Source: Thermogutta terrifontis (GTDB lineage: Bacteria > Planctomycetota > Planctomycetia > Pirellulales > Thermoguttaceae). From it: a DNA stretch of 64,000 bases. Below, piece by piece: positions 1-64,000 of the stretch. Numbering within the stretch: position 1 is the first letter of the stretch; each line of letters opens with the position of its first letter. The notes under the pieces were generated by a model. It did not search any database. It saw only the letters and a program-made list of their open reading frames with translations, and was not told where the DNA came from. Location: positions 496,001 to 560,000 of the forward strand of contig NZ_CP018477.1 in the NCBI RefSeq assembly GCF_002277955.1, given 5' to 3'. Position numbers and translations under genes: made by a program.

Positions 1-1
1 A

Positions 2-307
2 TTGAGGGAGCGCGTGGAACGGGCGGAGCAGGTGGTCGGGGCGGAAAACATTCGGGCGGTGATCCGGCAGACAGCCGCCGATCTTCTCGCCGAAAAAGGC
101 CCCGGCTGGCTGGATACAATCCTCCCCGCCGTGCTGACGGCCCTGGGATGGACCGGTCCACCGTCCATCGCGCTGGCCTTTGCCGCCCGACTTGGTTTGA
201 GAATTCTCGAGCGTCGGCTGCGTCAGCGGGTGGCAGAGGCCCTTTCCTCCAGGGAATCGACCTCCACGGACGCAACATCAGATCAGAAGACGTCGCCTTC
301 AAGCTGA
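2..307 (+). CDS. Hypothetical protein at the left edge (possibly truncated)
   Basis: The reading frame is open from the window edge, so the TTG at base 2 may be an internal codon of a longer gene. The 101 visible residues have a hydrophobic, Gly/Pro-containing middle stretch (about 45-70) and then a basic segment and a Ser/Thr-rich tail. No family is recognised. It ends 38 bases before a second small gene and leads in the same direction into the phage head genes, so it is probably part of that block. A small membrane-associated phage protein is possible but unproven. Confidence 0.5.
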   Translation: MRERVERAEQVVGAENIRAVIRQTAADLLAEKGPGWLDTILPAVLTALGWTGPPSIALAFAARLGLRILERRLRQRVAEALSSRESTSTDATSDQKTSPSS

Positions 308-345
308 GTGACACACTCAACGACCCAGGTTACGGAGCCCACACC

Positions 346-627
346 ATGTCGCCGCTTGATTGGGGGTTTGCCACGGCCCTTGTGACCACTGGCGTGGCAG
401 TGCTTTTACCCTGGATGCTCATGGTCCATGCACGGCTCGCCGTAGCCGTCAGCAAGCTCCAGGACCTGGAAAAACGCATGACGGCGCTGAGCGAACGTCT
501 GGATGCCCTGTGCGATCTGGAACACGAGCGCCAACTCGACTCCGCCCGCTGGGAAGGCCGCCTGCGCACGTTGGAAGAGCAACTGGGAGACATCCCCGAA
601 GTTCCAGGTGATTTTCCCGTTTCCTGA
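346..627 (+). CDS. Small protein with N-terminal membrane segment and coiled coil
   Basis: This 93-residue protein starts at the ATG at 346, just after the preceding gene ends at 307. Residues about 6-28 form one hydrophobic membrane segment (WGFATALVTTGVAVLLPWML). They are followed by a charged heptad-like stretch rich in Leu, Glu and Arg (about 35-85), which should form a coiled coil. Phage holin accessory or spanin-like proteins can have this architecture, but no sequence signature confirms that role. It precedes the ParB-like gene by 23 bases, so it is likely cotranscribed with the phage block. Confidence 0.6.
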   Translation: MSPLDWGFATALVTTGVAVLLPWMLMVHARLAVAVSKLQDLEKRMTALSERLDALCDLEHERQLDSARWEGRLRTLEEQLGDIPEVPGDFPVS

Positions 628-650
628 CCCCTGTATAGGCAAAGACGACC

Positions 651-1208
651 ATGCACATCCGTGATCGGATCAAAGAGTTGCGGCGTGTGCGGGCAGGAGA
701 TCTCCGGCCCAACCCCCGCAACTGGCGCATCCATCCCGACAAACAGCGTGCAGCCCTCCGCGGAATCCTGGCGGAAATCGGCTATGCCGACGCCCTCCTG
801 GCCCGGGAACTGGCCGACGGCACCCTCGAGTTGATCGACGGTCATCTCCGCGCCGAGACCACTCCCGATGCCGTTGTCCCGGTGCTCATTCTGGACCTCA
901 ACGAGCAAGAGGCGGCCAAGTTACTCGCCCTGCTGGATCCCCTGGCTAACCTGGCCGAAGCCGACACCGAAGCACTGGCCGACCTTGCCAGCGAACTGGA
1001 TCTTCAAAGCCCCGTCCTCCGTGATCTGCTCCATGAGATGCTTTCCGTCCCTGGCAATGACGAGGAGTCTCCGGATTCCCCTGTCCTGCCGCAATCGCTC
1101 CCGGAGAGCTTTCAGGTGGTCGTGGAATGCGAGGACGAAGACCAGCAGCGTGAGGTGTTCGAGCGGCTCTCCGCCGAGGGATACAACTGCCGCTTGCTCA
1201 CGCTGTAG
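651..1208 (+). CDS. ParB/sulfiredoxin-fold nuclease-like phage protein
   Basis: The 185-residue protein carries the two hallmarks of the ParB-N/Srx fold: an NPRNWRIHPD segment (residues 21-30) and an IDGHLRAE box (62-69), equivalent to the GHxR/GERR nucleotide-binding motif. After residue 85 there is a helical region (NEQEAAKLLALLDPLANLAE) typical of phage ParB-like proteins, and an acidic tail. There is no ParB HTH or CTP-switch partner domain, so chromosome partitioning is unlikely. Stand-alone ParB-like domains are common next to phage terminases and modification genes. Nuclease or nucleotide-dependent activity is inferred only. It lies 67 bases upstream of the ABC-GNAT gene. Confidence 0.8.
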   Translation: MHIRDRIKELRRVRAGDLRPNPRNWRIHPDKQRAALRGILAEIGYADALLARELADGTLELIDGHLRAETTPDAVVPVLILDLNEQEAAKLLALLDPLANLAEADTEALADLASELDLQSPVLRDLLHEMLSVPGNDEESPDSPVLPQSLPESFQVVVECEDEDQQREVFERLSAEGYNCRLLTL

Positions 1209-1275
1209 ACCGGCTGATAGCCCAACGCAAAACACCGGCAACTTCAAGCACAAGCGTGATGCAAAGGGAACACCC

Positions 1276-2523
1276 ATGTCTGAACCGTTCGTGATTGAGT
1301 TGACCCTGGAAAGTCCGGTGGCCAACAGTTTCCGTGTGGCCCAGGTGGCGGGAATGTTCGACCTCGATCTGCAGAAGGCGTCCCGTGAAACGATCACCCT
1401 CACCATTCCCCCGCAGAAAGAGGACTGGCGGTTGGGGGTCATCGTGGGACCGTCGGGAAGTGGCAAATCGACGCTCGCCCGCTGGTTGTTTGGCGATCGG
1501 GTCCTCTCCCGTTTTTCCTGGCCCAGCGATCGGCCCGTCATCGACGCCTTTCCCGATCTTTCCATCAAGCAGATTGTGGGCCTGCTCACCACAGTGGGAT
1601 TTGCTTCACCGCCGGCCTGGTTGCGGCCGTACCACCTGCTCAGTAACGGTGAGAAGGCCCGCTGCGACCTCGCCCGGGCCCTTGCTTGCTCTCAGACCTG
1701 CCCGTCCGCGGAAGCCGCCCTGGAGCGCTGGCACCGCCTCCTTCCGCCCGATGCCGACAAACACCTGCCGCTTGTCGTTTGCGATGAATTCACCAGCGTG
1801 GTGGATCGGCATGTAGCCCGGGCCATTGCCGCCGGAATTCACCGCCGGATGCAGCGTGGCGAGCTGGCCTGCCGCTTCGTCGCCGTCACCTGTCATTACG
1901 ACATCATCGAATGGCTGGCCCCGCATTGGGTCATCGACATGGCGACGCGGCAGTTTACAAGGAGGTGTCTTCCACGACCTCCCATCACGCTGGCGATTGT
2001 CCCCTGTGGGCGCGAGGCGTGGAGGGCCTATCGCCGTCATCACTATCTGAGCGGCTCGCTTCCCGCTGCCGCTGAGTGTTTTCTCGCCGTATGGCAGGGT
2101 GAAGCCGTCGCATTCTGTGCCGTCGCCTCCCAGGTGGGAAATCGAGGTTACTTCCGAATCAGTCGCCTCGTGGTGCTGCCCGAGTACCAGGGCATGGGGA
2201 TCGGCTCGGCGGTTCTCGACACCATTGCCCGGCTGTATCGCCGCCGCGGCTGCCGTATCGGGATCACGACCTCCCATCCGGCCATCATCCGCCATTGCCA
2301 GCGCTCTCCTGCCTGGCGCCTGGTTGCCGTTCGCAAACATGGTTCGCGGGGTGGCGGACGAAATCTGCCGCGGTACCGCGGTTCGCGGGGTCGCGCCGTC
2401 ATTTCGTTCGAATACCAGGGGCAGTCGGACCACTCCGGGAAAACACACGCGGTTTCCAGCAGTCAGCCGGCGCAAAAAAAGGATCTGCCAGTCGCTATGC
2501 CGCCAACCCCCCACCTGAATTGA
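1276..2523 (+). CDS. ABC-type ATPase fused to GNAT acyltransferase (COG2401-like)
   Basis: The 415-residue protein has an ABC ATPase half with Walker A GPSGSGKST (58-66), signature LSNGEKARC (122-130), Walker B LVVCDEF (166-172) and an H-loop histidine (about 207). A GNAT half follows (about 240-350) with the acetyl-CoA loop QGMGIG (305-310) and an HHYLSGSLP segment (255-263) that recalls Mom-like phage DNA-modifying acyltransferases. No membrane segments are present, so it is not a transporter. The ATG at 1276 is chosen because the longer frame upstream overlaps the ParB-like gene. The last 60 residues are low-complexity and basic. The family resembles COG2401; its biochemical role is unknown, and a nucleic-acid modification role is my inference. 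Confidence 0.85.
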   Translation: MSEPFVIELTLESPVANSFRVAQVAGMFDLDLQKASRETITLTIPPQKEDWRLGVIVGPSGSGKSTLARWLFGDRVLSRFSWPSDRPVIDAFPDLSIKQIVGLLTTVGFASPPAWLRPYHLLSNGEKARCDLARALACSQTCPSAEAALERWHRLLPPDADKHLPLVVCDEFTSVVDRHVARAIAAGIHRRMQRGELACRFVAVTCHYDIIEWLAPHWVIDMATRQFTRRCLPRPPITLAIVPCGREAWRAYRRHHYLSGSLPAAAECFLAVWQGEAVAFCAVASQVGNRGYFRISRLVVLPEYQGMGIGSAVLDTIARLYRRRGCRIGITTSHPAIIRHCQRSPAWRLVAVRKHGSRGGGRNLPRYRGSRGRAVISFEYQGQSDHSGKTHAVSSSQPAQKKDLPVAMPPTPHLN

Positions 2524-2598
2524 TCCAGTTGCTCAGGTTGTTTGCGTTTCACACCAGCCGGACCGAGCACAACCTTTTTGCCTGGAAGGCCTGAGTCG

Positions 2599-3105
2599 AT
2601 GCCCAGTCCGCCAACTGACACCTTCAATCAAGAGTCGGGTTCGCGTCGCGGTCTGGACGAATTCCGGAAGCGTGAAATCCTCGCTATCCTCAGCGTGGGG
2701 TGCAGCCGTCGGACGGCAGCACGGTATGTGGGGTGTTCACCCTCCACCATTCGCCGCACGGCAGAGCGCGATCCGGAATTTGCCGAGGCCCTTCACAAGG
2801 CCGAAACCAAAGCCCAGATCCTGTTCATGAAAAACATTGCAGCCGCCGCTCGAAAAGAGCAGTACTGGCGTGCCGCAGCCTGGGCCCTGGAACGGCTCAA
2901 TCCCGAGGATTACGGTCCGCGCTCACCCCAGGCGGTGACGCTGGAACAGATTCGGACGCTGATCTCCGAATTCGCCCGCATCATCGTGGAAGAAGTTCCC
3001 ATCGCCAGTCACCGCAAGCGGATCCTCAAACGTCTCGATCGCCTCGGTGCACAGTGGCGGGACGAAGGAGAAACCCATGATCCTGGCGAACCATCGGAAG
3101 ATTGA
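2599..3105 (+). CDS. Phage terminase small subunit
   Basis: The 168-residue protein has a helix-turn-helix near residues 25-55 (REILAILSVGCSRRTAARYVGCS), followed by a pattern seen in terminase small subunits and transposase-like HTH proteins (DPEFAEALHKAETKA, then KEQYWRAAAWALERLNPEDYG). The WRAAAWALERxxPExYG stretch is typical of small terminase subunits. Its end overlaps the large subunit start by 29 bases, which fits translational coupling. It would recognise the packaging site and load the large subunit. Confidence 0.8.
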   Translation: MPSPPTDTFNQESGSRRGLDEFRKREILAILSVGCSRRTAARYVGCSPSTIRRTAERDPEFAEALHKAETKAQILFMKNIAAAARKEQYWRAAAWALERLNPEDYGPRSPQAVTLEQIRTLISEFARIIVEEVPIASHRKRILKRLDRLGAQWRDEGETHDPGEPSED

Positions 3106-4750
3106 CATGGTACGCGGCAATACGACCGACCGTGAAGACGGGCCCGACATGCCCGATATCCTGCACGACATCCCCTGGATGTCTCAGGCGTTTCGGTGGT
3201 TGCGGCAATCGCTCGCCCGGGAACACTCCCGCGCCAGGAAGCGCCTCCAGATGAGCGGTATCTCCCGGTGCCTTCTGGATTGGGCCCGATTCTTTCTTCC
3301 CCACCACTTCGCCTTGCCGCCGTCCCGGATGCACGAAGTCGTGGCGCGTTACCTGGTACGGGCAGTTGAGCACCGCGGCCTGCGGCTGAACGTGCTGGCC
3401 CCCCGAGGGTCCGCCAAATCCACGCTGGCCTCGCTGGCCTATCCCCTGTGGTGTTTGCTGGAAGGACACGAGCCCTACATCTGGCTGGTTTCGGATAGCC
3501 GCCATCAGGCCCGCGCACACCTCGAGAACATCAAACGGGAACTGGAATCCAACGAGCGTCTTAAATCGCACTATGGGCGGTTGAGCGATCCCGGACCCGT
3601 CTGGCGGGCAGACAGAATCACGCTGTCCTCGGGCGCCACGCTGGAAGCCTTCGGCACCGGCCAGCGGATGCGCGGCCGTCGCCACCGTTCCGATCGGCCC
3701 ACGCTCATTCTCGCCGACGACCTTCAAAACGATGGCCATATCATTTCGCCACGTCAGCGGGAACATTCCCGCACATGGTTTCACGGAACGCTCCTGGCGG
3801 CAGGGAGCCCGCAGACCAATGTCATCCACCTGGCCACGGCTTTGCACTGGGATGCCCTGGGCCTTCAGCTCGCCCAGACACCCGGCTGGAAGACCCTGCT
3901 GTTCCGTGCCATCGAGCGGTTTCCCACACGCATGGATCTGTGGTCGCAATGGGAAAACCTCTACAGCGACCTCCGGGATCCGCAGGCCCCGCAGCATGCA
4001 CGGGAGTTTTACGAGCGTCATCGGGCGGAAATGGACGAAGGAGCGGTCGTCCTCTGGCCCCAGCGGGAGGACCTTTACCAGCTCATGTGCCAGCGGGCAG
4101 AAATGGGAGCGGCGGCCTTCGCCCGGGAAAAGCAAAATCACCCCGTCTCCCCGGAATCCTGCGAATGGCCGGAAGACTACTTCGACGAGGCCATCTGGTT
4201 CGACACCTGGCCCGAACAACACCGCCTGTGCGTTGTGGCCGTTGATCCCAGTCAGGGCAAGGATTCCAGGCGGGGAGATTTCTCGGCGGTGGTGGTCCTC
4301 ATGATCGATGCAAGGGGTCAGATGTACGTGGAAGCCGATCTGGCGCGACGTCCCGTTCCGCAGCTCGTTGCGGATACCGTGGCCTGGTGCCGACGCTTTC
4401 CCGTGGATGCGCTCGGGGTGGAGGCCAACCAGTTTCAGGAGTTGCTCGCCGAACCGCTGGAAGCGGAGTTCCGCCGTCAGGGGCTTGTAGGGTTTTCACC
4501 CTGGATGATCCATAACCACACGAGCAAAGTGGTGCGGATCCGACGGTTAGGGCCGTTCCTGGCGCGACGGATGCTTCGCTTCCGGCGGAACTCGGCCGGC
4601 ACGCGGCTCCTCGTGGAACAGCTCCGAATGTTTCCCACAGCCAATCACGACGACGGACCGGATGCCCTGGAGATGGCCATCCGCCTGGCCGCCGAACTCC
4701 TCCGTTCGCCTGGCGAGACACACACCATCTCCCGCATGTCGGTGGAGTAA
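3077..4750 (+). CDS. Phage terminase large subunit (packaging ATPase and nuclease)
   Basis: The ATG at 3077 is preceded by a good AAGGAG site; a second ATG at 3107 is less well placed. The 557-residue protein has Walker A APRGSAKST (108-116), Walker B LILADD (210-215) and a C-terminal RNase H-like nuclease: VVAVDPSQG with Asp390, GVEANQ with Glu449, and HDDGPDALE with acidic residues near 525-526. It powers DNA translocation into the prohead and cuts the genome. Its full length and intact catalytic residues argue against simple decay of this gene. Confidence 0.92.
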   Translation: MILANHRKIDMVRGNTTDREDGPDMPDILHDIPWMSQAFRWLRQSLAREHSRARKRLQMSGISRCLLDWARFFLPHHFALPPSRMHEVVARYLVRAVEHRGLRLNVLAPRGSAKSTLASLAYPLWCLLEGHEPYIWLVSDSRHQARAHLENIKRELESNERLKSHYGRLSDPGPVWRADRITLSSGATLEAFGTGQRMRGRRHRSDRPTLILADDLQNDGHIISPRQREHSRTWFHGTLLAAGSPQTNVIHLATALHWDALGLQLAQTPGWKTLLFRAIERFPTRMDLWSQWENLYSDLRDPQAPQHAREFYERHRAEMDEGAVVLWPQREDLYQLMCQRAEMGAAAFAREKQNHPVSPESCEWPEDYFDEAIWFDTWPEQHRLCVVAVDPSQGKDSRRGDFSAVVVLMIDARGQMYVEADLARRPVPQLVADTVAWCRRFPVDALGVEANQFQELLAEPLEAEFRRQGLVGFSPWMIHNHTSKVVRIRRLGPFLARRMLRFRRNSAGTRLLVEQLRMFPTANHDDGPDALEMAIRLAAELLRSPGETHTISRMSVE

Positions 4751-4834
4751 CACGACACAGTGAAAAACCCGCGTTTGTGCGAAATCGATCATCACCATTC
4801 CCTGCCTTGCGATCGACTTGAGGAGATCATACCG

Positions 4835-6196
4835 ATGCCTGTCCGCGACACCCTGAACACTTCCGAGCGCGCTTTGTGGCGTGCCGTTCGCAACTTGCTC
4901 GAAGGCTGGATTTCCGCGGACAACGATGACGACCCTGACGGCACCGAGTGGTGGCCGCTGGGGCCACACGGGGCCGCACCGTCCCGCGTCCCGTACACCA
5001 GCGAAAGCCAGCTCGACCAGATCCGAAACGAATGCCGTCGTCTCCTCTTGGAAAACGAATTCGCCATCAACGCCCAGGAAAACCGCATCAGTTACGTGGT
5101 CGGCACAGGCCATCGCTATCGGGTGATAAGCCGCGCTTCGCAACACACTCCGGAAAATCTTCTTCGGGCCGCTCAAACTGTTCTGGACGAATTCCTCCGC
5201 GAAAACCGCTGGCACCGCCGTCAGCAGGAGATCATGCTCCGGCTGGACCGGGACGGAGAAGTGTTTCTCCGGTACTTCGCCAGTGACGACGGCCTCCTGC
5301 GAGTGCGTTTCGTCGATCCCGAACAGGTCCGCACTCCGTCCCGCTACGCAACCAGACCCGAACACAGCTTCGGGATCGTCACTGATCCCCATGATGTGGA
5401 AACGGTTCGCGGTTATTGGGTGGATGAAAAATTCGTCGCGGGTTCGGACATTCAGCATCGTCGGGCGAATGTGGACAGCCACATCAAACGCGGACTTCCC
5501 CTCTTCTATCCTGTGCGGAAGAATCTTCGCCGGGCGGAAAAACTCCTCCGAAACATGAGCGTGGTGGCCGGTCTCCAGTCGGCCGTGGCGCTGATCCGCA
5601 AGCACGCCGGAGGACGAAGCAGTGTGGAACGCTTTCTCGCTGATCGGGAAGCCCAATCAGCACTACCAACTTCTCACGCCGGGCCAACTTCGGTGGAACA
5701 CTTCGCGCCGGGCACAATCCTCGATGCCACAGCCGGCATTGAGTATGAATTTCCGGTCGCCGCGATCGATGCCGCTCGCTATGTGACACTTCTTCAGGCG
5801 GAGCTGCGGGCGATTGCCAGCCGCCTCGTCATGCCGGAGTTCATGCTCACGAGCGACGCCTCCAACGCGAATTACGCCTCCACCCTGGTGGCTGAGGGAC
5901 CCGCCGTGAAAATGTTCCAGCGGCTCCAGCAGGAGATGATCGAGGCCGATCGGGAGGTTCTGGAGCGTGCCCTGCGCACCGCGGCCGAGCATGGCCGTCT
6001 GCCGAAAAACGTTCTCGAGGCACTGACCATCGAGGCTATTCCGCCCTCTCTGTGTGTTCGTGATCGGCTCCGCGAAGCCCAGGCCGACGCCATTCTTTTC
6101 CGCTGCGGCGCCCTCTCCCGGGAGCAACTGGCGCTTCGCCACGGATTACCCGTCCCTAATCCGCATGTCGAGCCGCCGTCGGGTGAGGAACCTTGA
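4835..6196 (+). CDS. Phage portal protein
   Basis: The ATG at 4835 has a GAGGAG site about 8 bases upstream; the frame is open back to a GTG at 4760, but that start is poorer. The 453-residue protein has the features of lambda-type portals: an N-terminal region rich in Arg/Glu helices, RGLPLFYPVRKNLRRAEKLL with the following VAGLQSAVALIRKH helix, and a MPEFMLTSDASNANYAS segment near residue 330 that matches the clip/crown-to-stem part of lambda-type portals. It sits directly after the large terminase, the usual order. It forms the dodecameric ring through which DNA enters the head. Confidence 0.88.
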   Translation: MPVRDTLNTSERALWRAVRNLLEGWISADNDDDPDGTEWWPLGPHGAAPSRVPYTSESQLDQIRNECRRLLLENEFAINAQENRISYVVGTGHRYRVISRASQHTPENLLRAAQTVLDEFLRENRWHRRQQEIMLRLDRDGEVFLRYFASDDGLLRVRFVDPEQVRTPSRYATRPEHSFGIVTDPHDVETVRGYWVDEKFVAGSDIQHRRANVDSHIKRGLPLFYPVRKNLRRAEKLLRNMSVVAGLQSAVALIRKHAGGRSSVERFLADREAQSALPTSHAGPTSVEHFAPGTILDATAGIEYEFPVAAIDAARYVTLLQAELRAIASRLVMPEFMLTSDASNANYASTLVAEGPAVKMFQRLQQEMIEADREVLERALRTAAEHGRLPKNVLEALTIEAIPPSLCVRDRLREAQADAILFRCGALSREQLALRHGLPVPNPHVEPPSGEEP

Positions 6197-6304
6197 ACCC
6201 CTGCCAACGCCACCGGAACCTGTGGAGAGTCGCGCGGGCTTAGAGTCGAGCATACCGGATCAGACACGCAACAGTTACAAATACAAACGTAGCGAGGTGC
6301 TGTG

Positions 6305-7174
6305 ATGAGTGAAGTGAATCTCCGCGAGTATCTTGGCTGGGGTGATCACACCGTGCAGGTGGACGGTGCGGCCGGGATCATCCGAGGCGTGAAAGTCCTG
6401 GGACTTCAGTCCCGCAATGGCCGGCGGTATACCGAGGAGGCCCTTCGCACGGCGGTGCCGCTCTATGAGGGGGCCAAAGTGAACGTCAACCATCCGCAGG
6501 GAGAGGCGGCGGCACCCCGAGATTACCGCGACCGGCTGGGATTGTTGCGCCACGTGCACTACCGTGCAGGTGAGGGACTGTTCGCCGATCTGTACTTCAA
6601 CCCCAAACATGATGTGGCGGAGCGACTGGTTTGGGATGCGCGGCACGCGCCGCAGAACGTCGGCCTCTCCCACAATGTGCTGGCCCGCATTCGCCGCGAA
6701 GGCGACATCACTGTGGTGGATGAAATTCTGCGAGTGCTGAGTGTCGATGTGGTGGCGGATCCTGCCTCAACTCAGGGGCTCTTCGAGTCGCAAAACACTC
6801 CGGCCGAGAGTTCCCCGGTCGAGGATCGCACGCCGATCGATTCGGCAGCTCCGGTGGACCTGGAAGAAGAAGTCCGTCGGCTCCGGCGGGAACTTGCGCT
6901 CCGCCGTCGCCTGGCGGATTCATTCCTGAAACCACCCGGGGATGCCGAACCGGGCAAGGTCCCCCTCGGAGACGTCCTTTGGCGGATACTCCTTGACGAC
7001 GCCAACGAGCAGCATCAATCGCGGCTGGTCGCGGAACTTCATCAACTCGTGGAGTCGGCCCGCCGAATAAGCCCAAAACAACTTTTTCATCCGGAATCCC
7101 GGGATGGACTGCGCGAGCACGTCGAACTGACTGCCGAGGAATTTGCCCGGGCCATTAAAAACAGGACTTTTTAA
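6305..7174 (+). CDS. Putative phage prohead protease with C-terminal scaffold
   Basis: The position between portal and capsid genes and the content suggest a prohead protease/scaffold. Residues about 1-165 form a globular domain with NVNHPQG, GLSHNV and LSVDVVADPAST segments, which recall phage capsid-maturation proteases. From about residue 175 the protein becomes charged and coiled-coil-like (LEEEVRRLRRELALRRRLADSF), as in scaffold tails. The ATG at 6305 directly follows an in-frame GTG at 6302 and is preceded by GAGGTG. Catalytic residues cannot be assigned with certainty; H and S of GLSH are candidates. Confidence 0.7.
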   Translation: MSEVNLREYLGWGDHTVQVDGAAGIIRGVKVLGLQSRNGRRYTEEALRTAVPLYEGAKVNVNHPQGEAAAPRDYRDRLGLLRHVHYRAGEGLFADLYFNPKHDVAERLVWDARHAPQNVGLSHNVLARIRREGDITVVDEILRVLSVDVVADPASTQGLFESQNTPAESSPVEDRTPIDSAAPVDLEEEVRRLRRELALRRRLADSFLKPPGDAEPGKVPLGDVLWRILLDDANEQHQSRLVAELHQLVESARRISPKQLFHPESRDGLREHVELTAEEFARAIKNRTF

Positions 7175-7236
7175 CACGGGGCGACGACGCAACGTCGGCC
7201 CAGGACGAAACCCCCGTCAGCCCGGAGGAGCCTCTT

Positions 7237-7262
7237 TCGGAGGGACCCGCCTGTCGGGTCCG
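7237..7262. repeat. Family B palindromic repeat, copy 1
   Basis: The sequence is TCGGAGGGACCCGCCTGTCG followed by GGTCCG. GGACCCG and CGGGTCC form a stem around a short loop. An identical 26-base copy lies at 7343, and related copies lie near 28.3 kb and 57.9-58.1 kb. Confidence 0.85.
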
Positions 7263-7342
7263 CATGGCACTGAATTCCCGGTAGAGGCGATTTAGGAATG
7301 GGCCCTACCATAACGCGGCATCAATTTCAACGGGGTCCGTAT

Positions 7343-7368
7343 TCGGAGGGACCCGCCTGTCGGGTCCG
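7343..7368. repeat. Family B palindromic repeat, copy 2
   Basis: Identical over 26 bases to the copy at 7237-7262 and in the same orientation, 106 bases away. The flanking bases differ, so only the palindrome itself is duplicated. Confidence 0.85.
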
Positions 7369-7570
7369 ATGAACACCGATTGATGATCCATTTCTCTGCC
7401 CGGGCACGACAAGCGTACCCCTTCGAAGGATTTGCCGAAGGGAGCCGATTGGCGTCCCCCATTCAGGCCCTGGAAGGCTCAAAAACCTGTGTCGTGTGAT
7501 GGTGGTCAACGGGGCGGCACAGCGTCCACGCCGTCCCCATGTTCCGTTTCTCACTGTGAGGAGGTTTTCC

Positions 7571-8038
7571 ATGTCTGATGTCATGCGATGGCGCTACGGC
7601 GATACCCAGCCGGTTGTTGCACCGGTGGACAGCACCACCGTCATCGAAATCGGCGATCTTGTGTACTGGGATGGCGATGACGCCAAACCGGCGTCGCTTC
7701 AACCGGACCAGGGCAACGAAGCCGCCAATCAGCAACTGTTCGCCTCCAAATTCTTGGGGGTGGCGATGCAGCGGAGCCCTGCGGGAAGTGCCAGCCCGAT
7801 TCGCGTGGCGACGGCCGGCGTCTTCGAATTCCCCACACCGGAAACTGCGCTGCGGCTTGGCGACTGGGTGGGTGTCGATGAAAACGATGCCGGGACAGCC
7901 CTCGAAAACCAGCGGCTCGTCAAGGTGACCGTGGCCGATAATGCCGTGGGGCGCGTGGTTCGCGCTGCCAGCGGCACAGTTTGGGTGGCGGTTTGCTCCA
8001 CGATCATGGCGGGCGGAGTGAAAGGCACAACCGCCTGA
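7571..8038 (+). CDS. Putative phage capsid decoration/cement protein
   Basis: The 155-residue protein sits just before the major capsid gene and is mostly beta-strand and small residues (IEIGDLVYWDGDDAKPAS, VGVAMQRSPAG-like, IRVATAGVFEF, LGDWVGVDEND). This is the composition of head decoration proteins of the DUF2190/lambda gpD-like kind. The ATG at 7571 is preceded by GAGGAGG at good spacing, and the longer upstream frame is not used. Its place between protease and capsid is the standard one. Decoration is inferred from position and fold character. Confidence 0.65.
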   Translation: MSDVMRWRYGDTQPVVAPVDSTTVIEIGDLVYWDGDDAKPASLQPDQGNEAANQQLFASKFLGVAMQRSPAGSASPIRVATAGVFEFPTPETALRLGDWVGVDENDAGTALENQRLVKVTVADNAVGRVVRAASGTVWVAVCSTIMAGGVKGTTA

Positions 8039-8112
8039 GCCAACGGCACAGTCTGAGTTTGTTTCCTTTGTCCTGTGGAAAAAGAAAACCCGATTCCTTG
8101 CAGGAGAACAGT

Positions 8113-9285
8113 ATGCCCGCGATTTCCTATCGTGAATTGCGTCGCCGTTATGACTTGGATGGTCCGCAGAAGACCGTAGCTCATCTGGCCGAGGCTCTCC
8201 AACAGGGGCACCTTCAACCGGAAGACTTCAGCCTCCGCGATCTCGCCGAAGCCCTGATTCCAGACGGCCATCAGTGGGTGAAGACCCTCGATCCGCGGCA
8301 AGCCGGTCCCGTGACCCTACTGGAAGCCGGAGACGCAGTAGACGTGACGGCCTTCCTCAACGTGATCGGCCAGGTGATCTATTCCAAGATTCTCCAGGCG
8401 TATCAGCACGAGGCGTTCATCGCTTCCCGCCTGGTGCAGACCATTCCCACCCGGTTCGACAGCGAAAAACTTCCCGCCATGGCAAGCGTTCCGGACACCC
8501 TGACGGAGGTCCACCCCGGCATGCCCTACCCCCAGGTGGGCTTTGGGGAGAGCTACGTGGAAACCCCGGCCACGACCAAGCACGGTCTCATCGTGCCCAT
8601 CACCCGGGAGGCCATCTTCTTCGATCGCACCCATCTCGTGCTGCGTCAGGCGGCAGAAGTGGGGCAAACGCTGGGCCGTCGCAAGGAAAGCCGCATTCTC
8701 GATGTCGTTCTGGGTGCCGTGAATACCTACAAGCATAACGGCGTCAATTACAACACGTATTACGCCGCAAACGACAATGGGCCCTGGGTCAACGCCCTGG
8801 GGCAGAACCCACTTCAGGACTGGATCAGCGTGGACAAAGCCGAAAAACTGTTCGCCCAGATGAAGGATCCCATCACCAATGAGCCGATTCTCATTCGGCC
8901 CAACACCGTGCTTGTTCCCACGGCTCTGAGACACACCGCCCGGCGGATCTTCCACGCCACCACGATCACCTTCTCGGCAGATGGTTCCCCCAGCGCCACG
9001 ACTTCCCCCAATCCGCTGGCGGACTACCGCGTGTTTGACAGCCAGCTCCTCTATCAGCGGATTGTGGCCTCGGGAGTCAGCCCCACAGCAGCCGAGACAT
9101 GGTGGTTTTTGGGCGATTTTGCCCGGGCGTTCGCCTACATGGAAAACTGGCCGCTCACGGTCACACAGTCGGCGCCCGGCAGTGAAGCCGACTTCACTCA
9201 GGATATTGTGGTGCGCTTCAAAGCCAGCGAGCGCGGAACGCCCGCTGTTCTCGATCCCCGCTACGTGGTCCGCTGCACGGCATGA
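8113..9285 (+). CDS. Phage major capsid protein
   Basis: The ATG at 8113 follows a CAGGAGAACAGT ribosome site. The 390-residue product has an N-terminal charged helical arm (1-65) and then the pattern of HK97-fold capsids of the Mu gpT/P22-like group: AFLNVIGQVIYSKILQAYQ, a KLPAMASVPDTLTEV segment, ITREAIFFDRT, and a long C-terminal alpha/beta region ending with VRFKASERGTPAVLDPRYVVR. The ITREAIFFDRT and FKASERG segments resemble phage capsid families annotated as Mu-like major head subunits. It would form the icosahedral shell. Confidence 0.8.
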   Translation: MPAISYRELRRRYDLDGPQKTVAHLAEALQQGHLQPEDFSLRDLAEALIPDGHQWVKTLDPRQAGPVTLLEAGDAVDVTAFLNVIGQVIYSKILQAYQHEAFIASRLVQTIPTRFDSEKLPAMASVPDTLTEVHPGMPYPQVGFGESYVETPATTKHGLIVPITREAIFFDRTHLVLRQAAEVGQTLGRRKESRILDVVLGAVNTYKHNGVNYNTYYAANDNGPWVNALGQNPLQDWISVDKAEKLFAQMKDPITNEPILIRPNTVLVPTALRHTARRIFHATTITFSADGSPSATTSPNPLADYRVFDSQLLYQRIVASGVSPTAAETWWFLGDFARAFAYMENWPLTVTQSAPGSEADFTQDIVVRFKASERGTPAVLDPRYVVRCTA

Positions 9286-9355
9286 GATAGCCGGCAGATT
9301 CTTTCTCTGTGCGATGAACAACCGCCGATGAGATCCGATCCACGGGAGGCTGGCC

Positions 9356-10183
9356 ATGGCGCGGACCTTTAATGGAAGCAACCAGTTCCTTCGCCGTGCG
9401 GAAGCGCTGAGCTTCACCTATCCCCTGACACTGGCACTGTGGGTCTATCCCCAGCGGAGCAACCTGTATGAGGACGTGCTGAGTCTGGCGCGGTCTGCGG
9501 ACAACAGCACAGGGTGGTTCCTCCAGCTTCGGGGACCTGATGGGATGAAGGCGGCGGCTGTCACCGCCTATCAGAACACCTTCGCCATTGCCCGCAGCAG
9601 CACGACGTTCACCCTCAACCGCTGGTGTCATCTGGCTGGGGTGTTCACGGGGGCCAGCTCCCGAATGGTGTATCTCGACGGAGTGCCCGGTAGCGTCGAG
9701 GGAACCACCCTGGCCGTGCCGACCGTGGATCGGATTCTCATCGGGGCGTGGGAACGTCAGGGGAGTTGGATGGCGTACTTCGCCGGGTATGCCGCCGAGG
9801 CTGCCGTGTGGAAGGTCGCTCTGAACTCCACCGAGATCGCGCAACTGGCCGCGGGCAATTCACCCCTCCTCGTCAGGCCTGGCGATCTCGTTGCCTACTG
9901 GCCACTTGGTGGCCCGTTCGGAAACGACGACCGTGACCACCTGGCCGGGCTGTACGACCTGACAGCTTTCAACAATCCGGGCTGGACGGATCATCCCAGC
10001 ATCATCTATCCGCAGCCGGAGCCACCTCCTCCCCCACCGGCAATCCGCCCAGCACCACGTTTTCCAGCGGTGGCGGGAAACGTCTGGACGGCAACGGCTG
10101 GCAAGGGAGCCGTCTTTTGCCCGGGGGCCGTGACAGGTTGTTCAGCAGGCCACGTAGCGGCTGGGATGGCTCGCAATCTTTGA
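9356..10183 (+). CDS. LamG/concanavalin-like domain protein in the phage block
   Basis: Residues 1-175 form a LamG-like lectin domain: an FNGSNQFLRR start, LTLALWVYP, NRWCHLAGVFTG, SRMVYLDGVPGS and ILIGAWERQ strands. A segment follows (PGDLVAYWPLGGPFGNDDRDH) that is common after LamG domains, and then a poly-proline linker (PEPPPPPP, about 223-230) and an Ala/Gly-rich tail. Such domains decorate phage heads or tails and can bind surface sugars. It lies 70 bases after the capsid gene. The 275-residue protein has no signal peptide. Host adhesion is an inference. Confidence 0.75.
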   Translation: MARTFNGSNQFLRRAEALSFTYPLTLALWVYPQRSNLYEDVLSLARSADNSTGWFLQLRGPDGMKAAAVTAYQNTFAIARSSTTFTLNRWCHLAGVFTGASSRMVYLDGVPGSVEGTTLAVPTVDRILIGAWERQGSWMAYFAGYAAEAAVWKVALNSTEIAQLAAGNSPLLVRPGDLVAYWPLGGPFGNDDRDHLAGLYDLTAFNNPGWTDHPSIIYPQPEPPPPPPAIRPAPRFPAVAGNVWTATAGKGAVFCPGAVTGCSAGHVAAGMARNL

Positions 10184-10204
10184 TCTGATGGCAAGGAGAA
10201 GATC

Positions 10205-10603
10205 ATGCCTGACGCCGCTGAGATTTACGGGATTGTGTTCCAAAAGGCTTCGGCCACCCTGCTGGCCCGTGTGCTCGGTGCCGACGGCAACCCCATCACA
10301 CCGTCTCAGATCACCGCGGCCAGATATTCGGTGGCCCTCATCGACGATGAGGATCCCACATCGCTGAGCCCTGTTTCCGGCCATTGGGAGGTGTCCCTCA
10401 CACCTTCCGCCGTGGTGCTTGCGACACTTCAGAAGGATGCGCTTTGGGACGTGGACGAGATCGGCTACAACTTTCGCCACATCCTCGACGTCACCCAGGC
10501 CCCGGCCTTTCCCGAAGCCCAGCGGACGTACCGGATCGAGTATCGCCTGACGCCCCAGACTGGCCAGCAAATCGTCGTGCGATTCCGTGTTCGTGCCATT
10601 TAA
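10205..10603 (+). CDS. Hypothetical phage structural protein
   Basis: The 132-residue protein begins at an ATG after AAGGAGAAGATC. It is beta-rich with repeated strand patterns (ATLLARVLGADGNPITPSQI, YSVALIDDED, GYNFRHILDVTQAPAFPEAQRTYRIEYRL), suggesting an immunoglobulin-like or neck/tail beta-sandwich fold. Similar small proteins occur between capsid and neck genes in planctomycete prophages, but I do not recognise a named family. The gene is flanked on both sides by co-oriented phage genes. Confidence 0.65.
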   Translation: MPDAAEIYGIVFQKASATLLARVLGADGNPITPSQITAARYSVALIDDEDPTSLSPVSGHWEVSLTPSAVVLATLQKDALWDVDEIGYNFRHILDVTQAPAFPEAQRTYRIEYRLTPQTGQQIVVRFRVRAI

Positions 10604-10646
10604 TGTGAACCTTCCCGTATCGATTTGAATCCGAGGAGTTGACCTG

Positions 10647-10859
10647 ATGCCCGACGAAGACGTGTTACAACTCATCCGCTCGCAAACCCTCGCCATCATC
10701 CAGCAGGTGACCGCACAACCCAAACCCAGTTATGAGCTGGACGGGCAGCGGGTGTCATGGTCGGAATACCTGGGACGCCTGACAGCCGTCGTGGAGTGGT
10801 GTGACACGCAACTTGCCCGAAAAACGCCCTGCGAAAGGCGTTCTCGGGGTACGACATGA
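10647..10859 (+). CDS. Small hypothetical phage protein
   Basis: This 70-residue protein follows a CGAGGAGTTGACC ribosome site. It is helical (LQLIRSQTLAIIQQVTAQ, then LDGQRVSWSEYLGRLTAVVEWC) with a basic tail. The gene overlaps the next gene by four bases (ATGA), so translation of the pair is probably coupled. The SWSEYLGRLTAV pattern is frequent in small proteins encoded near phage neck genes. No function can be assigned. Confidence 0.65.
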   Translation: MPDEDVLQLIRSQTLAIIQQVTAQPKPSYELDGQRVSWSEYLGRLTAVVEWCDTQLARKTPCERRSRGTT

Positions 10860-11506
10860 GGAGCCCACCGGTGAATGAGTTGTTTGCCTGGGATTTGCCC
10901 GAGGATTTTGCGGACGGCTGTCAGACGATCACCTACTGGCGCAGGGGGCGCCCGCCGGGTGTGACCGTCCCGGGGGCCATCTGTCGCCCGGTGTCACCGA
11001 CGCGCATCGACCGCCGAAACGGCTGGGCGGGTGCGGACGCCGTGTGGCATATCCCCGAAGGACGCCTCCCGGGACCGGCTCGGCCGGGCGACGTCCTGCA
11101 GGACGCAACCGGAGGACGGTGGACGGTGCTCGTGGTCTCGGCAGCGGCCACGGGGCGACTCGTCCTCTGGACGCGTGACTGGGCGGCTTCCTTTTCGGCG
11201 GCCCAATCGGCGGATGTCGAAGTCGCCGAGACCACCCAAGGACCGGACGGCGAGCCGGTGATCCACTGGCGGCCCTATCTCACCGGCGTTCCCATTCAGT
11301 TCCATTCTTCCCAGAGCCAAACGCCCAATGCGGAAGGTCAAACACCCACCTACCGCGTTCTCGTGGCGGCGGAGCTTCCCTCACGGACGCTTCGCCTGAA
11401 AACCTCTGCTGGAGTTTTGTACTGGGTGGATCGAGTGGAGCGGCCCGGCTTGCCGGGACATCCTGCCGTCCTGTATGTCCACCCGATCACGCAAGACGTT
11501 TCGTGA
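10856..11506 (+). CDS. Hypothetical phage neck protein
   Basis: The 216-residue protein starts in a four-base overlap with the upstream gene. It has no signal peptide or membrane segment and is mostly beta (TITYWRRG, DVLQDATGGRWTVLVVSAA, RLVLWTRDW, VLYWVDRVERPG). The position between capsid and the DUF3168-like gene is where head-closure or head-tail connector proteins lie. That role is inferred from gene order only. Confidence 0.6.
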   Translation: MRSPPVNELFAWDLPEDFADGCQTITYWRRGRPPGVTVPGAICRPVSPTRIDRRNGWAGADAVWHIPEGRLPGPARPGDVLQDATGGRWTVLVVSAAATGRLVLWTRDWAASFSAAQSADVEVAETTQGPDGEPVIHWRPYLTGVPIQFHSSQSQTPNAEGQTPTYRVLVAAELPSRTLRLKTSAGVLYWVDRVERPGLPGHPAVLYVHPITQDVS

Positions 11507-11543
11507 ACCCGCAGATTCGTTCCCCCTGGGAGGAGCCTTGCCG

Positions 11544-11951
11544 ATGCTCCGGCTGGAACACGCCCTCTACACACGCTGGTCGGAAGATGCCACGCTGGTT
11601 GGCCTCATTCCTCCGCAAAATGTTTGGACCGGCTGTCAAACTCCTCCGCGACTCCCCGGTGCCTGCCTGCGGTGCCTGGCGGAAGAGCGTGCCTGGCTTA
11701 CCGCGAAGCCCGAATGGGCGGACCGTATCCACATCCAGGTGACGCTCTGGTCGGAGAGCTTCGATCACCTCCGAAAATCGCTGGACGCTGTACGGCGCGT
11801 GTATCACGGGGCGTCGCTGGACCTGGGAGACGGTGGCCGGGTCGTCCGCGTGACATACCGCCGCATGACAATCGAAGACCAGGAACACAATGTCTGGCGG
11901 GGAACCGTGGAGTTTGACGCCCTCGCCCTGCGACCTGTTGTGACGACGTGA
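11544..11951 (+). CDS. Putative tail completion/terminator protein (DUF3168-like)
   Basis: The 135-residue form starting at ATG 11544 is preceded by GGGAGGAGCC; the frame is open further upstream but overlaps the previous gene. The order of elements fits DUF3168-type tail terminators: an N-terminal helix with LYTRWSEDATLVGLIP, a middle RIHIQVTLWSES strand-helix, DHLRKSLDAVRRVYHG, then VVRVTYRRMTIEDQEHNVWRGTVEFDALAL. Such a gene normally follows head-tail connectors and precedes the tail tube gene, which suggests a long-tailed ancestor. Confidence 0.65.
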   Translation: MLRLEHALYTRWSEDATLVGLIPPQNVWTGCQTPPRLPGACLRCLAEERAWLTAKPEWADRIHIQVTLWSESFDHLRKSLDAVRRVYHGASLDLGDGGRVVRVTYRRMTIEDQEHNVWRGTVEFDALALRPVVTT

Positions 11952-12029
11952 CGATCCGATGAGCGGCCAGGCTTCTCGAAACCTGTGCCGCCGTGAGGGT
12001 CAGTGAAGTGATGCTCGAGGAGCCAATAG

Positions 12030-12542
12030 ATGACAACGATTTTTCGCAGTTCCCTGGAATCGAAAGTGGGCTGGACCTGGCGCGATGAACAGGACCGCTC
12101 GGCAGTTATCGACAGCAACCAGTGGTTGTGGCGAGTTTCGCTTCAGGAAGGCACGGACGAAGGCCAGGCCAATGCCGTGTGGTACGTCCTTGGCAAAACC
12201 CTGGCCAGCGGGGCGACCAACGAATGGGACCTGACGGCCCTTTCTCGAACCCTGTTCAACGCATCAGTCAACCAGGCCTTTGCCAGCGTGAAGGCCCTCT
12301 ATGTGATCAACCGAAAGGAAAGCGCCGGTAATCTGATTATCGGCGGTGCCAGCACCAATCCCTGGCCGGGACCTCTTTCATCCGCTACGCAGACGCTCCG
12401 CGTTGTCCCCGGTGGCGTCCTGCTGGTGGTCCACCCGAACGCGGGTTGGTCGGTGAGCGCATCGGCCAAAAACCTGAAACTGGCGGCGGAATCAGGGAGC
12501 GTGACCTACGATCTCATCCTCGTCGGTGTCAAGGCCGGATGA
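12030..12542 (+). CDS. Putative phage tail/structural protein
   Basis: The 170-residue protein starts at an ATG preceded by CGAGGAGCCAATAG. It is beta-rich and ends in TYDLILVGVKAG, like tail tube or neck subunits. Segments such as KVGWTWRDEQDRSAVIDSNQW and RVVPGGVLLVVHPNAGWSV resemble a globular coat-type protein. It follows the tail-completion-like gene by 78 bases. A tail-tube role fits the order but lacks a recognised motif. Confidence 0.55.
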   Translation: MTTIFRSSLESKVGWTWRDEQDRSAVIDSNQWLWRVSLQEGTDEGQANAVWYVLGKTLASGATNEWDLTALSRTLFNASVNQAFASVKALYVINRKESAGNLIIGGASTNPWPGPLSSATQTLRVVPGGVLLVVHPNAGWSVSASAKNLKLAAESGSVTYDLILVGVKAG

Positions 12543-12575
12543 TAAAGACATCTTGAAAACACGAGGGCCTTTTTC

Positions 12576-13427
12576 ATGGGCGTGATTTTTCGCGAACTGG
12601 CAGGCTCCCCCGAGGAACGCTACACCGTCGAGGGATTCACGGCTCGACGGACATTTCTCGTTCCGTGGGAACAGCGGCATGCCTTCGCCGCGGAGATTCT
12701 CGGCGATGCCGCGGTTCACGGGGGGCAACCGTGGGTTCGGTACCCTGGCCGGGAAGGCGTGTTCGCCGTTTCCGTCGCCTTTTCCCCGGCCGATCCAGAA
12801 AGCCTTCTCGCGGAGGAAGCGGCGGGCACGGATCTGCTGAAGGACCTGGCCAGTTACACCGGATCGTTTGCCCGGGCGGTGGTCGAATACCGCAGTGTTC
12901 CCCCGCAGGACCGTACCGATGGGCCGGTGGCCCCGAGTGAAACCCAGCTCAGCTACCGCATGGAGCACGGCTTTTTGGAGCGGTCCCTGTTGGCCAGCGG
13001 ATTCGTCGCCGAAGACGACCCCCAAACGCCGCTTCCCCCCGAACTGCCGCTTTCGCACCTCGTTCCCTACACCGATCACTGGCTCATCTGGCGCCAGGTG
13101 GTGGGACCACCCTGGCAGGCGATCCGCGAACTCCAGGGAACGGTGAACAGCGATACGTTCCTCGGGGCGGCCGCAGGTACGCTCCTCTTCCTCGGCGCCG
13201 ATGCGAACAAGCTTTTTCGGGGAAGTTTCGATGAAGGCGCCTCGCCGTTTTGCTGGGAGCTTCGCTACCACTTTCGCGAAATGGCCATCAAACACGGAGG
13301 GGAAGTGTTCGGCTGGAACCACCTCCACCGTGCCCAGCCGCCGGGGTTCGTGCTCATTCAGGACGCCACTGGTCCTCTCTACGACAGCGGCGATTTTTCC
13401 CGATTGTTCCGCCCCGAGTTCGCTTAA
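12576..13427 (+). CDS. Hypothetical phage structural protein, last gene of the block
   Basis: The 283-residue protein begins 33 bases after the previous gene. It shows a beta-rich domain with a RRTFLVPWEQRHAFAAEILG segment and ends with FGWNHLHRAQPPGFVLIQDATGPLYDSG, suggesting a baseplate or tail-linked protein. No signal peptide or named domain is recognised. It is the last gene in this direction: the next gene is convergent and chromosomal in character. A tape measure, baseplate and lysis genes that would normally follow are missing. Confidence 0.6.
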   Translation: MGVIFRELAGSPEERYTVEGFTARRTFLVPWEQRHAFAAEILGDAAVHGGQPWVRYPGREGVFAVSVAFSPADPESLLAEEAAGTDLLKDLASYTGSFARAVVEYRSVPPQDRTDGPVAPSETQLSYRMEHGFLERSLLASGFVAEDDPQTPLPPELPLSHLVPYTDHWLIWRQVVGPPWQAIRELQGTVNSDTFLGAAAGTLLFLGADANKLFRGSFDEGASPFCWELRYHFREMAIKHGGEVFGWNHLHRAQPPGFVLIQDATGPLYDSGDFSRLFRPEFA

Positions 13428-13450
13428 CTTCCCCAAAATGCGTTGCCGTC

Positions 13451-14881
13451 CTATGCCAGCTCGTTGATGAGCTTCATTCGGGCAAGCCGAGCGAAGCGTT
13501 CGAGGTCCTTGGTGATGTCCCCCAGGCATGTGGAGCGGTGGAGACCGGCCGTCCAGTTCCGCCAGAGCTTTTCCACATCTCCATCCACCTTGACTGTGAT
13601 CTTGGTGCGGCAACCGCGTTCAACATCCGGGGCCGCCACGATCTCCCCTGTGAAGTAAAGGAGCGTGTTGGGATCGACAAACAGGGCCTGCGTCGCCCGC
13701 TGACCCACCGGCATGAACACCTGCGGCACGACGCCTTCCTGACGCTCCAGCACACAGCGGATCTTGTAGGGCATGGTGGGCGTGTTGGGACCGTCCATCT
13801 TCACCGTTCCCATGCAGTGGGCAAGGATGATGGTGTTCGTCGATTGATCCACGGTGGGGTCACTGATGAAGCCGGGTTTACCGGCCAGCCCCTGGAAGAT
13901 GATGTGCGTCATAGCGCAGCGGAGGTCGCTCTCGCAAATGCCCCCCAGACCCATGCTGTTGAGCCGCGAGAAGCCCAAGCAGGGATACGCCGGCAGCTTG
14001 ATCGTCCGGTCCCACATCGTGCCGTAGCAATCGACAGTGAGCACGGTGGCGTCTTCTTCATCGAGAAGCCTTTCAAAGGCCAGCGCGAGCTTGCAGGCGC
14101 GGACGATTTCCTCGCGGCTGGGCTCGACCACCTGCTTTGCCCCTTCGATCCAGCGCTGGGCTTCCGCTTCCGCCTCCTGGTCGCTGACCTTTTCGTACGC
14201 TGCCACGACGGGCTCCAGACCAATATGCTTGATTTCTGTTCCGAACTTCTCCTTGACGGCCTGATGGAATTCACCGGGCTGGCGGAGAGTCACATTGACG
14301 ATCTTCGCTTCCCGGAGATGGTGCAGCGCCCGCATGGGGCGCACGGCGGCCGCCAAATCGCGCTTGTCCTCGCTGAGGATGGCGTCGAAGAGTGGCGGTT
14401 GCTCCTGGCGAAGCATTGTTCCGAAGCCAGCCCATTCATGCCCGGAATAGGGCACGGCGAAGAACATCGTGGGGCGACCGGTCTTAAGAATTTCCGCCAG
14501 CATCCCACCCACGCCCATTTTGAGATGGATTGCCAGGATCCCGTCGGCCTGGGCAAGCTGATCAGCGAGCGCCGTGATCTGTCGCGGATCGGTGATGAGT
14601 TCATCGACGAAGAAATCGACATCCGCGAACTGGTCCGCCATCTCCTGAAATGCCTGGGCGTAGGTTTGCCGCTCGGCCGCGACGTCCAGCTTGGGATGGG
14701 GCCAGAGACCGCTTCCCGCCAGATACAGCCGAGCCACCTTGACCTTGGAGCGACGACAGCCGGGACTGATCAACTTGGACGCCGGCGCCTGCCACGTCCA
14801 GCCCCAGCGTCCCAACCCCAGCGAAGTGGTCCCCAGAACCGTCAATTCCAGAAAGCTACGCCGGTCCAATCCGCGGATCAT
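13451..14881 (-). CDS. Tat-exported L-fucose isomerase-like protein
   Basis: The frame runs to 15043, but the start at 14881 gives a twin-arginine leader (MIRGLDRRSFLEL followed by a Gly/Ala/Trp hydrophobic stretch), so 476 residues are preferred. The body has the alpha/beta layout of L-fucose/arabinose isomerase-like proteins: KVARLYLAGSGLWPHP, DGILAIHLKMGVGG, TMFFAVPYSGHEWAGFG, and ATVLTVDCYGT followed by GLGGICESDL. Planctomycetes carry many secreted paralogues of this kind whose substrates are unknown. It is convergent with the phage block and 23 bases from it. Confidence 0.75.
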   Translation of the reverse strand: MIRGLDRRSFLELTVLGTTSLGLGRWGWTWQAPASKLISPGCRRSKVKVARLYLAGSGLWPHPKLDVAAERQTYAQAFQEMADQFADVDFFVDELITDPRQITALADQLAQADGILAIHLKMGVGGMLAEILKTGRPTMFFAVPYSGHEWAGFGTMLRQEQPPLFDAILSEDKRDLAAAVRPMRALHHLREAKIVNVTLRQPGEFHQAVKEKFGTEIKHIGLEPVVAAYEKVSDQEAEAEAQRWIEGAKQVVEPSREEIVRACKLALAFERLLDEEDATVLTVDCYGTMWDRTIKLPAYPCLGFSRLNSMGLGGICESDLRCAMTHIIFQGLAGKPGFISDPTVDQSTNTIILAHCMGTVKMDGPNTPTMPYKIRCVLERQEGVVPQVFMPVGQRATQALFVDPNTLLYFTGEIVAAPDVERGCRTKITVKVDGDVEKLWRNWTAGLHRSTCLGDITKDLERFARLARMKLINELA

Positions 14882-15578
14882 GGCAGTCCCTCCCGTTGTT
14901 TTGGTTCCCGAAAGCACAAGCAATTCCCGAAACGGGGATCCCATCCCGCTGGCAATATGCCAGGGGTAATCGGCGTTGTCAAGCGCGAGGCAAGCCTGAA
15001 GTTGCCCCTTGCACACTGCGGGGCAGGCACGGGGTAGGGGCAATTCGTGAATTGCCCCTGCGAGAATCGAACTTTTGGCTTCTTGCGGACCCGTGCAAAA
15101 AGCGAAAATTTGTCAGGCTGGCGTTGCATGGACGACCCGTTCGGTACCGGCAATTAATTGTGCCGATCGTAGCGCTGAGGTTGGTGCGTGGCCGACGAAC
15201 AGCAGAAATGAGTTCATATTTCGGCAACAAACGTTTGGCCGTTTTCCATAAGCTCTCCGGCATCCGATACTTGTCGCAAAAACTTTTGCCGTCCAGGATA
15301 TTTCGCCCGGTGATAGGATGATTCGAGTCGGTCGCTCTCTTGCCGGAGGAAATCTTTCCAGGTAACCTCACAATCGGATTTTCGGACGGGGGCTTGTCAG
15401 TAATCATCATGAGTGCTTTGGCGCTGCCAGGGTTTTGATATTTCCAAAAAAAAGATGGACCATTGTGCAACCCTGCTGGGATCAGATTAGAAATTCCTCG
15501 TACCAGGAGGCGAATGACTCGCAGTCGTACCTTGGGCCCCGTTAAAGTACGTATTGGTCGCATCACGAACTTCCGCAG
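14882..15578. other. Intergenic region with family A palindrome
   Basis: This 697-base stretch between divergent genes holds one family A palindrome (15036-15059). No tRNA or clear open frame with coding character is seen. It must contain promoters for the isomerase-like gene and the methyltransferase gene, but I cannot place them with confidence. Confidence 0.5.
15036..15059. repeat. Family A palindromic repeat
   Basis: Twenty-four bases made of AGGGGCAATTC and its reverse complement with a two-base spacer. It matches copies at 17805, 39088, 44751 and 58088. Confidence 0.9.
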
Positions 15579-16622
15579 ATGAATTCAAGAGAGCTTGTGA
15601 AAGCAGCACTGACCGGGAAGGAAGCGGGACGAGTTCCGACTGGCCCCCTGGCGGTGCATTACTGTGCACGGTTCGTCGGAGCCACGCTCCGCCAATACAC
15701 GTTGAATCCGGTTGTGCTGGCACAGAGTGTCGTGAGCTACTACCGGCGTTTTCTGCCGGATGCCGTTTGGGTATCGGCAGATACCTGGGTCAACGCCCAG
15801 GCGATGGGGGCGGAGGTGGGTTTCAGTGATGAAAACCAACCAGCCGGAGGAACCGGGCAGCCATGTGTCCGCACACTTGCGGATCTTGACCGTATTCCGC
15901 CGCCTGATCCGCAGGTGCAAGGACGTTGGCCTTTAATGCTGGAGGCCCTGAAGCGAATCCGAAAAGAGCTGGGAGACGAGGTGTTTATTGTCGCCTGTTT
16001 TGACCAGTATCCCTTTTCCCTGGCTTCGGAATTGATGGGGCTCAATCAGATCATGCTGGCCGTCGTGGAAGAGCGCGATTTCGTAAAGCGGGTCATGGAC
16101 CGTTGCCTTGAGTACGGCGCGGCCTATGCGTTGGCTCTTGCTCAAGCCGGGGCCGATATGCTGAGTGGGGGTGACTCTCCGGCGGGACTCCTCGGTCCGC
16201 GGCTTTATCGTGCGATTGCCCAGCCTTTTGAAAAGCGATTGATTGAGACAATCAAAGCGGAGACTGAATTGCCGGTCTCGCTTCATATCTGCGGAGATGC
16301 CAGGCCCATTCTGGCCGACATGGTGGACACCGGGGCCGATGTGCTGGAGATCGACTATCCTGTCCCGATAGACGAGGCGTTCAAGATTTGCGATGGGGAG
16401 GTCGCCCTCTGGGGAAATCTGGATCCCGTCGGGGTTCTGGCGCAGGGAACTCCCACAACGGTGTACCAGAAAACCATCGAATTGCTGGAGTGTGTTCACC
16501 GATCTGGCGGAAAAAAGTTTGTATTGAGTTCCGGATGCACGCTGGCTGTCGAAACGCCCGAGGAGAATCTGGACGCCTTTTTTGCGGCAGCTCGCGATTT
16601 CGGCAAGAGTTTTGGTCGCTAG
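15579..16622 (+). CDS. Uroporphyrinogen decarboxylase-family methyltransferase (MtaA/CmuA-like)
   Basis: The 347-residue protein belongs to the URO-D superfamily. His236 and Cys238 (HICGD) and Cys320 (LSSGCTLA) match the zinc-binding H-x-C...C set of MtaA/CmuA-type corrinoid:coenzyme M methyltransferases rather than true HemE. Other family segments are GGDSPAGLLGP (197-207) and ALWGNLDPVGVL (276-287). It would move methyl groups between a corrinoid protein and a thiol or similar acceptor. No corrinoid-binding protein is adjacent, so the partner is unknown. It is 20 bases from the Gfo/Idh gene and likely in one operon. Confidence 0.85.
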   Translation: MNSRELVKAALTGKEAGRVPTGPLAVHYCARFVGATLRQYTLNPVVLAQSVVSYYRRFLPDAVWVSADTWVNAQAMGAEVGFSDENQPAGGTGQPCVRTLADLDRIPPPDPQVQGRWPLMLEALKRIRKELGDEVFIVACFDQYPFSLASELMGLNQIMLAVVEERDFVKRVMDRCLEYGAAYALALAQAGADMLSGGDSPAGLLGPRLYRAIAQPFEKRLIETIKAETELPVSLHICGDARPILADMVDTGADVLEIDYPVPIDEAFKICDGEVALWGNLDPVGVLAQGTPTTVYQKTIELLECVHRSGGKKFVLSSGCTLAVETPEENLDAFFAAARDFGKSFGR

Positions 16623-16642
16623 TGGAAAAGACGGGGAAAGAC

Positions 16643-17755
16643 ATGAGCCAAAAGACTTACGGTGTTTTGGTGAATGGTGCGGGGTGGGTTTCCACTCAGC
16701 ACATTGCCGCGTACCAGCGGAACCCAGCGACCCAGGTGCTTGCCATTTGTGATCGATTCATCGAGCGGGCTCGTGCCAGGGCGGAAGCAGCGGGCCTAAA
16801 GGATGTGGCCATTTACGACGATTTCGAAAAGGCCCTCAAGCACCCCGGCATTGATATCGTGTCCATTTGCACACCACAACACGTTCACTGCGAAAATGTG
16901 CTGGCGGCTGCGGCGGCGGGCAAGCACATGGTCATTGAAAAGCCTGTGGCCATCAGTCTGGCGGAACTTCGCAAAATGCAGGATGCCGTCAGGAAGGCTG
17001 GTGTGCGGACCGTCGTGAGTTTCGTCCTCCGCTGGAATCCCCTGTTTCGCACGTTGAAGTCACTGCTGGCGGATAATGCCTTTGGCCAACCATACTATGT
17101 CGAAACCGACTATCTGAGTTACAACGGGAGCTGGTGGTCGGGATGGAACGATGCCAGAACCCTGGAACACGGCGTGAGTGCCCTGCTGGTCGGTGGGTGC
17201 CATGCCGTCGATGCCCTGCGGTGGTTTGCAACCACTGGCGAATTCGAAGCGGCAGAACCGGAAGAGGTTTTTGCCGTTCGCGGGGGACGCCGCAAAGGAC
17301 AGACGCGGGAGTATAACCCATTGACCAATACCTGGATCGAGAATGCGCCCCCCATGGAGTACGATGGCCTTGAGGTGGTTCTCGTGAAATTCACCAATGG
17401 CGTGATTGGGAAGGTCTCGGTCAACGCCGAGTGCATCATGCCGTATCGGTTTCCCATTCGTATCTTCGGCGATCGCGGAAGCGTCTTTGACCATCACATC
17501 TGGTCCCACAAGTTTCCTGGGCAAACCGACTGGGTGGAAATCCCCACCATCCGGCCGGATTCCAGCGATGTGGCGCATCATCCGTTTCAGGCTGAAATCG
17601 ATCATTTTGTGGAGTGTTTGCAGAACGGTGTTGAATCCCACTGCAATCTTGAAGACGCAGCCAAGTCCCACGAAATCGTGTTCGCCGCCCTTGAGTGTTA
17701 CCGCCAGGGGCGTCCGATTCGGCTTCCCCTTGGGGCCGACCATAAACCAACCTGA
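16643..17755 (+). CDS. Gfo/Idh/MocA-family NAD(P)-dependent oxidoreductase
   Basis: The 370-residue protein starts at ATG 16643, 20 bases after the methyltransferase gene. It has a Rossmann N-terminal domain (LVNGAGWVSTQHIAAY), the EKPVAIS motif with the conserved Lys at about residue 100, and a C-terminal alpha/beta domain (GGCHAVDALRWF, VKFTNGVIGKVSVNAE). The family oxidises or epimerises sugars, inositols or their derivatives. Pairing with a URO-D family methyltransferase suggests a small catabolic unit for a methylated or cyclic polyol, which is inference. Confidence 0.88.
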   Translation: MSQKTYGVLVNGAGWVSTQHIAAYQRNPATQVLAICDRFIERARARAEAAGLKDVAIYDDFEKALKHPGIDIVSICTPQHVHCENVLAAAAAGKHMVIEKPVAISLAELRKMQDAVRKAGVRTVVSFVLRWNPLFRTLKSLLADNAFGQPYYVETDYLSYNGSWWSGWNDARTLEHGVSALLVGGCHAVDALRWFATTGEFEAAEPEEVFAVRGGRRKGQTREYNPLTNTWIENAPPMEYDGLEVVLVKFTNGVIGKVSVNAECIMPYRFPIRIFGDRGSVFDHHIWSHKFPGQTDWVEIPTIRPDSSDVAHHPFQAEIDHFVECLQNGVESHCNLEDAAKSHEIVFAALECYRQGRPIRLPLGADHKPT

Positions 17756-18159
17756 CGCCTCCCTGCTTTTTTCCACGGGTCTATGAGAGGCCAAGCGTTT
17801 TGGCAGGGGCAATTCACGAATTGCCCGTCCGGAAGTGCGATTCGTATGGCTCACTTCGCCTTTCAGGTGAGTCATGCAGCCGCCCCGACCGGGCTCCGAT
17901 CGGTTGGCTTTCGGCAGTGAAACAACCGATGTTCTGGTAGTCCAGGTGCGAATTTCGGCGCAAACATGCTTTGCGCGTCGGTCAACGCCGGTGCGGCAAG
18001 CTCTTCGGCACGCATCGGCTGGTAAAATAACAAAGGGCGGTAGGTGCTACCAGCGGCACGGTGAATGCGGTCATAAGAAGCTGCTCCGAGAACGCATGTT
18101 GATGAACTGCCTCATGGGAGGAGTGAGGGTGAGGCTTTTTTGACGGGGGTGCGCGTGGG
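17756..18159. other. Intergenic region with family A palindrome
   Basis: The 404-base gap contains one family A palindrome (17805-17828). A GGTAGGTGCTACC mini-hairpin near 18040 is also present. No RNA gene or coding frame is convincing. Confidence 0.5.
17805..17828. repeat. Family A palindromic repeat
   Basis: AGGGGCAATTC, a two-base AC spacer and GAATTGCCCGT. The last arm has one mismatch from a perfect palindrome. Confidence 0.85.
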
Positions 18160-19392
18160 ATGAATCCCGATCAGATTTACAACGCATCGCAGCCGGGCAT
18201 CGCTTCAGAAACGGAACCTGAAGTGCGGATGTCGCCCCCGCCAGAGATGGCCCAAATCCGTTCGGATGACGGAATCCCCTGGGGCATGGTGCTGCGGGGA
18301 CTGTTTTGGCTGGTGGTGCTTTTCGGACTCCTGTTCTCGACTCCCTATTTGGTGGAAGAACTGTCATTCGCGGTCACCCGGGGGCGATTGCGGGCAGAAG
18401 CGGCGGTGGCCCGCGATCAACTGGCCCGACTGCCCCAGTGGGAAGAACGCTTTCGCTGGGTCGTTAAAAGCGTGTTTCCGGGCGTGGTGGGGGTCGAAGC
18501 CTCCCGAGGAGAGATCGCACTGGACAGGCCGGGGCGGCCGTCATCCGGTGCAGCCCCCAGAATTCGCGAAGAGAGCGTCGGTTCGGGGGTCATCGTGGAC
18601 GAGGAGGGATATATCGTGACGAGTCTTCATGTGGTGGAGCAGGCGCGGGATATCGTGGTCCGGCTGGCCGATGGCCGCACGATCAAGAGTGTCCAGTTGG
18701 TGGGGAGTGATCCGCTCAACGATCTGGCCGTGCTCAAGATCCCAGGTGGTGGCCTGACCGCGGTGCCCTGGGGCGATAGCGATCTGCTCGAAGTCGGTGA
18801 TACAGTGCTGGCGATCGGCAATCCTTACGGTCTGACGCGGACCGTGACGGCCGGCATCATCAGCGCCAAGGAGCGCCGGGCCCAGAGTAATGCGGGCGGA
18901 TTTCAGGAGTTGCTGCAAACGGACGCCGCCATGAACCCCGGCAACAGCGGCGGACCGCTGGTCAATGTCCGCGGGGAGATTGTGGGCATCAATTCCGCCA
19001 TCTATGGTGAGGCCTATCGCGGGATCAGTTTTGCCATTCCAAGTCGGGTTGCTCGACAGGTGTATGAACAAATCCGCCGGGAAGGACGCAGTCGCCACGG
19101 TTGGCTGGGGATCCAGATGGCGGATCTCGATGAAGAGGAGTCGCGGAGCCGAAAACTCCCAGATGCCCGCGGTGTATTGGTGCTTTCCGTGCTTCCCGGG
19201 TCACCAGCGGAGAAGGCGGGTCTTCGACCGGGTGACGTCATCCGCGCCTGGAATGGTCAGGTGGTGGAGGACTCATCAGCTCTGGGGGTGATGGTGGCCA
19301 AAACGCCGGTGGGCAGTGAGGTTCCCGTGGAAATTTATCGGCAGGATCAGCCGCAAACCCTGCGTGTTCTCGTCGGCCAGCGGCCGTTATGA
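18160..19392 (+). CDS. HtrA/DegP-type membrane-anchored serine protease
   Basis: The 410-residue protein has one N-terminal membrane segment (43-62), then a trypsin-like domain with His157 (TSLHVV), Asp188 (PLNDLAVLKI) and Ser263 (NPGNSGGPL), and one PDZ domain (about 315-405). The single PDZ and membrane anchor resemble DegS-type or periplasmic quality-control proteases. It probably acts in the periplasm on misfolded proteins. All three catalytic residues are present. It is monocistronic in appearance, with long spacers on both sides. Confidence 0.93.
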   Translation: MNPDQIYNASQPGIASETEPEVRMSPPPEMAQIRSDDGIPWGMVLRGLFWLVVLFGLLFSTPYLVEELSFAVTRGRLRAEAAVARDQLARLPQWEERFRWVVKSVFPGVVGVEASRGEIALDRPGRPSSGAAPRIREESVGSGVIVDEEGYIVTSLHVVEQARDIVVRLADGRTIKSVQLVGSDPLNDLAVLKIPGGGLTAVPWGDSDLLEVGDTVLAIGNPYGLTRTVTAGIISAKERRAQSNAGGFQELLQTDAAMNPGNSGGPLVNVRGEIVGINSAIYGEAYRGISFAIPSRVARQVYEQIRREGRSRHGWLGIQMADLDEEESRSRKLPDARGVLVLSVLPGSPAEKAGLRPGDVIRAWNGQVVEDSSALGVMVAKTPVGSEVPVEIYRQDQPQTLRVLVGQRPL

Positions 19393-19723
19393 GGCGCCTC
19401 AAGCCGAGAAACGGAACTTTACGAACTGGTCGAGATTGAAGAACAGGAGTGTTTGGAGATCTGCTTGGAGAACCACGATCGCAATAAAATTTTTTGGTTT
19501 AGTTGATAGGGGCCGGTGTTCGAAGTATAATGCCTGGCCGGTGGGGTAATTTCTCGGAATTAGTGCGAGGCGGTTGACATCGCCCTTGTAGCGACGGGCG
19601 CCATTTTCCCGGCGAGGTTCTTTTCCGCCCGCCGGCAGTTCTGGGGAAAGGTGCGGGGCCACTGGGCCTGTTCGTTGCCGGAAAGCGAAGATTGCGACGT
19701 TGGCTTTTCACTGGAGGTGCCTC
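19393..19723. other. Promoter region and long leader of the lipoprotein gene
   Basis: The 331 bases between the protease and lipoprotein genes contain a strong sigma-70-type promoter (19503-19531). The predicted transcript leader is about 185 bases. GC-rich inverted segments near 19595-19640 might fold, but no known riboswitch is recognised. Confidence 0.55.
19503..19531 (+). promoter_or_regulatory. Sigma-70-type promoter for the lipoprotein gene
   Basis: TTGATA (19503-19508) and TATAAT (19526-19531) are separated by exactly 17 bases. Transcription should begin near 19538, giving a leader of about 185 bases before the ATG at 19724. Confidence 0.75.
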
Positions 19724-20218
19724 ATGTCAACTCGGAAGTTCTTGATGTTTTTGGGTATGGCAGTTTTCTTAGTGGGCTGCGCAAAAGGGGGATCGAGTCT
19801 CAATACCGTTCCTGTAAAAGGGCGTGTAACACTCGATGGGGCGCCGCTTCCCGGTGCCACCGTGACGTTTTCGCCAAAAACGCCGGAGGGCCGCACGGCG
19901 GCGGGTATGACGAACGAGAACGGTGAATTCGTTTTGACGACAATTCGGGCGGGAGATGGGGCTGTTCCTGGCGAATACGGTGTGGCCATCACAAAGCCGG
20001 TGGCGACGGCCGGTCCTGTCGACGACCCGCGGGCGCGAGGGGGGGCTTTAACGCCCGAACAAATGGCCCAGATTCGTGAGCAGGCTAAGACAAAAGGCGG
20101 GGCAGAGGGAGGCTCTGCCATCCCCAAGAAGTACACCTCGCCGACGACTTCCGGTCTTACTGCAACAGTGAAACGGGGTGAGAAAAATGAATTTACATTC
20201 GATTTGAAGTCCCAGTAA
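19724..20218 (+). CDS. Planctomycete lipoprotein with carboxypeptidase-regulatory-like fold
   Basis: The ATG at 19724 has a CTGGAGGTG site; the longer start is rejected. The 164-residue protein has a lipobox with Cys19 (FLVGC), then a beta-sandwich of the transthyretin/carboxypeptidase-regulatory type (PVKGRVTLDGAPLPGATVTF, GRTAAGMTNENGEFVLTTIRAG, PGEYGVAITKP). Small lipoproteins like this are often found upstream of DUF1559 genes in planctomycetes, as here. It is probably anchored in the cell envelope. Its exact partner is unknown. Confidence 0.85.
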   Translation: MSTRKFLMFLGMAVFLVGCAKGGSSLNTVPVKGRVTLDGAPLPGATVTFSPKTPEGRTAAGMTNENGEFVLTTIRAGDGAVPGEYGVAITKPVATAGPVDDPRARGGALTPEQMAQIREQAKTKGGAEGGSAIPKKYTSPTTSGLTATVKRGEKNEFTFDLKSQ

Positions 20219-20262
20219 TTAAGAGTTAAAATACTTCAATTGGTCTTTGATGTGCAAAAAAC

Positions 20263-20290
20263 TTGACGTTGTTTTTGTGTGAAGTACAAT
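20263..20290 (+). promoter_or_regulatory. Sigma-70-type promoter for the DUF1559 gene
   Basis: TTGACG (20263-20268) and TACAAT (20285-20290) are spaced by 16 bases. The promoter lies between the lipoprotein stop and the DUF1559 start, with a leader of about 88 bases, so the pair need not be a simple operon. Confidence 0.72.
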
Positions 20291-20384
20291 TCGGGAGACG
20301 CCAAGGGCGGGCCAGCTCATCAGGGGTGGTTTAGGGTATCGCGGTTTTCTCTTTGGGTTGTCCCCGTGTTGAGTGGAGGTAGCT

Positions 20385-21485
20385 ATGCAAAAAAAGAAAT
20401 CTTCTCGGCGCCCGCGATGGCCTGTGCCGGCGTTTACGCTCGTCGAGCTGCTCGTGGTCATCGCCATTATCGGCATTTTGATTGCTTTGCTGCTGCCGGC
20501 TGTCCAGGCTGCCCGTGAGGCGGCCCGGCGTAGTCAATGCACCAATAACCTCAAACAAATTGGTTTGGCTCTTCACAACTATCACGACTCCCACAAGAAG
20601 TTTCCCAGCCTTGGTCAGGGGACTCAGGCTGGCAACGAGGCCACGTGCACTTATGGTGGGCTGAGTGCTTTCGTCATGCTCCTCCCGTATCTCGAGCAGA
20701 CCTCCATCTATCAGCAGTTTTCTTCCCCGCAAGCGAATCCCCCTTATCCTGCCTGGGGGCCTGTACCCTGGTACGGTTGGAATTTCCGTCCGCATAACGT
20801 TCAGATCCCGTCTATCCTGTGTCCATCCGACGGCGGTGCCGGGAAACTGCAGGACGACGGTCGTCCTTACTGGTGGCAGGGTGACAATAACTACGTCTTC
20901 TGCTGGGGCGACGATATCAGCGTGGACTGGCGAGGACGCGCTAACCCTCGGGGAATATTTGGCGCGGATAGCTTCCTTAGCTTCTCCGATATTTTGGACG
21001 GCACCAGCAACACCCTCGCCGCCAGTGAAGTGGTCGTCTCCAAGCGGAGTGATGATCCGGTCACCCACGGAAATTATGTAGAGAACGTGGGTGATGGAAA
21101 TCTCCGAGCGAATCCATCACAGTGCCTGGCTTTCAAGGGCCCCAACAACACCATCGTGAATGCTCCCCAAATCGGCGAGCTCCGCGGTGTGCACTGGGCA
21201 TGGGGGACAAGCTGTGTGACGGGCTTCAATACCGTCCTCCCGCCGAATTCCATCGGCTGTAAGGGATTTTGGTCGGAGTGGGGCTCTGACCACGTGATGC
21301 CGCCCGACAGCTATCACCCCGGTGGCGTCAACGCTCTGCTGGCCGATGGTTCCGTCCGGTTTATCAGCGACACGATTAACACCGGCGATTTGACGCGGCC
21401 AGAACCAACCGGTGGGCCGAGCCCGTATGGTGTATGGGGCGCGTTGGGCAGTCGGGCTGGAAGTGAGAGCGTCAGTGGATTCTGA
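20385..21485 (+). CDS. DUF1559 pseudopilin-like protein
   Basis: The 366-residue protein begins after GTGGAGG with a short basic leader and the type IV prepilin motif [20 protein letters not shown], followed by [30 protein letters not shown], the standard DUF1559 start. The C-terminal [17 protein letters not shown] segment is also diagnostic. The family is greatly expanded in Planctomycetes and is presumed to be processed by prepilin peptidase and exported, but its role is not established. A second copy is at 49753-50784. Confidence 0.93.
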
Positions 21486-21600
21486 AATGGCTATCGTTTA
21501 GCCGCTGGCGAAAATGTATCGGCATAGCATGAGGGGACGCTGTCCACGTAAGATGGCGTCCCCAGTTTGTTGCGCTCGCTTTCTTCAGCGTGGGCGAAGA

Positions 21601-23319
21601 ATGATTCAGCGACTAGGAGAATCAGTAAGGACCCGCGCAATACGCCGCTGTGCGGTGATGAGGAGTGTCGCCATAATTCTTGGCTTTTCACTGCTCGCCA
21701 CAAGCGCAGGTGCTGCCGACAAGGTGCGATTTAGGGATGTGACTGCCGCGACGGGGATCGACTTCGTTCATACGGATGGCAGCTCCGGCAACTATTTCAT
21801 TATCGAAACGGTGGCCTCCGGATTGGCAACCTTTGACTATGACAACGATGGCCTTGTGGATATTTACTTTCTTAACGGTTCTGCCCTACCCGGAATGAAG
21901 GTCGATAAGCCGCCCTGTAATAGGCTTTACAAGAATTTAGGAGGATTCCGTTTTGTCGATGTTACTGAAAAGGCGGGGGTGGGGGACACCGGTTACGGTC
22001 TGGCGGTGGCCACCGCGGACTTCGATAACGACGGCGACCAGGATATTTACATTTCCAACTGGGGGCCCAATTGTTTCTTTCGCAACAATGGCGACGGCAC
22101 TTTTACGGATGTGACCCGGCAAACCGGAACGGCCGCTGCTTTTCCCGACAAAGCGGGCGCGGGCGTTGCTTTTCTGGATGCCGATCGCGACGGATGGCTC
22201 GATCTGTTCGTCTCCAATTACCTGCGGTTCACAACGGAAATGGACGTTCGGGCCTACTGGAAAGGGCTTCGCATCTATCCTGATCCCTCGCGATTTGCCG
22301 TGTTTCCCGATATGCTCTTTCGCAATAATCGCGATGGCACGTTCAGGGACATCAGCGAAGAGTCCGGTGTGAATAAACATCGGGGACGCGGGATGGGAAT
22401 CGTCTGCGCGGATTACGATAACGATGGCGACACGGACATCTTCGTCAATAGCGACGGACCGCCCGGAAACTCTCTCCTAAAAAACGATGGCACCGGCCGG
22501 TTCGAGGATATTGGAATGCTGGCGGGTGTGGCTTTCGATTCGGCAGGGTTGGCCCATGGCGCGATGGGAGTGGACGCCGGTGACTACGACAACGATGGCC
22601 GGCTTGACTTCTATGTTACGTCATACCAGGGACAACTGGCGACACTCTATCGCAATCTGGGCGACGATCTTTTCGATGATGTGACGCAGCTGACGGGGGC
22701 GGGAACACGATCACTCAACCAGGTCACCTGGGGATGCACCCTGGCCGACTTTAATAACGATGGTTTTAAAGATATCTTCTATGTATGCGGACACCTCATA
22801 GACAATATTGAACAACTCGACGATACAACATCGCTAGCGGCATCGCCTGTTCTCCTTTTGAATGACGGTACAGGAAAGTTCGTGGATGTGTCGATGGAGG
22901 CCGGTCTGACGATGAAATCCGTTGGACGGGGAGCCGCGTTCGACGATCTGGATAACGACGGTCGTCTGGATGTGGTCATCTTGAACACGCGGCGTCCTCC
23001 CACGATCCTCCGCAACGAGACAATGACGAGCAATCACTGGCTGGAAGTGCAGCTTGTGGGCCGTCAAACGAATCGCGACGGGGTGGGCTCGCGGGTCATC
23101 CTGCAAGCCGGGGATCTCACCCAGGTGGACGAGGTCCACAGCGGTCGCGGATATCAGAGTCACTATGGCATGCGTTTGCACTTTGGCCTGGGCCACCACC
23201 AAACCGTCGATCGCCTGGAAGTTCGCTGGCTGAGCGGTCATGTGGATGTCTTCAAGAATATTCCTGCTGACCGACGCATCGTGGTGACGGAAGGCCAAGG
23301 TTGGCGCGAGATTCGTTGA
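21601..23319 (+). CDS. CRTAC1/ASPIC-UnbV family VCBS-repeat secreted protein
   Basis: The start is uncertain: ATG 21601 or ATG 21658. The latter puts the hydrophobic signal peptide (SVAIILGFSLLATSAGAA) at the N-terminus. The protein has seven calcium-type VCBS/FG-GAP repeats such as DYDNDGLVDIYF, DFDNDGDQDIYI, DYDNDGRLDFYV and DLDNDGRLDVVIL. It ends in an ASPIC/UnbV domain (HYGMRLHFGLG then RLEVRWLSGHVDVF). These proteins form secreted beta-propellers. Together with the next TPR gene this is a common planctomycete pair. Confidence 0.88.
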   Translation: MIQRLGESVRTRAIRRCAVMRSVAIILGFSLLATSAGAADKVRFRDVTAATGIDFVHTDGSSGNYFIIETVASGLATFDYDNDGLVDIYFLNGSALPGMKVDKPPCNRLYKNLGGFRFVDVTEKAGVGDTGYGLAVATADFDNDGDQDIYISNWGPNCFFRNNGDGTFTDVTRQTGTAAAFPDKAGAGVAFLDADRDGWLDLFVSNYLRFTTEMDVRAYWKGLRIYPDPSRFAVFPDMLFRNNRDGTFRDISEESGVNKHRGRGMGIVCADYDNDGDTDIFVNSDGPPGNSLLKNDGTGRFEDIGMLAGVAFDSAGLAHGAMGVDAGDYDNDGRLDFYVTSYQGQLATLYRNLGDDLFDDVTQLTGAGTRSLNQVTWGCTLADFNNDGFKDIFYVCGHLIDNIEQLDDTTSLAASPVLLLNDGTGKFVDVSMEAGLTMKSVGRGAAFDDLDNDGRLDVVILNTRRPPTILRNETMTSNHWLEVQLVGRQTNRDGVGSRVILQAGDLTQVDEVHSGRGYQSHYGMRLHFGLGHHQTVDRLEVRWLSGHVDVFKNIPADRRIVVTEGQGWREIR

Positions 23320-23491
23320 ACAGAGATGATTTTCACCCACCAAAGACATCGATGCTTTGAGCCATCAAATCGCATGATTCAGGAAGACGGACCGTGAATG
23401 TCGCGGAGGCTCAAGCCGGTGGGGAACATGAAGTGGGTTCGGGAATAGGGCGACGTCCACTAACAGGCCGCTCATTAACGGTCCTTCGAAT

Positions 23492-24955
23492 ATGGGCGAA
23501 CTATCAGCCGTGAAAACCGTCCAAGCGAACGCTTCCCGCGGCGCCGATGCACGCCGCCCATCGGGTTGGATGATGCTTGCCGGCCTGCTCGCGCTGGTGG
23601 CAGTGGTTTTCATCCTGGCTCAAGTCAGTGGCCTGCGGATGGTCCAGTCACCCAGGGAGGAGGCAACGGGGCAACACGGGTCAACCCCGGGGCAAAAGCA
23701 GGCGACTTCCAGCATTTCTCCCAGCCCACCTCTTCCGACGAACACCGCCGAGTTGATCGAGGAAGTGCACCGGGAAATTCTCGCCATTCGTGAGCGTTAT
23801 CCGGACGATATTGACTGTCGAGAGATGGAGGCCCGGTTTCTCGACTGGGTGGGGAAGTCCGAAGAGGCGGTGGCCATCTGGAAAGAGTGCCTCGAGAAGA
23901 GTCCTCAGTATGCCCATGCCTATGTGGGACTTGCATCGGTGGCCTTCAAACGAGGGGACTACGAACAGGCCGCCACATGGGCGCGGCAGGCCATTGGGCT
24001 CGATCCGGGTTACTATCGGGCTCGGGATATTTGTGCCGAAGCCCTCTTAAATCTGGGCCGTCCCCAGGAAGCTGTGGAGGTCCTCGCGGAGTATCTCGCC
24101 AAGGATCCCCGAGCACATGGATTGTTCCTTTTAGGTCGGGCGTACACACTTTTGCAGGATTGGGACCGAGCAGCAAAAGCTTACGAAGCTGCGGTGCGGA
24201 AATACCCCGATTATGCAGAAGCATTCTATGCGCTTTCCCGTGTTTATCTGCGACAGGGGAAGCGGGCGGAAGCGGAGAAGATCTTGGCGAGGTATTGGGA
24301 ACTCATGAAAAAGCGGGACCTGCACGTGGAAGGGATGCCCCTCGGCACCGATTTTAAAGAGGCCTCGGTGAATGCGGCCATCATTTCGAGCGACCTCGGC
24401 CGCATTTATCTGGCTAAAGGCAATCGAGAAGAAGCCCTGCGGTTGTGGTATCGGGCGATTGCGCTGGATCCTTCCCATCTTCCAGCGCGGGAGATGCTGG
24501 CCCAGCTTGCCCTTCAGGAACGTCGCGATGGGGAGGCGATTGTTCAGTACCAAAAGCTCATGGAGCTTGATCCCATGAGCTTGCAATATCCGCTCGTGCT
24601 GGCGGCGATTCTGACGCGGAATCAGCGACTTTCCGAAGCGGAGCAGATTCTCCGGGCGTTCTGTGAACGGTGGCCGGAGCGGCCTGAAGGGTATGTTGCC
24701 ATCGCGCAGTTTTATCTAGCGGTGGCAGGCCGTGCGGAGGATGCCCGGAAGGCCGCGGAAAAGGCAGTGGAAATTGCGGGGACGGCAGCGAACTATGCTC
24801 TTCTCGCCCAGGCCGCCCATGCCGCAGGAAATCAACAAAAGGCGGAGCAAGCCTTCAAAAAGGCCGTGGAACTTGCTCCCGGCCGACCAGAGTGGGAGAG
24901 ACTCCGCGAGATGATCCTGCAGGAAACATCAGCCAGGCAAAGCGGTCAACCGTGA
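23492..24955 (+). CDS. Membrane-anchored tetratricopeptide repeat protein
   Basis: The 487-residue protein has one membrane segment (about 27-49, MMLAGLLALVAVVFILAQV), a Pro/Ser/Thr linker, and about ten TPR units from residue 95 to the end. Examples are AHAYVGLASVAFKRGDYEQAATWARQAI, AEAFYALSRVYLRQGKRAEAEKI and NYALLAQAAHAAGNQQKAEQAF. It lies 172 bases after the CRTAC1 gene in the same direction. Such pairs may form a scaffold in the periplasm or at the membrane. No enzyme domain is present. Confidence 0.88.
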   Translation: MGELSAVKTVQANASRGADARRPSGWMMLAGLLALVAVVFILAQVSGLRMVQSPREEATGQHGSTPGQKQATSSISPSPPLPTNTAELIEEVHREILAIRERYPDDIDCREMEARFLDWVGKSEEAVAIWKECLEKSPQYAHAYVGLASVAFKRGDYEQAATWARQAIGLDPGYYRARDICAEALLNLGRPQEAVEVLAEYLAKDPRAHGLFLLGRAYTLLQDWDRAAKAYEAAVRKYPDYAEAFYALSRVYLRQGKRAEAEKILARYWELMKKRDLHVEGMPLGTDFKEASVNAAIISSDLGRIYLAKGNREEALRLWYRAIALDPSHLPAREMLAQLALQERRDGEAIVQYQKLMELDPMSLQYPLVLAAILTRNQRLSEAEQILRAFCERWPERPEGYVAIAQFYLAVAGRAEDARKAAEKAVEIAGTAANYALLAQAAHAAGNQQKAEQAFKKAVELAPGRPEWERLREMILQETSARQSGQP

Positions 24956-25269
24956 TTGAAAAAGGGGCCGGTTTTCTGTTTCAATGATTGAGTGCCGTTA
25001 AATGACGGAAAAAGGGGGCCCCATGGTGGTAAGGCAATGGACTGATCAGGCAGAGGGGGCACGCTTGTCATGCATGATGAGATGAAATCGAACGTTAAAC
25101 GGCGGATCTTACAAACAGGTCCTGCGGGAGAAATGGACTCCCCTGTCGGGGTCTTGTCCGGCATCAGCGATTGAGGGGAGGCTTCTGGATGCGGTGGTTT
25201 TCGAAGCGATAATCGGAAAGAATGTAATACACAACAACTCAGCTGACACAATGACTGAAAGGGGTGCTT
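24956..25269. other. Intergenic region, no recognised gene
   Basis: The 314-base spacer follows the TPR gene. ATTGAAA...TTTCAAT (24954-24985) could form a weak transcript-end hairpin. Nothing else is seen. Confidence 0.4.
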
Positions 25270-26217
25270 ATGACCGGATTAACGGGTGGTGACTGGACAT
25301 TGCATCGCGATCTGGCTCGGAGGGGTTCTCCTTGGGTGAGGCGTCCCGCAACGAATGCCCAATGGATGGCGTTGGGAGTTGCCGTGGTTTGCTTTTTTAT
25401 TCCCGCGATCTTCGTCACGCTGATGGGCGAAGGGGCAACGCCGGTAGAAAAAGTGATGGCAGGACTTTTGTTGGTGCCAGCTGGAGCGGTGAATGCGGTA
25501 ATCGGCGCCTATTTGACGTCGAAACTGCTGGCCTTGGCGGTGCGGAGTGAGGATTACACGTTCATTATCCTCGGCACCCTGGTCTTTGCTGTGCTGGCCA
25601 TCGCTTATGTGATGTTCCTTAGTGTGCCGGAACGTCCTGAGGAGCCGCCATTCCCCCCGCGCCCCATGTTTCGAGAACCGGAGCCAAGCCCCTCTTCCGA
25701 AAAGGCCGTGAGTGCTTTAATGAGATCCATTGCGGGATTGATGCTGTGCGGGGCCAATTTGGGAGCGATCGTCTCCGCGCTATCGGTGGTCGTTATTCGT
25801 AGCACGGTTCGCCCAAATCCAGTTGCATCCCGGGAATCGATTCCATCGCGCGACTGGCAGTCGCAGGGAGAAATCCCTCCCGAGGGTCTTGCTGCTCCCG
25901 TCGCAGATCCGTCTTCAAGTTACCAACCGCCTCCCCCACCTTTCATGCAGACACCCCAGAGAGTCGGGCAGAGCATGTCCGAGGCTGTTTTTACCGGCTC
26001 TCCACCTGGGACCGAGGTTCCCGCGACGAGCATGACGGCCAATGTCGACCGGCGTGAGATAGAGGCCAGTTCGGTCCTGCGCGAGGCCATCCGCAAACTC
26101 AACAGCGGGCAGCGCGAAGAGGGGACCGGCCTTCTCCAAAACGTCGTCTCTCAATATCCCGGCACGAAGGCGGCCCGCACCGCACAGGCGTATCTCGCGA
26201 AACTTGGTCGAGGCTGA
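25270..26217 (+). CDS. Four-pass membrane protein with TPR-like C-terminus
   Basis: ATG 25270 follows GAAAGGGGTGCTT. The 315-residue protein has four hydrophobic segments (about 33-57, 65-92, 98-120 and 146-174), a Pro-rich linker (about 180-240), and a C-terminal helical hairpin similar to a TPR or tetratricopeptide-like end (LREAIRKLNSGQREEGTGLLQNVVSQYPGTKAARTAQAYLAKLG). No known family is recognised. The C-terminal pattern resembles BamD/CpoB tails, so protein interaction is likely. It is transcribed alone. Confidence 0.75.
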   Translation: MTGLTGGDWTLHRDLARRGSPWVRRPATNAQWMALGVAVVCFFIPAIFVTLMGEGATPVEKVMAGLLLVPAGAVNAVIGAYLTSKLLALAVRSEDYTFIILGTLVFAVLAIAYVMFLSVPERPEEPPFPPRPMFREPEPSPSSEKAVSALMRSIAGLMLCGANLGAIVSALSVVVIRSTVRPNPVASRESIPSRDWQSQGEIPPEGLAAPVADPSSSYQPPPPPFMQTPQRVGQSMSEAVFTGSPPGTEVPATSMTANVDRREIEASSVLREAIRKLNSGQREEGTGLLQNVVSQYPGTKAARTAQAYLAKLGRG

Positions 26218-26755
26218 TTGGGGGAGCGCCTTTCTGCACCGCCGGGCTGGCGGGCGGGGGACCTTCGTGTTCACCCCGGCATACCCGTCCCCAGTCAAAA
26301 GGGCGCACAGCGACAATCCGTCACAGCGTCGTGGCGCAACTTGGGCAAAATGAGCCGCGGAGGCTGTTTGGTATCGATCGGACTTTCCGACAAGCAACCT
26401 TGCAGGGTAAGCTCGCGCGTTCACATCAGCCCTGACACCACCCCCTCTGCGATGGTCCCTCTCTTGGGCCCACATGCTTTCCAACATGTCTCAGTTGCGA
26501 GCCTAGCGTGCTCTGCCGGAGAATCAGGCGGGAACGTCAATAAAGTGTGCGACTCCCACAGTTGCGAGGCGCGTGAGCGACCAGGGCTCCGCCCCGTAAG
26601 GCTTGGAAAATGGCAGTTTCGCGGTACTCGGATGGTCACACTGTTTCAAACCGAGCTTAACTTTGATCGTTGTCGCGGCTACCCTTCTGCGATATACTTC
26701 CCAGAATCAGTGGGCTGAGTGGTGTTTCTGTCACTGGAGTTTTCAGGACGGGTAG
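26218..26755. other. Intergenic region with a promoter before crtI-like gene
   Basis: The 538-base spacer holds a promoter-like pair at 26670-26698. Open frames here lack coding character and are not called. No palindromic family A or B repeat is present. Confidence 0.45.
26670..26698 (+). promoter_or_regulatory. Possible sigma-70-type promoter for the desaturase gene
   Basis: TTGTCG (26670-26675) and TATACT (26693-26698) are 17 bases apart, matching four and five of six consensus bases. The predicted leader to ATG 26756 is about 50 bases. Confidence 0.55.
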
Positions 26756-28294
26756 ATGAAGAAACCGAAGGTCATCGTGATCGGCGCAGGGCCGGGAGGG
26801 TTGGCGGCTGCGCTCCTGCTGGCCAAGGCGGGTGTCGAAGTTCTTGTCCTGGAGCGACTGGCCGTGGTGGGTGGCCGCTGCTCGCAGCTTCAAATTGGCC
26901 AGTATAAGTTCGATCGTGGGCCAACGTTTCTGCACTATCCCTGCGCCCTGCGGGAGATCTTTCGGGCGATTGGGCGAAAACTGGAAGAAGAGATTCCCCT
27001 CGTTCGATTGGACCCCATGTATCGGCTCTTCCTGGGGGCGCGGGGTTACTTGGATGCCACAGCCGATATTCCCAAAATGGTGGAGCAAATAAAAAAATTC
27101 TCACCGCAGGATACTCAAGGTTTTGAGAAATTCCTGCGCGATAATCAGCGCAAATTCGCTCCCGTTATTCGTTGTCTTCAACGACCGTTTGAACGCATCT
27201 ATCATTATTTGAGCCGGGAAGCGTTAGGGCTGCTTCCTGTGCTGCGGCCGCACAGGACTCTTCAACAGGATTTGGCGCGCTTTTTCAGCGATCCCGATTT
27301 GCAGGTGGCGTTTACGTTCCAGTCAAAATATCTCGGAATGTCCCCCGAACGGTGCCCCAGCATGTTCTCGGTGCTGTCTTATTTGGAATACGCCTACGGC
27401 GTGTTTCATCCAATCGGCGGCTGCAATGCGGTGCCGCGCCGTCTGGCGGAACTGGCGGTGCAATTCGGGGCACAGATTCGCCTCAATGAGGAAGTGCAGG
27501 AAATCTTTTTCGAGGGGCGTCGGCCGATCGGAGTACGGACGCAGAATGACGCCTATCCCTGCGATGCCCTGGTCATCAATGCAGATTTTGCGCGGTGCAT
27601 GCAGCGGTTGGTGCCAGATCGGCTGCGGCGTCGCTGGTCAAACCAGAATTTGGAAAGGAAACGTTATTCATGCTCTACGTTCATGATGTATCTTGGCATA
27701 GAAGGCAAAGTAGACGGATTACTTCATCATAATATTTACGTACCACCAAACTATCGAGAATATTTGAAAGACATTGAAGAACGACACGTCCTTTCGGATG
27801 AACCAGCGTTCTACGTGCAGAACGCCTGCATTACCGATAAAACGCTGGCGCCACCGGGCCACAGTACCCTGTACATCCTCGTGCCGGTCACCCATCAGCA
27901 TCCCAACGTCGACTGGAAGAAAGAACGGCTGCGTTTTCGTGAGCTGGTTCTGGACCGGCTGCAACGGATTGGCCTGAAGGATGTCCGATCCCGAATCCGC
28001 GCGGAGCTTATCTGGACCCCGGCCGACTGGGAGGCATGGGAGATCTTTCGGGGCGCCACTTTCAACCTGGCACACAACCTGGGGCAGATGCTCTATTTTC
28101 GGCCGCACAACCGTTTCGAGGAGCTTGATCGGGTATACCTGGTGGGTGGGGGGACCCATCCGGGCAGCGGGTTGCCGACGATTTTTGAGTCATCGCGTCT
28201 TTCCGCGCGACTGCTGCTGGAGGATTTTGGGTTCGACACGGCATGGCTCAAGCCGGGGCCACTGGAACCGCCGCTCGTTACAGTGCCCACCTGA
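26756..28294 (+). CDS. CrtI/CrtN-type FAD-dependent carotenoid desaturase
   Basis: The 512-residue protein has the FAD-binding start VIVIGAGPGGLAAALLLAKAG (residues 6-26) followed by LERLAVVGGRCSQ. It has FDRGPTFLHYP at the substrate entry and the C-terminal family signature YLVGGGTHPGSGLPTIFESSRLSARLLLED. This is the phytoene/diapophytoene desaturase family. It probably acts on C40 or C30 carotenoid precursors at the membrane; which one cannot be read from sequence, and a carotenoid oxidase of the same family is also possible. No crtB or squalene synthase-like gene is adjacent. Confidence 0.87.
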   Translation: MKKPKVIVIGAGPGGLAAALLLAKAGVEVLVLERLAVVGGRCSQLQIGQYKFDRGPTFLHYPCALREIFRAIGRKLEEEIPLVRLDPMYRLFLGARGYLDATADIPKMVEQIKKFSPQDTQGFEKFLRDNQRKFAPVIRCLQRPFERIYHYLSREALGLLPVLRPHRTLQQDLARFFSDPDLQVAFTFQSKYLGMSPERCPSMFSVLSYLEYAYGVFHPIGGCNAVPRRLAELAVQFGAQIRLNEEVQEIFFEGRRPIGVRTQNDAYPCDALVINADFARCMQRLVPDRLRRRWSNQNLERKRYSCSTFMMYLGIEGKVDGLLHHNIYVPPNYREYLKDIEERHVLSDEPAFYVQNACITDKTLAPPGHSTLYILVPVTHQHPNVDWKKERLRFRELVLDRLQRIGLKDVRSRIRAELIWTPADWEAWEIFRGATFNLAHNLGQMLYFRPHNRFEELDRVYLVGGGTHPGSGLPTIFESSRLSARLLLEDFGFDTAWLKPGPLEPPLVTVPT

Positions 28295-28340
28295 GAAAGA
28301 AGATTGGTCGGGCATGACACGCGTGCCCCTCCGAAAGAAT

Positions 28341-28427
28341 TCCGGAGGGACGTGCTCGTCACGTCCGCTTGTCAACCGTGGCTGTTCCACGCCAATTCAC
28401 TGGACCCGACAAGCGGGTCCCTCCGGA
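28341..28427. repeat. Inverted pair of family B palindromic repeats
   Basis: A forward family B unit (28341-28369, TCCGGAGGGACGTGCTCGTC followed by ACGTCCGCT) faces a reverse unit (28402-28427, GGACCCGACAAGCGGGTCCC followed by TCCGGA). They lie between convergent genes, the usual place for BIME-like pairs. Confidence 0.8.
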
Positions 28428-28544
28428 AAGGGTTCCTGCGGGCTGCGAAAATTCAAAGCCTCAATCCGGCGTAGGGGGAATTCCTCAATGGCCCCAACCG
28501 GGATCTGTTTTGGATTCCCTCGCGGGGGCGAAAACACGCGGAGA

Positions 28545-29171
28545 CTACCAGGGGTTTTCCATCATCCCCACGATCTGCGACGCCAATCGCTGAATGGCCG
28601 CCTGCTGGGCTGTGGCAAGCGACTGGCCCACTTCCGGAACAAATGTCGCTTCCGCCACCACGCTGGTCAATTCCGGTGGCACAGGGATCGTTTCCTCCGC
28701 TGTGAGGGATCGCCCCCGATTGTCAATCCACTGCACCTCCACCTGGAATCGCGTGGCAATCTCGCGGGGATCGTCGTACGGGTTCTCGACGACCGTGCGT
28801 TTGGTTTCGGAGACAATTCGGCCGGTGAGAATGCTGTCGGCCTGCTCGGGTGAACCCACCACCTTGTACGGTGTGCGGAGTTCGATCTCTTTAATGACCG
28901 CCTCTGTCAGTCTTTCTCCCAATCCAGGGCGCAAGCTGGCCGATTGAAACATGGGCACATAGACCGTTTGGATGTCCGGACGATACAGCTGTACGTTTCC
29001 CACCTGATAGCCGGCACATCCACCCACCACGAGCAGAGATATCCCCACCAGAGCCAGCACGAGGGCGGCCGTCGACCTCGCCCCGCCAAAACACTCGCCG
29101 GTGCGATCACCCAACCTCGCCCGCCGAAGGCAGCTCAAAATGACGCAGGGAGAAAAATGGCTGCCAATCAT
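28545..29171 (-). CDS. lptE: LptE-like outer-membrane lipoprotein
   Basis: The 208-residue protein has a lipobox at Cys52 (SLLVVGGCAGYQVG) after a long basic leader. It then has the LptE core: a VYVPMFQSASLRPGLGERLTEAVIKEIELRTPYKVV segment, and AATRF-type strands (REIATRFQVEVQWID). LptE plugs the LptD barrel for lipopolysaccharide insertion, so its presence indicates an asymmetric Gram-negative outer membrane. The start overlaps the BamD-like gene by four bases (ATGA), so coupling is expected. The family assignment is good but divergent. Confidence 0.8.
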   Translation of the reverse strand: MIGSHFSPCVILSCLRRARLGDRTGECFGGARSTAALVLALVGISLLVVGGCAGYQVGNVQLYRPDIQTVYVPMFQSASLRPGLGERLTEAVIKEIELRTPYKVVGSPEQADSILTGRIVSETKRTVVENPYDDPREIATRFQVEVQWIDNRGRSLTAEETIPVPPELTSVVAEATFVPEVGQSLATAQQAAIQRLASQIVGMMENPW

Positions 29172-30616
29172 GGCTCATCCTTGTGACTCTCGAAAAGATC
29201 AGTGAGGAATTTGAAACGATTGGGGGGCTTGTCGGGAAGGCCATCGATCTGCCGGATTCGCTCGGCTGCCAGGACGGCCGCCTTGGTGTGAGGAAACTCC
29301 CGTAATGTGGCACGGTAATAATATCGAGCAGCTCCGTAGTAATGGCGATTGTCGTAATACTGCCCGATGGCGAAATACCGCATGGCCTTTTCTTCGGTGA
29401 TTTCGTTTTTGGCACGGACCACTTCTTCCCTGTCGGAACCCAGGCGATCCCGGTACACGGTGAGCAATTCGTCCGCGGCGCGTTCCGCTTTTTCCAGGGG
29501 GGTGCCATCGTAAAGTGGTCCCTGATAGGACAATTCATGAGCTTTGATGGCCAAAAGTGCGGCGTTCACCGCGTGTTCACTCTGTGAATAGTCTTTTCGC
29601 AGGAGGTCATAATGATAAGCGGCGTCCTGGTATCGCCCTTTGAGAAAATAAGCGTTGGCAGTGGCCATCACCGCATCATCGGCAAGGGGCCCTGTGGGGT
29701 CGTAGAGACGCACGTTCTGGTAGGCCTTGATTGCCCGACCCCAGGTGTCAAAGGTGGGTCGGCTCTTATCGCCCCACTGAACCAGCCCGAGCATCGAGGG
29801 TTTTGAAAGTTCCACCTGTTCCCAGTACCGTCCGATGGCAAACTCGCGCTTGGCGACAGTGTCCAGATATCGGGTAAACTCGTACTTTTTGAGCAGCTCG
29901 AGATAGGCATTTTCTGCCTGGGGATAGCGATCGGCAAAAAAGTACGATTCGCCCGCCATGAACAGGGCATCTTCTTCGAGGGGTGAATTGGGCCAGTGCT
30001 TGGCGGCTTTTTTGAATTTGGCGGCCGCCTCTTCGTATCGACCCCGGCGGTACAGTTCGGCACCCTCCTGATAGAGCGAGCGGGCGAGAGATTCGTCGCG
30101 TTTCGGCTGGAATAGTTTGCCCAACCGCTTGGGGATTTCAAAAAGGATGAAGTCTTCTTCCTCTTCTTCCTCATCCGAGCGGGGCACAATAACCGTGTCG
30201 GCATCGGCAGGCGGAAGCGGTTCACCACTGTCTTGGTTGGCCGACGTGCGCTGGACAGCCGTCCCGTTGTCCGCGGTCTGCTGGAGATTCCCCAATTCGT
30301 TTTGCCCGGCAGACCGAGCCGGCTTCGCCGCGGACGAGTCCGCGCTGGACGGCTGGGATGTGGCGGACGGTTCCTCCCGTCCGGTGATCCTGCGGAAAAG
30401 CCACCCCTCTTCAGCCGGTTGCTGGGGATCGTAACCCGACCGCTTGGCCCGATCCGGAAGTTCCAGCATACTTCGGCATCCGGCCACTGAAAGAATCGTC
30501 CCTATCACCAAGGCCACCAAGAGGTGCGGGGGGAGCCACCGGCCGGTGCTCCGCACAGCCCGCGCAATTCCGTTTGTGATTGTGGCCCTATCGGCCGGAC
30601 AATCCCAGGTATTCAT
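29168..30616 (-). CDS. BamD-like tetratricopeptide lipoprotein
   Basis: The 482-residue protein has a lipobox Cys47 (ILSVAGC), a low-complexity region with an EEEEEED acidic patch (about 150-157), and then several TPR-like units (RSLYQEGAELYRRGRYEEAAAKFKKAAKHWPNSP; DDAVMATANAYFLKGRYQDAAYHY; KAMRYFAIGQYYDNRHYYGAARYYYRATLREFPHTKAA). This matches outer-membrane assembly factor BamD, though the body is larger. It overlaps recO by 29 bases upstream and lptE by four downstream. It probably works in outer-membrane protein insertion. Confidence 0.8.
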   Translation of the reverse strand: MNTWDCPADRATITNGIARAVRSTGRWLPPHLLVALVIGTILSVAGCRSMLELPDRAKRSGYDPQQPAEEGWLFRRITGREEPSATSQPSSADSSAAKPARSAGQNELGNLQQTADNGTAVQRTSANQDSGEPLPPADADTVIVPRSDEEEEEEDFILFEIPKRLGKLFQPKRDESLARSLYQEGAELYRRGRYEEAAAKFKKAAKHWPNSPLEEDALFMAGESYFFADRYPQAENAYLELLKKYEFTRYLDTVAKREFAIGRYWEQVELSKPSMLGLVQWGDKSRPTFDTWGRAIKAYQNVRLYDPTGPLADDAVMATANAYFLKGRYQDAAYHYDLLRKDYSQSEHAVNAALLAIKAHELSYQGPLYDGTPLEKAERAADELLTVYRDRLGSDREEVVRAKNEITEEKAMRYFAIGQYYDNRHYYGAARYYYRATLREFPHTKAAVLAAERIRQIDGLPDKPPNRFKFLTDLFESHKDEP

Positions 30617-31397
30617 GCATCCGTGGCCTTTGGCCCAAAAGGTGACACACGTACTGTCCCAACAGGCCGCGCAGTTGACCGCTTACACTCGGCGCGATGT
30701 GCAACGAGCCAACGTCCCGCGGTGTTTTTCCCCGAAGCTCCTCCATCGCATCGATAACACTGGCAGGCACGAGCACGACTCCGCGTTTTCCCGGGCGACA
30801 CCGGCCACACAGCACGCCACCATCAAGCAGCGAAAAATAGTATTCCTGCCGGGCATTCGCCCCCGATGTTGGATGACCTTCTTCCCGGGACTGAGCAGAA
30901 GCCCTGCCGCGAACGCTCTCCCCACAACTCACGCACATGTCGAGTGCCGGACTGTGGCCGGTTAGATCCAGAATCCGCAACTCATAAAACGGCACTAGAA
31001 GCTGGATATCACCTCCTTTCTGAAGGACCGTCAGGGTCTCTTCGGAAACGTCAAACAGTTCCGGATGGGCGTCCTCCTCGTCCGTCATGGCGTTGAGAAG
31101 CTCCGCGACATAGAGGGCCGCATAATACCGCGGCAAGCCGCTTTGTTCCACCCGAAATCGCCGCTGGAGCTTCGCCTCCGTGATAATGTGGAGGGCCTCT
31201 GAGGACTTGCGAAGAAAGACTACGCGACAAAGCGAAAGGAGGTCAAGAGCAAAGTCAAAGGGGTTTTTCGGCCGTTTCGCACCTTTCGCTATCCCCCGGA
31301 TTTTGCCAAATTCGCGGGTAAACAGCGTGACGACGAGGCTGCTCTCGCTGAAATCGTAGGTGCGAAGAACCAGGGCCGTCGCTTGTTCGGCAGACAT
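30588..31397 (-). CDS. recO: DNA repair protein RecO
   Basis: The 269-residue protein has the RecO N-terminal OB-like fold (ATALVLRTYDFSESSLVVTLFTREFGKIRGIAKGAKRPKNPF) and a zinc site made by Cys155/Cys158 and Cys197/Cys200 (CVSC and CGRC). It loads RecA onto SSB-coated DNA with RecR/RecF. It sits 80 bases downstream of the alkyltransferase-endonuclease V fusion and overlaps the BamD-like gene. The length is normal for the family. Confidence 0.92.
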   Translation of the reverse strand: MSAEQATALVLRTYDFSESSLVVTLFTREFGKIRGIAKGAKRPKNPFDFALDLLSLCRVVFLRKSSEALHIITEAKLQRRFRVEQSGLPRYYAALYVAELLNAMTDEEDAHPELFDVSEETLTVLQKGGDIQLLVPFYELRILDLTGHSPALDMCVSCGESVRGRASAQSREEGHPTSGANARQEYYFSLLDGGVLCGRCRPGKRGVVLVPASVIDAMEELRGKTPRDVGSLHIAPSVSGQLRGLLGQYVCHLLGQRPRMHEYLGLSGR

Positions 31398-31477
31398 CGG
31401 CGTACAAACCTGCTACTCCATTCCAGTGATTGTCAGGCGGAACACCCAAGGGCTTGTTCTTTTTCGCTTGCATTTCC

Positions 31478-32491
31478 TCATTTCAATTGTCGGGCAAGGG
31501 CCCGCGACAGGCGATCAGCCCAGTAGATCGGGTCTGGTAAACGGTGCTGGGCGAACAGCGGCCGGATCACCCGTACGCACCCCTCCACATCAATGCGGTG
31601 TCCCACCGAAAGAAAGACTGGCTGGGCATGTCCCCGCTGACTCCGCAGCACAACCCCCAGGTGGCGTCCTTCCCATTCCACCGCCAGAGTCCCACCCGGC
31701 AGCAATTCCTTCTGTTCCATCTGGCCGCATAACAGGGTTTTGGTGATTCCGATCGTGGGCCGATCGATCACGACCCCCAGATGACTGGCGATCCCCATTC
31801 CCCGCGGATGTAACAGGCCACTCCCATCCACCGCGATGACGTCCGCCAGTTGGTCCTCCCTGGCGGCTTTCCTGATGACCGAAAGCATCGGCGACAACTC
31901 GCGGAAGGCCAGGTAACTGGTGATGTAAGGAAATCGGGCTCTTTCCACCACCGATGTCTCGTAGAGTTTCTCCCCCCCGGGCCAACTGACACGACAGTAC
32001 ACTGCCACCGCCCACTGCCCCCGATAGGAAACATCCACTCCAGCGCAATCTTTTGGATCAGCGGGAAGCGGCGTGATGATCACTTTTTTTCGCAGGTCCT
32101 CCTGGATGGCTCGCAACTTTCGCAGCGGCCGGTCTTCATCTTCAATTCCAAGGAGGCTTGCCAATTCCTGGGGGCCGATGATGGCCTCTTCCGAAACCCC
32201 TCCCGGCAACACAGCAACACCTTCCCGCCGCAGCAAATCTCGCTGTACGTCCGCTCCGATGCCAGAACGCCCCAGCCGTCCTCCGACTCGGACCACGCGA
32301 TGGCAAGCACATTCTTCCAAATGGGTGTGCTCGACCAGCCACGTACCCACCCAGCGTGCCGCTTGCCTATCGCCGAGCAACTCCGCAAGCGCTCCGCAGG
32401 TCGTCACCCGGCCTGGTGGGATCGCCGCAATGCACTGGCGCAAAATGGCCTCCAGATCAGGAACCACGTCATCCACTTCCGATTCGCTCAT
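31478..32491 (-). CDS. Alkyltransferase domain fused to endonuclease V
   Basis: The 337-residue protein starts at ATG 32491, in a four-base ATGA overlap with the peptidase gene and about 9 bases from a GGGGGAG site. Residues 12-95 form an MGMT/ATL DNA-binding domain (RVTTCGALAELLGDRQAARWVG; ACHRVVRVGGRLG). Cys63 of the ACHR motif is kept, unlike typical ATL proteins that replace it. Residues 125-337 are endonuclease V with Asp153 (AGVDVSY), Glu198 (YLAFRE), Asp222 (VDGSGLLHPRG) and His298 (SVGHRID). It would cut DNA beside deaminated adenine (inosine) and possibly also sense or repair O6-alkylguanine. Confidence 0.9.
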   Translation of the reverse strand: MSESEVDDVVPDLEAILRQCIAAIPPGRVTTCGALAELLGDRQAARWVGTWLVEHTHLEECACHRVVRVGGRLGRSGIGADVQRDLLRREGVAVLPGGVSEEAIIGPQELASLLGIEDEDRPLRKLRAIQEDLRKKVIITPLPADPKDCAGVDVSYRGQWAVAVYCRVSWPGGEKLYETSVVERARFPYITSYLAFRELSPMLSVIRKAAREDQLADVIAVDGSGLLHPRGMGIASHLGVVIDRPTIGITKTLLCGQMEQKELLPGGTLAVEWEGRHLGVVLRSQRGHAQPVFLSVGHRIDVEGCVRVIRPLFAQHRLPDPIYWADRLSRALARQLK

Positions 32492-33696
32492 GGTGACCAT
32501 CTCCCCCAAACCAGGCGAAGGGGCCGGACCAATCCCACAACGTCTTCCCGCCGCCAGCGACGACCGCCCTGCCGGCTGTCCAGGGAAATGTGAGGGTCGT
32601 CCCCCAGCAACACAAAGCCGTCACCCGCGTCGGCAATCAGCCCATCGGGATAGGGCACCACCCACCAGACACCCATTTCCCGCAACCGAATTTCTCCCTG
32701 GGTCACAGTGAGCCGCAACACAACCGGGGCGTCTTTCGGCGAACCATCGTCGTCCCAATCGTGGGTGAACAGGCCCATGTCGTCCATCAGAAGCATCCAG
32801 CGCCGATCCACGGAAGAGAGCACAATCCGCCGCGGAATGGTCCCCGGAAGTTCCCGCCGCCCCTGGAAAAGAGGCCGCTTTTCTGGCCCCAGGATCCGCC
32901 AGGCCACACTCGGGTGCTCCCCCGCGGACCAGGTTACCTCGATCCCATAGTCGCCAAATCGTGCCGACATTACAAACGCGGTCCCCGGAGCAGCTTGCGC
33001 CAAAAAAACCGACCAGAGCACGTTCGTGCAGAGCCGCTCTGCCTGATCTGCCGCGGGGTGATATGGGCAGAAGGTTGTCAGCCGCCGGGAATAAACCCAT
33101 TCCGCGGATTTTTTATCAACCCCGTCTGCGGACAGCACGAGTCCTTGCCCATCCTCATTGCCGCATCGTGTCAGCAATCGCGCCATCTCCCATTGCACGG
33201 GCAGGGGCCGGCGCATCGGCACATCATTGCAATACAAAAGTCCGGCTTTGACAAAGACTTTTTCCCCCGGCAAACCCACCACGCGCTTCACCACCAGACC
33301 CGGCATGTTTTGCTCCCGAATCGCCGCCAGATCCCATCGCTGGACAGGCCGAACGAGCCCGCGAAACACGAGAATCCGATCCCCCGAGTGCTGGCTGACC
33401 GGGGGGGCTTTGGCCGACTCGCCGGGCTGCACCTCGGCCCAACGCTTTCCACACACGGGACACACAGCCCGTATCAGCGTCGTCCGTTTTTCCCCCCATG
33501 CTGCATCCCACAGCAGTTCGCGCCCACACCGCGGACAGTGGCTTTTCCAATGGAGGCCTCGCAGAGTCGGAAACATCGATCCGCTGGTCACGACGATCGG
33601 CGTCATCAGCCCCTGAAGCGCCAGTTGGTCCAGCGCGAGCACACCGATCGCGATCAGGACCAAACTCCGGCCTAATCGTTTGACAGGCGAGGCCAT
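32488..33696 (-). CDS. lepB: Signal peptidase I with inserted zinc ribbon
   Basis: The preferred start 33696 puts one membrane segment at about 9-31; the frame extends to 33987. Box B is TSGSMFPTL with nucleophile Ser40, box D is KRVVGLPGE with general-base Lys137, and box E is GDDPHISLDSR. Between boxes B and D lies a zinc-ribbon-like segment with Cys54/Cys57 (CPRC) and Cys79/Cys82 (CPVC). A large insertion of about 200 residues separates boxes D and E. It cleaves signal peptides in the membrane. The gene overlaps the alkyltransferase fusion by four bases. Confidence 0.88.
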   Translation of the reverse strand: MASPVKRLGRSLVLIAIGVLALDQLALQGLMTPIVVTSGSMFPTLRGLHWKSHCPRCGRELLWDAAWGEKRTTLIRAVCPVCGKRWAEVQPGESAKAPPVSQHSGDRILVFRGLVRPVQRWDLAAIREQNMPGLVVKRVVGLPGEKVFVKAGLLYCNDVPMRRPLPVQWEMARLLTRCGNEDGQGLVLSADGVDKKSAEWVYSRRLTTFCPYHPAADQAERLCTNVLWSVFLAQAAPGTAFVMSARFGDYGIEVTWSAGEHPSVAWRILGPEKRPLFQGRRELPGTIPRRIVLSSVDRRWMLLMDDMGLFTHDWDDDGSPKDAPVVLRLTVTQGEIRLREMGVWWVVPYPDGLIADAGDGFVLLGDDPHISLDSRQGGRRWRREDVVGLVRPLRLVWGRWSP

Positions 33697-33883
33697 TCTG
33701 GACCGGCGAAAAATGAGAGTGTCCTCTCTGGGCCGCACAATCTCCCATCCGTTTCGCTGAGGCGCCCGCTCCACTCCAATTCGTACCGAAAGAAACCCCC
33801 AACCCGCTCTGATAGTGGTGTTGCAGACACGATGGCCCCAACGCGAGGACCGTTGAAGCCATTGCAGGCCCGCAATCCCCTCC

Positions 33884-34666
33884 TTACAGGCGGTAGATGA
33901 ATTCCTTGGCTTGCCGCAATTCGGCCAGCGGATCCCCTTCTCCGGTGGGGCGAAGGATAAGATGCCCCTGATAGCCGACTTTCTCAAGGGCAGTTAACAC
34001 ACCGGGATAGTCAACATTGCCCTGGCCGAGTGGCACCAAGCGGTAGCCTCTTCCCCCCGGACGGCTGGTCACATCGCCCGCGTGAAATGCAAGAATCCAC
34101 CTTCCGAGCGTCTCGATCGCTTCTGCGGGGTCGTAACCGTGCATGGCGAACTCGGCCGGATTCACCTCCACTCCGATCCCCCCTTCGGGGAGGCCATTCA
34201 GTAGTCGCACCACATCCGCGGCCGGTTCCCATCCCGTTTCAACAGCCAGTACCGCTCCCGCCCGCTCCCCCCACCGGCTCAGGTCGGCAAGGACTTCCTT
34301 CAACACCTGCCATTCGAGATTTTCGGAGTTTTGCGCGATAAAGCCGATTCTATAGCTCAGGTATCGCCCCCCTAATTGGTAGGTCAGATCCATGGCCCGC
34401 CGGATGTCCTCGATCCGCTTTTCCAGTCCTTCAGGGTCATCCAGGCCCCTCGAAAGTCGTAGCCGCGCAAGTGCTAGGGTGAGGTTCCAATCCGCCAGAT
34501 GTTTCCGTATTTCCCGGATGGCCGTCCGCGTGTAGTCTTCCAGCGGCATCAGCCCGATGAGGTCCAGTTCCACCCCTTCCAGGGCAAGGTCCCGAATGCG
34601 GGGTAACGTCTCGCGGAGATCACCCGGGATGGGACCGACATCAGCAGCCAGGCGGATTTTTAACAC
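33884..34666 (-). CDS. Sugar phosphate isomerase/epimerase (xylose isomerase-like TIM barrel)
   Basis: The frame opens at a TTG (34684), but the GTG at 34666 has a better placed AGAGGGA site, giving 260 residues. The AP-endonuclease-2/xylose isomerase-like barrel is shown by LALEGVELDLIG, LAVETGWEPAAD, GVEVNPAEFAMHG and AFHAGDV, whose Glu, Asp and His residues would hold the divalent metal, and a final HLILRPTGEGDPL. The substrate cannot be named. It is the first gene of a minus-strand run, 187 bases ahead of the peptidase gene. Confidence 0.82.
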   Translation of the reverse strand: MLKIRLAADVGPIPGDLRETLPRIRDLALEGVELDLIGLMPLEDYTRTAIREIRKHLADWNLTLALARLRLSRGLDDPEGLEKRIEDIRRAMDLTYQLGGRYLSYRIGFIAQNSENLEWQVLKEVLADLSRWGERAGAVLAVETGWEPAADVVRLLNGLPEGGIGVEVNPAEFAMHGYDPAEAIETLGRWILAFHAGDVTSRPGGRGYRLVPLGQGNVDYPGVLTALEKVGYQGHLILRPTGEGDPLAELRQAKEFIYRL

Positions 34667-34838
34667 AGTTTGAGTCCCTCTCAATGAGCGTCCCGTTGTC
34701 GGCCGAAGCGCTTCCAGGAGCCTGTGGATCTCGACAGCGGGTATCGACGATCCTGCAATCGGGATTCGCCGATCAGGCTGTCCCGCTTCGCGCCTTCAGA
34801 CGCACGATACTGATAGCCACCAGGAGAAACGATCGAAA

Positions 34839-37466
34839 GTGCTCCCACCTCAGATTGTGGTCTCATTGCTCATTGTAGGAGTGGCGGCGGAGGTCCCCAA
34901 GTCTCCGCCCGCTCTGAGTGTCCCCTTGCCGCCGGACCTGAGCATCGTTTACCGCTGTAATTTCGACGAAAGTCACGACCAGAACTACGACTTGTTTCCC
35001 GATTACTGGACCCGCGCGTATGGGCCGCGCTACCCCCTCTACGTGAAAGCCGAAATCGTCCCTGTTGCCTCTCCCGACTCTCCGCGCTCGCTGTGGGGCT
35101 ACCTCGATGGTGGTTCCCTCGCCTTGAGCACCCCACCCATCAGCATCACGCAGCTCTTCAGCTATCAGGCCCAGGTTTGGGTACGGACGCGAAATGTCCA
35201 GAGCGACCGCATTTTTCTAGAAGTCACCCTGCTGGACAGCAACGACAAGCCGCTTCGGCTCCTCAGCTCACGCCAACTGGGAGAAACCGCCGAGTGGACC
35301 CTGCTGAGTGTGGGACCGTTTGACGTGGACGACCCGCTCGTCGCAAAAGCTGTGTTGACCCTCCATGTCGAGGCCGGTGTCCGGGCTGACGTCGGGGCAG
35401 AAGTTTGGTTCGGAACCGTCTCGCTGCGCCGACTGCCGATGCTCAGAGTCACGCTCGACCGTCCCAACGGCCTCTACCTGCTCCCTCAACAACCGTGTGT
35501 CAACTGCGTGGTGTCGGGAGTCCCTTCGCCGGCGCCCCTGTTGCAGATTCGCGTGATGAATGCGGAGCAACAGGAGGTTTTACAGGAGAAGATCTCGCTC
35601 GAGTCCCAGCCGGCATTCAGCGAGGAGGAGATCCCGCCTGAACCAGCGCTGCGTGGCATCACCCTCTACAAGGGTACCACCCAGCGGACCCTACCGCTGG
35701 ACCAGCCGGGCTATTATCGCATTCGGGTGCATCTTGCTCAGGATTCCAATTCCTCTCGCGATGCGGAGCTGGCCTTCGTGATCATGCGACCGCCCGAGGG
35801 CAATGATCTTTCACCCTTCGGTTGGAGTCTTCCCCTGGGAGTTCTCCCCCCGGGGCCAGACCGCCTCCGGGAACTCCTGCATCACGCGGCGGTTGGATAC
35901 GTCAAATTCCCCGTTTGGTGCGATGATAACACGGACAAGCGAACTCTTCAGGAAACATCGCATTTTCTGGAGCATCTTGCTTCTCACGGCGTGCAAATTG
36001 TTGGCCTCCTCACCCCGCCCGACAGCGTTCGAGAAAAGATTTCTCCTCATGCGACCACGCTGGATGTGCTCAGTTCCGATCCAAAAATTTGGCAACCATC
36101 TTTGGAGTTCACCTTTGCGCGGGTTGCCACTCTGGTGCGCTACTGGCAATTGGGGGAAGATGATGGCGAACCGCTCCCCAGCCCAGCGCGAATCCAGCAG
36201 GTTCTCGATCAGGCCCAGAAAGCCTTGGGTAACGTCGTGGCGGAAATCCGGCTGGGCATTCCCTGGAACTGGCTCCGGCCCTTTCCTCCGATCCGTCTTG
36301 CGTTTGTCCATCTAACGGGCGAGCCGTCGCTCACTGCGGAAGAACTCGAATCTTTTTTGCAAGCAATTCCCAAAGATCCCGCCCCGCCGCAGATTTTCCT
36401 CACGCTCCGTCCCCTGGATGATCGCGAGTATTCCTTACGCGATCGTGTCCGCGATCTCGTGTTGCGGATGGCCGCCACTCGGGAAGGGGCTGTCCTGGCC
36501 GCGTTTCATCCGGACCCCTTTGATCCTCACACTGGCCTGTGCACTGCTACCGGCACACCGACCGAGCTGTATCTTCCCTGGCGCACAACGGCCAACGCCT
36601 TGGCATCGGCCCAGCCGATCGGCTCCGTTCTCCTTCCCGGAGGCTCCACCAATCGTATCTTCTCAATCGACCAACAGAGGGGCGTCATGGTGTTATGGGC
36701 TGACCGTCCCGCCAGGGAAGTCCTCTATCTCGGCAGTGAGATCACCGCCTTCGATGCCTGGGGGAAGGAAGTCCCCGTGGAAAACACTCCCCAGGGCCAG
36801 GCCATTTTGGTGGGAGACTGGCCGCTCTTTGTGTACGGCGTTTCCGTACCCATTGCGCGATGGCGGCAACGCGTCACCCTGGCAACGACACGTCTGCCCA
36901 GTGTTTACGGCGTTCCCTACCGAAACCAGCTTCGTTTCCAGAATACCTTTCCGGAGCCCGTTTCAGGAGAGGCTTTCATCACCACGCCGCCCAACTGGCA
37001 CGTTTCACCCCGCCACTTCACTTTTCAGCTCCAACCCGGCGAAACACTGGAACGCGAGGTTTTTTTCACCCTCCCATTCGATGCGGAAACCGGCCCTCAA
37101 CCTGTCCGCGTCGATTTTCGTGCCCAGGGTGAAAGCGGCTACCGCTTCAGCAGTTACCACTTCGTGGAGGTGGGACTGGGCGACGTGTACATCGAAGTTT
37201 CCACCCGGTTGGATGAATCGGGCGACCTCGTGGTGCAGCAAGTCTTCGTCAACGAAACCGAGTACCCTGTCTCCTTCCGCTGTGAGCTGTTTGCTCCCGA
37301 TCGCCGCCGTCAGTTCATGCTCATTCGGGAGCAGGGCCCCGGGCGAACTGTACACCAGTATCGGTTTCCCCGCGGAAGAGAGCTCATCGGCAAAACCCTG
37401 TGGCTTCGGGCGGAAGAAATCGGCGGCTCACGAACTCTCAATTACCGAATCACGGCTGCCGAGTGA
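34839..37466 (+). CDS. Large secreted protein with TIM-barrel-like centre
   Basis: The GTG start at 34839 follows AGGAG. The 875-residue protein begins with a hydrophobic leader (LPPQIVVSLLIVGVAAE). Residues about 30-200 look like a carbohydrate-binding beta-sandwich (FSYQAQVWVRTRNVQSDRIFLEVTLLDSN). The middle (about 320-580) has a glycoside hydrolase-like pattern: SPFGWSLPLG, AAVGYVKFPVWCDD and YWQLGEDDG. The C-terminal third has two beta domains. No catalytic pair is certain. It ends 17 bases inside the convergent permease gene. Polysaccharide interaction is inferred. Confidence 0.72.
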   Translation: MLPPQIVVSLLIVGVAAEVPKSPPALSVPLPPDLSIVYRCNFDESHDQNYDLFPDYWTRAYGPRYPLYVKAEIVPVASPDSPRSLWGYLDGGSLALSTPPISITQLFSYQAQVWVRTRNVQSDRIFLEVTLLDSNDKPLRLLSSRQLGETAEWTLLSVGPFDVDDPLVAKAVLTLHVEAGVRADVGAEVWFGTVSLRRLPMLRVTLDRPNGLYLLPQQPCVNCVVSGVPSPAPLLQIRVMNAEQQEVLQEKISLESQPAFSEEEIPPEPALRGITLYKGTTQRTLPLDQPGYYRIRVHLAQDSNSSRDAELAFVIMRPPEGNDLSPFGWSLPLGVLPPGPDRLRELLHHAAVGYVKFPVWCDDNTDKRTLQETSHFLEHLASHGVQIVGLLTPPDSVREKISPHATTLDVLSSDPKIWQPSLEFTFARVATLVRYWQLGEDDGEPLPSPARIQQVLDQAQKALGNVVAEIRLGIPWNWLRPFPPIRLAFVHLTGEPSLTAEELESFLQAIPKDPAPPQIFLTLRPLDDREYSLRDRVRDLVLRMAATREGAVLAAFHPDPFDPHTGLCTATGTPTELYLPWRTTANALASAQPIGSVLLPGGSTNRIFSIDQQRGVMVLWADRPAREVLYLGSEITAFDAWGKEVPVENTPQGQAILVGDWPLFVYGVSVPIARWRQRVTLATTRLPSVYGVPYRNQLRFQNTFPEPVSGEAFITTPPNWHVSPRHFTFQLQPGETLEREVFFTLPFDAETGPQPVRVDFRAQGESGYRFSSYHFVEVGLGDVYIEVSTRLDESGDLVVQQVFVNETEYPVSFRCELFAPDRRRQFMLIREQGPGRTVHQYRFPRGRELIGKTLWLRAEEIGGSRTLNYRITAAE

Positions 37467-38886
37467 TCTCGCTCTCGCTCGTCTCCCCTGTGACGGCCAC
37501 CCGGGGTTGCCATAGCGCGGAAACGGCCGCCACCAGAATCCCCACCACAAGCACCCCGATCGCCCAAAGCGCCTCGTACGTCCTGTTCTGAATGGCGTAC
37601 GTCACGCTGGAATAGATCATGAACAAACAGGAACTGCAAAAGATGACAGGCGTGATGGGGAAGAACAACGTACGGTAAGGACGGGGCACGTCCGGGTACC
37701 TGGCCCGCAGAACAAACAGCGACAGCCCTACGAGAAAGAAAAATGTCCAGAAAACCGGGGTCGTGAAATTGAGCAGATTATTGAAGCCATCCTGATACCA
37801 TCCAAAAGCGGTCACCAGTCCCAGGGTGATCACCCCTTGAACCAGAAGCGACCATACCGGCGTGCTCCGCTGGGGATCCCAGCTTCCCAGAATTCGGAAC
37901 ACGCGGTGGTCACGGCCCATGGCATAATACACCCGGGCTCCGGTGAAGATCTGGCCATTCACCGAGCCGAGTGCCGAGATGCAAATAATCAGCGCGATGA
38001 GTTTGCTGCCGAAGTCACCCATCGACAGCCGCAGCAGATCGGCCGCCACCACTTCCGACTTCTGCACCCCCGTGAAGCCCAATCCGCGTACAAAGGCCAC
38101 GGTGGCCAGCACGTAAATGGCCGTGACCGCCAGAGTTCCCAGCACCAGTGCCCGAAGGATGTTTCGCGTGGGATTCTTGACCTCCGCCGCAACGTAGGCC
38201 ATCTCATTCCAGCCACCGTAGGTGAAAAGCACCAGGATCATGGCCAGCCGCAGATCAAACGGCGGGGGATCGGCGGAGGGGGCTTTCTGTCCTGTCGCAC
38301 CCGGAACAAACAACATCCCCACCACGAAGATGAGTGCCAGGCTGAGCACCTTCAGAACGGTGAGGAGATTCTGCGTCCACTTCCCTTCCCGCACGCCCAG
38401 GATGTTGATCAATGTCAGAACGGCGATGGCTCCCATGGCATAGGCCATGAGAGAAAACTGTGGACCACCTGGTAAACGGAGGGGGAAGATTTCCCGGGCA
38501 TAGGTGGCGAAAACGAACGCCATCATGCCGATCGAACCTGGTCGCACGACCCACAGTTCGCACCAGGCGAAGAGGAAGCCCATCCAGCGTCCATACGCCC
38601 GAGTGAGAAACACGTAATCACCCCCGGCGTGTGGGAAGGCGGTGGCCAGCTCTGCATAGCAGAGGGCTCCAATCAGGGAGAGCAGTCCGCCCAGCACCCA
38701 CACGGCCACCAGCCAGCCTGCATTCGGTAGGACGCTGGCGATGATGGGGGTGGTCTTGTAAATTCCCGCCCCGATGATAATGCCCACGATGATGCAGATC
38801 GAATCGAAAAGCCCCAGTTCCTTTCTGGGTTGGGTGGCGGTGGACGGCACAGAGGGTGCATTCAGGGAAGTGGCTTTGTTCATCAT
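37450..38886 (-). CDS. APC-family amino acid permease
   Basis: The 478-residue protein has about 12 membrane segments. It begins IGLFDSICI-like with the APC signature GIIIGAGIYKTTP (about 34-46), then ALCYAELATAFPHAGGDYVFLTRAYG, which is typical of the LAT/ydgF branch of amino acid-polyamine-organocation permeases. It should import or exchange amino acids. Two adjacent ATG codons (38886 and 38883) serve as start. It ends in convergent overlap with the large secreted protein gene. Confidence 0.9.
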   Translation of the reverse strand: MMNKATSLNAPSVPSTATQPRKELGLFDSICIIVGIIIGAGIYKTTPIIASVLPNAGWLVAVWVLGGLLSLIGALCYAELATAFPHAGGDYVFLTRAYGRWMGFLFAWCELWVVRPGSIGMMAFVFATYAREIFPLRLPGGPQFSLMAYAMGAIAVLTLINILGVREGKWTQNLLTVLKVLSLALIFVVGMLFVPGATGQKAPSADPPPFDLRLAMILVLFTYGGWNEMAYVAAEVKNPTRNILRALVLGTLAVTAIYVLATVAFVRGLGFTGVQKSEVVAADLLRLSMGDFGSKLIALIICISALGSVNGQIFTGARVYYAMGRDHRVFRILGSWDPQRSTPVWSLLVQGVITLGLVTAFGWYQDGFNNLLNFTTPVFWTFFFLVGLSLFVLRARYPDVPRPYRTLFFPITPVIFCSSCLFMIYSSVTYAIQNRTYEALWAIGVLVVGILVAAVSALWQPRVAVTGETSESEITRQP

Positions 38887-39087
38887 GGATCGGCTGCGAT
38901 ACGGCAGGATATGAAGACCCCGTCAATCGTAACACCACGCCTTGCACCATCAGCCCACGGCAAGCCGTCATTGTAATCGGAACCTGGCCCGGCCGCCACG
39001 GTACCAGCGAAAAGTTGAAATGGTAGGTTTTTTCGGAGCGGCACGCTTGTCGCGCCCGGTGTCAGTTGGCCATTTGACGTCAGAACT

Positions 39088-39117
39088 GGTAGGGGCAATT
39101 CATGAATTGCCCCTACC
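39088..39117. repeat. Family A palindromic repeat, perfect 30-bp copy
   Basis: GGTAGGGGCAATTCA is followed directly by its exact reverse complement. This is the best copy in the window and serves as the type sequence for the family. Confidence 0.95.
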
Positions 39118-39155
39118 GAAGCGCCAGCGGTCCGCTACGCACCCGGTCGTGCCAC

Positions 39156-39175
39156 GGGCGATGCATGAATCGCCC
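39156..39175. repeat. Degenerate family A-like palindrome
   Basis: GGGCGAT and ATCGCCC flank GCATGA, 39 bases downstream of the perfect copy. It differs from the type sequence at several positions but keeps the core geometry. Confidence 0.6.
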
Positions 39176-39499
39176 TGACCGAGAATTCGATGCGGGTTGC
39201 TACGCGCCGACGTGTTCCGACGTAATCTGTGAACTGCTCCGAGGGGTCAATCTTTGTCGTGCTCGGTGAGACGTGCGTTTTCCTGTTTCCTGTGCCGTCA
39301 ACCGTCGCGATAGGGGGTGAACTTCAACTGTTATTGCGGCTTGTCGCGGGTGCGCCCTAGAATAAAAGCAGAGGGGAATCAATCGCAGGGCAGGTCCACA
39401 CGCGCTGTTATCAGACGATCCACAATGACACGTCAGTGGCAAGTCTGCTGGGCTGCGGCTGGCCTTTGACGATGACGACAACGGGAAGTCCTTGGGGGG

Positions 39500-40456
39500 A
39501 TGTTAACGTATCGCACCTACCTCAATACAGATCCGCCTCATCTGTTACGGATATGGGCTGAGTGTACTGGTCGGCCCGGCCTTGTCCAGCCTTTGAACAT
39601 GTCCTCCTTGGAGCGCAGCGTGCTGAACAAGCCGTATTTCGACCCCAAGGGTTTGATACTGGCGTTCGACGACAGGCGTCCGGTGGGCTTTGCCCATGCC
39701 GGCTTTGCACCCCCGAGTGATTTTGGCGATGCCCTGCGTCACGACGTGGGAATCACATGTCTGCTTCTGGTGTGCCCGGACTACGAGAAGTCGCGGGTGC
39801 CCGAGGAACTTCTCTTGCGCTGCGAGGAGTATCTCACGTCCCGGGGTGCGCAGGTGCTTTACGGGGGTTCTGCCAGTCCATGGCATCCGTTCTATCTCGG
39901 CCTTTATGGGGGTTTTCAACTGCCCGGCATTCTGGAGAGCGATACCCGACTCATCGAGACCTTCACGCAGCACAGTTACGTGCTGGATGCCCGATACCGG
40001 CGCTTTCAATTGAACTTGATGCATTACCGTCGGCCTCCGGATCCGGATTTGCGGTTGCAGTTTGCCCAGTACTCCGTTTGCAAGCGACTGGATCCCCAGC
40101 TCACCCAGTGGTGGGATGCAGTGTCCTACTGTGAATCCGAGCTTTTGGATTACTTGCTCGTCAACCCTACCACAGGCCGACCGGTGGCCCGGGTGCGATT
40201 CTGCAAGCATAATCCCAATCCGCATTCCTGGCCGGCGGTAGGGCTGGTGGATATTCGTGTTGCTGAGGGATGGGCAGACCGGAGGGTCGATGATTTCCTG
40301 CTGGGAGAGTCTCTGGTCCGCTTGCAGCAGGAAGGGATTTCCGTGGTCGAGGCCCAGTGTCCCAGCGGGGCCACCGGCACGGCGAATCTCCTCACCACTC
40401 ATGGATTTCAGCCGGCAACGGGAGGGGTCGTCTTCCGCAAAGAGAAAACCACCTGA
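39500..40456 (+). CDS. Tandem GNAT acetyltransferase-like protein
   Basis: The 318-residue protein appears to contain two GNAT-type halves. The first has ILAFDDRRPVGFAHAGF and ITCLLLVCPDYEKSRVPEELLLRCEEYL. The second has VGLVDIRVAEGWADRRVDDFLLGESLVRLQQEG and TANLLTTHGFQP. The second acetyl-CoA loop is not canonical (no Q/RxxGxG/A). Mycothiol synthase-like proteins share the double architecture, but the substrate is unknown. It stands alone between divergent and convergent neighbours. Confidence 0.72.
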   Translation: MLTYRTYLNTDPPHLLRIWAECTGRPGLVQPLNMSSLERSVLNKPYFDPKGLILAFDDRRPVGFAHAGFAPPSDFGDALRHDVGITCLLLVCPDYEKSRVPEELLLRCEEYLTSRGAQVLYGGSASPWHPFYLGLYGGFQLPGILESDTRLIETFTQHSYVLDARYRRFQLNLMHYRRPPDPDLRLQFAQYSVCKRLDPQLTQWWDAVSYCESELLDYLLVNPTTGRPVARVRFCKHNPNPHSWPAVGLVDIRVAEGWADRRVDDFLLGESLVRLQQEGISVVEAQCPSGATGTANLLTTHGFQPATGGVVFRKEKTT

Positions 40457-40532
40457 AACAGCCCGCAGGCCACGCTTTTCCCGGGAAGGCTTCGCGCTTT
40501 CCAGCGCATTCGAGGCCACCAATTCCCGTTAG

Positions 40533-43500
40533 TTACTCCGCGGAGACGCGAGGCGCTTCCGGCGTGGCGGCCTTGTCGGCGGGAGCTTCGTCATTCGGGT
40601 GGTCGGGGCTCTTGTCCGGCTGATCGACGGACTTTGCCAAAGGCCAAATCCGGACCTGCCGGGTTCGATCGAGGCTGATGAATTGTGAAGTGCGCGGCAC
40701 AAAAAGGACCGGTCCGCCAAAATCGCTGAACGAGGCATGACACCGACCGGTAGCCACGTTCCAGATGCGAAGTTCCACCTTGCCGGCGGCTGCATCGGGC
40801 GGAGTGGCTGAGAGGAGTGCCTGCCCATCCGGAGAGTACGCCAGATAAGTGATGAACCCTGGTGTTTCTTCCCACGAACCGAGGAAGCGAAGCGAGGGAA
40901 ATTCAAACCGTTGAATGGCTGGGATCAGGCGGCTGACGACGGCGATCTGACTTGCGTGGGGTGAAAAAGCAACGGCGGCGACGGGGCCATTCTGAAGGAA
41001 GGCGGTGGCGACCTGTCGTCGACGGTCGAAATCCCATACCACAATCTGACCATTCGCCGTGCCCGCCACAAGGTACTGTCCGTCGGGAGAGAAACCGAGG
41101 CTCGTGGCGTAGGTGCCGGGCAGTGCGAGTCCCTGGAGTTCGGTTTCCAGCCAGGATTTGGTATCCCATGCCATGAATCGGCCGCGACGGTCCGCCGCGA
41201 GCACGAGTTTACCGTTTGGCCTCAGGGTCAAGGCGGTCAACGGGACGTTCAGCGAGGACACGGTGCGGGGAGGACTCAGGCGCTGCGCGTCACGGACTTG
41301 AAGCTGCCGCTCCCGGACTACGGCGATGAGCCACTGGCCATCGGCGGTGAAGAACAACCAGTCATCGCTGAGACCGGCCTGTTTGGCGCTCACCAGACGG
41401 GTTCTCGTGGCCGCGTCCCACAGGCTGATGGTGGAGTCCCGGAAGGCAAGCCCTTCCACAGTGGCGATGCGGGTTCCATCGGGCGATACAGCAATCGCCC
41501 GCACAATGCGGTTTTCTGTCTCCAGCCGAGGGGGAACCTCCTGCTTTTCCAGATCCCATCTGTTCAGGACACCCTGAGATGCGGTGTAGACCACTCGGGA
41601 ATCCGGCGAGAAGGTTCCGTAGACGGCGTAACCCGTGTGGGCACTCAGACGATGGCTTTGGGAGAGGTTCCGGACGTTCCACACGCGGGCGGTGTAATCT
41701 TCGGCGGCCGTGAGCAGATGACGCCCGTCCGGAGAAAAATGGACGGTGCGGATGGGATGGAAGTGCACATCGCGGAGGTATCGGGCCTGTCGCGTGGTGA
41801 GGTTATAGAGCCAGATACTACCCCCTGCGGCTCCCGCCAGCAAATTGCCCTCTGGTGAAAAATCCAGCGACCACACCGGTTCTTGAAACTCCCGGACCTG
41901 GTGCACGATTTCTAAATCTGGCCAGGAAAGGAGAGCCACGCGGCCATTCGCTGTTCCGCAGGCGATCAGGTGACCCTTCGGGGCTATGGCGATCGAGCGA
42001 AACATTCCCGTGGAGAATCGCGCGGTATCCCGAACGAGGATAGGCCGCTGGACTGCCGAGCTGATGGGAGGAATCGTGAAGAACACGGCATTGCCCGGCC
42101 CCAGGGTGCGGAGCACGTCCGCCGTGAGCACGTTGACTTTCTGTGTTTGAGTCGGGCGAGCCGAGCCCGACGGATCCACTGGAGTGCTTTCGCCCGTTGC
42201 GGTGACAGTGTTACCCTCCGCGGAAATTCTGAAGACGCCCACTCCGCGGTCCGTGGCGGCGAGGAGAAATTCTCCCTGCGGGTGAAACGCGATGTCCCAC
42301 ACAACATCGTTTTCGGTGAGGCGAAACGAGCGAATCAGGCGAACGGGCGGCTCTTCAGCGGGAGTCCACCGCCACAGGTGGATCGTATGGTCGTAGGAAC
42401 TGGTGGCAAAAACATCACCTGTCGGGGCAAACGCCATTGCGGCGATCCAGTCGGAATGCGCTGGCAGTGTCTCCTTGACGCTATCCCCTTGAGTGTCCCA
42501 CAGGATGATCGAGCCATCCCAGGTTCCCCAGAGAAGGAACCGACCGTCGGGAGACATCACGAGACGGCGGACCCATTTGTCCTCGCTGTGAGCAACGGTC
42601 CAGGATGTACGGCCCTCCAGACAGAGGTTGTAAAGGAGATTCCACGCAAAGTCGCGGAGATCGGGCGGGCAGCGATCCCGATCTTCGAGGATGGCGAGGG
42701 CCTGGGCGGGGTTTTCAAAGAGGAGCTCTTCCGCGCGAAAGAGCGCGTCCGCATAGCGCTGGTGGCGGGAGGCATCTTCTTGGGAGCGGAGTTCCTGGGC
42801 CTGCTGCTCGGCGAGATGGCTGAGGGCACGTCGATCGGCCTCAATCCGCTCCATCTCACGGGCGTACCAGCGCAGACCCAGGATGGCGATGGCCACGGAC
42901 ACCGCTACGGCGGTTAGCGAAGTAACAACCGTGGCGTGTCGGCGCAGCCACTTGAAGGCCCGCTCGAGCGGTCCCGCCGGCCGTGCCCAAATGACCTGCC
43001 CTTCCAGGAACCGATGGAGATCGTCGGCCAGGGCACCAGCGGAGGGGTAGCGTCGGCTGGGGTCTTTTTCCAGGCATTTCAGACAGATCGTTACAAGATC
43101 GCGGTGGACCGAGGGTTGGAGACGGTTAGGCGGAACGGGTTCCTGATGCCGGACCTGAAGCAACGTTTCAATGACATTCCGTCCTTGGAATGGCGGCCGG
43201 CCCGTGAGCAGTTCGTAAAGGATGGCCCCCAAAGCGTAAACATCGGTTGCCGGTCCAATCCGTCCCATCTCGCTGGACGTCTGTTCGGGAGCCATATAGG
43301 CGGGCGTCCCGATCAGTTCTTCCTCCGTACTCATGAGAGATTTCTGGTCCAGACGTTTGGCCAGTCCGAAGTCCGCAATTTTCGGGCTGCCATCGGCATC
43401 CAGGAGGACATTGGCCGGCTTGAGGTCGCGATGGAGGATCTGATGCTCATGCGCGTATTGGACGGCGCGGGCGAGAGTGGCCACCATCTTGGCGGCCTCG

Positions 43501-44306
43501 CGGGGACTCCACACCTTGTCAGGCCTGTCGGCGAGGGAGCCCCCCTCGAGATACTCCATGGCCACAAACCAGGACTCGGCGCTCTCGCCGATTTCGTAAA
43601 TCTGAACAATATGGGGATGGCGGAGTGCGGCGGCAGCTTCGACCTCGGCCAGAAAGCGTTGCCGCACCGCTTTGTCCCAGGCCGCCTGGTTTACCACTTT
43701 GAGGGCGACATGGCGTTTCAGCCGCAGGTCGCGGGCTTTGTACACCACGGCAGTGGCACCCCGGCCGATCTCTTCCAAAAGCTCATAATGGCCGAGGATG
43801 GTGGGGAATTCGCGATCTTCCTGAACCGCACCTTCGCCAATGCGCGAGGCGGAACTCGTGGCTTCCCGATCGGGAGAGATTGTCGCCGAGGGGCCTGCAT
43901 CGGACTGTGGCGGGAGGGAGTCCCCAGAATCGGATTCCGCCCCTGGCGTCGCATTGGGGACGTTGGATTGCAGGGGACCAACGTCCAGGACGGGCGAAGG
44001 TCCGTCTGTTTCCACCAGAGCCGTTTCGTTCAGTGATTCCTTGACGACCTGATGGAGAAAGAAGAGTTCTTCCAGGTCCTGGGTAAACTGGGGAAAACGA
44101 CGGAAATATTCCTCCGTTTCAGGTTGTTCGCCAGTTTCGCACCGGGCCACGTACTCTGTGTAGATTAGCTCAAGCCACAATTCGGTGGAAAGTGAGTCAG
44201 AATCAACAGAGGAGAGGTAATCCTCGACGCGGCGACTCTGACGCTGCCGGATGGCCTGGTCCAGCGCCTGGCAGATTTCTCGCACGCTGTCTTCAATACC
44301 TGCCAT
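40533..44306 (-). CDS. Membrane Ser/Thr protein kinase with WD40 sensor domain
   Basis: The 1257-residue protein has an N-terminal helical region. A Hanks-type kinase follows (about 174-435) with IGRGATAVVYK, Lys203 (VALKVV), HRDLKPANVLL with catalytic Asp294, DFG 312-314 and APE 339-341. A single membrane segment (about 459-478) is followed by a coiled coil and about a dozen WD40 repeats to the end, such as FSPDGRHLLTAAEDYTARVWN. The kinase lies inside the cell and the propellers outside or in the periplasm. This architecture is typical of planctomycete kinases. Activation by propeller ligand binding is inferred. Confidence 0.92.
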   Translation of the reverse strand: MAGIEDSVREICQALDQAIRQRQSRRVEDYLSSVDSDSLSTELWLELIYTEYVARCETGEQPETEEYFRRFPQFTQDLEELFFLHQVVKESLNETALVETDGPSPVLDVGPLQSNVPNATPGAESDSGDSLPPQSDAGPSATISPDREATSSASRIGEGAVQEDREFPTILGHYELLEEIGRGATAVVYKARDLRLKRHVALKVVNQAAWDKAVRQRFLAEVEAAAALRHPHIVQIYEIGESAESWFVAMEYLEGGSLADRPDKVWSPREAAKMVATLARAVQYAHEHQILHRDLKPANVLLDADGSPKIADFGLAKRLDQKSLMSTEEELIGTPAYMAPEQTSSEMGRIGPATDVYALGAILYELLTGRPPFQGRNVIETLLQVRHQEPVPPNRLQPSVHRDLVTICLKCLEKDPSRRYPSAGALADDLHRFLEGQVIWARPAGPLERAFKWLRRHATVVTSLTAVAVSVAIAILGLRWYAREMERIEADRRALSHLAEQQAQELRSQEDASRHQRYADALFRAEELLFENPAQALAILEDRDRCPPDLRDFAWNLLYNLCLEGRTSWTVAHSEDKWVRRLVMSPDGRFLLWGTWDGSIILWDTQGDSVKETLPAHSDWIAAMAFAPTGDVFATSSYDHTIHLWRWTPAEEPPVRLIRSFRLTENDVVWDIAFHPQGEFLLAATDRGVGVFRISAEGNTVTATGESTPVDPSGSARPTQTQKVNVLTADVLRTLGPGNAVFFTIPPISSAVQRPILVRDTARFSTGMFRSIAIAPKGHLIACGTANGRVALLSWPDLEIVHQVREFQEPVWSLDFSPEGNLLAGAAGGSIWLYNLTTRQARYLRDVHFHPIRTVHFSPDGRHLLTAAEDYTARVWNVRNLSQSHRLSAHTGYAVYGTFSPDSRVVYTASQGVLNRWDLEKQEVPPRLETENRIVRAIAVSPDGTRIATVEGLAFRDSTISLWDAATRTRLVSAKQAGLSDDWLFFTADGQWLIAVVRERQLQVRDAQRLSPPRTVSSLNVPLTALTLRPNGKLVLAADRRGRFMAWDTKSWLETELQGLALPGTYATSLGFSPDGQYLVAGTANGQIVVWDFDRRRQVATAFLQNGPVAAVAFSPHASQIAVVSRLIPAIQRFEFPSLRFLGSWEETPGFITYLAYSPDGQALLSATPPDAAAGKVELRIWNVATGRCHASFSDFGGPVLFVPRTSQFISLDRTRQVRIWPLAKSVDQPDKSPDHPNDEAPADKAATPEAPRVSAE

Positions 44307-45063
44307 GAGCCTGTTTGTTGCCGCGGGTGGCGAAAGGGTGAGGCAGCATAACGGAAGACACTACACGGGTTCTTCCCGCCGCACAAGTAGCGGGCAAACG
44401 CATCCCCGCTTGTTCCTTCCCTCCATCATAGTATGGTTTGGCGTGGTCCCGCGCACGAATTATCCCCCCGGAGTAGGGGAATTGTGCGAAAACTGCCGTC
44501 GCCACGTCTTTCGTGCTTTCCCACGGTCTCTTCCACGGTGAAAAGTCGTATGGTTCCGTAAAGCGGGACCGCCGACAGATCAGTCGGCCCCGTTTTTTCT
44601 CTCCTCAGTAAGGAGGCTGGAGCGCGCCCAGACGTTTTGCCGGAGTGAATTTCAGCTCGAAGGGAGCTGTCCATTAGGTGCACATCGTGACCATGGACAC
44701 TCCAATTCGCAGACCAATCTTTGTCTACCAAGTTCAATTCCCGTGAAGACGTGGGGGCGATTCATGAATTGCCCCTACCACGGACCATTCCTTTAGACCT
44801 CGGTAGCCCACTCCAAAAAGCGGGGACGGGTCAACGGGACAGGGTGTTCCGAAGCCTGAAAAGTAGAGGGCGTGTTCGTCAGAGGACTCGGTTTGTTCGT
44901 CAAAATGGGTGGGTTTTTCCGGCAAATCGGATTGGAGGATTTATCCTGCGTTTGCCGATAGTAATATCGACACTCGGGATCACATTCGCTAACATCATGT
45001 CCCTTTTGCGTCAACCCACGGGCCGGCGCGACTGACCGGGAAGGACTTTTTTCGAGAGCAAGG
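44307..45063. other. Intergenic region with family A palindrome
   Basis: The 757-base spacer between divergent genes contains a family A copy (44751-44778). Short open frames across it are artefacts of the repeat. No RNA gene is recognised. Confidence 0.5.
44751..44778. repeat. Family A palindromic repeat
   Basis: GTGGGGGCGATTCA followed by TGAATTGCCCCTAC, a 28-base palindrome with two mismatched pairs. Confidence 0.85.
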
Positions 45064-48000
45064 ATGCCACCTATGTCGCGGAAAAACGGACTGCTTTGCC
45101 ACGATGGTCGTCGGTTGGGAGCCTCTCGCAAACATCGCAGGTTGACGGTGGAACGACTGGAGGAGCGCCAGCTCCTCAGCAGCGTCGGCTTTAGCTGGGA
45201 AACTCCGCTCGGGTACGACGACGCCGGGGCCATGTCGGGCAACATCGTGCCAGGAACACTGAGTCTGATTCCCGCTCCTGATTTGACTCTGCCCGCCACG
45301 ATCAACCCTTATCATCCGCCGCAGGAAGTTGAGGCCTGGATTGATGGCAGTACGGTGCGCTATCGCGCTAACGTGGGAGGCGTGTGGCAGGAAGGCTCCA
45401 CTTCCTATGATTCCGATCAGGTGATTGTGGATGTGTTAAGCGAAGATGGGGTGGTCGCCTGGACGGTGGGCACCGCCCTGCCCAACGGCCAGATCGTGGC
45501 ACGCAAAGTGGGCGTGGCGATCTACGACACCAATCAGGGGGCCTGGAAGACGGCGGAAAGCCCGAATCTGGGCGTGCTCGCGGTTACTCAGTTGGATACC
45601 AAGGATGGCATTGTCGCCTGGACGATCGGTTATCCCACCACGAATGGTTACGTCCCGCGGGAAGTGGGCGCCGCGGTATACGATTCCGATCCGGCCAGTG
45701 GCGGGTGGAAGTTCTTCCAGACAAATACCTCGGGCGGGACCCGAACGATCGAGGAACTTCTCCTTAATGATGGCAGCGTGGGCTGGGCCATCGGTGATCC
45801 CACCGCCGGCTCACCGACGCCCGTTCGGTCGGTGGGGATGGCCACCTACGATTTCGTCAATCATGAATGGGCCCGATTTCAGGTCAACGCCAGGGCAAGC
45901 GAGCGCTTCATCAACGTGACCAACGGGGGCGGAGCCATGTTCTGGGCGATAACCCGGGACGGTAGCGCCAACGCCGGGGCGCCTCAGAACTTCGGCGTCG
46001 CTGTCTACGACGAAGCCCGTCACCAGTGGAAGTCCAACCGAACCAGCTACGACGGAAGCTATGTGCTCGGCGATTTCGCCGTGGGAGACGGGGTGGCCGC
46101 CTGGACGCTGACGCAGGACGGCGTCAAGGTGGGAATCGGTATGGGGGCCTGGGATTCTCGGGCAGGGGGTGTGGTCTTCCGCAGAATTCCCCTCGCCTCG
46201 CATCAGGAAGTCGATCGGCTGGTTGTTGGGGGACAGATCGTCGCGTGGGTGGCACGCGACCGAGCCAACGCCAACAATCAGCAGATTTTCCTGGCCACCT
46301 ACGATGCAGGTCAATCGCTGTGGAAAACGTGGAGCGGCTCAGCGGGCAACAATCAGCAAATTGGGGATCTTCAGGTGGATGGTTGGGCGGCCTGGACCGT
46401 TCGCCGTCAGGACAACTCCGGCCAGTGGGTGGATCGCTCGGCGGTCGTCGCCGTTTATGATCCTGGTCGGGGTGTGTGGAAAACGTTCCAGTCGCCCGAG
46501 GCCACCAATCGCTCTGTGATCAACCTCGGCCTCAGCCAATCCATAGCGGCGTGGAAGATCGGTTACGCGGACAGCTCGGGCGGGAACTATGTGCCCCGCA
46601 ACGTTGGGGCAGTGAGTTACGATTACCTGACCGGTCAGTTCAATTACTATCTCACCAGTTACGACACGGGTACCTTCATCGAGTACACGGCCGTGGGTGA
46701 CGGTGTGGCGGCGTGGTCCACGGGGAGCAACGTGACGGTGTTGGTCTACGATCCGGTCGCGCAGAGTTTCAAAACAGCCAGCACCGCCCATGGGAACAAT
46801 GTGCGGATCCGCAACCTGACCACCCAGGGCCGACTTGTTGCCTGGACCGTGGCGTATCCCAGCGGATATGACGACTCTTTTATTCCACGGGATGTGGAAT
46901 TCGCAGCCTACGACACGCAAATTCAATCCTGGGTGCTAGGCGGGGAGAGCTATCCCACGGCGCAGGTGACGGACCTCTATATCGAGCATCAGTTTGTCAA
47001 GTACGCAGTCAATGGCACAGGATACAGTCGCGCATACGACGCCTGGACGAGTAGCTGGAGCACAGGGAATCCTGTTGCGGTTTCAACCTTCTTGGCAGCT
47101 CCCACGGTTGTCCCTGTCAACCGCGGGATCACGGTTCTCGACTGGTCCATGGGTGCTACGGACGGCTTCATCGACTTTGGGGATGGCTGGAAGTCAGACA
47201 GCCGGTTGACCACGCACGCCTATCGCGATACCGGGGTATATACCCTCTCTCAGCAGGTGTTTGGTCCCGGCGGTAGCGACACGTCGCTTGCCGTGATCGC
47301 AGTTGTCCCAGCCCGAACTCCAACCGATCTCGGCACCATCAGCAGCACCATTTTGCCTGCTCAATCGCCCATTAACGGCGCGCTGTGGTACAGTTTCCAG
47401 GTGGCTGCCGACGGAGCGTTCACCGCGAACGTGACTGGCGCTGGGGTCTCCAGCAACACAGCCATGGCCTTGTGCACCTCAACCGGCCAGCTTTATTCTC
47501 TGGTCGGGACGGGCACGACGTCGCTGGCCATTCCGTCCGTGACAGCCGGAACGACCTACTACCTGATGATCTCCGGACTGGCGGGCCCGGTGAATGTGGC
47601 GCTGGACAATCCTCCCACGCTGTCGCTCGACGATCGAGTGGTCACTGTTCGCGGGACACCGGGCGACGACACGGCTTACCTTGGTTATTTCGGGGCGCCG
47701 GCTGCTCTGATCAACGGCGTGTTCATGAGTTTCGAGCCAGGTACGACGGGAGTCATTTTCGATGGTGGGGCTGGGCGGGACACCGTCGGAATCTATGGCA
47801 CGGATGGAGACGAGCATGCGGTTCTCGGCCTTTTCGAGGACAACAGCCCCGGTGCTGACGTGATGGGCTTGGGCTTCCAGCTTTCCGCGAGAAATTCGGA
47901 GGATATTACGTTCGTGGGAGGCGGGGGCCAGGACGTGGCGGAATTGAGCGATACGCCGGGGGCGGATCTCTTCACTGCCGAGCCTGGCCTGGCCGTTATG

Positions 48001-49125
48001 ACAGGAAGCGGCCTCCGCTTTGCCGCGGAAAACGTTCCCATTGTGCATGGTTACAGCCGGCGGGGCGGCAACGATGAGTCGCGATTGACGGGCACAGCGG
48101 AAAAGGACCAGGGGGTCGTGACCCCGCAGTGGACGTGGCTGAGGAGTATCGACAACAGTTACTTTGCCCGGGCCAAGGGGTTCAAGCAGGTGACCATCAA
48201 TGGTGGCGATGGGGCCGACAGCGTAGACTTCCGCGACTCGTCCGGGAAAGACGTCCTGGCGGTCTCTCCGGGGATAGCGCGGATGTCGTACCCCAGCGTT
48301 TCTGTCATTGCCAACGGTTTTGAGCAGGTCCAGGGAAACTTCAGCGGCAACAGTCAAGACGAGGCTTATCTCTTCGGAACGTCAGGCAATGACACTCTGA
48401 CGGCCGAGCCATTCAAGGCAACTCTCCAGGCTGGCGAACTTCAAGCCGTGATCAGCGGTGCTTCGCAAATTGTGGTGGCTTCGATGGGCGGCCAGGACAG
48501 TGCGACCCTCTTGGATTCAACTGGGGATGATACGCTTTTGGCGCGGCCTCGCGACGTCACCTTAACGGGAACCGGCTACCTCCTTCGCGTGCTGGGCTAC
48601 AAGAACGTCGCGGCGCATGCCGCGCGGGGCGGAACGGATGTCGCCCATCTGTACGACTCCACTGCTGATGACCTGTTCGTCGGCCAGCCGGGAGAAGCTG
48701 TGCTGCAGGGGCCGGGCTACTCCAACACAGTTCGGGCGTTCGACTACGTGCATGCCTACTCGATCACTGGGGGACGCGACGTTGCCCAGCTCTACGGTTC
48801 CTCCGGTGACGACGAGTTCGTTTCCTGGCCGGAATGGACCCGGCTCTCCGGACCGGGGTACTTCATCCGCGTCAAGATGTTTGAGGAGGTGACGGTGGAC
48901 GGTGGCGGGGGCAACGACACGGCAGTGGTGAATGATTCGCCAGGGCCTGACGCTCTCGTCGCCACGGGCACCGAATTCCGGCTCTCTGGGAATGGTGCGT
49001 CCATTGCGTACCTCCACAAACTGTTGGGATTCGAGCAAATTCGTGCCCGCTCGCACGGCGGTGCCAACACGAAGTCGGTGGACCCCGCAGCACTGGCTTA
49101 CCTGCTGCTCTCCGGTAAATGGTGA
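45064..49125 (+). CDS. Giant surface protein with tandem repeats and PKD domain
   Basis: The 1353-residue protein has a basic N-terminus with RLEERQLLSS (31-40), the planctomycete variant of the LEPR-XLL export signature. About ten repeats of 45-58 residues follow (about 80-660), each with a DGxxAWTxG ... VGxAxYD ... W core, probably beta-propeller blades. A PKD-like domain (IDFGDGW, about 700) and a PPC-like beta-sandwich come next. The C-terminal 450 residues hold repeats with DSTGDDTLLA-like cores, similar to hemolysin-type (RTX-like) units. It should be on the cell surface. The start could also be 45073. Confidence 0.8.
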   Translation: MPPMSRKNGLLCHDGRRLGASRKHRRLTVERLEERQLLSSVGFSWETPLGYDDAGAMSGNIVPGTLSLIPAPDLTLPATINPYHPPQEVEAWIDGSTVRYRANVGGVWQEGSTSYDSDQVIVDVLSEDGVVAWTVGTALPNGQIVARKVGVAIYDTNQGAWKTAESPNLGVLAVTQLDTKDGIVAWTIGYPTTNGYVPREVGAAVYDSDPASGGWKFFQTNTSGGTRTIEELLLNDGSVGWAIGDPTAGSPTPVRSVGMATYDFVNHEWARFQVNARASERFINVTNGGGAMFWAITRDGSANAGAPQNFGVAVYDEARHQWKSNRTSYDGSYVLGDFAVGDGVAAWTLTQDGVKVGIGMGAWDSRAGGVVFRRIPLASHQEVDRLVVGGQIVAWVARDRANANNQQIFLATYDAGQSLWKTWSGSAGNNQQIGDLQVDGWAAWTVRRQDNSGQWVDRSAVVAVYDPGRGVWKTFQSPEATNRSVINLGLSQSIAAWKIGYADSSGGNYVPRNVGAVSYDYLTGQFNYYLTSYDTGTFIEYTAVGDGVAAWSTGSNVTVLVYDPVAQSFKTASTAHGNNVRIRNLTTQGRLVAWTVAYPSGYDDSFIPRDVEFAAYDTQIQSWVLGGESYPTAQVTDLYIEHQFVKYAVNGTGYSRAYDAWTSSWSTGNPVAVSTFLAAPTVVPVNRGITVLDWSMGATDGFIDFGDGWKSDSRLTTHAYRDTGVYTLSQQVFGPGGSDTSLAVIAVVPARTPTDLGTISSTILPAQSPINGALWYSFQVAADGAFTANVTGAGVSSNTAMALCTSTGQLYSLVGTGTTSLAIPSVTAGTTYYLMISGLAGPVNVALDNPPTLSLDDRVVTVRGTPGDDTAYLGYFGAPAALINGVFMSFEPGTTGVIFDGGAGRDTVGIYGTDGDEHAVLGLFEDNSPGADVMGLGFQLSARNSEDITFVGGGGQDVAELSDTPGADLFTAEPGLAVMTGSGLRFAAENVPIVHGYSRRGGNDESRLTGTAEKDQGVVTPQWTWLRSIDNSYFARAKGFKQVTINGGDGADSVDFRDSSGKDVLAVSPGIARMSYPSVSVIANGFEQVQGNFSGNSQDEAYLFGTSGNDTLTAEPFKATLQAGELQAVISGASQIVVASMGGQDSATLLDSTGDDTLLARPRDVTLTGTGYLLRVLGYKNVAAHAARGGTDVAHLYDSTADDLFVGQPGEAVLQGPGYSNTVRAFDYVHAYSITGGRDVAQLYGSSGDDEFVSWPEWTRLSGPGYFIRVKMFEEVTVDGGGGNDTAVVNDSPGPDALVATGTEFRLSGNGASIAYLHKLLGFEQIRARSHGGANTKSVDPAALAYLLLSGKW

Positions 49126-49208
49126 AAGGCCCAGCCGATCCCCTAATACAACCGGCGATTGGTGGATCGTGACCGGTAGCCGGTCCATTTGATCTGCCTT
49201 CCCTTTGC

Positions 49209-49240
49209 AGGCGGCGAACGAGCGCCGCCTTTTTGTTTTT
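49209..49240 (+). terminator. Intrinsic terminator after the surface-protein gene
   Basis: AGGCGGCG and CGCCGCCT form a perfect 8-bp stem around AACGAG, followed by TTTTTGTTTTT. It lies 84 bases after the stop codon. Confidence 0.85.
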
Positions 49241-49678
49241 CCGCCATTTGACCGCTTGCCCGCGGTGGCGCACTGACTCTGAGAACTTTTCCCCTACCTT
49301 GCCATGCTTCGCCCACTTTCATCGCAAGAGATTGCGGAGAACGGACAGCCACGCCACTGAGGCCGCTGCGACCAGCACGCCCCGCCAAAAAGCGGCTTCG
49401 CCCAGGCAGGTTCCCCCGGGGTAAATCTCGTTCCCGCGCGAACGGGTGGGACCGCGGGCGTCCCCATTGGTAGAGGAAAAGTGGGGAAGGATCGGGGCGA
49501 TCGCGGCGGTCTCGGTAGGGATCTCGTTCTGATCGGCGGCAGAGTTCTGATCTACGACCCGGCCGCGTGCCAGCGGAGAGCAACGCACAAGGGTCCAGGT
49601 GCTTACAAGCGAGGGCCCGCCGGTTTCCCCGAGAATTGCAAGCAAATAGGTGACGCTTTTCCTTAAATATTCCGGTAC

Positions 49679-49684
49679 TATAAT
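49679..49684 (+). promoter_or_regulatory. Possible -10 element for the second DUF1559 gene
   Basis: TATAAT lies about 70 bases before the ATG at 49753. No clear -35 hexamer is found at normal spacing, so this is a weak assignment. Confidence 0.35.
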
Positions 49685-49752
49685 ACATCATTGAACGGTA
49701 CTGAGACTCAATCTCAATAAGTCTCTCAGGATCAAAGAAAGGAGGTCGCGTC

Positions 49753-50784
49753 ATGGCACAACATGCCTTGTGTCGCAACGAGCGGTGTCAGGTTGGGTTG
49801 CGATATGGATTCACTCTTGTAGAGCTCCTGGTGGTCATTGCGATCATCGGGATTTTGATCGCCCTGCTGCTTCCGGCGGTGCAGGCCGCCCGAGAGGCCG
49901 CGAGACGTTCCGCGTGCGTCAACAATTTGAAGCAATTTGGGCTGGCACTTCACAACTTTGAAAACATCAACCGGGTTTTTCCGCCGAGCATTGGAGGGCC
50001 TGTGGGTTCGGGATTGCGGACGGAATGGTCGGCCCAGGCTCTGCTTTTGCCCTATCTGGAACAGGGGAGTCTCTACGCAGGGATCGACTTCACTAAAAAC
50101 TATAACGACGTGTATCTCCCTGATGGAACTCGCCTCAGTGCCCATCGCGTGCCGGTCTATGTCTGTCCCAGCGAAATCCGGGCGGAAGTCCGGCGGGTAA
50201 ATGGAATCGACGCCCATTTTCCGCTGAACTATGGCGTGAACGTGGGAACCTGGTTTGTGTGGGACCCCGTCACACAGCGGGGAGGCGATGGGGCCTTCCA
50301 GCCGTTTAAGGGCACTTCGGTGGCCGAATTTATCGATGGGTTGAGCCAGACAATCGCGGCGGCAGAGGTGAAAGCCTACACTCCCTATTACCGCAACGCG
50401 GCCATCAATCCACCCCCTGCCGTTCCTGCCAATCCCAGTCATGTGTGCGGATTCGGGGGACAGTTCCAAACAGAAAGCGGCCATACCGAGTGGGTTGACG
50501 GGAAGGCCCATCAAGCAGGGGTGACGGCCACTTTTACCCCCAACACGCGTATCCAGTGCGTTGTCAATGGGAAAACCTATGACGTGGATTGGACCAATCA
50601 ACGGGAGGGCGGATCTAACACGGTCCCCACCACCGCCGCTGTGACCGCCCGCAGTTACCATCCCGGCATCGTCAACGTTCTGATGGCGGACGGTTCCGTT
50701 CGGAATGTTGCGGAAACCGTCGATCTGGGTGTCTGGCGGGCGCTAGCAACCCGCAATGGAAGAGAAGTCACCAGCGAATTTTGA
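49753..50784 (+). CDS. DUF1559 pseudopilin-like protein, second copy
   Basis: The ATG follows AAAGGAGGTCGCGTC, a near-perfect ribosome site. The 343-residue protein repeats the family pattern: a leader, [50 protein letters not shown], and a C-terminal [21 protein letters not shown]. It stands alone and lacks the lipoprotein partner found at 19724. It is not a recent duplicate of the copy at 20385, since the two differ strongly outside the N-terminal helix. Confidence 0.93.
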
Positions 50785-50908
50785 AGCCGAAGATCAGCGC
50801 ATGGTCTTCCGGAGAGCGCATGCTGTCACTGCAGTCACTTCCAGTAAAATCTAATAAGCTCCCTTCCCCATCGCGTACGCCTGATCTTTCGGCTTTGCGC
50901 GATTCCTC

Positions 50909-51205
50909 TTAGCGACGCCACGCCACAACGATTTCATTGTGCAGTGAGCCCGGCGCCAGCCGCATCGCGGCGTGCTGGGCTTTCTGCTTGATGTGGAAGC
51001 TTGGGCAGCGTCCCAGCAGGGTGACGGAATCTCCCTCCACGATGACGCGGAGGTCGGTCACAGAGCGGGCGGTCGCCTCTTCAACCGCCTGGTGGATACG
51101 GGCTGCCAAACGCTCCGCTTCGGCCAGGGATGGGGCGAGCGGGTAGCTCATGAGCCGCTCTTCCCGGAGCACGACATCCTCGTCGTAGGGTGAATAAAAA
51201 GACAT
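50909..51205 (-). CDS. BON-domain-like small protein
   Basis: The start at 51205 has GGAGGGAACC upstream. The 98-residue protein ends with a BON-like alpha/beta unit: AERLAARIHQAVEEATARSVTDLRVIVEGDSVTLLGRCPSFHIKQKAQHAA. BON domains bind phospholipids or potassium in other proteins. There is no signal peptide, so it may be cytoplasmic. A second, shorter BON-like gene follows 120 bases upstream on the same strand. Confidence 0.72.
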   Translation of the reverse strand: MSFYSPYDEDVVLREERLMSYPLAPSLAEAERLAARIHQAVEEATARSVTDLRVIVEGDSVTLLGRCPSFHIKQKAQHAAMRLAPGSLHNEIVVAWRR

Positions 51206-51325
51206 GGTTCCCTCCACGGGCGATGGACCAGCTCCGCATGGGCCATCACCACGCTCTTTTGCGGAGGCCTCCGTGCTCCTCTACCCAATGTGACTTTCAT
51301 TCGATCCCCTTGAAGGGCACGCTCG

Positions 51326-51577
51326 TCAATCGGGATCCACGAAACGGTCTCTCGTCACCTCGATGAGATTGACTAGCTCCACATCGTGGCCCCTCAAGAT
51401 GGATCGAACCGCTTCCTGTGCCAGTTGTTTGTGATAGAAGCTTGAAACCACCCCCCTGAGCACAATCGTATTGTCACGCTCTTCAACATCAATATCGCGG
51501 AGCTCGTAAATCGGACTGTTGCATAAAGCCAACCTTGCGCGCATTTCGAGATCGCCGGAAAGAAGTTGTACGCTCAT
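51326..51577 (-). CDS. BON-domain-like small protein
   Basis: The 83-residue protein, started at ATG 51577, is nearly a single BON-like unit: LEMRARLALCNSPIYELRDIDVEERDNTIVLRGVVSSFYHKQLAQEAVRSILRG. The VEERDNTIVLRGVVSSFYHKQLAQEA core closely parallels the neighbour's VEGDSVTLLGRCPSFHIKQKAQHA, so the two are probably paralogues. No signal peptide is present. The role is unknown. Confidence 0.72.
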   Translation of the reverse strand: MSVQLLSGDLEMRARLALCNSPIYELRDIDVEERDNTIVLRGVVSSFYHKQLAQEAVRSILRGHDVELVNLIEVTRDRFVDPD

Positions 51578-51860
51578 AGCTGCTTCCGTCCTTGGTGCCA
51601 GGAACCACAAAACACTTCTGCCGGCCCGCGCCGGTTAGCTCATGCTGCTGAAACTCGGAGAAGCGGAATCAAGGGGCAAATCAAAGCGGGTCGCGGCCTC
51701 CCGGACCAAACGATGTACTTTTACCGATCATGCGGCCAAATCGGCCCATTGACATTTATACCACAGGACATCCGTGGGTCAAGGCCAGCCCTCGCAACTA
51801 GCGCGTTTTTCTGAACTGTTTCTTCTGCCCAGGCGCGACCTCTTTACAGCCTGCTGAGTA

Positions 51861-52577
51861 TCACATCAGCCATTTGATGGCCACAAAACCGAGGATCGCG
51901 ACAACGGCCAGGGCCAATGCCGCCCAGTCGAAATAGCGTTCGATCAACGACTTGACGCCTGGTCCAAAGAAGTAGAGGCACGCTCCCACCAGAAAGAACC
52001 TCCCAAACCGTCCGATGATCGAACCAACGACCAGCACCCCCAGGGAAACATATTCGTGGAACACGCCAGCCGCAATCGTGAACACTTTGTACGGAATCGG
52101 TGTGAAACCGGCACAGACGATTGCCCAGAAGGCATTCTGTTCGTAGAGTCGTCCGACGTAATCAATATTTTCCTGACTAAAACCTGGGACATATTGCATA
52201 AAAAAACTGCCCACCGCTGCCCATAGGAGCAGCCCAATGGCATATCCCAGAATGCCCCCCAGGACCGAGCCGACACCGCTCACGAGGGCGTAATAGAACG
52301 ATCGCTTCGGCTTGGAGACAGAGAGGGCGATCTGAAGGACATCGGGGGGAACGGGGAAAAACGAGCTTTCTGCTACGGCCAGGAAAAACAGAGCAGGTGT
52401 GCCGTAGGGTGTATCTGCCCAGTGGAGAACCCAATCGTATAGACGGCGAAGGAAATGAGGGCGGCGGACCGGGGGGCGTTTCGCCGGGGTAGGGGCTTTC
52501 TCTGGCCACGATTCCCCGCCATTTGTCCTGACCGTTGGCGATTGTTCCGATTCAGCGAGGATTTTTCTCGGGATCAT
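51861..52577 (-). CDS. YqaA/DedA-like SNARE-associated membrane protein
   Basis: The 238-residue protein has a cytoplasmic basic N-terminus and about five membrane segments. The family marks are ESSFFPVPPDVLQIALSVSKPKRSFYYAL, GSVLGGILGYAIG and AGFTPIPYKVFTIAAGVFHEYVSLGVLVVGSIIGRFGRFFLVGACLYFFG, which place it in the YqaA branch of the DedA/SNARE-associated superfamily. Members help lipid carrier recycling and membrane homeostasis. It is transcribed alone with long spacers. Confidence 0.88.
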   Translation of the reverse strand: MIPRKILAESEQSPTVRTNGGESWPEKAPTPAKRPPVRRPHFLRRLYDWVLHWADTPYGTPALFFLAVAESSFFPVPPDVLQIALSVSKPKRSFYYALVSGVGSVLGGILGYAIGLLLWAAVGSFFMQYVPGFSQENIDYVGRLYEQNAFWAIVCAGFTPIPYKVFTIAAGVFHEYVSLGVLVVGSIIGRFGRFFLVGACLYFFGPGVKSLIERYFDWAALALAVVAILGFVAIKWLM

Positions 52578-52995
52578 AGGATAATGAAGCTACTCTCTCT
52601 ACTTTGGAGGCATGTGGGGGCACAGCTCCATTTTATCCAGCCCCTGTTGATTTTTCGCATCATGGGGCAGCCGCGCTCTTCTGCCGTCGTGGGACTGGCC
52701 CTCTCATTTGTGAAAGCGATTTGCGAAAGGCGATCAAGCGGCGGGTCGGACCCGGAAAAAGTTTCCCCAGGGATAATGCCCGGGCGACCTTTCGGTCATC
52801 CTGGCCTCCAGCTCGGCAGGGTGTCGGCCGGCCCCGGGCAAGATGACGGATGCAAATTGCATGCCATGACCGTGGAAGAGGCAGCACCGGACTCGGGGGC
52901 AGGGGACACCGTGGCAGGCGTCCCTCCAGTGTTGAATGGCCTGGTTCCACCCCGGCCTGGGGCCAGGGGATGAGCTGGCACAATCCGGTTCGGTT
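52578..52995. other. Intergenic region, no recognised gene
   Basis: The 418-base spacer between two minus-strand genes has no convincing frame, repeat or RNA. Many apparent frames exist only because of high GC content. Confidence 0.4.
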
Positions 52996-54018
52996 TCAGC
53001 TCGAAGCTGTCCGCCGGGTTTTTTCGATCCAGCGGGCGAGAAGGTCTTTGGCGGCCCCACTCGCAATGGCTTCTCGTGCACGAACCACTCCTTCCGCGAG
53101 ATGACGTGCAGCGCCCGCCAGGACGAGAGCGGCGGCGGCGTTAGCGACGACACAGTCGGTGATTGGGCCGGGGATCCCTTCCACAACTTCCCTGATTCGT
53201 GTGGCACTTTCCTCTGGACCACTGACCCGGAGCACTTCGACCGATACCTCAGCCAGGCCGAAGTCGGCCGGGGTCCATGAGAATTCCGTGAGCTGTTGCG
53301 TATCCACTAAGGTTCCCGCCGTGGGACCGGAAAGGCTCACCTCGTCGAGGTCGCCGTCTCCATAGACCACCGCGCTGCGGGCCGTGCCCAGGAGTCGTAG
53401 GGCCTCAGCGAGCAGGGGACGAAGGTACGCTCGTCCCACACCCACCAGTTGGTACCGAACCTGCGCGGGATTCGTCAACGGTCCCAGTAGATTGAAAATC
53501 GTGGGATGGCCAAGCTGGCGGCGAACTGCGGCCACATTCTTCATCGCCGGATGTAAAAGCGGGGCGAAGCAGAAGCAGATTCCCAGTTCGGCGAGACATT
53601 CTGCTACCACCGGCAGGGGAGCTTCCACATTGACACCCAATTCGGCAAGCACGTCCGCGGACCCCGTCCGGCTGGTGATGCGACGGTTTCCGTGTTTGGC
53701 GACGGGAACCCCCGCAGCGGCCACTACGATGGCCGCCGCCGTGCTGATGTTGAACGTCCCGGCACCATCACCGCCGGTGCCCACGATGTCCATCACGTTC
53801 GGCCGGTCGGTCGGGACGACAAGCATGTGTTTGCGCATGGCTTGCGCCGCTCCCGCCAACTCTTCCGGGGTTACCCCCTTGGTGTGGAGGGCGATGAGCA
53901 GTCGGGCGACGAGTTCCTGCGGGGCACTTCCTCCCACAATGAAGTCGATGACCTGTTCTGCCTCGCTGATGGTCAGGTCCGCACCACGCTCGACTTTGGC
54001 TACGGCGCTTTCCAGCAT
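52996..54018 (-). CDS. trpD: Anthranilate phosphoribosyltransferase
   Basis: The start at 54018 is six bases from AAGGAG; the ATG at 54024 would be too close. The 340-residue protein has the PRPP-binding GTGGDG (80-85), then NISTAAAIVVAAAGVPVAKHGNR with the family KHGNR motif (108-112), and GSADVLAELG. It transfers phosphoribose to anthranilate in tryptophan synthesis. No other trp gene is adjacent. It is divergent from the nucleoside hydrolase gene. Confidence 0.92.
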   Translation of the reverse strand: MLESAVAKVERGADLTISEAEQVIDFIVGGSAPQELVARLLIALHTKGVTPEELAGAAQAMRKHMLVVPTDRPNVMDIVGTGGDGAGTFNISTAAAIVVAAAGVPVAKHGNRRITSRTGSADVLAELGVNVEAPLPVVAECLAELGICFCFAPLLHPAMKNVAAVRRQLGHPTIFNLLGPLTNPAQVRYQLVGVGRAYLRPLLAEALRLLGTARSAVVYGDGDLDEVSLSGPTAGTLVDTQQLTEFSWTPADFGLAEVSVEVLRVSGPEESATRIREVVEGIPGPITDCVVANAAAALVLAGAARHLAEGVVRAREAIASGAAKDLLARWIEKTRRTASS

Positions 54019-54134
54019 TGACATCTCCTTTGGTCTAATAATGACTCACTCTTGCGAGAGGGGAGAAGGTCCCCTAAAATCGGCCGTTATCCGGCGGGCT
54101 GCCGCGATTTCCCGCACAATCCTGAGGAGGTGCA

Positions 54135-55106
54135 ATGTCCCGGAAGATCATTATCGATTTCGATCCTGGCATCGACGACGCGCTTGCGCTCTGTCTCCTC
54201 CTGTTTGATCCGGAGTGGGAGGTCGTTGCCGTCACAGCCGTCGGCGGAAACGTATCGCCCGCCGTTGCCAACCGGAATGTTCAGGCTCTTATAGCTTACC
54301 TGGACCCGCCGCGTATTCCAAGGATCGGGGTGGCGACAGCCCCGGATGAGGGGTTGCCTGTCGAGGGGCGTTTTGCGAATGCTGTCGATGATCTCCGCGA
54401 TGCAGGGCTGCCTGTTGCCGAGTTGCGGACTCCGCATCCGTCAGAAAAGGTACTCGCGGACGAAGTGCGGGCTGCTCCTCATCAGGTGACCGTGTTGGCT
54501 CTGGGACCGCTCACCAATCTTGCCCGCGCTATGCAAAGAGACCCCGAGTTTCCCAGCCTGGTTCACCGTATCATCATTGCGGGCGGAGCGGTGCAGGTGC
54601 CGGGGAATATCACGCCCGCTGCTGAATTCAATATTTACTGTGACCCGCGCGCAGCGAAGATGGTGTTTGCCTCGCGGGCGCCGAAGACTCTCGTGCCCCT
54701 CGATGTCACCAATCGGCTCAGTTTTTCCCTTTCCCTTTTGAATGACCTGCCGTCGGAAGGGACGAAAATCGGTGCGCTTTTACGGAAAATACTTCCTGCC
54801 AAATTCCGCGCTTACCGTCAGCAATTGGGGCTGGAGACGATTCATCTGCACGACACGATCACCTATCTGGCGGCCTGTCGGCCGGACCTGCTGCGATACG
54901 AAATGCTGGCGGGCGACGTGGAGTCCACTGGCGAAATCACGCGGGGCGCCACGATTTTCGATCGGCGACCTGTGCCCGCGTGGCGAGACAACCGGCTGGA
55001 AGTGGCCTTGGGGATCGATGCGGGGGCAATGCGTCAGGAATTCTTCAAACGATTGCAGCAAGTCGCGGAGGCCGCCGGACCGTTGACTTCCTTAGAAGAC
55101 GAGTGA
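54135..55106 (+). CDS. Inosine-uridine-preferring nucleoside hydrolase
   Basis: The 323-residue protein follows GAGGAGGTGCA. The N-terminal DFDPGIDDALAL (8-19) is the calcium-binding DxDPGxDDxxAL signature of nucleoside hydrolases. Other family marks are VLALGPLTNLARAMQRDPEFP, IIIAGGAVQVPGN and AEFNIYCDPRAAKMVF. It splits ribonucleosides into base and ribose. The 55-base gap to a sugar transporter suggests a salvage unit in which the sugar or nucleoside is taken up. Confidence 0.9.
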   Translation: MSRKIIIDFDPGIDDALALCLLLFDPEWEVVAVTAVGGNVSPAVANRNVQALIAYLDPPRIPRIGVATAPDEGLPVEGRFANAVDDLRDAGLPVAELRTPHPSEKVLADEVRAAPHQVTVLALGPLTNLARAMQRDPEFPSLVHRIIIAGGAVQVPGNITPAAEFNIYCDPRAAKMVFASRAPKTLVPLDVTNRLSFSLSLLNDLPSEGTKIGALLRKILPAKFRAYRQQLGLETIHLHDTITYLAACRPDLLRYEMLAGDVESTGEITRGATIFDRRPVPAWRDNRLEVALGIDAGAMRQEFFKRLQQVAEAAGPLTSLEDE

Positions 55107-55161
55107 CCGCCTGCTGGCAAACGGTCAAGCTCCGGTTTCAGCTTCCTGGGAGGATCGCGCG

Positions 55162-56598
55162 TTGGTCACCGCGCCCGAGTCAATCATTCGTTCACAGACA
55201 CCGCGGTACCGGATGGGGTTCCTCTGGACCGTCTGTCTGGTGGCCGCGATGGGAGGATTCCTTTTTGGCTATGACTGGGTTGTCATCGGTGGAGCCAAGC
55301 CGTTCTACGAGCCCTATTTTAACATCCCACCCGGTACGTTCTGGCAAGGATGGGCCCAGAGCAGTGCCCTGGTAGGATGCCTCATAGGGGCGGCGCTTTC
55401 CGGTGCCTTGAGCGATTGGACCGGCAGACGCCGGTTGCTGATCACGGCGGGTTTTCTTTTTACGCTTTCTGCTATTTGGACCGCGCTGGCCTGGGACTAT
55501 GCCTCCTTCAACCTGGCGCGGATCACCGGTGGGATTGGGATCGGTTTGGCTTCCAATCTTTCACCCATGTATATTGCCGAGATTGCCCCGGCGGAGATCC
55601 GTGGGGTGTTCGTGTCGATCAATCAATTGACGATTGTCATCGGCATTTTGGCCGCCCAGATCACGAATTTGCTCATTGCGCAACCGGTTCCCGGGGATAT
55701 CCCCCAGGAGCAAATCGCGGAATTCATCCGCCAGTCCTGGAATGGGCAATGGGGATGGCGCTGGATGTTTGGGGCGGAGACTTTTCCCGCGGCCGCGTTT
55801 TTCCTGCTCATGTTTTTCATGCCGGAGAGCCCTCGCTGGCTGGTGAAATGGGGACAGAGTTCTGCGGCAGAGAGGATTCTCGGTCGAGTGGGGGGCGGGG
55901 CGTACGCAAGCCGGGCGATCGATGAAATCCGGGAAACTCTTTCCCAGGAAGAAATCGGGCGGGTGCGACCGGCCGATCTTCTCGACCCGCGGCTTCTGCG
56001 GATCGTCGCGCTGGGAGTGTTTCTGGCCGTGTTTCAGCAGTGGTGCGGGATCAACGTTATCTTCAACTATGCGCAGGATGTTTTTCAGGCGGCGGGTTAC
56101 GCCGTCAGTGACGTGCTGGTCAACATCGTGTTCACCGGCGTGGTGAACCTCGTCTTTACCTTCGTCGCCATTTTCACTGTCGATCGCTGGGGACGCCGGA
56201 TTCTCATGCTCTTTGGAGCAGGTGGGCTGGCAGTCATTTTTGCAGCCCTGGGGGCGGGCTACTATTTTCACAGCACGGGCACGCACATGCTCATTCTGGT
56301 GCTGGCCGCGATTGGATGTTATGCAATGTCTCTCGCCCCGATCACCTGGGTGGTGATCTCGGAAATCTTCCCCAATCGCATTCGCGGGTTGGCCATGTCG
56401 ATTGCCGTGCTGTCTCTGTGGGCGGGTTGCACGGCGCTGACGCTCACATTTCCGCTGCTCAACCGCTCGCTTGGCCCGCACGGCACTTTCTGGCTCTACA
56501 GCAGCATTTGCGTGCTGGGGTTTGTTGTGATCGCGTTAGCGCTTCCGGAAACCAAGGGGAAGAGCCTCGAACAAATCGAGCACGAACTCCTGGGCTGA
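55162..56598 (+). CDS. MFS sugar-porter family transporter
   Basis: The TTG start at 55162 follows GGGAGG. The 478-residue protein has about 12 membrane segments and sugar-porter signatures: FGYDWVVIGGA, DWTGRRRLLI, FMPESPRWLVKWG, VFQQWCGINVIFNYA and a final LPETKGKSLEQIE. It moves monosaccharides, probably with protons. The neighbour hydrolase hints at ribose or a related sugar, which is inference. Confidence 0.9.
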   Translation: MVTAPESIIRSQTPRYRMGFLWTVCLVAAMGGFLFGYDWVVIGGAKPFYEPYFNIPPGTFWQGWAQSSALVGCLIGAALSGALSDWTGRRRLLITAGFLFTLSAIWTALAWDYASFNLARITGGIGIGLASNLSPMYIAEIAPAEIRGVFVSINQLTIVIGILAAQITNLLIAQPVPGDIPQEQIAEFIRQSWNGQWGWRWMFGAETFPAAAFFLLMFFMPESPRWLVKWGQSSAAERILGRVGGGAYASRAIDEIRETLSQEEIGRVRPADLLDPRLLRIVALGVFLAVFQQWCGINVIFNYAQDVFQAAGYAVSDVLVNIVFTGVVNLVFTFVAIFTVDRWGRRILMLFGAGGLAVIFAALGAGYYFHSTGTHMLILVLAAIGCYAMSLAPITWVVISEIFPNRIRGLAMSIAVLSLWAGCTALTLTFPLLNRSLGPHGTFWLYSSICVLGFVVIALALPETKGKSLEQIEHELLG

Positions 56599-56687
56599 CG
56601 CGATGTTCCCGCTGACCGGGCCAGGGGCCAGCGGACTATTTCACCGGTCACGGGCATCACCGGTCAAGTCTCCGCGTGGCACGTCGG

Positions 56688-57695
56688 TCAAGGGTTGGAA
56701 CTGTTTGCTGGGGATGGTGGCTCGATGGCATCGAGGCCGCCCTGCTTTTCCTGGCCATCTACAAACAGACGCCCCCCTTTGTCCACCCAGGCGGGTGCCG
56801 TGTTGCCCAGCACCTGGCTGTTGAACACGTGCAATTCCGAGTACGGAAAAGTGATGATTTGGGCCGCTCCATTGTCTCCGAGAAGTGAATCCAAGAGATC
56901 TGCGCGACAGGCACCGCCGATGGAAAGCCCGGCCCGGCCGTTTCCCCGCAGGACAACCCTTTGCAGACGGATCTCCCGGGCTGTGTTGGCGAGGCTGATT
57001 CCATCCAGTTGATAGCCCTGGATGGTGAGGTCCCGGATGGTTACCCCATGCACGTGATGGAGCGTGATTCCCACGGTGAGTTTCGCGTAGCGGAGGGGAT
57101 AATCTTCCGGCCGGTGGTCGGGTTCCACGCAAAAGTAAATTTTTCCTTCAAAGAGACACCATTCGAGTGGTTCGAGCTTGGGTGGTGCTTCGGAAGAGTT
57201 GGTCACAAAGACCCGTTTTGCCGGTCGGTCGCCGAGAAAGAGTTGCTGATGACTTCTCTGTTCTGGCGTGAACCGATAGACGGCCCGTCCCCAGCGTTGC
57301 CAGGCCTGCCGATCCAGTTCCCAGGCGTCCACTGGAACGGGAGCGGAGCCGTCCAGCACGGCCCCGTTTCCGTCGAGGATGAGGTCCTGCAGAATTCCCC
57401 GACTGAGGCGCTGACCGGCCAGCGTGATCGATTCGCGATAGGGCGTCTTTGTGGGAGCCAGCACAATGCGATCCCCCGGCTGCGCCAGCTCAATCGCCCG
57501 GGTAATCGACCGCACAGGCCCGTCGACGGTGCTCCCTGGGGTGGCCACCCGGCCGAAAAACGCATCGTCGCCGGCCTCATTGTTGACAAAAATATCGCGC
57601 CCGGGGCTGCTCCCCACCTCAGCAATCCAGCAGCCGACAATAACGGCCACAACCAGTGTTCCACGAAATGCGAGCCGATTCTCTCTCGACACCAT
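56688..57695 (-). CDS. Secreted right-handed beta-helix protein
   Basis: The 335-residue protein has a signal peptide (LVVAVIVGCWIAEVGSS). It then carries GRDIFVNNEAGDDAFFGRVATPGSTVDGPVRSITRAIELAQPGDRIVLAP, the start of the DUF1565/parallel beta-helix family, and helix rungs such as VHGVTIRDLTIQGYQLDGISLANTAREIRLQRVVLRGNGRAGLSIGG. Such proteins bind or cleave polysaccharides, but no catalytic residues are recognised and it is short for a polysaccharide lyase. It is convergent with the transporter. Confidence 0.78.
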   Translation of the reverse strand: MVSRENRLAFRGTLVVAVIVGCWIAEVGSSPGRDIFVNNEAGDDAFFGRVATPGSTVDGPVRSITRAIELAQPGDRIVLAPTKTPYRESITLAGQRLSRGILQDLILDGNGAVLDGSAPVPVDAWELDRQAWQRWGRAVYRFTPEQRSHQQLFLGDRPAKRVFVTNSSEAPPKLEPLEWCLFEGKIYFCVEPDHRPEDYPLRYAKLTVGITLHHVHGVTIRDLTIQGYQLDGISLANTAREIRLQRVVLRGNGRAGLSIGGACRADLLDSLLGDNGAAQIITFPYSELHVFNSQVLGNTAPAWVDKGGRLFVDGQEKQGGLDAIEPPSPANSSNP

Positions 57696-57863
57696 GGTTC
57701 AGGGATCCTTCGCGGCACAATCCATCAGATATGAAGGAGTATGTGAAAGCCTTGTGCCAGCGTGTCAGGTCAGGCTTGAGTGAAAAATTTCTTAATTGCC
57801 CAAGTTTAGCATCGGGCAGTCATCGCTGCCAACGGGATGGCGGGGTGCCTCGGTGGGGAACTT

Positions 57864-57944
57864 CGGAGGGCACGCTCATTGTGCCCGATAATAGGGATGG
57901 ATGATCAAACGTTGAACGGCGGACCTGACAAGCAGGTCCCTCCG
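57864..57944. repeat. 81-bp direct repeat, copy 1 (paired family B units)
   Basis: The unit begins CGGAGGGCACGCTCATTGTG and ends GACAAGCAGGTCCCTCCG, so it contains a forward and a reverse family B palindrome joined by a spacer. It matches copy 2 at all but one position. Confidence 0.9.
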
Positions 57945-57954
57945 AGAAATCATC

Positions 57955-58035
57955 CGGAGGGCACGCTCATTGTGCCCGATATTAGGGATGGATGATCAAA
58001 CGTTGAACGGCGGACCTGACAAGCAGGTCCCTCCG
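57955..58035. repeat. 81-bp direct repeat, copy 2
   Basis: Same unit as 57864-57944, offset by 91 bases, with one base change (GATAATAG to GATATTAG). The near identity suggests recent duplication or gene-conversion-like maintenance. Confidence 0.9.
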
Positions 58036-58056
58036 GAAAACGTCCCTCCGGGAAAA

Positions 58057-58081
58057 ACGGGCCCGACAAGCGGGTCCCTCC
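58057..58081. repeat. Reverse family B palindromic repeat
   Basis: A CGGGCCCGACAAGCGGGTCC core followed by CTCCG. It completes a cluster of five family B units within about 220 bases. Confidence 0.75.
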
Positions 58082-58087
58082 GATGTT

Positions 58088-58115
58088 GTAGGGGCAATTC
58101 ATGAATTGCCTCTCC
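58088..58115. repeat. Family A palindromic repeat
   Basis: GTAGGGGCAATTCATGAATT followed by GCCTCTCC, one or two bases off the perfect palindrome. Confidence 0.8.
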
Positions 58116-58172
58116 AGCAATTCGGCGAGATCGTCGTGCCCGGCGAAACTGGCCTGCAGCGGGGAAAGACTG

Positions 58173-59915
58173 TTAATCGACTATGGAACTCGCACCGCAA
58201 CCGAAGTGTTCCCCAAGAGGATTCTGAACGGCCGAGGCGAAGGCAAGGATGTCCACAGCGAGTTCCTGAATCCGGCTGGCAGCTCCCACAAGATGGGCGC
58301 AAAGGTCTGGTGGTTTTTCGGCAAGTTTTTGCGCCATCTTGTCGCGTTCCTGGTCGATCTGGTTGAGCGCGTCCTGGATGATCTCTTCCGCGGTGTTATC
58401 TCCCGCCGGTTGCTGGCCGTTTGCCCGGGCGCGCTCCGAAAGCACAAGGTTTCGGAACCAGCGGAGGAGGGAGGCCCGACTCACCACTCCGACGGGAACG
58501 CCTCGGTCGGTGATGATCACCCGTCGCATGGCCACGCGGCAGAGGAACTCGTAGATCACCCGCACCGGCGTGTCGGCGGGATACGTGATGACGTGGGGCC
58601 GCATGAGCTCCGAGATGGGACGGTTCCAGCCTTCCGAGGAAGTGATGGCCTCCATGAGGTCCTTTTCCGAGACGATTCCGATGAGTTGTCCGTTTTCGTT
58701 GACCACGGGAGCGGAGCTAATGCGTGAGCGGAGAAAGTAAGCCGCCACGTGTTCCACTGTCTCATCGCCCTGGAGAGGGGCCACGATGGGCGTCATGACG
58801 TGCTCCGCCAAAATCCCCTCGAAGAGGTCATGACGTCGATGAGACTCGTCCAGATTGAATTCCACATTCTGGTTGACCGTTCGAAAACTGACCACCCGGT
58901 CACGGCCAGTGCGTTTAGCACAGAGCAGGGCCTGATCCGCTTGATCGACGAGCTGTTCGGGCGTGAGTGTGTCCTCGTAAAGACCGGAAACGCCGATGCT
59001 ACAGCTCACTGTGAGCTTTTTATCCACCACATCGATTTGCGTTGCCCGCAACATTTCCCGAAATCGCTCCGCCCAATTGACGGCCTGCTCTTCGGTCGTT
59101 TCCGGAAGCAGCACGCAGAACTCTTCACCGCCATATCGGGCCACCACATCGGAGTGCCGGCAGGAACGGAGGAGTGTATCGGCTGCGACCTTAAGGACCA
59201 CATCGCCCACCGGATGCCCGTATACATCGTTGATTCGCTTGAAAAAGTCGAGGTCGAGCATCGCACAACTGAGGGGACGATTGGTTCGTCGGGCCCGCTG
59301 GAATTCGTAGGAGAGAATGTCGTAAAAACTGCGCTGAGAGAGAAGCCCGGTGAGGGCATCCGTGCGGGCAAGTTGCTGGAGTTTGCGTTCGCCTTCCAGG
59401 ATGCGAGCGGCTGCCCGAAGTCGGGCCACCAGTTCCGCCTCGCGGATCGGTTTGGAAAGAAAGTCATCGGCCCCGCTTTCCAGCCCCTCCACGACCCATT
59501 TCGGATCGTTCCGGGAAGTCAGAATGAGCAAATAAACGTAATGTGGTAGGGGCAACCGCCGGATTTCGCGGCAGAGCTGAGGGCCTTCCACGCCCGGCAT
59601 TTCCCAGTCCGTGATCACAATGTCGGGCGGCTCCTCACGAGCCATTTGGAGGGCCTCGCTGCCGTTGGCCGCCTCCCGCACGCAATAGCCGGCCCGAGTC
59701 AACCACCGTGCGAGAATCCTTCGAATGAGATCGTCGTCATCAGCGACAATGATGTTCCGAATATGAATCGGTGCGGTGACCCCAGATGGTGCAACAGTGG
59801 ACATGTTGTCCGTCTGGCCGGAGGGCGCATCCTTCGGCTCCACAGTCGGCTGGGGAGTGATGAAGCCCTCCGGCTCCAAAACGCGGTTGGTTTGTGCCTC
59901 GCTCATACGATTCAT
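58173..59915 (-). CDS. Response regulator with GGDEF and CBS domains
   Basis: The 580-residue protein (start 59915, with ATG 59906 as alternative) begins with a linker. A receiver domain follows (about 54-170) with phospho-acceptor Asp103 in ITDWEMPG, then a diguanylate cyclase domain (about 184-345) with intact GGEEF (262-266). A product-inhibition I-site RHSD lies five residues before it. Two CBS motifs come next (about 369-488), followed by a C-terminal helical tail. It should make cyclic di-GMP when phosphorylated, with the CBS pair sensing a nucleotide. No cognate kinase is adjacent. Confidence 0.88.
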   Translation of the reverse strand: MNRMSEAQTNRVLEPEGFITPQPTVEPKDAPSGQTDNMSTVAPSGVTAPIHIRNIIVADDDDLIRRILARWLTRAGYCVREAANGSEALQMAREEPPDIVITDWEMPGVEGPQLCREIRRLPLPHYVYLLILTSRNDPKWVVEGLESGADDFLSKPIREAELVARLRAAARILEGERKLQQLARTDALTGLLSQRSFYDILSYEFQRARRTNRPLSCAMLDLDFFKRINDVYGHPVGDVVLKVAADTLLRSCRHSDVVARYGGEEFCVLLPETTEEQAVNWAERFREMLRATQIDVVDKKLTVSCSIGVSGLYEDTLTPEQLVDQADQALLCAKRTGRDRVVSFRTVNQNVEFNLDESHRRHDLFEGILAEHVMTPIVAPLQGDETVEHVAAYFLRSRISSAPVVNENGQLIGIVSEKDLMEAITSSEGWNRPISELMRPHVITYPADTPVRVIYEFLCRVAMRRVIITDRGVPVGVVSRASLLRWFRNLVLSERARANGQQPAGDNTAEEIIQDALNQIDQERDKMAQKLAEKPPDLCAHLVGAASRIQELAVDILAFASAVQNPLGEHFGCGASSIVD

Positions 59916-60115
59916 CACCACAGTCTGCGTTCCCAGCAATCCACATCTTCCCTGTAACCATAGCCCAGCCCGTGGCACGCGACACCGTTTTTCAACCCTT
60001 GGAGAGCCTCAAATCGGGCAGGGATGTAGTGAAGGAGCCGAGTGTAACAGCAAAACCGAAAAAAAGAGCTTCGCCGACCAGTTCACCCCGTGGCGGGGGG
60101 CAATAGTCTCCCATT

Positions 60116-63100
60116 TCAGGCCGCTTTTTCCTGGGTGCGTGAAGATTCACTTCTCGCCGGGGCGGTGCTCAAGATTTCGCCGTTATCGCTGAGGTCCTCA
60201 AATCGAACAGAAACGCGTTTGGACACCCCCGACTCTTCCATTGTGATCCCGTAAATCGTGTCCGCGCAGGTGACGGTGCGCTTGGAGTGCGTGACGATGA
60301 CGAATTGTGTGAGTGAGAGAAACTCCCGCAGCACGCGGGTGAAGCGATCGATATTGGCTTCATCCAAGGCCGCGTCCACCTCGTCAAGGACACAAAACGG
60401 ACTGGGGCGACTGCGAAAGATGGCCAGAAGCAATGCGACGCACGTCAGGCTCTTTTCCCCACCGCTGAGCAGTGAGATATTGCGGGGTTCCTTTCCGGGA
60501 GGGCGGGCGATGATTTCGATCCCACTTTCCAGTATGTCAACGCCTTCCTCCAGCTCAATACTGGCCTGGCCTCCGCCGAAGAGCTCCCGAAACAGCATGG
60601 CGAAATGTTCGCTCACCGTCTGCAAGGTCGCGGCGAAGAGACGGCGGCTGTCGGCGTTGATCCGTTCGATGATCCGCAAAAGCGCCGCTTTCGCTGAGAC
60701 GAGATCCTGATACTGGCTGGAGAGTGTGTTGTAGCGCTCCTCGAGTTCGCGGAGTTCCTCCAGCGCTTCCAGGTTGACGTTACCCAAATAGTGAATCTTC
60801 CGACGCAGATCGTCGATGGCCGCGGCGATTTCGGCCCGGTCGCGTGTTTCCTCGGGTGAGGCGGGCTGATCGATTTCTGCCAGAGAGATGTTGTAATCCT
60901 CTTCCGCCCGCTGGAGCAGGGTCGCTTTTTCGTGCCGGATGGAGTTGAGCTCGAGATCAATTTTGTGTCGTTGTTCCTCGGTTTCCTTGAGGCGGCGACG
61001 CGTTTCCTGGAGGCGGTGCTGAAGGGCCTGCCGCTGCTTGTGGACGGCTTCCCGCTCCTCTCCTGCCTGGTGCAGGGCAAGCGTGAGACCGTCCTTTGCG
61101 GAATAGAGTTCAGCCAGCGTCATCTCCACAGAGAGGATCTTTCGCTGGGATTGCCGCCAGGCCGTTTCCGTTTCTGAAAAACGTAGCTGAAGATCCGCCA
61201 ACTCTTTCAGGCGTTCCTGCGCCGCCTGTTCCTGTCGTCGCAGTTCGTGACGAAGGGCTTGCAGTCGTTCTTCGCTTTTGGCCAGCTCGACCTTGAGTGC
61301 CGTGAGCAGGCCGTGATGTTCCTGGACGTCGTTTTCCAGTCGAGATATTTCCTCTCCCAGTCGCGCCAGGTCCTGTTCGATTTGGCGTGCCGCGTTTTCG
61401 TAATCACCCTTAGCCTGAACGGCCGCATCTCGGGATTGCCGGAGTTTCTCGCAGGCCTGATCCAGCTCGGCGAATTCACTCTCAATGGATTGCCAGCGCT
61501 GCGTGCTTTCCTCGGTCCGCCGCTGCAGTTGCCGCTCTTGCTGTTCGATTTCGCGGAGTTTATCGGCGAGGCGGCGTCGCTGTTCCGTCAACTCGTTCAG
61601 ATGGGTCTCGGCTTCCTCCCAGGCTCGTCGCGTTTCCTGGAGGTGTGCTTCCAGTTTTCCGGCGGTCTGCTCCCATTCGGCAAGTGCCCGAAGCAGGCTC
61701 CGCAATTCGCTGCGTCGGGAGATGAGGCCGGTCACGGCGCTTTTGGGGCCGGCGATCACCAGACCATCCGAAGTGACCACCTCTCCCGCCATGGTGACAA
61801 ACCGACTTTGGGGATACCGACGCGCCAGCTCCAGCCCTGTTTCCAGGGACTCCACGAACCATACATTCCCCAAAAGAAGGCGGCGAAGAGGGAGGATCTC
61901 CTCGGGGACCATCACAAATTGTTCGGCGTTCCCGAGGACACCGGGAACGGCGGCCAGTTCGCGGGCAACGGCCTCGTGGGAAGACGCCGCGGCGGCGGGT
62001 TCCAGGCGGTCCAGGCAGAAGACGCCGACCCGGCCGGTGAGGCCCGCATTGCCCTGCCGAAGTTGCTCCAGGAAGGGACGGCTATCTCGAAGGACGACCC
62101 ATTGGGGGGCGTCTCCCAGCGCTGCGTCCACGAGGAACGCCACCTGTAGCTCCACCTGAAACAGATCGGCGACCAGGCCGCAAAGAGAAGCCGCTGCGCC
62201 GTCACCGCTCTGGCGCATTCGCTGCAAGAAGTCCTTGACGCCGCTATCGATCCCTTCCAGGCGTTCCTCCCATTCCTGAAGCAGTCGGGCACGTTCCCGC
62301 GCCGCCGTCCGTCGTTCCTGCAGCTCGGCCAGTTCCGACTGAACACGAAGACAGTCCTCGCGGCACTGGTCACGGCGTTCCGTAGCCAGGTGGATGCCGT
62401 GCTGGATGTCCTCCAGTTCGCGAAGCACATTCTCGTGCCGACGGCGAACGGCCTCGTGCTCCTGGCCAAGGTCGGTGATGACCTGTTGCAGCCGCTCGCG
62501 TTCCTGTTGCAACCGTTGAATCGTTGCCGCATGGACCTGCAACTGGCCTTCGTGCTGTCGGGCTTCCGCATCTGCTGCGAGGGATTTTTGAAGCAGTTCC
62601 CAGTGCCGCGCGCGGAGTTCCTCATACTCCGTTCGGCGACGGTCGAGAACCTCGAGGCGCTCCGTGAGGAGGCGTTCGCCCTCGGCGATCTGGCGGACGA
62701 GGTCGCGATATTGCGACTCCGCTGCCGCCAGGGCCTCCGCCAGGGAATGCCGCTGCGTCTCGACGTCTTCGGCACGGAGCGTCAAACCTGCCAGGGATTT
62801 TCTGAGCCGTGTCAATTCCCGTTCCAGTTCGCGGGATCGGGTGTGCTCGTGTTCGAGTTCGGCTTCCGCCGCGGCAATTTGTTCGCGATTGACGGAAAGG
62901 GCCTTCTGCAGAGTGGAGAGCTGTTCGTCGCACCGGCTCTGGAGGTCTTCCGCGGTGGCTAGCTCCTGTTCCAGGTGTTCGCACTGGGCGGAAAGGTCGG
63001 CCTGAAGCCCAGCCAGGCGGTTCTCTTGCTCTTCCAATCGAGCAAGTTCCTGATTGAATTTCTGCCAATCGAGTCTTGCCAGATGGATCCGCAGGGAGCG

Positions 63101-63763
63101 TAGTTCCTCGGCGTATTTCTGATAGCGCTGGGCCTTTCCCGCTTGGGAGCGGACCACGCGGAGGCGGCTTTCCACTTCCTCCACGATGTCGCGGAGGCGG
63201 ACGAGATTCTGTTCGAGGCGCTCCAGCCGCCGCTGCGCTTCGAGCTTGCGGCTTTTGAATCGGCTGATACCGGCCGCCTCTTCGAACACGGCCCGGCGTT
63301 CTAACGGGGTTGCCTGGAGAAGCTGGTCGATCTTGCCCTGTTCAATGACCGAGTAAGCCTGGGTGGCCAGGCCGGTGCCCGCCAGCAAATCGCGGATATC
63401 CCGCAGTCGGCAGGGCTGCCGATTGATGAGATACTCGCTTTCCCCGCTCCGATAGAGTCGCCGGGTGATGTGAACCTCGGGGGTATCGATGGGCAAAATG
63501 CCCCGGGAGTTATCGAGGGTGATGGTGATCTCCGCGAAATTGAGGGGCCGCCGCGTCGCCGACCCATTAAAGATGACATCCGTCATCTCCTTTCCGCGGA
63601 GATTCTTGATGCTTTGCTCGCCCAGGACCCACTTGATGGCGTCAACAACATTCGACTTTCCGGAGCCATTTGGCCCGACAATGGCGGTGATCCCCGGACG
63701 GAACTCAAACCGGGTCCGGTCGGCGAAGCTCTTAAAGCCCACTATTTCCAACGCTTTGAGCAT
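60116..63763 (-). CDS. smc: Chromosome segregation protein SMC
   Basis: The 1215-residue protein has an N-terminal ATPase head with Walker [15 protein letters not shown] (about 32-45), two long coiled coils, a central hinge (about 515-660), and a C-terminal head with [18 protein letters not shown] (signature) and [19 protein letters not shown] (Walker B). It forms the condensin core with ScpA/ScpB to organise the chromosome. Length and motifs are normal. The start at 63763 gives [19 protein letters not shown], the usual SMC N-terminus. Confidence 0.95.
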
Positions 63764-64000
63764 ATCTCCCAGATTCTCACGCCAGTCAGGATCTGTGGGG
63801 GAGCATACGACGTTTGGGTGACCTGCCGTCTTCGTCGCGCGCCAGTTCGGGTTATTTTCCCCAGGATACCCGATTCCACCAATCAGGACGAGGTCGTTTT
63901 TGAGACGGGGTCACAAGGAGCTTAACGGGAGGGCGGAAGTGGCCCGGCGATGGCCCCTCGGATGTGGCAAATTGAATGTTCTATAGGGGATCTGCTGCGT

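Follow-up and report, generated by a model that had tools for sequence, protein, structure and literature searches.

The sequence data on balance favour a model where a single protein of Thermogutta terrifontis joins an ATL-like recognition domain to an active-type endonuclease V (EndoV) and carries, at the position of the AGT active site, a single-metal H-x-H-x3-C-x-C site that includes the former acceptor cysteine. The gene lies in the window, a stretch of 64,000 nucleotides of contig NZ_CP018477.1 of this hot-spring bacterium (Planctomycetota, Planctomycetia, Pirellulales, Thermoguttaceae; Table 1).

Table 1. Features of the fusion gene and its neighbours, in window coordinates.
Feature	Coordinates	Strand	Basis
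AGT/ATL-like + endonuclease V fusion gene, 337 aa, ATG start	31478..32491	(-)	ORF reading, from 32491 down to 31478
AGT/ATL-fold DNA-binding domain (Pfam DNA_binding_1), residues 19-92	32216..32437	(-)	Pfam and structural match
Cys32, aligned with the conserved AGT tyrosine	32396..32398	(-)	HMM alignment
Arg46, equivalent of the AGT arginine finger	32354..32356	(-)	HMM alignment
H55-T-H57-L-E-E-C61-A-C63, proposed His2Cys2 metal-binding loop at the AGT active-site position	32303..32329	(-)	Sequence, co-occurrence, tree flips, fusion restriction
Cys63 codon, equivalent of the AGT acceptor cysteine (PCHR)	32303..32305	(-)	HMM alignment to human MGMT and Ada
Glu90, equivalent of the AGT catalytic-triad glutamate	32222..32224	(-)	HMM alignment; mostly present also where the four residues are absent
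Linker, residues 93-131	32099..32215	(-)	Pfam limits and AF2 model
Endonuclease V domain (Pfam Endonuclease_5), residues 132-327	31511..32098	(-)	Pfam, alignment and structural match
S26 signal-peptidase-like gene, upstream (context only)	32488..33987	(-)	4-bp overlap with the fusion gene
recO, next downstream gene (context only)	30588..31397	(-)	

The fusion gene is a single frame without an internal stop. An AGT-type domain and an EndoV in one chain had been proposed in an earlier note on this DNA, and the reading holds: both Pfam domains fall in the one frame of 337 codons. A two-domain ORF in one frame recurs in 90 different sequences, which rules out a frameshift or an assembly artefact that would leave two separate genes. 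The ATG shares 4 bp (ATGA) with the stop codon of the S26 peptidase gene, and recO starts 80 bp downstream of the fusion gene. This overlap and proximity, from which a repair operon had been deduced, are real, but the operon does not appear to be conserved: no match to recO or the peptidase was found near the fusion in 144 loci (fusion match at E < 1e-20) except in two from the window's own genome, in a survey where some loci hold EndoV alone, flanks often extend to no more than 1.5 kb or so and diverged neighbours could escape. The T. terrifontis genome is a single contig of 4,810,751 bases, and the fusion is the sole match to its own protein at E ≤ 0.001, a search that also missed a distant Ogt and that a very diverged second EndoV could likewise escape. 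The protein is only about 48% identical to the two fusions of the same genus (L002 and L003) and forms its own long branch in a quick tree; this copy may be fast-evolving or acquired. An AF2 model of the 337-residue protein had a mean pLDDT of 95.2 and a pTM of 0.90; the alignment input comprised 42 fusions, namely the window protein plus 41 taken from the 45 that the pattern scan described below found within a single locus, with four cut by a locus end omitted. A single-sequence run gave a pLDDT of 35.0.

The C-terminal domain matches Endonuclease_5 with E 1.3e-51 and 175.5 bits (cut-off 23.4), and in VIA-align the model superimposes on T. maritima EndoV (2w35) with Z 32.0 and rmsd 1.8 over 219 aligned residues; by both measures it is an endonuclease V. 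D153, Y189, E198, D222, H228, K251 and D326 align to the residues that we take to be T. maritima D43, Y80, E89, D110, H116, K139 and H214. With the roles that we assume for these positions, the catalytic and metal residues and the DNA wedge tyrosine (D153, Y189, E198, D222, K251, D326) are all present, as the earlier note had claimed; E. coli EndoV (4xpu) likewise has an aspartate at the position of D326. Among the 90 different fusions the seven positions are D in 90, Y in 89 (F in one), E in 90, D in 89, H in 89, K in 88 and D in 86 (H in one), the remainder being gaps. The full residue set suggests an EndoV of the active type, predicted to incise DNA. The histidine of the GH motif (His298, facing T. 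maritima H185) varies more, with H in 53 of the 90 fusions, N, F, G, Y, Q, S or D in 33 and gaps in the rest.

The N-terminal domain has the AGT DNA-binding fold (DNA_binding_1, PF01035; E 3.7e-17, 62.4 bits against a cut-off of 27). Residues 10-109 of the model align with S. pombe Atl1 bound to DNA (3gx4; Z 12.8, rmsd 2.0, 97 aligned) and with the V. parahaemolyticus ATL (Z 12.3). The matches to this domain among those listed by VIA-align are ATLs, and no canonical AGT occurs among the 50 matches listed, which are filled by EndoV and Argonaute entries. A profile search against PDB sequences ranked Atl1 (50.3 bits) first, followed by the V. parahaemolyticus ATL (44.3), Ada (41.7) and then human MGMT. 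As in ATLs, a domain of the AGT C-terminal type, with helix–turn–helix and arginine finger, stands without the AGT N-terminal domain. This absence is common to ATLs and the domain studied here and does not by itself decide between AGT and ATL. In ATLs the acceptor cysteine is replaced, usually by tryptophan, but C63 is present here.

In the HMM alignment C63 falls on the cysteine of the PCHR motif in human MGMT and E. coli Ada, so that the earlier description of an ACHR motif with its cysteine retained is correct. C61, H57 and H55 follow without gaps two, six and eight residues before it, and H55, H57, C61 and C63 face N137 (the hinge), V139, I143 and C145 of human MGMT, respectively, in the numbering that we take for these loop positions. 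The loop thus reads H-x-H-x3-C-x-C-H-R, as against N-P-V-P-I-L-I-P-C-H-R in MGMT. C32 faces the conserved AGT tyrosine, presumably human Y114. Cys is found at this position in 11 of the 36 fusions that have all four loop residues, the window protein included, and in none of the 36 others with which they are compared below (Y 26, F 10). Measured against the AGT motif I/V-PCHR-V/I-V/I, as worded in the review PMC10779285, the protein has C-A-C-H-R-V-V, with the cysteine and without the preceding I/V and P. The asparagine termed the hinge in the same review is replaced by His55, and the conserved tyrosine by Cys32. On the ogt model TIGR00589 (NCBIfam) the window protein scores 27.8 bits, below the cut-off of 46.4; among the seven relatives scanned, L009 (46.9) and L034 (46.4) reach this value and L004 (39.9) does not. 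At the DNA level the motif is found at a single place in the window and does not turn up in any of 100 shuffles.

Fusions were collected by homology from 40 genomes of relatives (T. terrifontis included), 392 genomes of the phylum and 397 of the class, in overlapping sets with up to five candidates scored per genome in the latter two; in the class sample 61 of the 397 genomes had a match at E ≤ 1e-55. After removal of duplicates, the one-ORF fusions from 218 loci gave 90 different sequences, 72 by homology and 18 by the motif pattern only; two loci were left out of the 72, L214 (domains in different frames) and L218 (at the end of a contig). Cys-type sequences made up 16 of the 18 rows of the query alignment, so that fusions without the cysteine may be under-sampled in these counts. 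Residue 63 is C in 39 of the 72, S in nine, A in eight, W in eight, T in four, V in three and R in one. All four residues are present in 36 fusions, none in 31 and some in five. H55, H57 and C61 never occur as a set without C63 (36/0/3/33; Fisher p 4e-17, with relatedness not corrected). Among 101 alignment columns the best predictors of C63 are H55 (70 of 72), C61 and H57 (69 each); the next column reaches 57. If C63 acted on its own, as the cysteine of an AGT does, its retention would be expected to mean a capacity for repair. Instead it forms a set with three other ligand-type residues that are present or absent jointly, as the ligands of a bound metal ion would be, and this coupling points to a metal site. 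Exceptions tell against such a site. Of the 39 fusions with a cysteine at residue 63, three (L196, L200 and L216) are without the full set, and L216 has LPCHR, as in an ordinary AGT. Among fusions with the full set, L205 has CHC in place of CHR, and L210 carries a 23-residue insert between HxH and CxC that brings an extra cysteine. An insertion inside the proposed metal loop is also seen in L196. The triad positions are kept in the 36 four-residue fusions (36 H at position 64; 33 E and three D at position 90), which a transferase would require, and mostly so in the 36 without the full set (29 H, 28 E).

These data bear on the proposal of the earlier note that one protein acts on both O6-alkylguanine and deaminated bases, read here as a bona fide bifunctional enzyme, in which a metal-free C63 would take the alkyl group from O6-alkylguanine, H55, H57 and C61 would tune the pocket, and EndoV would independently cut deaminated bases. 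It accounts for C63, H64 and E90 at the AGT triad positions and R46 at that of the arginine finger, and it agrees with the ogt scores of L009 and L034 and with a Ferroplasma fusion for which both activities are published, according to the review PMC10779285. However, C63 is nearly always accompanied by the three other ligand-type residues and is missing from 33 of the 72 fusions, a histidine and a cysteine replace the hinge asparagine and the conserved tyrosine, the ogt score of the window protein falls short and the genome encodes a separate canonical Ogt; we consider the reading rather unlikely. The retained cysteine, from which a capacity to repair or flag O6-alkylguanine had been deduced, does not support a plain alkyltransferase given its coupling to H55, H57 and C61, the histidine hinge and the low ogt score.

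Fusions with S, A, W, T, V or R at residue 63 keep both domains, most fold residues and the EndoV site; PWHR is found in L049, L203, L213 and L215. Where the four residues are absent, the arginine finger and the residues of the helix–turn–helix region are still conserved for the most part. In 24 close pairs, drawn from fusions with and without the four residues, dN/dS of the N-terminal domain ranged from 0.06 to 0.58 (several dS values are near saturation) and exceeded that of EndoV in 18 pairs. Two loci show erosion or splitting. In L051 (G144:C1:2705317-2705997) EndoV is intact and the AGT-like motif region is deleted, an erosion of the recognition domain. In L214 (G977:C45:570400-572300) an AGT-like part with the four-residue motif (HEHTNLCHCHR) and EndoV are read in different frames that stop codons separate; the other members inspected of its family (code f16) have lost the cysteine.

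Zinc activates Cys38 in the N-terminal domain of Ada, and a related chemistry can be imagined here, with a His2Cys2 zinc making C63 a nucleophilic thiolate whose alkylation loosens the site and licenses cutting by EndoV. We regard such a metal-activated acceptor as unlikely: the acceptor-position cysteine is indeed among the four coupled residues and the triad His and Glu are present, but fusions without the whole site keep the domain, so that transfer would seem dispensable, and a site of two histidines and two cysteines is less electron-rich than the four-Cys site of Ada. A zinc-thiolate switch at O6-alkylguanine, in which either alkyl transfer or mere lesion binding frees a metal ligand and thereby signals EndoV to nick, is to our mind similarly improbable. 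If true, it would place Ada-type zinc chemistry inside the O6-alkylguanine pocket, in a gene family that would show its repeated exchange with ATL-like forms (PWHR, AHR, SHR). It is very doubtful that the N-terminal domain is a mere DNA-binding tether without lesion recognition and HxHx3CxC a redox or structural element (for example a C61–C63 disulfide), since the arginine finger and helix–turn–helix residues mostly persist where the four residues are absent and a disulfide leaves two coupled histidines unexplained, even if L051 keeps EndoV without the motif region and the N-terminal domain has the higher dN/dS in most close pairs.

The putative metal site also changes as a unit in the tree of the nuclease. 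A tree of the EndoV part only was built from 86 fusions (the 90 less four with short EndoV parts) and seven EndoV-only rows, and separated the fusions from the latter with 100/100 support. Parsimony required 8, 8, 8 and 7 changes at residues 55, 57, 61 and 63. With equal costs, six branches flip all four residues together, four as losses and two as gains; the remaining flips are at L212 (55), L036 (55, 57 and 61), L196 (57), L198 (61) and the L036–L200 branch (63). A loss-only reconstruction requires 11, 10, 9 and 8 losses, and six of the clades that lost the residues coincide across the four sites. With the changes placed at random, no more than one branch was shared in 20,000 draws, compared with the four all-loss branches observed. 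An independent-pairs test on starred branches found one pair only and had no power. The root state is 'present' by a single step (8 against 9), which leaves the direction of change and the order of gain and loss weakly determined, and several inner branches are weakly supported.

A DNA form of the pattern HxHx3CxCHRxxR was scanned over the contigs of 84,980 species genomes; it demands an arginine five residues after the cysteine, and AGTs with the four residues and another residue there would escape it. The scan gave 82 loci, 46 with a genuine AGT-like domain and 36 that are short or unrelated frames. All 46 genuine loci are fused to EndoV, 45 within the locus and L061, cut by the locus edge, in its genome. 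Planctomycete titles stand on 45 of them. L096, titled Nealsonbacteria, was not counted as a case from another phylum, as it has the same DNA as L006, whose genome is placed in the window's own family. A viral scan with the pattern gave eight hits, none with an AGT domain. The collected loci also contain 28 stand-alone AGT-like ORFs (25 different), all with PCHR preceded by I or V and 27 with an asparagine eight residues before the cysteine. HxHx3CxC occurs in none of these 28, a control set of ORFs of 120 residues or more from which short stand-alone ATLs are thus absent. A 29th ORF with the N-terminal domain only does carry the motif, but this is the broken fusion L214. At least one PF01035 match is present in 37 of the 40 genomes of relatives, T. 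terrifontis included, and 17 of 19 fusion carriers have a further one. In T. terrifontis the second copy is the separate canonical Ogt (234 aa, 96.9 bits on TIGR00589).

A survey of how widespread the fusion is, which the earlier note had suggested, shows that it recurs across class Planctomycetia. The 20 full-length rows in the 392-genome phylum sample all come from the window's family, order or class. Among matches over the cut-offs used (1e-45 to 1e-48, up to 9-11 candidates scored per genome, so that weaker fusions could escape), no full-length fusion was found outside Planctomycetia in samples of other groups. These were the phyla of a Methanothrix (0 of 196 genomes; 36 with a match, one row starting at profile position 59 with a stop inside), a Kiritimatiellae (0 of 240; eight with a match), an Acidobacteria record (0 of 199; 12 with a match) and a Chloroflexi record (0 of 201; 16 with a match).

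For the metal-site model that we favour, we propose that in T. terrifontis and in half of the homology-found fusions the H-x-H-x3-C-x-C loop binds one metal ion, most likely Zn2+, with C63 as one ligand. The N-terminal domain would flip or hold a base that is O6-modified or deaminated, and EndoV in the same chain would nick the strand 3' of that lesion and so lead it into excision repair. C63 would be mainly structural or a sensor. Zinc may brace the ATL-like domain in the four-residue forms, and several lineages without the whole site keep the two-domain protein.

AGT and ATL share a fold, and to our knowledge it is unsettled how one became the other. Here one family presents Cys-, Trp- and Ala/Ser/Thr-bearing forms attached to one and the same nuclease, and its candidate metal site comes or goes as a whole. 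Its members lend themselves to comparative tests of the role of the acceptor position in a recognition domain that passes damaged DNA on to a nuclease. Should the metal site prove real, a retained cysteine would not be safe grounds for annotating such proteins as transferases.

The joining of two damage pathways in one chain, which the earlier note had pointed out, is not new and is already published. The AGTendoV of Ferroplasma acidarmanus (Kanugula et al., 2005) had both activities measured, according to the review PMC10779285, which also mentions ATL-EndoV fusions in archaea (Tubbs et al., 2009) and the speculation that EndoV acts like XPG in excision repair started by an ATL. In our search of the open-access literature, outside which most subscription papers lie, neither a planctomycete AGT-EndoV fusion nor the HxHx3CxC motif was found described. 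The fusion architecture is known; the metal-site variant appears to be new within the literature searched. Like the T. terrifontis protein, Ferroplasma AGTendoV, as described in PMC10779285, fuses a C-terminal-type AGT domain without the AGT N-terminal domain to EndoV and has a cysteine at the acceptor position; it differs in being archaeal and in its measured activities, whereas the T. terrifontis fusion is known from sequence. Archaeal ATL-EndoV proteins (same review) share the ATL-like domain and EndoV, and the planctomycete PWHR forms L049 and L203 resemble them, while the window protein has a cysteine instead of the tryptophan and the extra His, His and Cys.

The bacterial EndoVs 2w35 and 4xpu are alike in fold and catalytic residue set but unfused, and both have a proline after PYI, where 64 of the 90 fusions have T or S and 23 have P. 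Canonical AGT/Ogt proteins (MGMT, 1eh6; Ada-C, 1sfe; the Ogt of T. terrifontis itself, G000:C1:4261080-4261325) share the fold, the arginine finger and the Cys-His-Glu positions. They have a loop of the N-P-V-P-I-L-I-P-C type in place of H-x-H-x3-C-x-C, possess the N-terminal domain and lack EndoV. Stand-alone ATLs (S. pombe Atl1, 3gva and 3gx4; V. parahaemolyticus, 2kif) are the best PDB matches of the N-terminal domain and likewise lack the AGT N-terminal domain, but they carry tryptophan at the acceptor position and have neither EndoV nor HxHx3CxC.
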